From assembly GCA_016928395.1 (NCBI GenBank), contig JAFGKV010000296.1:1-37347 (forward strand): a DNA stretch of 37,347 nucleotides, written 5' to 3'. Source of the DNA: Candidatus Fermentibacterota bacterium (GTDB lineage: Bacteria > JAFGKV01). This document shows, one piece after another, positions 1-37,347 of this stretch. The notes under the pieces were generated by a model. The model saw nothing but the letters and a program-made list of their open reading frames with translations. It searched no databases and had not been told where the DNA came from. The translations under genes were made by a program, and so were the position numbers. The number at the start of each line of letters is the position of its first letter. Within the stretch, counting starts at the first letter, position 1.

Positions 1-34
1 CCTGAACCCTGAACCCTGAACCCTGAACCCTGAG
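1..34. repeat. Tandem CCCTGAA / TTCAGGG heptamer array
   Basis: Between four and five head-to-tail copies of CCCTGAA run from the window edge to position 34, so the array may extend upstream. The minus strand carries four GGG runs plus a terminal GG separated by TTCA loops, which fits the general G-quadruplex pattern. It ends 18 bases before the start codon of the first gene, and that gene's ribosome binding site lies at 41-46. Partial copies of the motif occur in other intergenic regions (10754-10774, 11450-11465, 14524-14533) but I noticed no arrays inside genes. Confidence 0.9.
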
Positions 35-51
35 ACCGTAGGAGGATTCCC

Positions 52-921
52 ATGTGTGGCCCGTCTACCACCAACGATGTGGCCCATGATCTCCCGATCA
101 AGGGCGCCCGCCATTTGAGCTGGGGCATGAAGAACAGACTCTCCAAGCTCATACGGCCCGACGGCCGCTGCTTTTACCTCCCCATTGATCACGGCTACTT
201 CCTCGGCCCGACCCGGTGCCTCGAACGGCCGGCCGAGACCATCGAACCCTTGCTCCCGTGGGCAGATGCGCTCTTTGTGACCAGGGGAGTCTTGCGGGCC
301 ACCGTGCCGCCGGCCATCACGGTGCCCATCATCCTCCGGGTCTCCGGGGGCACCAGCATCACTGGGCATGACCTGGCCGACGAGACCCTGGTGGCATCCG
401 TCGATGAGATACTCCGGGTCAATGCATCGGCGGTGGGAGTCTCCATCTTCGTCGGCAGCGAGTATGAGAAGCAGACGCTGGAGAACCTGGCCGACATGGT
501 CGATCTTTGTGAACCCTATGACATTCCGGTCATGGCCGTCACCGCGGTGGGCAAGGAACTGGAGAAGAGAACGGCCAAGTATCTGGCGTTGTCGTGCCGG
601 ATCGCGGCCGAATTGGGCGCCAAGGTGGTGAAGACCTACTATGCCGCTGAGGATTTTGACCGGGTGACCGACGGCTGCCCCGTGCCCGTGGTCATGGCCG
701 GAGGCCCCAAGTGCACGACGCAGCGCGAAGTGCTGGATTTCGTGCATGACGGCCTGCACAAGGGCGCCATCGGCGTCAACCTGGGGCGCAATGTGTGGCA
801 AGACCCCTACCCCGTGGCCATGATGCGCAGCCTCCACGGGCTTGTCCATGAGGATCTCACCCCCGATCAGGCATCGGCTTTGTATAGTGAACTGTCGCAG
901 ACGGGTACGGCCGGGGCATAA
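52..921 (+). CDS. LsrF-type class I aldolase/thiolase
   Basis: A 289-residue DeoC/LsrF-family TIM-barrel enzyme that uses a Schiff-base lysine. From remembered sequence it parallels E. coli LsrF (3-hydroxy-5-phosphonooxypentane-2,4-dione thiolase, about 291 residues). Shared blocks are the DHGYF start of the barrel (Asp46-His47), the TRG...PP segment near 78-87, GSEYE near 135-139, MAVT.VGK near 161-168, the KTYY segment with the likely Schiff-base Lys194, CPVP near 209-212, and GRN near the C-terminus. The relatives ADH synthase and FBA class I share the fold, so the substrate is not settled. The start follows a good GGAGGA site at 41-46. It leads a three-gene set with an alcohol dehydrogenase 31 bases downstream and a class II aldolase. 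No lsr transporter, kinase or AI-2 gene is near, so a role in AI-2 breakdown is not supported. Confidence 0.85.
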   Translation: MCGPSTTNDVAHDLPIKGARHLSWGMKNRLSKLIRPDGRCFYLPIDHGYFLGPTRCLERPAETIEPLLPWADALFVTRGVLRATVPPAITVPIILRVSGGTSITGHDLADETLVASVDEILRVNASAVGVSIFVGSEYEKQTLENLADMVDLCEPYDIPVMAVTAVGKELEKRTAKYLALSCRIAAELGAKVVKTYYAAEDFDRVTDGCPVPVVMAGGPKCTTQREVLDFVHDGLHKGAIGVNLGRNVWQDPYPVAMMRSLHGLVHEDLTPDQASALYSELSQTGTAGA

Positions 922-952
922 CCGCACCGGGTTACTGGGAAGGGGTTGACTC

Positions 953-1981
953 ATGCGGGTTGCCATGTGGTACAATAACAAGGACGTGCGGCTGGAGGAG
1001 ATGCCCCGCCCACCTATCGGCCCCGACGAGATTCTGGTGCAGGTCGTTGCCAGCGGCATCTGCGGGTCCGATGGCATGGAGTGGTATCGCCTCCACAAGG
1101 CGCCGCTGGTCTTGGGCCATGAGATCGCGGGTGTCGTGGCAGAAGCCGGCAGTCGCGTCAGTGCCTACCCCATCGGCACGAGGGTTTCCGTGGCCCACCA
1201 TGTGCCCTGCAACACGTGTCATTTCTGCCTGTCCGGCCATCATAGCTGCTGCCCGACGCTCCAATCCACCAACTTCTTCCCCGGCGGATTCGCGGAGTAT
1301 GTCCGAGTCCCGGCGATCAATGTTGACCGGGGTGTTCTCGCCCTGCCGGGCCATGTCTCCTTCGAAGAGGGAACCTTTGTTGAGCCTCTGGGGTGCGTGG
1401 TGCGCGGTCTTCGCCAGGCCCGGCTCCAACCGGGGCAGGCCGTTGCCGTCATCGGCTGCGGGATCACCGCCCAGCTCATGATCATGGCGGCCAGGGCAAT
1501 GGGCGCCGGGTGTATCGTGGCGAGTGACTCCATTCCCTTCCGCCGCGAGATGGCGCGTCTCCACGGCGCCGATGCCGCCATGGCTAGTGATGAGACTCTT
1601 GTCGAGAAGATCCGGGAGCTCAATGATGGGCGACGGGCTGATCTGGTCGTCATCTGTAGGCCGCTGGTGAGCCTTGCGCTGGACGCCGTGGAGCGTGGCG
1701 GCACCGTGCTGTTCTTCTCCGGAGCGGATGATCCCAAGGACACCATCGGCGTCCCCTGGAACGACATCTTCTGGCGCACTGAAGTCACTCTGACCAGCTC
1801 CTATGCAAGCCCGCCCCAGGATTCGGCCCTGGCCCTGGCCCTCATCGCGGCGGGCCGGGTAGCGGTGCGCTCGATGATTACCCACCGGCTGCCCCTGGGC
1901 GAGGTGGGAGTCGGCATCGATATGCTGACCCACCCGTGGCTGCATCACTCCATGAAGATCATCATCGAATGCCAGACGTAG
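953..1981 (+). CDS. Zinc-dependent medium-chain alcohol/polyol dehydrogenase
   Basis: A 342-residue medium-chain dehydrogenase of the sorbitol/threonine dehydrogenase type, predicted to oxidise or reduce a hydroxyl on a polyol or sugar with NAD(H). Catalytic-zinc residues are visible as GICGSD (Cys37) and GHE (His56-Glu57). The structural-zinc loop has Cys86, Cys89, Cys92 and Cys100. The Rossmann turn reads GCGITA near 168-173, so the third glycine of the usual GxGxxG is alanine. An acidic residue follows at the end of the next strand, which favours NAD. The gene sits between two aldolase-family genes and overlaps the next one by 13 bases, which argues for one transcript and one pathway. Substrate specificity cannot be read from the sequence. 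Confidence 0.9.
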   Translation: MRVAMWYNNKDVRLEEMPRPPIGPDEILVQVVASGICGSDGMEWYRLHKAPLVLGHEIAGVVAEAGSRVSAYPIGTRVSVAHHVPCNTCHFCLSGHHSCCPTLQSTNFFPGGFAEYVRVPAINVDRGVLALPGHVSFEEGTFVEPLGCVVRGLRQARLQPGQAVAVIGCGITAQLMIMAARAMGAGCIVASDSIPFRREMARLHGADAAMASDETLVEKIRELNDGRRADLVVICRPLVSLALDAVERGGTVLFFSGADDPKDTIGVPWNDIFWRTEVTLTSSYASPPQDSALALALIAAGRVAVRSMITHRLPLGEVGVGIDMLTHPWLHHSMKIIIECQT

Positions 1982-2574
1982 GTGTTCCCGCGGTGCTCGA
2001 AGCTTCTGAGACCGAACACGCAGTTCACGGCCGGATCATCAGGGTCGGCAGGCAGCTCGTGCGCCAGGGGCTGGTGCACTCGTGTGTCGGCAATATCTCG
2101 GCCCGGGTTGGCGGGTGGATCATTATCTCGGCCGCCGGCGCCATGCTCGACCGCCTGAGCGTCGCGACTTTGGTGGAGGTCCCGCTGGAGGCCCCTGCCC
2201 CGCCCCTGGCTGCCTCCTCCGATGCCCGGCTTCACCTGGCCATCTACCGCCAGACCAGCGCGGGCGCCATCGTCCATACCCACTCGCCCTATGCGGTGGC
2301 GGAGTCGCTGACCGGTGAGTCTATACTGCGCTCCCCCGATATTGAAAGCACGGCAGTGTTGGGAGGCATCCCCGTCGTGGATCCGGGAGGAGAGATGGAT
2401 GAGTTGTGTGGGCGTTGCGTTGACGCTTTGCGCGGGCACGCGGCCATCATCATCCGCGCCCATGGGGTTGTCGCCATCGGAGATACGGTGGAACAAGCCT
2501 TCGCCAAGGCAAGCTTCGCCGAGCATGCCTGTCGGATCCGGCATCTGTGCCGCGAGGGGAGAGTCCGCGGCTGA
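1969..2574 (+). CDS. Class II aldolase/adducin-fold protein
   Basis: A 201-residue member of the fuculose-phosphate aldolase / ribulose-phosphate 4-epimerase fold, which uses a divalent metal to cleave or epimerise sugar phosphates. Metal ligands are recognisable: HTH (His103 and His105) and AHG (His165). GNIS near 41-44 is the usual phosphate-binding segment. At the position where fuculose-1-phosphate aldolase has a catalytic Glu in an SSE motif, this protein has Asp85 in SSD. AraD-type epimerases also have Asp there, but the C-terminal AHGV segment is aldolase-like, so either activity is possible. I chose the ATG at 1969, which overlaps the dehydrogenase by 13 bases. A GTG at 1936 would add 11 residues but lengthen the overlap. 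Confidence 0.85.
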   Translation: MPDVGVPAVLEASETEHAVHGRIIRVGRQLVRQGLVHSCVGNISARVGGWIIISAAGAMLDRLSVATLVEVPLEAPAPPLAASSDARLHLAIYRQTSAGAIVHTHSPYAVAESLTGESILRSPDIESTAVLGGIPVVDPGGEMDELCGRCVDALRGHAAIIIRAHGVVAIGDTVEQAFAKASFAEHACRIRHLCREGRVRG

Positions 2575-2611
2575 CGGTGTGCAGGTCTGCTGCGTTCGAC
2601 TGCAGATTCGC

Positions 2612-2630
2612 CGGACAGGAAGGCTGTCCG
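2612..2630. terminator. Stem-loop after the aldolase cassette
   Basis: A perfect 7-bp stem CGGACAG / CTGTCCG with a GAAGG loop lies 38 bases after the stop of the class II aldolase gene. No run of T follows, so it is only a weak candidate for transcription termination. Confidence 0.3.
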
Positions 2631-2701
2631 ATACGCGATCCAAGGCCTGGTATTCGGCAATCGGTCTTCCCCCACGCTCTTTCCTCGCTCGTCGCCAGCA
2701 T

Positions 2702-2737
2702 ATATAGGACGTGTCCTCTATAGGACACGTCCTATAT
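2702..2737. repeat. Nested palindrome, 16-bp arms
   Basis: Two perfectly complementary 16-bp arms (2702-2717 and 2722-2737) flank a 4-base CTAT centre. Each arm also contains its own near-palindrome: AGGACGTGTCCT at 2706-2717 and AGGACACGTCCT at 2722-2733. The element lies between two convergent gene sets. It could be a bidirectional terminator, a binding site for a dimeric or tetrameric protein, or a REP/BIME-like repeat. Nothing in the window decides between these. Confidence 0.85.
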
Positions 2738-2830
2738 TCAATGGCACGGTGGGGATGGAACCGCCAAGTAGTCATCCAGGCAGCAGGGTTTGACTCTGCC
2801 TCTGGAGGTGCACGATACGGGAGAGCCCGC

Positions 2831-4831
2831 TCAGGGAAGCCCCCGGCGGCTCCGAAGCCACCACTCGGCACCCAACAAACCCAGCATGAGCAGATAAACC
2901 ACCGGCGTTCGGCGGGGAGAGACGGGCGAGAATTGGAGACTCGACCCTGCCGAAAGAAGCGAATCAAGCCGGGAGCTTTCCCCAGGGGCCAGCATGATGC
3001 CGCCAGTCGTGGAGGCGAGCCGCTCGAGGCATGAGAGATCCGGCTGGAGTGCCGTCTGCTCCATCCGGGCCTCCTCCACGGTGATCTGCACGCCCGTGCA
3101 CAGGGTCTCGTCACCCGGAATCTCCGCCTCCGCCTTCACCTCCCACTGGCCTGCGGGCAGCCCCGGCAAATCGACCATGGTCATGCCGTTGCCATCTGAG
3201 AGACCCACGCGGCGCACCGGCGCCGCCGGCTCTCCCGCCCCCCCCACCGAGACCTCCACCCGGCCCTGTGTGGCCCGCTCCCACCCGGGCGTGAACGCTT
3301 CAATGCCCAAAGTGATCCGCTGCCCCGCGAGGTAGGAGTCACTACCGGGGTGAAGGCGAAGCCTTTGCCCCGCCTCGGGCGTCAGCAGCCATCGAACCAT
3401 GCCGGGCCACGGCCCCGGTGCTATTTCCGATGCAGCGTCTGCCAGGAGCCATCGCCACCAGTCAGCCCCCACCCAAGTCAGCACGTACCCGCCTTCCCAA
3501 GGCTGCACCGCCGCGGCGGGCACACCATCGGTCGTCTCCAGGATGACCTCAGCACGAGGAGAGGCCGTCACTGACCCGCCCGGGAAGGTTAGCGGAACGC
3601 GATGGACTCCCGCATCCAGCAATGCCGTCAGAGGATGGCCGGGAACTCGAGAAGGCACGATCCTTCGTTCGACGCCGGGAGCATGCTCTGCCAGCAGGGG
3701 GCTGAGGCCGCGCCAGAGGCCCGGGTGAGGCCATCCCAGCAGAATCACCGCGCCGCCTCCCCGTAGGGTCCGCTCCGCCTCCTGCCGGATGCTGCTAGTA
3801 CCCCGGGTGCCCCACTCCCCTACCACCAGCACATCGACTCCGCCAGGCGAGGGAGTACACGACGCGATGCCCGGTATGGCCATGCATACCTCGAATCCTC
3901 CGTCTCTTCGCAGGCTTCGCGCCAGGAAGGCGGTATCCACGGTAGGTCTATCAGCAGTAATGCGGACCGCCCACCGGGCTTTCCGTACCGTGATGGCCAC
4001 GGCCCTGCTATTGTTGTGCACGCTGCGCTCACCGGGAAAGGGCCTCACCTGGAGGCTTCCCTCCGCCCGGCCCGGGGGAAGCCCCGGGCAGAGGAGATCG
4101 ACCCATACCGTGGTGTCCGGTGGGAAGATCCCGTCGGCCTTCGCCGCTGCCACTCCACCCAGCTCGACAACGACCTCGGCGGGAACGGGGGCACTGCCCC
4201 CCTGCACGCGGATGCCGGCACGTGCGACGAACTCCTGGTCGGGAATCGCCACCGACGGCATCACGACGTCGACGATGGCCAGATCGGCGGCTTCGCCGTC
4301 GGCCCCGACACCGATACAGGAGACTTCCAGGCCCATGTCACGGGCCGCCGCCGCCGGATCGCCGCCGACCGTGCGCCGCCCATCAGAGACCAGAATAACC
4401 CGCCGCAGCCCGGGCATTTCCTGCCACACCGCACGCACCATTTCTGCCAGGTCAGTGTCTGGCGTGGTGAGGAGTTCATGCTTCACGTGTCCCCCCCGCA
4501 CCGGTACCAGAGACTCCCCCGCCACCAGAACGTCACCCTGCCGCAGCCGTTTCTGAAGGCCCTTCAGGCCACGATCCGCACGGGAGACGCCCGCGGTGTC
4601 CGGCGTGGTCATGCTGGCGCTGCCATCCACCACCACTGCCCAGTCCCTGGGGGAACGGCCAGGCACGGGCAGAGGAATATCGAGCACCAGAAGCCCCATG
4701 AGGATCAGGGAACCGATGCGCAGCAAAGGCAGAAGACCTGCCCCGGAACGCCACCGTGCCGGATTTCCGTATGACAGCCACAGGAGAACGCCACCAATGG
4801 CAGCGGCGAGGATCAGGACGGCACTCAGCAC
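2831..4831 (-). CDS. VWA-domain membrane protein (BatA-like architecture)
   Basis: A 666-residue membrane protein with N-terminal membrane segments (about 1-20 and 33-55), a von Willebrand factor A domain from about 64, and a C-terminal membrane segment (about 640-660) ending in basic residues. The metal-ion-dependent adhesion site is intact as DGSAS (Asp69, Ser71, Ser73), with later TPDTD and SDGRR segments completing the usual MIDAS elements. The middle (about 310-420) has alternating strand/helix character like the amidotransferase-like domain seen in many large VWA membrane proteins, and beta-rich repeats follow. It starts with GTG 7 bases after the GlmU-like gene. Family members often act with MoxR ATPases in envelope assembly, but no MoxR gene is in view. 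Function is unassigned. Confidence 0.8.
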   Translation of the reverse strand: MLSAVLILAAAIGGVLLWLSYGNPARWRSGAGLLPLLRIGSLILMGLLVLDIPLPVPGRSPRDWAVVVDGSASMTTPDTAGVSRADRGLKGLQKRLRQGDVLVAGESLVPVRGGHVKHELLTTPDTDLAEMVRAVWQEMPGLRRVILVSDGRRTVGGDPAAAARDMGLEVSCIGVGADGEAADLAIVDVVMPSVAIPDQEFVARAGIRVQGGSAPVPAEVVVELGGVAAAKADGIFPPDTTVWVDLLCPGLPPGRAEGSLQVRPFPGERSVHNNSRAVAITVRKARWAVRITADRPTVDTAFLARSLRRDGGFEVCMAIPGIASCTPSPGGVDVLVVGEWGTRGTSSIRQEAERTLRGGGAVILLGWPHPGLWRGLSPLLAEHAPGVERRIVPSRVPGHPLTALLDAGVHRVPLTFPGGSVTASPRAEVILETTDGVPAAAVQPWEGGYVLTWVGADWWRWLLADAASEIAPGPWPGMVRWLLTPEAGQRLRLHPGSDSYLAGQRITLGIEAFTPGWERATQGRVEVSVGGAGEPAAPVRRVGLSDGNGMTMVDLPGLPAGQWEVKAEAEIPGDETLCTGVQITVEEARMEQTALQPDLSCLERLASTTGGIMLAPGESSRLDSLLSAGSSLQFSPVSPRRTPVVYLLMLGLLGAEWWLRSRRGLP

Positions 4832-4838
4832 GGGCGAG

Positions 4839-6074
4839 CTAGTCGCAAAGACCCGTCTTGGCCGGTGCCCGTTCCGGGGAAGTCAGCCCCCACACCTCGG
4901 TCAAGAGCGAGGCCTCGGCGGCCGTGAGCTTGACACCGCGCCGCGCCATGACCCGGGAGGCAATGGCAAGCGCGGAGTCAAGCTGGAATGCTCCCTTGTG
5001 GGGCCCCCAAGAAAATGACGGGACACACTTGTCCGGAAACCCGTGAAGGAACACATTGGCGCAGACTCCCACCACGGTGCCCGTATTGAACACGGTATTG
5101 ATGGCAGTCTTGGCGTGATCACCCAGGGCGCACCCGAGAAAGGTAAGGCCGGAGTTCTCCAGACGACCGTCCACCCAGACTTTCACGGGGCCGTATGTAT
5201 TCTTCAGATTCGAGTTGGTGGTGCCCGCTCCGAGGTTGACCCAGTTCCCGACATAGGCATGCCCCAAGAACCCATGGTGCTGCTTATTGCCGTAGCCCAA
5301 AAAGATGCTTCGTGCGATCTCCCCGCCAAGGCGGCACCACGGCCCCGCGGAGATCTCAGGTCCCAGATGGGAGAGAGGCTTCACCAGCGTTTCCCTTCCC
5401 AGGTAGGCAGGGCCGACGACCAGCGACCCGGCGCCTACGTGGGCGTGGTGGTCCAGCACGACCGGCCCGGGCCGGGAATCGATGACGGCGCTCGGCTCAA
5501 TCTCCGCGCCATGCCCGAGATACACCGTGGCCGGGTCAAGAAGATGCGCCCCGGGCATGACGGTGCCTTCCTGCACACCCAGAGGAAACCGCCCGAGGTC
5601 CTGGGCCAGCATCTCACTATTCAGAGAGATGAGATCCCACCATCGTCGGAAAACCCTGGCCTGGCACGAGAGCCGTGGGAGGCCAAGGGACCGAACCCAT
5701 TCCACGAGATGCTCGGGGGCGGGCACGTGCCGGGCATCCTCGATCCGGAAGGCGACCAAGGTCTCACTGTTCCAGAGAGCGAAGGGGCCGGGGGTATCCA
5801 CCGCGACCTGTGCCACCGAGGACACATCCACGGTACGCCCGCTGATCCACAGAGTCTCACCCTGCCCCTTCGGGGCCTCAAGCCCTGATCGTTCGGCCAC
5901 CACCTGCGCCAACCACGGCCGGCAGAGCGCGCGGATTTCGGCGCCGGGGAAAGTCGCCCGCACCCTGGCCAACACCGTGTGGGCGCCAGTGGCCAGATCC
6001 CAGCAGGGGTGTAACCACGTAAGCGGCAGCAGTCCCCTCCATTCCTGGTCTTCGAACAGACAGATCGTAGTCAT
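4839..6074 (-). CDS. GlmU-like sugar nucleotidyltransferase/acetyltransferase
   Basis: A 411-residue protein of the alternative bacterial GlmU type, expected to make UDP-N-acetylglucosamine or a related sugar nucleotide. The C-terminal part (about 185-385) is a left-handed beta-helix with a [11 protein letters not shown] segment and a [11 protein letters not shown] segment, both characteristic of the acetyltransferase half. The N-terminal half begins like a nucleotidyltransferase (LLPLT at 15-19). The arginines that I recall in this family's PLTxxRPxxxLRxG signature are His and Ala here (residues 22 and 28), so uridylyltransferase activity is uncertain. The start overlaps the upstream regulator's stop in an ATGA (6071-6074). 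A VWA membrane gene follows, which fits an envelope role. Confidence 0.8.
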
Positions 6075-7549
6075 CGAATCTCCTGCAACCCGAACTGGCG
6101 GATCTTGCGGTAGAGCGTACGCTCACCGATTCCGAGAATCTCAGCGGCCCGGCGGCGATTGCCACCCGACTCCCTCAGTGCACACTCGATGGTCTCTCGC
6201 TCAGCCTCCTCCATGCTGTGAGCCGGCCTCGATCCGGATCCCTCGTGGGACGTCTGAACCACCTCGTGCGCCTCCTCGATATCAGACACGGGCACCGGCT
6301 GAGTTGACTGGCCGAGAAGTCCCCTGCGCGCGAGATCCCGGCGCAAATCGGCAAGATCAAGCCGCAATGCCAGGAGCGCGTCCAAGATGAGATCCACGGG
6401 CACCTCACCCCGCCTGCCCACCACCGGCAGCCTGAGGTTCCTGGCGCCTCTGGCGGCCAAGAATTCCTCCACATCTTCGGCCCGGACCTCATCCGATCCC
6501 CCCATGACCAGCAGGCGCTCGACAAGATTCCGAAGCTCCCGCACATTGCCTGGCCAGGAGTACGACTCCAGCCGTTCCACGGCGGCCCTGCTCACCACCG
6601 GCGGATCCCTGCCGATATCGGCGCAGGCCTGCCGAAGGAAATGCCAGAAAAGAGGTTCGATGTCTTCGATTCTCTCCCGCAGGGGAGGCAGATCTATCCG
6701 CACCACGCAGATGCGGAAGAACAGGTCCTGCCGGAAGCGGCCTGCGGCAACTTCGTGGGCCAGATTCCTATTGGTCGCCGCCACCACACGGGCATCGGAG
6801 CGGACAATGGAGGAACCTCCAACCCGCATGAACTCTCGCTCCTCGAGCACCCGAAGGAGTTTGACCTGAGTCGATGCAGCCAGCTCGCCTATCTCGTCAA
6901 GAAAGACCGTTCCCCCATGGGCCAGTTCAAACATGCCCTGCCGCCGCGCCGCCGCTCCGGTGAACGCTCCCCGTTCATGGCCGAACAGCTCGCTCTCCAG
7001 CACCCCTTCGGCCAGGGCTGCGCAGTTCACCACGACAAAGGGGCCCTCGGATCTCCTGCTGTTCAAATGGACGGCCCGTGCCACCAGTTCCTTACCGGTC
7101 CCGCTTTCACCTTCTATGAGTACGGTCACGGGCGTCGGCGCCGCCTGCAGGATGATCTCGGCAATACGGGAGAGAGAGGTGGAACGGCCAATGAGGCCGG
7201 TCTGCTCCAGGATACGTCGACGGTGCACCCGTGCGAACACCTCAGCCAATAGATGCTCATCGTCGTCGCCCAGCGACAGCGAATCCGGCGCGTCCGGGGC
7301 GACGTCGCCCATCTGCACTACCTCCGGCGGTCGGTCTTGGAGGGCAATGCGTCGCTTCAACACGGCGGCCACATTGGGCGCTAGTCTCGTGTCGATGATG
7401 ACCAGGTCAATGGGGTCTTTCATTCTGAGCCACAGCTCGGTGGCATTCGCTGCCCTCTGGACGGAAAACGACCGAAGCGCGCGGGTGAGCTTCGCGGCGG
7501 CAGCATCATCGGCGGAGCCTATGAGTATGAGCGGAACCCTATCAGTCAT
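6071..7549 (-). CDS. Sigma-54-dependent activator with receiver-like domain
   Basis: A 492-residue NtrC-type activator of RpoN-dependent promoters. Residues 5-110 look like a response-regulator receiver: an Asp53 lies in IIDTRLA, where the phosphorylated Asp belongs, but the acidic pair region reads GSADD and no conserved Lys motif is evident. It is therefore probably a degenerate receiver. The AAA+ domain has Walker A GESGTGKE (147-154), an intact GAFTGA loop (194-199) that contacts sigma-54, and Walker B VFLDEI near 215-220. The C-terminus carries a Fis-type helix-turn-helix ([20 protein letters not shown]). I chose ATG 7549, with GAGGA just upstream. An in-frame extension to 7744 reads through the intergenic DNA and the selB promoter and looks non-coding. 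It is translationally coupled to the GlmU-like gene. Confidence 0.9.
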
Positions 7550-7661
7550 CTTTTCCTCGGCGTCGACACGGGGGCTTCCATACCGCATTCCAGGCAAGTA
7601 ACCTCTCTCGGGTCGACCGGGGCAAGGGATGCGGTGAAGGTGAACCCGTACCATTTTGGCC

Positions 7662-7690
7662 TTGCGAGCCTCGGTGACATAGAATATACT
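7662..7690 (+). promoter_or_regulatory. Sigma-70-type promoter of selB
   Basis: TTGCGA (7662-7667) and TATACT (7685-7690) are separated by 17 bases and lie 28 bases before the selB start codon. The selB ribosome binding site AAGGAAGGGG lies at about 7707-7716. Five of six -10 positions match the consensus. Confidence 0.5.
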
Positions 7691-7708
7691 GTTACAAATC
7701 CACTTCAA
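7681..7708 (-). promoter_or_regulatory. Possible overlapping promoter for the divergent sigma-54 activator
   Basis: On the minus strand TTGAAG (7708-7703) and TATTCT (7686-7681) are spaced by 16 bases. Each hexamer matches four of six consensus positions. The site shares DNA with the selB promoter on the other strand, which would let the two transcripts interfere. The match is weak. Confidence 0.25.
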
Positions 7709-7718
7709 GGAAGGGGTC

Positions 7719-9632
7719 ATGATTATCGGCACTGCGGGGCACATCGATCACGGTAAGTCGGCCCTTGTCAAGGCCCTCACCGGCATAGACCCCGATCGAC
7801 TAAAGGAAGAACAGCTTCGCGGCATCACCATCGACCTGGGATTCGCTCATCTGTCGCTGGATGGGGGAGTGGCCGGGATAGTCGACGTCCCGGGCCACGA
7901 ACGCCTCATCCATAACATGCTGGCGGGCGCTGGCGGGATGGATCTGGCGCTGGTGGTCGTCGCGGCCGATGAGGGAGTCAAACCACAGACTCTCGAGCAT
8001 ATCGAGATCCTTGACCTGCTGGGGATTCGGGATGCCATCGGCGTCATCACCAAGATAGATTTGGTAGGAGATGATGAACGGGCCGTTGCGAGGCTGGAGC
8101 TGGAGGAATTGCTGGAGACCACAGCCATGGCGCACGCGCCCATTGTCGAGGTCTCGGCACTCACGGAGGAGGGATTGCCAGAATTGCGGGCCCTTCTGAA
8201 CGAACGCGCCGGGAAGTTGGACCGCAAGCCGTTGGATAGGCCGTTTCGCCTTCCGCTGGACAGGGTGTTCACCATTCAGGGATTCGGGACGGTCGTCACA
8301 GGCACCGCCGTGTCGGGACGAGTCAGTCTAGGCCAGAACCTTGACATCGTCCCCACAGGCGAGGAAGTGCGAGTACGCAGCATTGAGGTGCATGGAACCC
8401 GCAGGGATGAGGCGTGCGCGGGGGAACGGGTCGCCATGAACATCGCGGGGCGTAGACTCCAGTGCCGGCGCGGTTTTGTCCTCGCCGAGCGGGGGATCTT
8501 TGCAGGAACCGACTGCATGGACTGCCGCCTGCGAGTACTCAGGCCTGCTCCGAAGGGAAGGCGAAGCCTGGTGGTGCGGCTGCACCTCCATGCCTCGGAG
8601 GTCATGGCCAGAGTGGTCCCCCTGGAGGACGGCGTGCTGGTTCAGGAGGGCGAGGGGTATGTACAGATCCGCACCCGGGAACCAATCCCCGCCGTGCGGG
8701 GCGACCGGTTTGTCCTGCGCTCAGAGGATGACAGTTTTACGATGGGCGGCGGCGACGTGATTGATGCCTTTGCTCCGCGGCACGGACCCAAGCGCGGGCT
8801 TACCGCGCGAACGCTCCGGGGTATAGACCGCGTGGAGGACTCGCAGGCCTTTGATGCCTTTCTGGACCAACGTTCCGGAGGAGCCACTCCCCACGAGATC
8901 GCCCGGGTCCTGAACCTTCCCATGGCCGGTGTCAGCCACCTGGCCACAGAGCGTTGCCACGCGGGTACTGCGGTGCTGGCCACCGACGGCGCACGCTATG
9001 TGTCCCGCGGCATTCTTGATCACATGGCCTCCAGCGTTACCGGCATCGTGTCGCACTTCCACGGGGAGAACCCCATGCGACCGGCAATGGCGTTGGCGGA
9101 TCTTCGAAGCCGTTTCGAATCAAGGGTCTTCCCAGTCTTGGATACCGCGCTACAGGAACTGTCGGCCCGGCAGGTCATCGTGGTGGAAGCCGGTACCGTA
9201 CGATCAAGAGATCACATCGCGTCGTTCGACTCAGAGAGGGAAGGCACACGCCTGAGAGTGCTGGCCGCCTACCAGCAAGCGGGACTGCAGCCACCCGACC
9301 GGAAGACACTCATCGCGGAGCTTGCCCGGTGTGGTCTCCCCGATCCGTCTGGCGTGATCGAGTCTCTGATTCAAACCGGTGACATACTAGCCCTGACCCA
9401 TGAGTTACTCATGCATCGCAGCGTGCTGGATGATGCCAAAGGCCGGCTGCTCCCTCAGCTTCAGTCACCGGAAGGTGTCACGGTAGCCCAGGCCCGCGAG
9501 ATCCTGGGTACTACACGAAAGTACGCGGTTCCGCTCTTCGAGCTGCTTGATCGGCAAGGTTTTACCGTGCGGCGTGGGGATGTACGGATCCTTTCTCCCG
9601 CCCGGGGTGTTGTACGTCAAGACCAATCGTAG
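7719..9632 (+). CDS. selB: Selenocysteine-specific elongation factor SelB
   Basis: A 637-residue translational GTPase that delivers selenocysteinyl-tRNA to UGA codons marked by a SECIS hairpin. It begins [14 protein letters not shown] (G1 at 7-14), followed by RGITIDLGF in the switch I region, DVPGHE (G3) and TKIDL (G4). EF-Tu-like domains II and III follow, then a winged-helix C-terminal part from about 370 that binds the SECIS RNA. The length is typical of bacterial SelB. It has its own sigma-70-like promoter and a strong ribosome binding site, and the second sigma-54 activator starts 18 bases after its stop. No selA, selD, tRNA-Sec or obvious selenoprotein is in the window. Confidence 0.95.
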
Positions 9633-9650
9633 ACCCAGGGGAGGCGTGCC

Positions 9651-10736
9651 ATGGTACCAATGGATACTGAAGACACACCTCCGGATAAGGAGGACGACAT
9701 GCGGGCAGTCAATGCACCGTTGAGCCTATCTGACCACTTCGGCTTTGGCACGATGATCGGCCTGAGTCCCGCCATGGAACGAGTATTCTCCCTGGCGAGA
9801 AAGATCGCCGCCAGCAATGCCACCACTGTCTTGATCACCGGGGAGACCGGTACCGGGAAGGACCTTCTGGCGCGGGAACTCCATGTCAATTCAGCCCGAA
9901 GGGAACAGCCGTTCATCGAGGTGAACTGTTCGGCCATCCCTGAAACCCTGTTGGAGACCGAGCTGTTCGGCTATGAGCAAGGTGCCTTCACCGATGCCAA
10001 GGGCCGGCGCCGCGGGCTCTTCGAGTTGGCCACCGGAGGCACGCTGTTCCTTGATGAGATCGGATACATGACCGCCAATCTGCAGGTCAAGCTGCTCAAG
10101 GCCATCGAGGAGAAGCGGATCCATCGGGTCGGGGGGACCCATGACCTCGACGTGGATATCCGCATCATGGCGGCGACCAATCGAAACCTGGAACAGGCCA
10201 TGCGCAAAGGGCTCTTCAGAGAAGACCTCTTCTATCGCCTCAATGTCATCTCCATCGAGCTGCCTCCCCTACGGGAACGGGAAGACGACATCCTCCTTCT
10301 CGCCCGCCACTTTGTGAACCATTTCTGCGCGGAGCACCAGAAGGAACGGATGGTGCTTTCGCCGCGGGCTGAACGCTTCCTCATGTCGCATCGATGGCCC
10401 GGCAATGTCCGTGAAATGAAGAACGCCATCGAACGCGTGGTTGTGCTGGGCGAATCACAGATCATCAACCCCGAGGACATCCGAATCACCGTACGCCACG
10501 AGACCACCCTCGTGCAACCGCACGGCCCGGGGAAGGACAGAATCGTCCTCCCCATTCCTGAGACCGGCATTCCCTATACGGAAATTGAGCGGCAGGTCTT
10601 CGGCCAGGTTCTCACCATCAGCGGGTGGAACAAGAGCAAGGCGGCCCGCATACTGCACATTCCTCGCCCCCGGCTGCTCCGCAAGATCGCCAAGTATGGC
10701 CTGGCCCCGGCCATACCGGTGAAGGACGAGGAGTAG
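9651..10736 (+). CDS. Sigma-54-dependent activator lacking a sensory domain
   Basis: A 361-residue AAA+ activator with only about 35 residues before the ATPase core, so no receiver, PAS or GAF domain is present. Walker A GETGTGKD is at 64-71 and Walker B LFLDEIG near 132-138. The sigma-54 contact loop reads GAFTDA (111-116) instead of the usual GAFTGA. A Fis-like helix-turn-helix lies near 330-352 (NKSKAARILHIPRPRLLRKI). I chose ATG 9651, preceded by GGGGAGG; a second ATG at 9660 is possible. It is 18 bases downstream of selB and probably shares its transcript. No sigma-54 promoter was found close by, so its targets are unknown. Confidence 0.9.
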   Translation: MVPMDTEDTPPDKEDDMRAVNAPLSLSDHFGFGTMIGLSPAMERVFSLARKIAASNATTVLITGETGTGKDLLARELHVNSARREQPFIEVNCSAIPETLLETELFGYEQGAFTDAKGRRRGLFELATGGTLFLDEIGYMTANLQVKLLKAIEEKRIHRVGGTHDLDVDIRIMAATNRNLEQAMRKGLFREDLFYRLNVISIELPPLREREDDILLLARHFVNHFCAEHQKERMVLSPRAERFLMSHRWPGNVREMKNAIERVVVLGESQIINPEDIRITVRHETTLVQPHGPGKDRIVLPIPETGIPYTEIERQVFGQVLTISGWNKSKAARILHIPRPRLLRKIAKYGLAPAIPVKDEE

Positions 10737-10753
10737 CGGCAGCGTAGGTAGCA

Positions 10754-10774
10754 GGGTTCAGGGGTCGGGGTTCA
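10754..10774 (+). repeat. Dispersed GGGTTCA motifs
   Basis: Two GGGTTCA-like units (at 10754-10760 and 10768-10774) separated by GGGGTCG. This is the reverse complement of the array at 1-34 and lies 17 bases after the stop of the sigma-54 activator gene. Confidence 0.7.
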
Positions 10775-11111
10775 GCCTGGCCTCTGAAGGCGGGAAGCCA
10801 CATCGGATTCTTCGGGGCGAGCACGGCATGCGGCGGTGTATGAGGAGCATCTTCAGGCGCGAATGGGTGCCTCTCCCCTTCGCGCTCGCACTGGCACGCG
10901 CACACGTCAGACAGATCGGGCCTGAAGGCGCTCCTACACTCGCTTCACGAGGGTGGCTCGGCTCATAGACGCTCGCTAGCAGACTTCGTCTGGGATCGGC
11001 TGCCGTGGCTGTCGGTGGGAATCCGGCCCCTTCCTGACCTGCAACTTGACCGGGGAGCTCTGCGTTCCTACGTAGCGCATGAGAACCAGCCGGAGGAATG
11101 AGGAGCACGAA

Positions 11112-11195
11112 TGTCATCACCCGGCTTGAGCGGGTGATCCAGGACTCGGCCGAAATGCTGCGGACTGGATTGCCCGAACAGGTCGGGCAATGACG
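11112..11195. repeat. Three-stem hairpin element (REP/MITE-like)
   Basis: Outer GTCAT (11113-11117) pairs with ATGAC (11190-11194). Inside are a hairpin with 7-bp arms TCACCCG / CGGGTGA (11117-11137), a TCCAG / CTGGA pairing (11138-11142 with 11165-11169), and a hairpin with perfect 8-bp arms TTGCCCGA / TCGGGCAA and a 5-base loop (11170-11190). The layout of GTCAT, hairpin, TCCA, TGGA, hairpin and ATGAC resembles the short non-autonomous palindromic elements dispersed between genes in many bacteria. No second copy is in this window. Confidence 0.65.
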
Positions 11196-11273
11196 GGGGG
11201 GTAGTGTGGAAGTTGTGCTCTGTATCGTCCGGGCACGCCCGGGGCCCCCACTTGTCTGAGAGTACATCCTGCC

Positions 11274-11291
11274 CTCGTACTCGTACTCGTT
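11274..11291 (+). repeat. CTCGTA hexamer array, three units
   Basis: Two exact CTCGTA units and one CTCGTT unit stand in tandem. Confidence 0.75.
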
Positions 11292-11308
11292 CACGGAACC
11301 TCATCTCT

Positions 11309-11338
11309 CGATACCGATAGCGATAGCGATTGCGATAG
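11309..11338 (+). repeat. CGATAG hexamer array, five units
   Basis: Five tandem hexamers: CGATAC, CGATAG, CGATAG, CGATTG and CGATAG. The array lies 17 bases after the CTCGTA array and is of simple-sequence type. Confidence 0.85.
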
Positions 11339-11397
11339 CGCCCTTGGGCGAGAAGTGAGGAGAACGTGAGCTGCTAGCCGAGAGCCAACTGCAGGCT

Positions 11398-11468
11398 GTA
11401 CTCTCAACCCTGAGAATTCTGAGGGAGCCCCCCGACCTCAAAAGCCGCACTGAACCCTGAACCCTCTG
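11398..11468 (+). repeat. Copy A of a 60-70 bp repeat flanking clpB
   Basis: It begins GTACTCTCAACC and reaches CTGAACCCTG 52 bases later, ending in further CCCT units. A second, diverged copy lies at 14474-14534 with the same order and a 50-base separation. An 18-base imperfect palindrome centred on AGAATTCT (11408-11425) lies inside this copy. Confidence 0.6.
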
Positions 11469-11480
11469 CATCCCCGCCCT

Positions 11481-14123
<2,643 letters not shown>

Positions 14124-14152
14124 CTATGTCCTCCCCCATCGTCACAGTCGAT

Positions 14153-14180
14153 GGTATAGGTTCTGATACGATGTTCCAAA
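14153..14180 (-). promoter_or_regulatory. Possible clpB promoter
   Basis: On the minus strand TTTGGA (14180-14175) is followed after 16 bases by TATACC (14158-14153), about 30 bases before the clpB start codon. It is a weak sigma-70-like match. I see no clear heat-shock sigma-32 -10 (CCCCAT-type) and no CIRCE inverted repeat. Confidence 0.3.
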
Positions 14181-14417
14181 TCCTCTCCTTATGACGCAAG
14201 AGCCGTACCGAAGCCGAGGGGTGGGAGGTGCCACTCGTCAGCAGATGTAGGGTGGGTTCGCGACGCCAAGCCCAACGCAGCGGCTCGGTATCTGCATCGA
14301 TCGCAGTCCTCCATGGCGGTGGCAAGACACCAAATCCACCCCTGCTTCCCTGTGCGAAAGGCAGGGGAGGCAGTGGGTAGTCGACAATTGGCAGAATTCA
14401 GGAACCTTCTCCTGCAC

Positions 14418-14450
14418 CCATCCATTCATCGTTCCATCCCCATCGTTCCA
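14418..14450 (+). repeat. CATCGTTCCA direct repeat
   Basis: Two exact 10-base copies lie at 14427-14436 and 14441-14450, preceded by degenerate CATCCATT. A related TGGA/ATGG-rich stretch on the opposite sense occurs at 17777-17828. Confidence 0.65.
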
Positions 14451-14473
14451 AAGTTTTAGTATTTTGGTGTTCC

Positions 14474-14534
14474 GTACTCTCAACCTCGAGACGTCTGCGT
14501 GCGGCCGGTCCTCAGAGACCCTACTGAACCCTGT
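14474..14534 (+). repeat. Copy B of the 60-70 bp repeat flanking clpB
   Basis: It begins GTACTCTCAACC and reaches CTGAACCCTG 50 bases later. Alignment by eye with 11398-11468 is nearly collinear with roughly two-thirds identity, in the same orientation. Confidence 0.6.
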
Positions 14535-14694
14535 GACCTCCTGGCGAGGCCAGCCGCTGTCCGCCAGACTGACATGGGCGCTGCCGATCTGGCGGCCTCG
14601 TGTAGACGGCAATGGTGGATGGTGGTATCGCTTGACAAGGGCAGGCACAACGGCGGAACTGTGACGCTCTCACCGCGACCACAGGAGATGGTTG

Positions 14695-15831
14695 ATGCTC
14701 GACATGCCGCTGACTGCACAAGAGACGGAACGGCTCACGCCGTTTTTCTTTGATCACAAGCTCCAGGAGCGCCTCTGCGGGCAGTTCGCTGCCGGGCAGC
14801 TCTCGCTGGAGACCAACCTGATCCATGGCGAGATCACGCCGCCTGGTCCCGCCATGATACGAGACATACCGGATGACCAATCGCCTGAGGGCCGCGCGGC
14901 CCATCGGGCCGGGGCCTCGGTGGTGGAGGGGGGACGACTTGCCCTTCTGATCCTCAACGGCGGCATGGCCACCCGCTTCGGCGGCGGCGCCAAAGGGATC
15001 GTGTCCGTGGAAGGAAAGTTGAGCTTCCTAGGCTTGAAGGTCACGGCTGCGCGGCTGCTGTCTCGCCGGTATGGGGGCGAGGTGCCGGTGTATCTCATGA
15101 ACAGCATGGCGACCCATGAGGCGAGCATCCGCCACTTAAGCGAGCATGGCCATTTCGGCTATGATCCTGCTCTGATCAGGCCCTTCCTGCAGAACACGCT
15201 GCTTCGCATCACGCCGGACGGTATGCTGTTCCGCCACGCCAACGGCACCATCTCACCCTACGGTCCGGGCCACGGCGACATAGTCGAGGCCGTGGCTCGC
15301 AGCGTGCTGTCCGACATGCAGGCCCGGGGCATCGACGTGATCCAGATGTCCAATGTTGACAATGTGCTGGCGACCCCTGACCCACTCCTGGTCGGCCTGC
15401 ATCTTCTTGATGGCGCCGAGATGACCGTCGAAGTCGTGCGCAATACGGGCACCGATGTCGGCGGAGGCCCCCTGATGGTAGATGGCAACTTCCAGATCGT
15501 GGAAGGATTTCGCCTGCCGCCGGCGTTCGATTTCACAGCGCTCTCGGATTTCAACGCAAACACCTTCTACTTCAGCCGGGCATGCTTCCACCGTCACTAT
15601 GATCTCTCATGGTTTGTGGTAGCCAAACACGTGGAGGGCCGCCAGGCCCTTCAGTTCGAACGGCTGGCAGGCCAGCTCTCAGCCTTCCTCCCGTGGTCGT
15701 GCCGGCGCGTCCAAAGAGACGGACCGGGCAGCCGGTTCTCCCCCATCAAAGACCGACCATCGCTGGAATGTGACCGAATGAGAATATCCACCACATTGCG
15801 CGACCGCGGCTTTCTCTCTGAGGTGCTTTGA
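14695..15831 (+). CDS. UDP-sugar pyrophosphorylase-like nucleotidyltransferase
   Basis: A 378-residue member of the UDPGP family (UTP-glucose-1-phosphate uridylyltransferase / UDP-HexNAc pyrophosphorylase), predicted to join a sugar-1-phosphate to UTP. The nucleotide-binding loop is NGGMATRFGGGAKG (88-101), a variant of the family's GGxGTRxGxxxPKG. SNVDN further on matches the VDN motif that holds sugar and metal. It is shorter than eukaryotic-type UGP/UAP enzymes (450-500 residues), so the sugar is uncertain. I chose ATG 14695, seven bases after AGGAG; the frame is also open from a TTG at 14692. Its stop shares one base with the next start (TGATG at 15829-15833), so the two are coupled. Confidence 0.8.
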   Translation: MLDMPLTAQETERLTPFFFDHKLQERLCGQFAAGQLSLETNLIHGEITPPGPAMIRDIPDDQSPEGRAAHRAGASVVEGGRLALLILNGGMATRFGGGAKGIVSVEGKLSFLGLKVTAARLLSRRYGGEVPVYLMNSMATHEASIRHLSEHGHFGYDPALIRPFLQNTLLRITPDGMLFRHANGTISPYGPGHGDIVEAVARSVLSDMQARGIDVIQMSNVDNVLATPDPLLVGLHLLDGAEMTVEVVRNTGTDVGGGPLMVDGNFQIVEGFRLPPAFDFTALSDFNANTFYFSRACFHRHYDLSWFVVAKHVEGRQALQFERLAGQLSAFLPWSCRRVQRDGPGSRFSPIKDRPSLECDRMRISTTLRDRGFLSEVL

Positions 15832-17666
15832 TGAAGTCGCTCAACTCAGTCAAGGAACGTATGGCCATCGGCTGGGTCACCGGCCTGGTGCTTGCCGTTC
15901 TGGAGACGGGCCGGGCCGGCATACCGGCGGGTAGCCTGGGATGGGGCATGGCACTTGTCGCACTGGGCATGTATCCCTTGCTGGGCGGTCTCGCCTCCCT
16001 CGCACTCGGCGTAGTTCCATGGCTCAGGCCGGCCCGGCGTCTGACAATGGCCGTCATCATTCTCATGGTCGTCCCCTGGGCGGTCTCCGTGATCTTTCCC
16101 CACCTCTCCCTCGCGGGTATCAGGAATCCCCTGCAGTGGCCCCGCATCGCTGCGGTGCTTGTCGGCGCGCTCATGAGTGCCGGCTGGGCGGGCCGACGGC
16201 ATGGCCTTCTGGTGCGCCTCTTCCCTCCGGTGCCCGTGGCTTCCACGGCCGGCGCGATGGTCTCGATAGCCGGAGTAGCCCTGTTGGTCTCTTCCACGCA
16301 ACCGGCCCGCGTGAGTCTCCGCGCCGATGGCAAAGGTCCCAATGTAGTTCTCATCTCGCTGGATACGGTGCGCAAGGACGCGCTGGGATGCTACGGCGGC
16401 CCGGCATCCACGCCCGCACTGGACTCCCTGGCTGCAGCGGGCCTCCGTTTCAGGAGCGCAACCAGTTGCGCGCCCTGGACCCTGGCCAGCGTCTCCTCCT
16501 TCATGACAGGATACCATCCCTCCACTACGGGGGTCTTCACGGGTGTGAACCGTCTTGCGGAGGAATTCGAGACCCTGGGCGACGTCTTCTCCGCCCAGGG
16601 CTACCACACCCATGCCATCGTGACCAATGCGTGGCTGCGCCCCCAGTTCGGCCTTTCACAGGGCTTTGCCGTCTACGATCACCGAACCCCTGTGGAGCCG
16701 CCACCCGAGCTGTACTCCTTTGCCGTCTACAGGGCATTCCGCCGGTGTGCCCTCAGGCCCCCGCCCCATCCTCCCGAGTCTGCTTCGGATGTGGTGTCAC
16801 GGGCCCTGCAGTTTCTTGGTTCGAAACCGCCTACCCCCTTCTTCCTGTGGCTGCATTTTAACGATGCCCACGATCCCTACTCCCCGCCTCGCCGCTACAT
16901 TCCCCAACGCGGCAGCTATCGAGGCCCCTTCCGGGCCACCTCGGGCCGCATCGTACGACTTCGGGAAGGAAACCGCCTCTCATTCGACGATCGCCGACGA
17001 ATCCAGGCGTTGTATCATGCAGAAGTGGAATACCTGGATACCTGTCTGAGGGGCCTGTTCGCCGGCCTTCGTGATGCAGGTCTTGACCGGCACACCATCG
17101 TGGCGGTGGTGGCGGATCACGGCGAGGAGTTCTGGGAGCATGGCAGCGTGGGCCATGGCCACACCCTCCACGGTGAGCTCCTTCAGGTGCCCTTCATCCT
17201 CTCGTTTCCCGGCCATGTGCCCGATGGCGCAGTGAGCGACATACCCACTACCCTGGCCGACCTGGCGCCCACGATTCGGTATCTGGCCGGCGTTCCGGAA
17301 TCCATGACCCAGGGTCGGGCTCTGACGGACACGAGTCGCATGCCGGCCATAGATCGGCCGCTCTTCGCCGAGGCACTGGAGTTCTTCTGGGAACTGAAAT
17401 CGATAACACTGGGGAAATGGAAACTGATTCTTGATCCTGCCTCCGGCGATACCCGCCTGTTTGACACCGCCGACGATCCGTGGGAGCGCTTCGACGTCTC
17501 CCGGGAGAACCCCCTCCTCGTTTCCGCCCTGCGCGACACCTTGACCGCCGGCCTCTCCCGCTTCGGCGTCGATGCCGATCGCATGAGCCTTGCCCGCGGC
17601 GCCTCGGTCATGGTGCTTTCTCCACAACTCCGGGAGCAACTCCGCGCCCAGGGCTATGTCGAGTAG
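15831..17666 (+). CDS. Membrane-anchored sulfatase-superfamily protein
   Basis: A 611-residue protein with about four or five N-terminal membrane segments (up to about residue 155), then an alkaline-phosphatase/sulfatase-fold domain predicted to face the periplasm. NVVLISLDT (Asp178) supplies the first metal ligand. SCAPWT (Cys213 to Thr217) occupies the nucleophile region, and ADHGEEFWEHG and GHGHTLH supply the later metal ligands. Classical sulfatases have CxPxR there. In relatives with an APWT motif I would expect Thr as the nucleophile, as in phosphoglycerol/phosphoethanolamine transferases, so sulfatase, phosphatase or lipid-linked transferase activity are all possible. It is coupled to the UDP-sugar enzyme upstream, which suggests modification of a surface glycan or lipid. 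Confidence 0.8.
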   Translation: MKSLNSVKERMAIGWVTGLVLAVLETGRAGIPAGSLGWGMALVALGMYPLLGGLASLALGVVPWLRPARRLTMAVIILMVVPWAVSVIFPHLSLAGIRNPLQWPRIAAVLVGALMSAGWAGRRHGLLVRLFPPVPVASTAGAMVSIAGVALLVSSTQPARVSLRADGKGPNVVLISLDTVRKDALGCYGGPASTPALDSLAAAGLRFRSATSCAPWTLASVSSFMTGYHPSTTGVFTGVNRLAEEFETLGDVFSAQGYHTHAIVTNAWLRPQFGLSQGFAVYDHRTPVEPPPELYSFAVYRAFRRCALRPPPHPPESASDVVSRALQFLGSKPPTPFFLWLHFNDAHDPYSPPRRYIPQRGSYRGPFRATSGRIVRLREGNRLSFDDRRRIQALYHAEVEYLDTCLRGLFAGLRDAGLDRHTIVAVVADHGEEFWEHGSVGHGHTLHGELLQVPFILSFPGHVPDGAVSDIPTTLADLAPTIRYLAGVPESMTQGRALTDTSRMPAIDRPLFAEALEFFWELKSITLGKWKLILDPASGDTRLFDTADDPWERFDVSRENPLLVSALRDTLTAGLSRFGVDADRMSLARGASVMVLSPQLREQLRAQGYVE

Positions 17667-18015
17667 TATCTCAGGAACGCGACAGGAGGCGGCGACAGCC
17701 CCACGCATCGGTTGGGGTGAACGCCAGCCTGACCCAAGATCCCTGCTCGGAATCCTTAATGCTGAAGGGAGAAAAGTGGAATGATGGGCTGTTGGACGAG
17801 TGGGTGAGAGGCTGGATGGATGAATGGACCGGAGAGTCGGCCGCCCACGGTCATTCCGGAAATCTCCCTCGACCCAGCGCAGGGCCCGCGACTCCCACTC
17901 CTTGGTTCAGAAAGGTAAAGCGTCGGCCTGCACACTGGAAACCATGAGCTGCGAAGAGCCGTGAACCACCGACCTCGGACTCCTCGCGATTCGAGGTTGG
18001 CCTCGTTCATCGAAC
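17667..18015. other. Intergenic region between convergent genes
   Basis: No gene or clear terminator is seen in these 349 bases. A degenerate TGGA/ATGG-rich stretch (17777-17828) resembles the reverse complement of the CATCGTTCCA repeat near 14427. Confidence 0.5.
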
Positions 18016-18585
18016 TCAGTAGTGCGCCCACTTCTCCACGTATGCGGTTTGGCTTTCCAGATCGAGCACCTCGATGCTCGGATCCTTGCCCGCACTTCCG
18101 GCCGTCATCACGATGGCTGGTCTGACTCGGATCACCACCATGTTGGGGCGCTTCAGCCACCGCTTTATCTCCTTCGGAAACCGGCTACCCAGCAAGTCCC
18201 GATAGGCGCGATTCTGGGGATCCGTGAGACTCCCGAGGATCTCCGCCGTTCCTTCGATCTGCACCGCCCCCTGGCACAGCGCGACGTGCGCATTGCTCGC
18301 GATGTGCATGCACTTGCGGGAGTGCCGCCACGTGAACAGGTGAAGCTCAATGCCTCGCGCGGCAACCAGCACGCTTCGCGCGAAGACCCGGTGCTGGTGG
18401 GAGGTCGCCAGGACCATGACCTCGCTCTCCTTTGAGGCCAAAAAGCGCTCGAACCGGCGATGCTGCTCCTCGTAGTTGAGGAGGGTGCGAATAGCGCCAC
18501 CCGCGGAGGGAGCTTTCCCCGGCTGGCCGCCGGGTGACCCTTGCCGGAAAGATGGGCCGCCAAACTCACGTTCGTCCATCGTCAC
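18016..18585 (-). CDS. PNPOx-like FMN-binding protein
   Basis: A 189-residue protein with the split-barrel flavin-binding fold of the pyridoxamine 5'-phosphate oxidase superfamily. The fold covers about residues 45-185, after a Gly/Pro-rich leader. Recognisable segments are SEVMVLATS on the first strand, ARSVLVAARGIELHLFTW, a Ser-Arg-Lys stretch, NAHVALCQGAVQIEGTAEIL, and a final beta-hairpin with VRPAIV. Such proteins bind FMN, F420 or haem and are often small reductases or stress-related proteins; the substrate is unknown. I chose the GTG at 18585, which shares one base with the stop of the preceding gene (TAGTG) and has GGAGG ten bases upstream. An ATG at 18579 is the alternative. Confidence 0.75.
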   Translation of the reverse strand: MTMDEREFGGPSFRQGSPGGQPGKAPSAGGAIRTLLNYEEQHRRFERFLASKESEVMVLATSHQHRVFARSVLVAARGIELHLFTWRHSRKCMHIASNAHVALCQGAVQIEGTAEILGSLTDPQNRAYRDLLGSRFPKEIKRWLKRPNMVVIRVRPAIVMTAGSAGKDPSIEVLDLESQTAYVEKWAHY

Positions 18586-20639
18586 TACGGCACAACCTCC
18601 CGGATCTCTTCAGGACGGAATCTCGTGACGGTGGTACCTACGGCCTCATGCCATGCGCCAATCATGTCCGTCGCCTTGGACACGTTATTCGCCAGCACGT
18701 TGAGTGTCTCAGCCGGATCGTTGGCAAGATCAAAAAGCAACATGGCATCCGACATCTCAGGGGGGGGGTTCTCCGTGTCGGCGGCGTGGACGAGCTTGAG
18801 GGGAAGACGCACGGTCGCGATGATCTTGCCGCCGGGGGCCTCGCTGAACAGAGTCGACCAGCGCTCGCCACCGGCCATAAGGGGAAGGAGGCTTGTGCCC
18901 TGTATGCCGGCAGGGGGTTGAATTTCCGCCATGGCCAGGACAGTAGGCATGATGTCCAGAAGGCTCACCGGATAGATCACCGTGGCGGAGGCAGCCGAGA
19001 TCTCCGGTCCTCGCAACAGCAGCGGCACCTGGATCAAGGGCTGCGCAAGGGGATGGGATAGCCGCCGTGCGTCCTGTGCGCCGAAGGCCATGCCCCGGCC
19101 AGCCAGAGTCACCTGGATGGGCTCCCTCCCCACCCCGAACTCGTTCACGCATCGAAGCACTTCTCCAAGGCAACTGTCCACGAGGGCAACGGCGACGCGA
19201 TATGCCTCAGCCGAAACCGCACCCTCTGAGGCGTCCTCCGCCAGGGCCGCCGGGTCACTGAAATGGAGCCAGAGGAAGCCGGGCCTCAGGGTGGGCCATG
19301 CACCGCACACCACGCGGATTGCCTCGTCCGCGACCTCCTGAGCGGACCACCGGTGGCTCGAGGGCGCCGCATACGAGGTGAATCCTCTGGCGAGCCGGCC
19401 CACCTGGGGCGCCAAGAAGGGGTCGGACACGACGGCAACACACCCGAATCCTTGGGACGCCAGGATGGAGGCCAAGGTCGGCGCTGCATCGGAGAGCCCT
19501 TGAATTCCATCGCTTACAACCCCGTGCACGAACGGGTAGAATGACGTCATGACACTGGCGTAGCATGGTGCCACCGCTGTCGACGGCGTGTACGCATGGA
19601 GAAACGAGACTCTCCCTTCGTCCCCGCCATAAAGGGCCGGCAGAGAGGCGCCGTGCTGACGCAAGATCTCGGAGGTGAGGCCATCCACGCTTATCATGAG
19701 GACGAGTTCACCCTCTGCGCGCGGGGCGGTCACCTCGGCCGTCATGTCGGAGATCGCCACAATGCCTCGGCTCTCTGGGCCCACCGTGACGGTGATGGCC
19801 CTGCAGTCCTGCCGAACGGGCGCCTTCACCACCGCAGCGTGTGGCCCCGCCGACACTCGGCCCGACCAGATAGTCTCATCCCCCCCCGAAAACCGCTCCG
19901 CGCTCAGGCAGACATCTGCCTCGCCCCCCTGCACCCCGTATGTCATCTGCACGACGCTTCCTGATGGAAGGTAGATACCGTAGCGTAGGGCCTGCCTGGG
20001 CGAAAGGACTCGGATGCCCGCGTTGGCGGAACTCCTGACCAGTGCGCGTTCCAGTTCACCGATCCCCGGCTCCTTCGCCGAAGGGACATCCCAGCTTGCC
20101 TCCCTTAGGGCAAACCGCAGGGGACGGGGGTCGATATCCGGGGGTGTTCGCATGGACGGCACCAGGCCGATGGTGTTCCAGCCCCTTCGCAGCCGATCAC
20201 GGGGCACGGAAACCTCAAACCAGTGATACCGGCGACTGGTCATGCTGAAACGGGCCAGTTCGACGCCGTTGGCGAAAACAATGAAGCCTTGGTGCTCTGC
20301 CGTGGCGGTCGGCGGCGGCGCCCACCGGAGCCTCAGCACCAAGTCTCGCAGATTCACCAGGGGGATGCGCAGCTCCACCGTGTCACCCACGGCCCACCGG
20401 AAGAAACGGCCATCCGGATCTTGCTCGACAGTTCCCCAACCCCTGCCCAGGAAGCGCTCATCCTCACGGCCCATGCGGAATCCGTGTTCCTCCACCGCAG
20501 ACAGAACCGTCTGGGGCCACGACGACAGGCTGACCTGAAACTTCGGCTGCGCTTTCGCGCATGCCAAGGCGCAAAGCACAAGAGCAATGGCAAGCCCGCG
20601 AGCCAGGCGAAGACCAGGGGAACTGTGAACGGCAAACAA
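18585..20639 (-). CDS. Exported degenerate sulfatase/alkaline-phosphatase-fold protein
   Basis: A 684-residue protein with an N-terminal signal peptide (about 10-29) ending in ALACAKA; the lipobox is imperfect, so a lipoprotein is possible but unproven. Residues about 50-180 look like a beta-sandwich domain. From about 310 there is a sulfatase-like fold starting MISVDG (Asp319). The nucleophile region reads TPSTAVAPCYASVMT. Where active enzymes have the DHGE metal ligands this protein has LAGRGMAFG, so it is probably catalytically dead or uses another chemistry. The start is TTG, supported by AGGAGG six bases upstream. It is coupled to the PNPOx-like gene downstream. Confidence 0.75.
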   Translation of the reverse strand: MFAVHSSPGLRLARGLAIALVLCALACAKAQPKFQVSLSSWPQTVLSAVEEHGFRMGREDERFLGRGWGTVEQDPDGRFFRWAVGDTVELRIPLVNLRDLVLRLRWAPPPTATAEHQGFIVFANGVELARFSMTSRRYHWFEVSVPRDRLRRGWNTIGLVPSMRTPPDIDPRPLRFALREASWDVPSAKEPGIGELERALVRSSANAGIRVLSPRQALRYGIYLPSGSVVQMTYGVQGGEADVCLSAERFSGGDETIWSGRVSAGPHAAVVKAPVRQDCRAITVTVGPESRGIVAISDMTAEVTAPRAEGELVLMISVDGLTSEILRQHGASLPALYGGDEGRVSFLHAYTPSTAVAPCYASVMTSFYPFVHGVVSDGIQGLSDAAPTLASILASQGFGCVAVVSDPFLAPQVGRLARGFTSYAAPSSHRWSAQEVADEAIRVVCGAWPTLRPGFLWLHFSDPAALAEDASEGAVSAEAYRVAVALVDSCLGEVLRCVNEFGVGREPIQVTLAGRGMAFGAQDARRLSHPLAQPLIQVPLLLRGPEISAASATVIYPVSLLDIMPTVLAMAEIQPPAGIQGTSLLPLMAGGERWSTLFSEAPGGKIIATVRLPLKLVHAADTENPPPEMSDAMLLFDLANDPAETLNVLANNVSKATDMIGAWHEAVGTTVTRFRPEEIREVVP

Positions 20640-20732
20640 GAGGCACCTCCTACGGCTTACACCATCTCGTATGCCCTCGCCAATGCGGTATCGGCGCGGG
20701 GGAGATCAGGATTCACCATTGAGATCCAGTCG

Positions 20733-21635
20733 TCAATCCACCAGATGAAGACCGCGGTGCAGGAATACCTGCCTCGCGTCATCGACTTCTCCAGCGGTTG
20801 GACGCCGGCCGATGGCAGCGATGCGATCCGCGTGATACGCAGGTCGGTACTGGCCCATCACATTGACCGAACCCGCTCCGTCGGTAAGATGCGCCAAAGC
20901 GCGCGCCCAGCCATCGTCGCCCGAGATGCCGCTGGACATCACCAGGTGGCGAACCAGCACTCCTCCGGTGGCCACGCCCCTCGAATCGCACCGCAGGCCG
21001 CCTACCTGGCGGTACATCATGCGCAGGGCGCGGCACGCTCTGGCGAAATAGTCGGGCGCGTTGCACAGTCTCTTCGCCACGGCCTCATCGATGAACTTGG
21101 CATCGGGAAGGTAAATGTCCACGATACCATCCAGCAAGATCAAAGCCTCGATGCTCTCGTATCCTCCGCAGTTGTACACCAGCGGGATGGTCAGGCCGCG
21201 CCCAACCGCCAGGGCCAGCGCATGCACCAACTGCGGAACGAGGTGAGTCGGCGTCACCCAATTTATGTTCTCCGCACCCTTCTCCTGCAAGGCCACCATG
21301 ATCCGGGCGAGCCCGTCCGGACCCGTGCCCTGCCCCTGGCGGAGATGGCTGATGGAGGAGTTCTGGCAGAATACGCACCCCAGGTTGCAGCCGGCAAGAA
21401 ACACCGTCCCGCTGCCGCCTTGGCCCACCAAGACCGATTCTTCACCGAAATGAAGCCCCCAACTGGCCACCACCGCCGTGGTCCCGATGCCGCAGAACCC
21501 TACCTCTCCCTGATCCCGCCTGGCTCCGCAGTGACGGGGGCACAGTACGCAGGGGGACTGGAAGGCTTCCAGAGCTTCCGCCCGCCGTGCGAGGCCACGG
21601 GCTCCCAGGGTACGATAGCGTGCCCCCGAACCCAT
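20733..21635 (-). CDS. PflX-type radical SAM protein
   Basis: A 300-residue radical S-adenosylmethionine protein of the PflX family (COG1313-like, often labelled pyruvate formate-lyase activating enzyme). The cluster motif CNLGCVFC holds Cys83, Cys87 and Cys90. A second N-terminal cysteine set (Cys29, Cys32, Cys36, Cys48) in CVLCPRHCG...GFCG is typical of this family. The GSGTVFLAGC segment precedes the radical SAM motif. The family's substrate is not established, and no glycyl-radical enzyme is adjacent. It stands 93 bases before the sulfatase-like gene and 97 bases after the GreA fusion. Confidence 0.85.
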   Translation of the reverse strand: MGSGARYRTLGARGLARRAEALEAFQSPCVLCPRHCGARRDQGEVGFCGIGTTAVVASWGLHFGEESVLVGQGGSGTVFLAGCNLGCVFCQNSSISHLRQGQGTGPDGLARIMVALQEKGAENINWVTPTHLVPQLVHALALAVGRGLTIPLVYNCGGYESIEALILLDGIVDIYLPDAKFIDEAVAKRLCNAPDYFARACRALRMMYRQVGGLRCDSRGVATGGVLVRHLVMSSGISGDDGWARALAHLTDGAGSVNVMGQYRPAYHADRIAAIGRRPTAGEVDDARQVFLHRGLHLVD

Positions 21636-21732
21636 GGCTCACCCTCGGTCAGGGGTCCGGGGAAAACTCACAACACCGCACCCCTGGGCCGGCATGACAG
21701 CCGCTGTGTCGCCCATGTCTTGGATCCGCCTC

Positions 21733-23751
21733 TCACAAGTCCGACAGCTTGATACCGACGATACGAAACGTACCCGAGATCCCCGGCAAGTCCAACAGGA
21801 CCGTATCGCCGACCTGGCGCCGAAGCAGAGGCTGCACCGCCGGGGCCCGATACGAGAACACGCCGGCATCCGGATCGCTCTCCCAGGGGCCGAGAATTGC
21901 GACCGTATGTTCGACTCCCGTCTCGTGGGCCACTGTGACTGCGCACCCCGGCCCGACCACGGAGGTGTTCACTCTCTCCGGCGTGAGAAGGCGCACGCGA
22001 GAGAGGTCTCGTTGGATCTCCTGGATCCGGGCAAGGATGCGCTCCTGCTGTTCTTTCGCCGCCTTGTACTCGAAGTTCTCCCGCAGATCGCCGTGTTCCC
22101 TGGCCTCGGCCAGCGCTGCCTTGTTCTGGGGGAGCTCCACGATGCTCAGGTGCTTCAGTTCGGCCGCCCTGATGTCCTGGCCTTTCACGGTGCTGTAGAT
22201 GACGTCTTCTGCGGGCCGGAGGTCAGGGAATCGGTCGTACACGTCGGCCCGGATCTCCTCCTTCAGGCTGACGGGGAGGCGAACCTCATTCAGGAAGCTC
22301 AAGACAGCCTGGGCCCTTTCCAGGCCCTCCTCCGCCACTCGTTGCAGTGCGCGGCTCTCTGCGACGTAGCTGGTAACGGGCCCGATGAGGCCGGCGGCCT
22401 CATCCAGAAGGTCCACCAGCCTCATGACGCGCTGGGCAAATGTCCCCGGCAGCGGAAACCCATCATCGGCCTTACGAACAAGCCAGAAATAGGCGGCAGC
22501 CCGCTCCGGCAGGCCGCGCTGCACCTCCAGGCCTACGACGGTTTTCTCCTCCTCACTCATCCGCCCCAGCAGATACTCCCAATCAGATGCATTGCATGAA
22601 CGCAGGAACAGCTCCCTGCGCACGGCCTCCGGATCGGCCTGTGCCTCAAGAAGACCCATGGCCTCACGCCGGAGGTCGGCGGAACGGACAGCCAGCACGA
22701 CATCTGCCGGGTCGGCCGCGGCATCCAACGCCTCCCGAACCTCGCTGTATCCGGCCGGGTCCCCCAGCCCTGCCAGAACCAGAAGAGCCTCGATACGCAG
22801 TGATGTACTCTTCCTCAGTGAGGCCACCCGTTCCCGCAAGACATCGCGGACCCCGTCGCGCAAAGCGGGATCCTTGGCCAATCTCGCGGCGTGGCGGATG
22901 ATCTCGCCGGGCGGAAGGGCTCGAAGCTCATCCAAGGCATCGGGCGGCCCGGCGGCGCCGGGTTCCACCCAGATAATACGCATCGGTTTGGCCAGGCCGA
23001 TGTGCAGACTGGGATCGTTCTTGGCCTCGGCCCGTGCCGTCGCCCACCATCCGCCCCACTCCTTGATGCCGATTAATGGCTCGATCAGCCGCTTCACGTC
23101 TTTTGGATCGGCTTCACCACCAAGGCTCCGCACCGCCAGCGCGAGAAGCTCCCTGGGCGGTATCGCCATAAGTGTGTCGAGCCGGTCCACGGTTAGCGCC
23201 TGAAGATGCCACGACGGCAACGGAGTCAAGGCTCGGATTGCCATGGCCCATGACATGCGATGACCCTTGCGTGACGCGAAATCCACGGCAACCTCCTCTG
23301 TCGCCGTCTCGAACTCCACCACTTTGCCGCTTCCCCAGGAGTCATGGAGGACATAGGCCCCGAGGCCAAGCCTCCGAAGAGCCTCAAAGCGGTCCCAGGC
23401 CTCCGCCACCGGCTTCTGGTCAAATTCAGAAAACGTCAGCATCCGGTCTGCCGTCGCTGGATCAGTGGCACTCTGGATCAGCAACCGTCGCACCAGATCT
23501 CGGACATCGGGATTCGCTGGCGCCAGTTCCACGGCAAGACGCAATGCCGCTCCGGTACCTGCGTGGTCTCGTCTGCCGAGAAGCTCGCCGGCCAGTACGG
23601 CCAAAAGCTCCAGCGCTTTCTTCCGATCATGCTTCGCGGCTGCTGTTGCCGCCTCCAGAAACGGCTCGATCTCTGCCTCATCGGATGCAAGGCACTCCAG
23701 CCAGGCATCCTCCAGAGCTGCCCAGTTCTGTGCGTCAGCCAATGTCTTCAT
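21733..23751 (-). CDS. GreA-domain fusion protein
   Basis: A 672-residue protein whose last 145 residues or so form a complete GreA/GreB transcript-cleavage factor. It has the coiled-coil tip with EHGDLRENFEY (552-562), including the acidic residues that GreA inserts into the RNA polymerase secondary channel, and then the FKBP-like C-terminal domain. The long N-terminal part begins with helical repeats. It contains a small beta-rich module (HDSWGSGKVVEFE...VDF..RKGHRM, about 125-160) and a further helical region. Large GreA fusions of similar layout are known in spirochaetes. I chose ATG 23751, overlapping the UbiA-like stop in an ATGA, with GGGAGAA upstream. It probably rescues stalled RNA polymerase; the role of the N-terminal part is unknown. 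Confidence 0.85.
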   Translation of the reverse strand: MKTLADAQNWAALEDAWLECLASDEAEIEPFLEAATAAAKHDRKKALELLAVLAGELLGRRDHAGTGAALRLAVELAPANPDVRDLVRRLLIQSATDPATADRMLTFSEFDQKPVAEAWDRFEALRRLGLGAYVLHDSWGSGKVVEFETATEEVAVDFASRKGHRMSWAMAIRALTPLPSWHLQALTVDRLDTLMAIPPRELLALAVRSLGGEADPKDVKRLIEPLIGIKEWGGWWATARAEAKNDPSLHIGLAKPMRIIWVEPGAAGPPDALDELRALPPGEIIRHAARLAKDPALRDGVRDVLRERVASLRKSTSLRIEALLVLAGLGDPAGYSEVREALDAAADPADVVLAVRSADLRREAMGLLEAQADPEAVRRELFLRSCNASDWEYLLGRMSEEEKTVVGLEVQRGLPERAAAYFWLVRKADDGFPLPGTFAQRVMRLVDLLDEAAGLIGPVTSYVAESRALQRVAEEGLERAQAVLSFLNEVRLPVSLKEEIRADVYDRFPDLRPAEDVIYSTVKGQDIRAAELKHLSIVELPQNKAALAEAREHGDLRENFEYKAAKEQQERILARIQEIQRDLSRVRLLTPERVNTSVVGPGCAVTVAHETGVEHTVAILGPWESDPDAGVFSYRAPAVQPLLRRQVGDTVLLDLPGISGTFRIVGIKLSDL

Positions 23752-26024
23752 GGAACTTCTCCCGTCTTGCCCATCATTCGTTCATATACCTTCCGAACAA
23801 AGCGCACGTCTCGCTGTAGATCAGCCGATGCGGGATCCAGGGTTTGTGCGTGAAGGATGGATTCCAGCGCTTCCCGGGGCCGGCTGGCGGCTAGATGTGC
23901 CCGGGCGAGTTCAGCCCATACCGCCGCGGAGCCGGGCCAGCGCTCTATTCCCCGATCCCGCAGCACCGCTGCTGCCTTGGCAAGACCCATGGCGTCGGCA
24001 TGGCGTGCCGCAGCAGCAATGAGCGATCCGTCTTCACGGCCGCCTGCCACCGCTCCGGCCAGGGCAAGGCACCACTGCTCCCGGGAGTCGATCCTCATCA
24101 ATGGCTCCAGCCCGGCTGAGGCGGCCAGACCGGGGCACACCCCCGCCGCGGCGGCCTGACCCAGCAAAAACGCGGCGTGGCTGGGTTCCAGCGTCTGGCT
24201 GACCCGCGGCAAGAGCCATGGATAGAGGCCTGCCAGCGGCCAGACCTCAGGCAAGACCTCAGGCGTCACTCCACCGGGGCATACGGCAGAGACGGCCAGG
24301 GCGGATTCCGGGGATCGCACTGCCAGGGCTTCGCAGAAGTCCTCCAATGATCCCCGCGCCCGGTGCAGCCATACGCGGTCCCGCGCTACTCCCACGGCGA
24401 TTCCCAATAACGCGATCAAGAGGATGAGTAGTGCCGCTCGCTCAGACCATACCCGCCGCAACACTACTGCGACCGCGCACACCACACCCAGCACCATGCC
24501 CGGCACCAGAAGCGCTCCAATGCCGGAGAGCACCGGGAACACCGCAAAGGACAGGAGCGCACAGCAGGCCAACACCGGCACTGCCCGTGGACCCATAGCA
24601 ACCGGAAAACTCCAGACTCCCGCGGCGCGGTCTGCCGCCTCATCGGCGATGTCCTTAATGCCGAATCCCAAGAAAAAGGACACCCACAGGGCACCAAGGA
24701 ATCTCCACGGCACAATCTGGAAGACCCATTCCCTCCCGATCACCGCCGCGCCGGCAACCACCGCCAGCATTGCCGCCATGGCCACTACTGCGGTGCCTAC
24801 CAGGGGAATCCGCTTGAGCCGAATCGGCTCCCATGAGTAGCCGGCCGCCAGTACAAGCTGTGCCAGCATGATAAGAAATACCGCATACTGCACGCACAGA
24901 GCCAGAGCAAGGCCCATCAAAGCCAGTACCCCCGACACCACTCGCGCGTGCTCGCGCCCCATCCCTTCCCACAGCGCACGGCGGCGGGGCGACGCGCCGT
25001 CCCACGGTTCGTCGGCGAGATCATTGCTCAATGCCGCCGACTGGAAGCACAACACCTGCGCAACCACTACCGCCACCACGGAGAGCCAGTCGCCAGCCCG
25101 GGAAAACGCCGAGGTAATCCAAGGTCTCTGCAGGGTGAATATCACCCACACCCCAAGCCCGGTCAGACCACCGTACATCAGAGAGCGAAGCCACCGGAAC
25201 CCCCGCATCCATGCCCGAAGAGTCCGGGCGCTCGCCCGATGCCAGACCGCCAGCGCCAGCACGCCTGTCGCCAGCATGTTGACAATGGCGAAGCGATGGC
25301 TCTGCAAGTTGCCGAATCCGCCGATGTGCATCCATCCTTCGGCGCCGACGCCCCCGGCCAATGGAAGACTCCCTAGAACCATGAGCCCGAAGAAGGCGCA
25401 TACTGCCCCGGCCAGGCCGCGAATCGCACCCTGCCATGCCCCCGCGTAGATACCCACGCCGAGGCATGCCAGGGCTATCTCCACCCGCATGCCGGGCGTG
25501 ACCCCGGGAAGCCCAGTGGACGTCGTGAAGAATCCCTTGAGTACAACACCCATCTCGCGGACTGTGCCCAGATAGCTCATGTCATAACCCCGGCCCCCGG
25601 ACAACAGCGCGTCAAGCACCGGCGGTAGAAGAGTCAAGGGCCATAGCTTGGCCGTGGTGATGGCTACAGCCGTCACCGGGCGGCCCGACCACCGGTGCAT
25701 GAGCAGAACAAGGAGAAGAAACGCTGCTGCGTAGAAGGCCGGGAAGTGCAGAAAGAGCATGGACTGCGACACTCCGGGCACTGCCCGGATGCCCAGCAAA
25801 TGTTCGCGCTCCAGTACCCCTTCCAGAATGCCCCGGAGAAAGATGACCGAAGCCACCAGCCCCACCAGCCTCTGCCAGGGGCAGGTGAGATACTCCAGCC
25901 TGGTCAGGAGACGAATCATGGCCGGTGATGCCCTGCCCACGGGGGCCGGCGAGAGAAGCTCGCGGGGGAACAGGGTAGGGATGCGGAAAACGGGCGGGTA
26001 TCGAGGGTCATGCCCCTCGTTCAT
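23748..26024 (-). CDS. UbiA-family prenyltransferase fused to extra membrane domain and TPR tail
   Basis: A protein of about 758 residues in three parts. An N-terminal membrane region of about 280 residues has several hydrophobic helices and no recognisable family. A UbiA-type prenyltransferase core follows at about 285-560. It has the two aspartate motifs NDLADEPWD (334-342) and KDIADEAAD (457-465) and the YSWEPIRLKRIPL segment typical of the family. The C-terminal soluble tail has a TPR-like repeat. UbiA enzymes move a polyprenyl chain onto an aromatic or sugar acceptor in the membrane. The frame is open to 26066; I prefer the ATG at 26024, which overlaps the upstream gene by 17 bases. No strong ribosome binding site decides the start. 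Confidence 0.7.
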   Translation of the reverse strand: MNEGHDPRYPPVFRIPTLFPRELLSPAPVGRASPAMIRLLTRLEYLTCPWQRLVGLVASVIFLRGILEGVLEREHLLGIRAVPGVSQSMLFLHFPAFYAAAFLLLVLLMHRWSGRPVTAVAITTAKLWPLTLLPPVLDALLSGGRGYDMSYLGTVREMGVVLKGFFTTSTGLPGVTPGMRVEIALACLGVGIYAGAWQGAIRGLAGAVCAFFGLMVLGSLPLAGGVGAEGWMHIGGFGNLQSHRFAIVNMLATGVLALAVWHRASARTLRAWMRGFRWLRSLMYGGLTGLGVWVIFTLQRPWITSAFSRAGDWLSVVAVVVAQVLCFQSAALSNDLADEPWDGASPRRRALWEGMGREHARVVSGVLALMGLALALCVQYAVFLIMLAQLVLAAGYSWEPIRLKRIPLVGTAVVAMAAMLAVVAGAAVIGREWVFQIVPWRFLGALWVSFFLGFGIKDIADEAADRAAGVWSFPVAMGPRAVPVLACCALLSFAVFPVLSGIGALLVPGMVLGVVCAVAVVLRRVWSERAALLILLIALLGIAVGVARDRVWLHRARGSLEDFCEALAVRSPESALAVSAVCPGGVTPEVLPEVWPLAGLYPWLLPRVSQTLEPSHAAFLLGQAAAAGVCPGLAASAGLEPLMRIDSREQWCLALAGAVAGGREDGSLIAAAARHADAMGLAKAAAVLRDRGIERWPGSAAVWAELARAHLAASRPREALESILHAQTLDPASADLQRDVRFVRKVYERMMGKTGEVP

Positions 26025-26646
26025 CCCGGGATAACGCGGCCAGTGCCCCCACCGCAACAAAGGCAAAAACTGGCGCCGCGGCCAGCAGCAGAACGGCGAC
26101 CGTCACGGCTCCCGGTGGCAGCAGAGGCTGGACCCGTGCCGTGCACCATGCCCGAAACGAGGCGCCGGGATGTGATTCCATCGCATGGTAGGTGTGCACC
26201 ACGGGTCGTTCCTGAGTCACTCCTGCAATGGTCACCGGCGTGCTGCTCAAGAGGACTGGGCTCCCATGGGCATCCACCGTGAGCCGGGCCTTGAGGGTCG
26301 CGTGATGGGGAAGGGTGAGGGGGCGAAAACGGCCGGTCAAGACACCGTGGCGCGATGTTAAATCTACGGCCGAAACGCGGTCTCCGTCAGGCAGCTCGAA
26401 CAACTCCAGCCGCATTCCAGGCGGGCGCTGCTGCTGCAAATGCTCTATCCCGATTCCCGAGAGCCAAGGCTGGGGCGAGGTGAAAAAGAACTCAACAACC
26501 GCCCCGGGACGCAGCACCACGGGCATCCGTGACACCTCCACCGCCACTCTCCAATAGGTTCCCGTGACGAAGCGACCCAAGAGAAAGACGCTGATTATGG
26601 ACAGAAGGACAGCGAATCCCCACACGACGCTGTGGCGCGACCTCAT
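26008..26646 (-). CDS. Two-helix membrane protein of unknown function
   Basis: A 212-residue protein with a membrane helix at about 6-28, a beta-rich extracytoplasmic region of about 145 residues and a second helix near 180-205, followed by a short charged tail. I do not recognise the family. The central region has repeated valine/leucine strands and no cysteine pair or catalytic motif that I can name. The start at 26646 overlaps the preceding stop in an ATGA, which places it firmly in the same operon as the multi-helix protein upstream and the UbiA fusion downstream. A periplasmic partner of the membrane complex is a guess only. Confidence 0.7.
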   Translation of the reverse strand: MRSRHSVVWGFAVLLSIISVFLLGRFVTGTYWRVAVEVSRMPVVLRPGAVVEFFFTSPQPWLSGIGIEHLQQQRPPGMRLELFELPDGDRVSAVDLTSRHGVLTGRFRPLTLPHHATLKARLTVDAHGSPVLLSSTPVTIAGVTQERPVVHTYHAMESHPGASFRAWCTARVQPLLPPGAVTVAVLLLAAAPVFAFVAVGALAALSRDERGA

Positions 26647-27854
26647 GCGAACAACCTCGGCAGGACCCAGTGGAGTAACGCAGCCCAATCAAGAATGACC
26701 GCAACCGCGGCCAGCGCGACCCACCCCACGCTCTGGCGCCACAATTCCCTACAGCCCTGGACGATCAGATACGCCATCAGCGGGCTCGTGGACAGAGCCG
26801 CCATGCCGGGCGAGGGCCAGATCCTCCCCAGCAGCAGAGAAAAAAGTACCGCGGCCCCGATGGCGAACGCCATGGGCACCTTCTTGCCGCGCAGGCCGAT
26901 CACCAGCCCCGCCAATGCCACCACCCCCACCGCGCCCCACACAACGAGAAGCACCACGGGAACCGGCAGCAGAGCCGACGGTGCTGCGAACAATACTCCC
27001 TGCCACGGAGCGGCCGGGGCTGCACGCTGCATCGTGAGTAGCCGGAACACCCAAAGCACCAGACCGATCACGCTGAGAACAATGGTCGCCCACCGGGTGA
27101 TCCGCGGTAGAAGGCCCTGCCTGGGCGCCCCTGCAGCAGCGACGACCGCCAGTGTTACCGCACATGCCACGCCGCCCTGCACATCCACCGATGACATGGC
27201 CAATCCTACCAGTGCCGCCCATGGAGCAGCCTCCCATGCGCTTTTCATGCGGGTCAGGCACAGAATCCACGCACCCCACAAACATGCCACGAAGGCTGAC
27301 GGGCCCAGCAGGCCGGCGCCCATCCCTGCGGCCGGCCCATACATCACCAGAATCATGCCCGCCAAAGCCGCAAGGTGCGGTGCCGAGCCTTCTCGGAGCG
27401 CGCGGTATGTTAGGACCGCGGCGAATGCGAGAAACGCGATGCCGACTAACCGCATGAGCACCCACCGCCACCGGATATCAGTGGCCAGCAGCCGCGAGAG
27501 CAACCGGCTCAACAGAGAGTGGTAGCTGGATGAAGGCGGGGAGGACACCTCGGCCGGTACCAAAACGGCGGTCGTGATCCCGGCCAAGGCGGCGTTCAGC
27601 CTCCGCAGATCGAGAGCGCTCTTCACCGGCAGGTGGCCCGCCTCCAGTCGGGCGAAACGGGCAAGTTCGGCCAAGTCCTTGGGGGCCAGACGCTCCATCC
27701 CGGGGTCAAACGCCCCTCCCGCCCGGCTGATGGCCAGATACTGCCCGACCTCCTCGGGCAATGCTCCGGGCGGGAGCCAGAGGGCCCAGGTTGCCTGCTT
27801 GAGTATTCCGGCGGCCAACACCGCTACCGCGACACACGGGATGATGCGTCTCAT
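26643..27854 (-). CDS. Polytopic membrane protein of unknown function
   Basis: A 403-residue protein with an N-terminal hydrophobic segment, a soluble loop of about 110 residues, and roughly eight further membrane helices to the C-terminus. The loop contains EEVGQYLAISRAGGAFDPGM and a leucine/arginine-rich stretch. The layout recalls integral membrane glycosyltransferase-like or polymerase-like proteins, but I see no diagnostic motif. I chose ATG 27854, with AGGAGAGGG about ten bases upstream; the frame runs open to 27968 into the end of ispG without sign of coding. It begins 110 bases after ispG and is coupled to the next gene. Confidence 0.7.
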   Translation of the reverse strand: MRRIIPCVAVAVLAAGILKQATWALWLPPGALPEEVGQYLAISRAGGAFDPGMERLAPKDLAELARFARLEAGHLPVKSALDLRRLNAALAGITTAVLVPAEVSSPPSSSYHSLLSRLLSRLLATDIRWRWVLMRLVGIAFLAFAAVLTYRALREGSAPHLAALAGMILVMYGPAAGMGAGLLGPSAFVACLWGAWILCLTRMKSAWEAAPWAALVGLAMSSVDVQGGVACAVTLAVVAAAGAPRQGLLPRITRWATIVLSVIGLVLWVFRLLTMQRAAPAAPWQGVLFAAPSALLPVPVVLLVVWGAVGVVALAGLVIGLRGKKVPMAFAIGAAVLFSLLLGRIWPSPGMAALSTSPLMAYLIVQGCRELWRQSVGWVALAAVAVILDWAALLHWVLPRLFA

Positions 27855-27964
27855 CCGCAACCCTCTCCTGGCATGCCCGTCGTGATCCCGGATCACGACG
27901 ACGGGATCTCGGGGTGAGTGAAACACGGCAGCAAGGTATGGTATCAGGATCCCTACGTCAGGTC

Positions 27965-29647
27965 TCAATGGTGCCCGGCAGCGCGTTCCGATTCGAGGGC
28001 ATCAGCCAGGGCTTCCAGGCGAAGAGTCGCTTCCTCCACAGGCACACCGTGGGCCACCAATCGCCCCCCAGCATACAGGGCAACCTTACCCTGCCCTTCG
28101 CCGACGCAGCCGATATCTGCGCCCCGCATCTCGCCGGGGCCATTGACGATGCATCCCATCACCCCGACGGTGAGACCCGCCCGGGCTCCCAATCGCCGGC
28201 GTACCTCTGTTGCCAGCTCTGCCACGTCGATACGGCACCGGCCGCACTGGGGACATGCGATGATATGAGCGCACCACTGGCCTGTGCCTAACCCCTGGAG
28301 GATATCCAAGGCCGAGGCACGATCGTCCGCCTCGTCAATACCATGGTGAAGCTCGAGGCGTTGGATGAGACCGGCTTCCACCAGTTGCGCCAGATCGACC
28401 ATGGCCCTCAGAAGATCAGACGCCAAGGGAGTCACGACCTCCCACGTGATGGGCTGCGCAATTCGTGCAAGCACCTCCGTGAGCCGGTCGGCACCCCCTG
28501 CCGTGGGCCCGGGCAGCGGAAGCTGAAGTTCGATGATATCTCTAGTTTGAGCCGAATCCAGCACAGCCGCAAGGATGGTCGCCAGGTCCCCCGGTGACGG
28601 AGGCGCAGCAGTAACTCTCAGGATAGCCGGCTCTCCGGGCAGCCTGTCCGGGTCGGAATGGCTCACCACCCGGACTCTGCGGCCAGAGACCGGATCATAG
28701 ACGTGGCCGTCTTCGCCGTCGAACCTGATGCGGGTGAACGGCCACGCGTGCTCCCGAAGGCTCACCACCTGAACTCCCTCAACGGGCGTGACGCCGCGGG
28801 GTGTGCCACCGCGGGGCGCGCCGGGGATCAGAAAAAGCCGGGCCGCATTCACCAGCGCATACGCGACGGGCAGTTCCCGTTCGGGTGGCTCAGCCAGGGA
28901 AACCCGGATGGTGTCGGCGATGCCGTGGCGCAGAAGCAGGCCGATGCCGACGGCGCTTCGCGTGCGGCCCTGCAGCCCGAAACCTGCCTCGGTCACCCCC
29001 ACGTGAAGGGGGTAGTCACAGCACGATGCAATGCCAAGGTTCGCGCGTACGACATCCCACGGATCCGACGACTTCAATGAGATCACCAGATCGAGGAATC
29101 CTTCCTTCTCGGCGATATGCACATACTCCACCGCAGACTGCACCATGGCGTCAACGCCACGTCCGAAGCCCTCCACGATGCGCCGCGACAGACTGCCGTG
29201 GTTGACCCCAACGCGTACCGCCCTGCCGGCGCTACGGGCGGCGCGAAACAATGACCGGAGCGGTTCCAGATCGTCGGGTGCTGGAAACGCACCCACCGCC
29301 CGCGACAGCGGCGGCTCAAGCAGATTGCCCGGATTCACCCGGATCTTGTCCACCAGCGGCAAGGCCTCCAACGCCATGGCGAGGGAGAAATGGATGTCAC
29401 CCACCAGAGGGACGGGCTCGTGATGTGACGAAAGCCGGGAGCGCAGCGCGGGAAGAGCCTTGAGAGCGCGCCGGTTCGGCAGTGCGATTCGCACCAGGCG
29501 GGATCCCGCGCCGTGCAAGCGCAGAACCTGCTCCGCAGTGGCGCCGATATCGGTGGTCGGTGTGGAGGTCATGCTCTGCACCACCGGTAAAGCGCCCCCT
29601 CCGATGGTCACCTTCCCCACCGTGACCGGCCGCGTCACTCGCCGCAT
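27965..29647 (-). CDS. ispG: IspG, HMBPP synthase (large form)
   Basis: A 560-residue (E)-4-hydroxy-3-methylbut-2-enyl-diphosphate synthase, the penultimate step of the methylerythritol phosphate isoprenoid pathway. Iron-sulfur ligands are Cys465 and Cys468 in CPQCGR, Cys499 in MGCIVNGPGE, and Glu506. Their spacing matches the E. coli enzyme (Cys270, Cys273, Cys305, Glu312). The N-terminal TIM barrel begins with VTIGG and VQSMTSTPT. E. coli IspG is 372 residues; the extra middle region here (about 280-420) matches the large form known from plants and Bacteroidetes/Chlorobi. It stands 39 bases after the DUF362 gene and is followed by the membrane-protein/UbiA genes. Confidence 0.93.
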   Translation of the reverse strand: MRRVTRPVTVGKVTIGGGALPVVQSMTSTPTTDIGATAEQVLRLHGAGSRLVRIALPNRRALKALPALRSRLSSHHEPVPLVGDIHFSLAMALEALPLVDKIRVNPGNLLEPPLSRAVGAFPAPDDLEPLRSLFRAARSAGRAVRVGVNHGSLSRRIVEGFGRGVDAMVQSAVEYVHIAEKEGFLDLVISLKSSDPWDVVRANLGIASCCDYPLHVGVTEAGFGLQGRTRSAVGIGLLLRHGIADTIRVSLAEPPERELPVAYALVNAARLFLIPGAPRGGTPRGVTPVEGVQVVSLREHAWPFTRIRFDGEDGHVYDPVSGRRVRVVSHSDPDRLPGEPAILRVTAAPPSPGDLATILAAVLDSAQTRDIIELQLPLPGPTAGGADRLTEVLARIAQPITWEVVTPLASDLLRAMVDLAQLVEAGLIQRLELHHGIDEADDRASALDILQGLGTGQWCAHIIACPQCGRCRIDVAELATEVRRRLGARAGLTVGVMGCIVNGPGEMRGADIGCVGEGQGKVALYAGGRLVAHGVPVEEATLRLEALADALESERAAGHH

Positions 29648-29686
29648 TGGATGGCCTTTCCGGCCCGGTACCCGCCCACTGCCATG

Positions 29687-30997
29687 TCAGCGCAGCAACG
29701 ATACCGGGGAGGTCAACCGCACCGCCTCGCCGTGGACGGCGAGCACATAGACTCCCGGAGGCATCAACCGCCCTCCGGCCCCGCGGCCGTCCCACCGCAG
29801 CGGGTGGGCACCGGAGCCCACGTCGCGTGAGGCGAGAATGGCCACCTCCCTGCCCATGAGGTCGCAGATCACAGCCCGCACGGGCTGGGGGGACCGCACA
29901 TCGAGCATCCATGTGGTAGAAGCCGTAAAGGGGTTGGGAGAAGCCGGCAAAAGCCGAAGGGAGGCGGGATGCGGCGCAGTGGGTGCATTCACGACGGATG
30001 CGTCGACAAAGGAGAGATTCATGGCGCCCGGATCGGTGATGCCCAGTTCATAGGGTGGCGATCCGGCACGGTAGAGATAGTAATCAACGAGCGGTGTCAG
30101 CCCGATGACCTGCCGCTGCTCATTGATGACTGCCTGACCAAGATACTCGGCCACGCAGGGGTCGGTGGCGACAAACAGCCGGCGGGGTGTGCCGCCCGGG
30201 AACAGAGTCCAGTTATCGGGACCGCCGTCAAGGCCGCCGACATAGGTGCCGAAGAGCCCGTCAAGGATCACCAAAGCCGTCTTGCCTTTGATATCGGGCG
30301 CGGCATTGATGGACAGCATGCCATCATAGTCGCCGCACCAGGCGGAAGGGTTCACGCTCCCATAATGGTTTTTCATCGCCAGGGTGAACTGATTGGCATT
30401 GTGATTCTTGAGCACGGGGCAGTTGATAAGGAAGTCGGCCTCGGTGATGAAGCGAGACAACTCCGACGGCGTGCCGGGCGTGGGAATCATCACGCCTGAG
30501 GTACACGAATTCTCGCTGGAAAGCACAACCCCGGGAAACCGGTCGGCGGTGTACCCGTGGGAAGCCAGGTCATGCTGGTCATAGATGGTGATGTTGCCGG
30601 GCGGAAAAGCTCCATCGAGAGTCTGGGTCAGTCTGTTCACCAGAGCCTGCACGACCTCCCAGCGCGTCCAGCACCGCATCGGGCTGGCGATGAGGTTGAT
30701 CTTCACCGCCACTTTGCTCTGGGCCGAGAGACCAGGCAGAAGGCGCTCAAGGGCACGCACCGGGTCTGTCTCGCCGCTTAGGGCCGCAAGACCCCGATCC
30801 ATCATCGTCTGCACGGCCTCGATGCTGACCGTGCGGCCCGACGTCGCATCGGGGTGCCATACCGTTACCCCCTCGCCGGGAAAAAGCCCGCCGCCGCTGA
30901 AACCCGGTTCAACCCTTGCCGGGTTGAACCCCAAGATGCCGGCGCCGACGGCCGAGGCCGTTGCGCCCATGAATGCTCGCCTGCTGATACGAGACAC
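29687..30997 (-). CDS. Tat-exported DUF362 protein with T9SS/FlgD-like tail
   Basis: A 436-residue secreted protein. It opens with a twin-arginine signal (MSRISRRAFMGATA). A DUF362 domain follows at about 30-340, with segments such as NCPVLKNHNANQFTLAMKNHYG and DGLFGTYVGG. The final 80 residues or so are a FlgD-like/type IX sorting domain with PNPF, then DLMGREV, then W.G and PGVYVL. DUF362 proteins often occur near iron-sulfur and redox proteins, but their function is not established. I chose GTG 30997, because GGAGG lies six bases upstream; the frame is open from a TTG at 31003 that would sit against the ribosome binding site. The downstream gene is ispG, 39 bases on. Confidence 0.85.
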   Translation of the reverse strand: MSRISRRAFMGATASAVGAGILGFNPARVEPGFSGGGLFPGEGVTVWHPDATSGRTVSIEAVQTMMDRGLAALSGETDPVRALERLLPGLSAQSKVAVKINLIASPMRCWTRWEVVQALVNRLTQTLDGAFPPGNITIYDQHDLASHGYTADRFPGVVLSSENSCTSGVMIPTPGTPSELSRFITEADFLINCPVLKNHNANQFTLAMKNHYGSVNPSAWCGDYDGMLSINAAPDIKGKTALVILDGLFGTYVGGLDGGPDNWTLFPGGTPRRLFVATDPCVAEYLGQAVINEQRQVIGLTPLVDYYLYRAGSPPYELGITDPGAMNLSFVDASVVNAPTAPHPASLRLLPASPNPFTASTTWMLDVRSPQPVRAVICDLMGREVAILASRDVGSGAHPLRWDGRGAGGRLMPPGVYVLAVHGEAVRLTSPVSLLR

Positions 30998-31214
30998 GGT
31001 CAACCTCCGGACATGGTTGTGCCCCTCTCATGCACCTCCCTGCAATGTCCATGCCGCGAAACCCCCGCGCAACTCGGTCACCGGGTGGCCGGCTGACCGC
31101 CTGGCCAGTGAAGACACCGGTAGACGTACCGCGCAGTGCGGCAACCCGCCACGATGACGGCAAGACCATGGCCCGCGCAGATTGCCCGTGCGGGGACCCG
31201 CCCCACCCGACGCC

Positions 31215-32150
31215 TCAGCGACCCTGGGCGTCGGTCAGGTAGCGATAGAAGTCCCCGTCAGTGGAGAGCAGCAGAGTCGTGGTGGAATCCACGGCCTGCG
31301 CGTAGGTCTCCAGGGTCTTGATAAACTCGTAGAAGTTCCGGGTATCCGGTGTCCGGTCATAGGCCGCGGCGTACACTGAGGTGGCCCGGGCATCGGCGTC
31401 ACCCCTGATGCTCTGCGATTGCCGGTACGCATCCGACTGGATCTGCCGGAGATCGCGGTCACGCTCGCCGCTGATCCGGGATGCTTCGCCCTGGCCCTCG
31501 CTGCGGAAGCGGTCGGCAATGCGGCGTCGTTCCGAGACCATCCGTTCATAGACCTTCTGCTCCACCTCACTGACATAGTTGATACGCTTGAAGCGCATGT
31601 CGAGGATCTCGATGCCCAAGTCGGAAGTGCGCGCCCGGGCGGCAGCCAGAATCTCCGCGCGGATCAGGTCGCGGCCGGAGGCGATACCGTCAAGAGTGAC
31701 TTGCTCCTCAGTCTCCACGTTCGACTGCTCGGGTTGCCGGTTCGTGCTGCGCACGAACTCCACCAGGTCATACTTGGCGATGGCGTTGCGGGTCTCTCCG
31801 TCGAGAATGTCGTCGAGCCGGGTCTGGGCACCCCGCTCGTCCCGCAGTCGTTGGAAGAAGAGCAGGGGGTCGGTGATTCGCCACCGGGCATAGGTATTGA
31901 CCCAGATGAAGCGCTTGTCGCGGGTCGGCAGTTGGTTGGGATCGCCGTCCCACGCCAGGAAGCGCCGGTCGAAACGATGGGTCTTCTGGATCAACGGCAC
32001 CTTGAACGCGAGGCCAGGCCTGCTGATCGGCGCTCCCACCGGCTTGCCAAACTGAGTGATGATGACCTGCTCGGTCTCCTGGACGACATACACCGCGTCC
32101 AGCGCTACCCACGCAACCGCCACCAGTACGATAGCTATACCGATCCTCAT
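31215..32150 (-). CDS. hflC: HflC, modulator of FtsH protease
   Basis: A 311-residue SPFH/stomatin-family protein. One N-terminal membrane helix (about 3-20) is followed by the SPFH domain, beginning with ETEQVIITQFGKPVG and containing PGLAFKVPL. A long helical coiled region comes next (ERRRIADRFRSEGQGEA). HflC joins HflK in a large membrane ring that encloses and regulates the FtsH protease. It overlaps hflK by four bases (ATGA at 32147-32150). No ftsH is in the window. Confidence 0.93.
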   Translation of the reverse strand: MRIGIAIVLVAVAWVALDAVYVVQETEQVIITQFGKPVGAPISRPGLAFKVPLIQKTHRFDRRFLAWDGDPNQLPTRDKRFIWVNTYARWRITDPLLFFQRLRDERGAQTRLDDILDGETRNAIAKYDLVEFVRSTNRQPEQSNVETEEQVTLDGIASGRDLIRAEILAAARARTSDLGIEILDMRFKRINYVSEVEQKVYERMVSERRRIADRFRSEGQGEASRISGERDRDLRQIQSDAYRQSQSIRGDADARATSVYAAAYDRTPDTRNFYEFIKTLETYAQAVDSTTTLLLSTDGDFYRYLTDAQGR

Positions 32151-33133
32151 TTCGACGTCCCTCCTCGCACCTTGCTCAGGTCCAGGAGCGGCAGCACCGA
32201 TCGCAGGTCCTTGTCAACCACGATCTTGCGTTCCACGTTGGGAAGCACCTGGGCCAGCATCTCGAGGTAGAGGCGGCGGCGCGTCACCTCGGGCGCGCGG
32301 CGATAGGCCTCGTAGACCGCCACGAACAGGGCACTGTCGCCCCGGGCACGATTGACTCGCTCCAGGGCATAACCTTCCGCTTCCTGGATTGTCTGCAGCG
32401 CCTCGCCACGGGCGCGCGGAATCACCTGGTTGTACTCGCTCTGGGCCTGATTGATGAGCTTGGACTTCTCCTGTTGGGCCTCGTTGACCTCATTGAACGA
32501 CGGCTTTACCGGATCGGGCGGGTTCACATCCTGCAGCACGACCTGCTCGACCTTGATGCCCGTCTCATACTGGTCGCATAATGCCTGAAGGCTTCGCTCA
32601 ACCTCCAGGGCGATCTCGGCCCGGCCGACGGTGAGCACCTCGTTGACGGTGCGGTCACCGACGACCTGCCGCATAAGCGCCTCGCTCATGTCACGAAAGG
32701 TTTCCTCCACGTTGCGGACGCGAAACAGGTACTTGTAGGGGTCGACCACGCGGAACTGTACGACCCACTCCACCACCGCGGCATTGAGGTCGCCCGTGAG
32801 GATATTGGCCTCCTCGGCGTAGCCGCGGGAAGAGTACTGGGTCTGCACATCGGAGCGCACGGTCCTGAACCCGAACTCCGCCTTGAGCTGCCGCTGCACG
32901 GGCACCTTGCGAACCATCTCGACACCCAAGGGCATCTTGAAGTGCAGCCCCGGATCAGTGGCACGGACGTACTTGCCGAATCGGAGCACGAGCCCCGTCT
33001 CCTCCGGCCCCACGGTATAGGCGCTGGTCAGCACCGCCACCACGGCCAGCAAGACGAGACCGATCCGCTTCAGCCCTCCCGCGCTGATCTGTGGGATGCT
33101 TATCTCAGTTCTGCCGGGATCAAAGCGCTTCAT
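32147..33133 (-). CDS. hflK: HflK, modulator of FtsH protease
   Basis: A 328-residue SPFH-family protein with a single membrane helix near 24-44. GPEETGLVLRFGKYV and PGLHFKMPLGVE mark the SPFH domain. The coiled region contains a stretch of QEKSKLINQAQSEYNQVIPRARG type, typical of HflK. The glycine-rich N-terminal extension of enterobacterial HflK is absent, as in many other phyla. AAAGGAGG lies a few bases upstream of the ATG. It is the first gene of the hflK-hflC pair and begins 215 bases after the methyltransferase gene. Confidence 0.93.
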   Translation of the reverse strand: MKRFDPGRTEISIPQISAGGLKRIGLVLLAVVAVLTSAYTVGPEETGLVLRFGKYVRATDPGLHFKMPLGVEMVRKVPVQRQLKAEFGFRTVRSDVQTQYSSRGYAEEANILTGDLNAAVVEWVVQFRVVDPYKYLFRVRNVEETFRDMSEALMRQVVGDRTVNEVLTVGRAEIALEVERSLQALCDQYETGIKVEQVVLQDVNPPDPVKPSFNEVNEAQQEKSKLINQAQSEYNQVIPRARGEALQTIQEAEGYALERVNRARGDSALFVAVYEAYRRAPEVTRRRLYLEMLAQVLPNVERKIVVDKDLRSVLPLLDLSKVRGGTSK

Positions 33134-33348
33134 GATTCGCGCCTCCTTTCACTTTCCAAAGAGATCGCCGTATCCCTAACACCTTACGGCATTGGGCCCG
33201 AAAACGAAAGTGTTGTCTCTTCGGTTCGCGCACCCCGCAGGGTATGCGGAGGCCGGCGGGGAGCCGATGCCGTCGCATCCGGGGCTGCCAGCAGCGGACC
33301 GGGGCTTTCCAGGGCGCTCTCTCGCCGGTTCAGGCCCGGAGTGTAGGT

Positions 33349-34119
33349 TCACACCCCAGGGGTATCGGCGGGTTTCCTGCAGAAGAAGAACGCGCGGCCA
33401 CTTTCAGGAGATGGCGGCGCCATGTTGCGAAGGTTGGCGAAGATCCCCAGTTCATCGAACCCGGCCCGGGCCAGCAGAGCGCGGACTATTTCAAGCCGAT
33501 AGCCCCGCTCCCGGTGCTCCTCCTCTACCCGGCGCCACCCGGCGCCTTCCCGGATGAAGGCGGTGATCCGTAGGGCCGCGATGGCTGTCTCGAAGTCAAA
33601 CCGGGGGCGATGAATCTCGAACACCGTTCCATCGTCGCGCTGGACAAGGCACTCGGACCGCCGCCAGTTCACCGCAAGGCCATACAGAGTGTTCACATCG
33701 AACGCATAGATGCCTCCCGGCGCCAATGCCCGGTGCGCGGCTTGGAATGCGCCGAAGAGATCATCCTCGGTCAGGAGGTAGTTCAGGCTGTCATACCAGC
33801 AGGTGACCAGATCGAACTCCCCGGCAAAGGGAAGATCGCGCATATCGTGGCAGCACAGGCGTGGCGAGACGCCCTGCATCGCCGCCCGGACCCGGGCCAG
33901 ATGGACCATCCGGGCAGAGGCATCGACTCCGGTAACCTTGATGCCCCGGGATGCCATGGTGGCAGCAAAAGTGCCCTCACCGCAGCAGACATCCAGAAGC
34001 GTACGCGGGGCGGCATTGAAGCGCTCCAGCACCGTCGGCAAGAGCTCGGCGATCCCAGCGGAATAGGCAGGATAGTCTCCGTTGGCGTAAATCTCGGCGA
34101 ACTCCTCATAGGTGGGCAT
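33349..34119 (-). CDS. Class I SAM-dependent methyltransferase
   Basis: A 256-residue methyltransferase with a Rossmann fold. The S-adenosylmethionine motif I is LLDVCCGEGTFA (about 41-52), followed by the acidic end of strand two in VTGVDAS. Motif LPFAGEFDLVTCWYDSLNYL near 100-120 matches the usual motif II region. The substrate is unknown; the C-terminal part resembles small-molecule methyltransferases. I chose ATG 34119, with AGGAGAG six bases upstream. The frame is open to 34185 but that part has no ribosome binding site. Confidence 0.85.
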   Translation of the reverse strand: MPTYEEFAEIYANGDYPAYSAGIAELLPTVLERFNAAPRTLLDVCCGEGTFAATMASRGIKVTGVDASARMVHLARVRAAMQGVSPRLCCHDMRDLPFAGEFDLVTCWYDSLNYLLTEDDLFGAFQAAHRALAPGGIYAFDVNTLYGLAVNWRRSECLVQRDDGTVFEIHRPRFDFETAIAALRITAFIREGAGWRRVEEEHRERGYRLEIVRALLARAGFDELGIFANLRNMAPPSPESGRAFFFCRKPADTPGV

Positions 34120-34221
34120 TGGCTCTCCTGCAGGGGGCAGCGCAGGGGGAAAGCTCGACGTGGATTGACTATCGCGGTAGCCCAAAGATCACCCTTGCCT
34201 CCTGCCCGACACTGTCGGCGC

Positions 34222-35289
34222 CTACAGTGCCGCCAGTTCGGTCAAAAGACCCGTGATGAGTTCCTTGACCGTCACGATCTCCTTGATTCGATAGGCGTTG
34301 TGTCCACAGAAGATGAGCCCGTGGTCGACATCGCCGAAATAGGAGTTCAAAAGGGCCAGGGCGATGCAATACCTTGCCTTCTCCGCCTTGCAGGCCGTGA
34401 GGCATCGATAGGGGCACCTGATTGGCAACTTCTCTTTCGTCTCGAGATCCCGTAAGAACCTGTTCCGAATTGCCCTGCCTGGCATACCGACCGGGCTGTC
34501 TATTATGACGATGTCCTCTTCGTCGGCATCGAGGTAGGCCTGTTTGAACTCCGGAGAGACACCGCATTCAACCGTACAGACAAAACGGGTGGCCATCTGC
34601 ACTCCGGATGCGCCCAAGCGAAACATCCGGGCGATATCCTGCGCATCGAAGATGCCTCCGGCGGCGATTACCGGGATCTTCCTTCCGTACTTGTCTTCAT
34701 AGCCCTTCAGAACCTCCAGGAGCTTTGGCAAGAGACAATCCAGGGAAAACTCATCCGGCCTCGTGAGTTGGTCTTTCGAGAAACCGAGATGCCCTCCGGC
34801 CAAAGGTCCCTCGAGAATGAAGCCGTCCGCAGTTCTGCCGTAGTGCTTGTCCCACACTCGCAGGATCAGCTCCGCCACTCGTGCCGAGCTGACAATCGGC
34901 ACGAGGTTGACGGAACTGTCATTCGCCACAGCCGGGAGTTTCGTCGGCAGTCCCGCACCGAATACGACGAGCTTGATTCCTTCACGAATTGCCGTCTTGA
35001 TCAGGTCGTCGACGTTGCTAAGCACACCCATGAAGTTTACGGCAAGATGGCCGTCTGTCATCGCTCGCGCTTTGGCAATCTCTCGCACCAGGGCCTCGCG
35101 AGACATGGTCTCATACTCCGTCTTCATCGCTTCGGGATCACCAAGTCCTATGCTGGAGATGGTGCCTATACCGCCTTCATTGGCCACTGCTGAGGCAAGC
35201 GAGGAGAGGGAAACCCTCACGCCCATGCCTCCCTGCACAATGGGGACATCAGCGGTTATGCTTCCAATGTGGAGCTTCGGTATCTTCAT
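34222..35289 (-). CDS. Nitronate monooxygenase-family flavoprotein
   Basis: A 355-residue FMN-dependent TIM-barrel protein of the nitronate monooxygenase / FabK group. VQGGMGVRVS near the N-terminus, EGPLAGGHLG with the family's catalytic His, and AAGGIFDAQDIARMFRLGASGVQMATRF form the FMN and active site. A C-terminal extension carries CPYRCLTAC and two later cysteines, possibly a metal or iron-sulfur site. Whether it oxidises nitronates or reduces enoyl-ACP cannot be decided. I chose ATG 35289 (MKIPKLHIG). A GTG at 35328 is the alternative, and neither has a strong ribosome binding site. Confidence 0.85.
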   Translation of the reverse strand: MKIPKLHIGSITADVPIVQGGMGVRVSLSSLASAVANEGGIGTISSIGLGDPEAMKTEYETMSREALVREIAKARAMTDGHLAVNFMGVLSNVDDLIKTAIREGIKLVVFGAGLPTKLPAVANDSSVNLVPIVSSARVAELILRVWDKHYGRTADGFILEGPLAGGHLGFSKDQLTRPDEFSLDCLLPKLLEVLKGYEDKYGRKIPVIAAGGIFDAQDIARMFRLGASGVQMATRFVCTVECGVSPEFKQAYLDADEEDIVIIDSPVGMPGRAIRNRFLRDLETKEKLPIRCPYRCLTACKAEKARYCIALALLNSYFGDVDHGLIFCGHNAYRIKEIVTVKELITGLLTELAAL

Positions 35290-35404
35290 ATCAGCCCGTG
35301 TGCATCCCTTCCATGAGACGGAAGCCACCCTCGATAATCATGGAGAACTTCGTGCGGCTCCCCAAAGAACCACGGATTCACGTCTCGTCAGCGCACAGCC
35401 ACAC

Positions 35405-35428
35405 GAATAGTCCTGAGAAGAGTCCTGA
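35405..35428. repeat. 12-base tandem duplication
   Basis: GAATAGTCCTGA is followed directly by GAAGAGTCCTGA, with one difference. It lies 10 bases beyond the stop of the small DUF2934-like frame. Confidence 0.7.
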
Positions 35429-35437
35429 TCGGATTCT

Positions 35438-35572
35438 TCACAGTTGATCATTGGCGGCAAGGTGCAGGTGAGAACTCAGTGAACGGCTCGCAATGTAGTA
35501 TGCTGCCTCGGCGGCCGCTATGCGGTCGTTCCATGCCTCGTCATTGTTGCCAACGTTCAGCCGTTCACCCAT
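35438..35572 (-). CDS. Possible DUF2934-like small protein
   Basis: A 44-residue frame from an ATG at 35572. Its helix DRIAAAEAAYYIASR and its end, LAANDQL, resemble the AAYY(I)A...WLxAExxL pattern I recall for DUF2934 proteins, but the part between them is shortened and the tryptophan is missing. There is no strong ribosome binding site. It may be a decayed copy or an unrelated chance frame. It lies downstream of the lipoprotein gene on the same strand. Confidence 0.3.
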   Translation of the reverse strand: MGERLNVGNNDEAWNDRIAAAEAAYYIASRSLSSHLHLAANDQL

Positions 35573-35741
35573 CCCGTCGTCCCCGGGCCGAACTATCGGA
35601 TCCGGTGTTTCCAATTCCGGATCTCCGCCCCATCGAGTGCGCCCGATGTACGACAAAATCTGCGGCCTGGCTGCCCCCTCTCTGTGGTATCCCGCTCTGC
35701 ACCTGCAGGAAACGGCAGGGGGGCTGCCGGGCGACAAAGCC

Positions 35742-36596
35742 CTACCGGGTGATCCGGATGGAGCCGCTCTCATTCAACGGCAAGGTCGCCTGCTGAAGCA
35801 GCGGCAGAGAAGTGCCCAAGCCCACAGAGCCCCCGAGCTGGTACGACACCTCAGATGAACCCCTGACTAGATCGTAGATACCCGCCCCGATGTGCAGGAA
35901 GTCCAGTGAGACCGGTATTCGGAGTTCGCCGTGTCCCTTCCTAGGGATCGAATCCGTCCTGTGAGATTGCCCGGTGACCCACGATGCTCCGTTGATGCTG
36001 AGGTTGTAGCCAATCTGCTTCATCGAAAGGTCGAAAGCGTTGGGGTTGCTCATCGAGAGTACGATGTCCATGGTCGCTCCGGTCAGGGTCAGATCTCTCA
36101 CATGAAGTCTGCTGACCGACAGGCTGGGCAGCTTCACCATGGGAAGCGTCCCCGCGTGCTGCACGGGCACTTTGGTTCGCCCCAGAACCGGGAGGTCAAA
36201 GCTCAGACCGCAGGAGAGGCCGTAGGTCGCCTCGTCGCGGCCATGCAGGGAGGTGACTGAGGCGTAGAGGTCGCGAAAACGCAGCGAGAGCGGCAGAGAG
36301 ATGATTCGCTGTCCACCGGCTGGTACCGTAACGGATTGCGGGCGATTGCCGGTGAGAACCGAGCGGCCGTCGAGGCTGAGATCAAAGTCGAGCCCGGCCA
36401 GTGGAAGGGAAAATGAGTTGGGATTGATCACCTTCAGGTCTACAGCCAGATCTACTGCATCGAATGACAGGCCGGAGATGCGGGCATTCGCTACGGTGAC
36501 GCGAGGTTTCTGCGCTCGCGCCAGTTCCTGCACGGTAGAACAGCCTTGCACCATGACGGCGAGGACAACCACAAGAATCGCGAGAGTACGTCGCAT
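35742..36596 (-). CDS. Lipoprotein with two LEA14/WHy domains
   Basis: A 284-residue exported lipoprotein. The signal peptide ends at a lipobox-like VQGCS (Cys19). Two successive late-embryogenesis-abundant type 2 (WHy) domains follow, at about 32-145 and 150-275. Each holds the Asn-Pro-Asn signature: VINPNSFSLPL in the first and MSNPNAFDLSM in the second. In plants and bacteria these domains are linked to desiccation and stress tolerance or envelope integrity. I chose ATG 36596, with AAAGGAG five bases upstream. The frame is open to 36998, but that extension reads through the divergent promoter region and has no coding character. Confidence 0.85.
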   Translation of the reverse strand: MRRTLAILVVVLAVMVQGCSTVQELARAQKPRVTVANARISGLSFDAVDLAVDLKVINPNSFSLPLAGLDFDLSLDGRSVLTGNRPQSVTVPAGGQRIISLPLSLRFRDLYASVTSLHGRDEATYGLSCGLSFDLPVLGRTKVPVQHAGTLPMVKLPSLSVSRLHVRDLTLTGATMDIVLSMSNPNAFDLSMKQIGYNLSINGASWVTGQSHRTDSIPRKGHGELRIPVSLDFLHIGAGIYDLVRGSSEVSYQLGGSVGLGTSLPLLQQATLPLNESGSIRITR

Positions 36597-36879
36597 CGCG
36601 ACTCCTTTGATGAACCCCCGCGGAATTCGCCTAGCAGGCACTTGACACTCGATCCAGTATCGGGGAGCCTGAGGTGAAAGGCAAGCCGTCCCGAGCATGC
36701 GCGCCGGATGCGCGGGCAATCGCCGCCCGAGTGCCGAACGAAGAAAGCCGGCGGGCCGGATGGAGGAATGGCATGGTGCCCAACACTGACGTTGACGTTG
36801 GGGAGTCACCTCTGCTTCATTTAGAGTCAGTCGCCACGTAAGCCAACAACGACCACCGTACCCCAGGAGGTGTGGAGCG
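36597..36879. other. Divergent intergenic region
   Basis: These 283 bases separate the lipoprotein gene from the zinc-ribbon gene and must hold both promoters. TGACGT is tandemly duplicated at 36786-36797, which contains a TTGACG, but I see no good -10 at standard spacing. Confidence 0.4.
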
Positions 36880-37290
36880 ATGGGATCGCATCTCAAACTC
36901 ACTGTGAAGTGCCCTGCCTGTGGAGGCTCCCTGATGAACCCATATGTCCTTGTGGACGACCTCCCCTCGATCCACCTGGCGGTCCGGCGCGAGGGCACTG
37001 CCGGGAACGTCTATTTGAGCCAACTCTACGGGAGTCACGCCAAGCGCTTCGAGAACGTCGAAGACATCCCTGGCGCCGTGACTCCGTTCACATGCCCGCA
37101 CTGTGGTGCCGGATTCCGTGCCCATCATCCCTGCGAATGCGGCGCGCCCATGGTCTGGGTGCACCTCACCATGGGTGGAACCGTCAACTTCTGTACCCGT
37201 AACGGCTGCACCCGGCATTCCCTGGAGTTCGAAGACCCTGACGAGGCATTCATTCTCTTTCAATCCCAGGACGAGACTGGTCTGGGCTGA
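36880..37290 (+). CDS. Small zinc-ribbon protein of unknown function
   Basis: A 136-residue protein rich in paired cysteines: CPACGG near 11-16, CPHCG near 72-76, CECG near 84-87, and a CTRNGC pair near 105-110. This suggests two zinc ribbons or rubredoxin-like knuckles. Between the first and second pairs is a conserved-looking region (LPSIHLAVRREG...LYGSHAKRFENVEDIPG). I do not recognise a named family. The start is well supported by AGGAGG at 36865-36870. No helix-turn-helix or catalytic motif is visible. Confidence 0.8.
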   Translation: MGSHLKLTVKCPACGGSLMNPYVLVDDLPSIHLAVRREGTAGNVYLSQLYGSHAKRFENVEDIPGAVTPFTCPHCGAGFRAHHPCECGAPMVWVHLTMGGTVNFCTRNGCTRHSLEFEDPDEAFILFQSQDETGLG

Positions 37291-37330
37291 TGACGAAAAC
37301 CCGTCACTCCCGTGCGAGAGAGGATAGGAA

Positions 37331-37346
37331 GGCTCCCGCCGGAGCC
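37331..37346. terminator. Stem-loop at window end
   Basis: A 6-bp stem GGCTCC / GGAGCC with a CGCC loop lies 40 bases after the zinc-ribbon gene's stop. Any T-run would lie beyond the window. A smaller TGACG / CGTCA stem occurs at 37291-37306. Confidence 0.45.
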
Positions 37347-37347
37347 G

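Follow-up and report, generated by a model that had tools for sequence, protein, structure and literature searches.

A predicted UbiA-superfamily prenyltransferase fused to an additional membrane domain and a TPR-like tail in Candidatus Fermentibacterota

Membrane prenyltransferases of the UbiA superfamily (PF01040; for example 4tq4 and 4od5) share a common fold of nine transmembrane helices, which carries two aspartate motifs (NDxxDxxxD and DxxxD). Both the fold and the motifs recur in a protein of 723 residues encoded on a contig from a Candidatus Fermentibacterota bacterium (JAFGKV010000296.1; the whole stretch of 37,347 nucleotides that was analysed is hereafter denoted the window), whereas an N-terminal membrane domain and a TPR tail are this protein's own. 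The nearest solved structures by sequence are those of DGGGP synthase (6m31/7bpu) and chlorophyll a synthase (9sau). A search of a literature library found no description of such a fusion.

The gene lies on the minus strand of the window, in the order DUF362 protein, ispG, polytopic protein, two-helix protein, UbiA fusion, GreA fusion, radical-SAM protein and sulfatase-like protein. The five genes from ispG to the GreA fusion were confirmed at the places originally stated, and the features of this region are as follows.

27965-29647, minus strand: ispG (gcpE), long form (GcpE 353.8 bits; TIGR00612 361 bits against a cut-off of 280)
27879-27899, no strand assigned: perfect 21-base palindrome GTCGTGATCCGGGATCACGAC in the gap separating ispG from the polytopic gene (one central mismatch on the other strand)
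26643-27854, minus strand: gene for a polytopic protein, distantly DUF2142/GT-C-like by hhalign, with clear matches confined to its own phylum
26008-26646, minus strand: gene for a two-helix, membrane-anchored protein, with clear matches confined to its own phylum
23748-25919, minus strand: membrane domain-UbiA-TPR fusion, 723 residues from a corrected start at 25919 (alignment with the G001 orthologue; PF01040; AlphaFold)
25224-25919, minus strand: N-terminal domain of the fusion, residues 1-232, six predicted transmembrane helices, without a Pfam match, conserved residues on the predicted outer side
24378-25220, minus strand: UbiA prenyltransferase domain, residues 234-514, nine transmembrane helices (PF01040; fold match 4tq4)
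24999-25025, minus strand: first aspartate motif, N299-D307, NDLADEPWD (N299, D303 and D307 invariant in 11 aligned intact-site fusions)
24630-24653, minus strand: second aspartate motif, D423-D430, DIADEAAD (D423, D426 and D430 invariant in the same 11)
23763-24146, minus strand: TPR-like helical tail, residues 592-719, predicted to be extracytoplasmic from helix count and loop charge (TPR folds)
21733-23751, minus strand: GreA fusion with a long N-terminal extension (matches to the GreA N and C domains)

Overlapping ATGA junctions had been proposed to join the genes from the polytopic protein to the GreA fusion. Such junctions are present at 26646/26643 (polytopic/two-helix) and 23751/23748 (UbiA/GreA), but not between the two-helix and UbiA genes, where the two-helix gene ends in an ATGA (26011-26008) that is not in the UbiA frame. 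Similarity of the UbiA fusion to its counterpart in a sister genome (G001) begins at the ATG at 25919, with none further upstream, so the gap between the two genes is 88 bases; the corresponding gap in G001 is 94 bases. ispG is the next gene upstream in order, but 110 bases, the palindrome among them, separate it from the polytopic ATG at 27854. The palindrome is the sole instance of its kind in the window. In the sequence scan, promoter-like sites occurred at chance level and terminator-like sites barely above it. Elsewhere in the window (7719-9632) lies a gene for SelB, the selenocysteine elongation factor (343 bits against a cut-off of 242), which suggests that this genome uses selenoproteins.

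On the basis of its sequence and model, the product of 23748-25919 is predicted to be a membrane prenyltransferase of the UbiA superfamily, built of three parts in a combination not described before. The UbiA domain scores 77.9 bits with PF01040 (cut-off 34.2). An AlphaFold model of the fusion built from 19 relatives (pLDDT 85.3, pTM 0.82) places residues 234-512, within this domain, close to the UbiA structure 4tq4 (Z 22.9, rmsd 3.2 over 259 residues) and residues 1-232 in six long helices. The presence of both aspartate motifs had been anticipated, and the unusual character of the protein, with an extra membrane domain and a TPR tail on UbiA, is borne out by this architecture; the extra domain is about 232 residues long, however, rather than 280. 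The tail is well supported as TPR by fold, as a search with the whole fusion returned many TPR domains at Z of about 15 over it, and by the strong scores of its homologues, but the Pfam match on the window protein itself is weak (E 0.16). Residues 1-232 were barely sampled in that search; the domain belongs to no Pfam family and its profile matched no PDB sequence. With 15 membrane helices and a cytoplasmic N-terminus, the aspartate motifs would lie at the cytoplasmic face and the TPR tail outside. The short outer loops carry little positive charge, in agreement with this predicted topology; the two long outer loops contain as many positive residues as some inner loops and are neutral on the matter, loop charge alone not being decisive.

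When 47 aligned members of the fusion family were sorted by their aspartate motifs, 22 had both and 25 did not; 19 of the 25 come from one phylum, so the motif-less sequences do not represent independent events. Ten residues of the N-terminal domain (R29, E33, H58, P100, D103, Y116, G143, R145, E147 and P186, window numbering) reach 92-100% conservation in each of the two groups, and all ten are present in the window protein. In the predicted topology each of them would lie in an outer helix half or an outer loop. Position 133, a proline in 95% and 100% of the two groups, was left out of the ten because the window protein has threonine there; position 158, in an inner half, is tyrosine in 100% and 84%, which is below the 92% limit in the motif-less group. 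The UbiA domain behaves differently. Aspartates are lost from the motif-less group by definition, but the six residues R242, R245, Y249, R314, S362 and K369 played no part in the sorting, and their conservation is 95-100% in the 22 intact-motif proteins and 0-8% in the 25 others.

This division bears on whether the family is primarily catalytic. It might instead consist mainly of sensors or scaffolds, in which the working parts are the N-terminal domain and the TPR tail while the UbiA domain binds a prenyl lipid and catalysis is optional and repeatedly lost; retention of the N-terminal residues in the roughly half of the members that lack UbiA motifs would fit such a role. So would two short membrane proteins that match the N-terminal-domain profile and have no UbiA motifs recognisable by eye (L093 1036-2031, 331 residues; L094 1426-2559, 377 residues). 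In the other half, to which the window protein belongs, the whole active site is strictly conserved, which argues against such a role, and we consider it unlikely as an account of the family.

The N-terminal domain was found in 18 of 326 genera (386 genomes sampled), and occurs also without the TPR tail. Every one of the 20 genomes from the phylum of G071 contains it, 16 of them in two or more copies, and 15 of these 16 pair an intact-motif copy with a motif-less copy. In the sixteenth (G396), the open frame of the second fusion copy (L159 7835-8944) is just 369 residues, where the copies of its relatives are full-length. A plasmid collection searched with a fusion UbiA domain gave no match.

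To place the UbiA domain among described enzymes, a reference tree of 29 rows was used, in which branches are long, support is modest and four references were limited to those parts of solved chains that aligned. A branch (69/62) separates the fusion UbiA domains, one member of which lies outside the core, from the representatives of MenA, CyoE, UbiA, DPPR, DGGGPS and ChlG; the window domain groups with eight others at 95/98. Within this small tree and at that support (69/62), the fusion thus does not fall into a known menaquinone or haem prenyltransferase clade; a place inside such a clade had been named in advance as one outcome that would refute the original proposal. Nor does it group with E. 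coli MenA, and neither the menA nor the cyoE_ctaB model is among its family matches. The genome encodes a separate MenA-like paralog (94 bits against a cut-off of 102), which groups with E. coli MenA at 100/100, as well as a DPPR synthase (decaprenyl-phosphate phosphoribosyltransferase) paralog elsewhere. For each NCBIfam UbiA model listed, the score of the fusion falls below the cut-off.

Among solved relatives, the profile of the fusion UbiA domain scores best with DGGGP synthase (85 bits), followed by chlorophyll a synthase (73 bits). The protein could on these grounds be an enzyme like one of the two, with an ether- or ester-linked prenyl lipid as its product and with the extra domain and tail as mere anchors. 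Against the family models, though, it scores far below the curated cut-offs (43.6 bits against 296 for the DGGGP synthase model NF009521; 38.2 against 313 for the chlorophyll synthase model NF005742), and GGGP synthase (PF01884) has no match in the three genomes of the phylum, that of the window included. The invariant polar residues of the extra domain are, moreover, ill-suited to a plain anchor, and we regard this account as quite improbable. An archaeal-lipid pathway was set aside because the search of these genomes gave no GGGP synthase match.

The phylum of the window genome (G000) was sampled by three genomes, G000, G001 and G002, the last being 98% complete and from the same family as the window genome. 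When the four-gene order was looked for in other genomes, it was found entire in G001, with protein identities of 60% (UbiA), 62% (GreA), 46% (polytopic) and 41% (two-helix). Coding by chance is excluded by this, because the same genes encode homologous proteins in the same order. The order of ispG, polytopic, two-helix, GreA-fusion, radical-SAM and sulfatase genes is kept in G002, from whose cluster the UbiA fusion is missing; neither of two profiles of the N-terminal domain finds a match anywhere in that genome. The UbiA fusion is therefore not essential in this family, as G002 lives without the gene. The GreA fusion, by comparison, is kept with its N-terminal extension in all three genomes (43% identical in G002). 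Between the GreA-fusion and radical-SAM genes of G002 lies a gene for a Ser/Thr protein kinase (L021 7929-10382), with none at that place in the window. In other phyla the genes flanking the fusion, most of which lie on the opposite strand, encode secreted proteins or phosphodiesterases or are polysaccharide genes.

The original prediction took the four genes for one conserved system. The membrane genes are not conserved with the UbiA fusion, since G002 keeps the partners without it and it recurs in other phyla without them, and on both counts the evidence does not bear out a four-gene system. The neighbours are thus not a required set: ispG and the genes for the GT-C-like protein, the two-helix protein and GreA are local neighbours of the fusion rather than obligatory parts. 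A related proposal would make the linked genes a dedicated pathway for a prenyl lipid or lipid-linked sugar, in which IspG supplies isoprenoid, the UbiA domain attaches a prenyl chain, and the GT-C-like and two-helix proteins use the product outside the cell. The gene order shared by G000 and G001, the ATGA overlaps and the resemblance of the polytopic protein to DUF2142 proteins speak for it. The same genomic contexts tell against it, however, as does the fact that the genome already encodes a DPPR synthase and other DUF2142-like proteins, and we find such a pathway decidedly unlikely.

DUF2142 proteins belong to the GT-C type of membrane glycosyltransferases. The polytopic protein, which by itself has no Pfam match, aligns with DUF2142-like proteins at an hhalign probability of 92% over 159 columns, most of these proteins being from the same genomes. 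It resembles DUF2142 (PF09913)/GT-C in the first helix and the PP...E loop that follows, as aligned, but the position of the conserved aspartate is occupied by E, D or N in the three polytopic orthologues. Its profile has good matches only in the three genomes of the phylum and none among PDB sequences, and a fold search with its AlphaFold model, which is poor (pLDDT 50), returned no useful hits. The two-helix protein has no family match, and its profile has clear matches in the same three genomes only.

For the fusion itself, we favour a two-sided prenyltransferase with three working parts. From the fold and motifs, the UbiA site would take up an isoprenyl diphosphate with Mg2+ at the cytoplasmic face and transfer the prenyl group to a lipophilic acceptor; the menaquinone ring, haem and archaeal GGGP are each improbable in that role. 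At the outer face, the N-terminal domain may bind or process that prenyl lipid or one related to it, while a periplasmic partner would be held by the TPR tail; predicted topology and conservation point to both roles. Taken as a whole, with all three parts, this explanation could equally well prove right or wrong. For the N-terminal domain, it is the place of the conserved residues in the predicted topology that suggests handling of lipid at the outer face.

Membrane members of the Lipocone superfamily are described as carrying conserved polar residues within a pocket, and the head groups of outer-leaflet lipids are their predicted targets (eLife RP108061, PMC12419801). We take the comparison of the N-terminal domain with this superfamily as a lead only; set against VanZ, one Lipocone family, the domain showed no profile similarity (hhalign probability 0.1%). 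A bolder and tentative proposal, which we would not expect to hold in full, is that the N-terminal domain binds or processes lipid at the outer face, as a domain of an undescribed kind, and is the defining part of a family of two-sided membrane machines: the UbiA domain would make a prenyl lipid at the cytoplasmic face, the outer pocket would handle it, and the paired copies with dead sites would regulate or receive the same lipid.

If the two-sided prenyltransferase is right, it would represent a type of prenyltransferase whose extra domain is conserved independently of catalysis, with intact and degenerate copies kept across a phylum, and it would point to a prenyl lipid or a lipid-sensing function not yet characterised, in bacteria that have been little studied.
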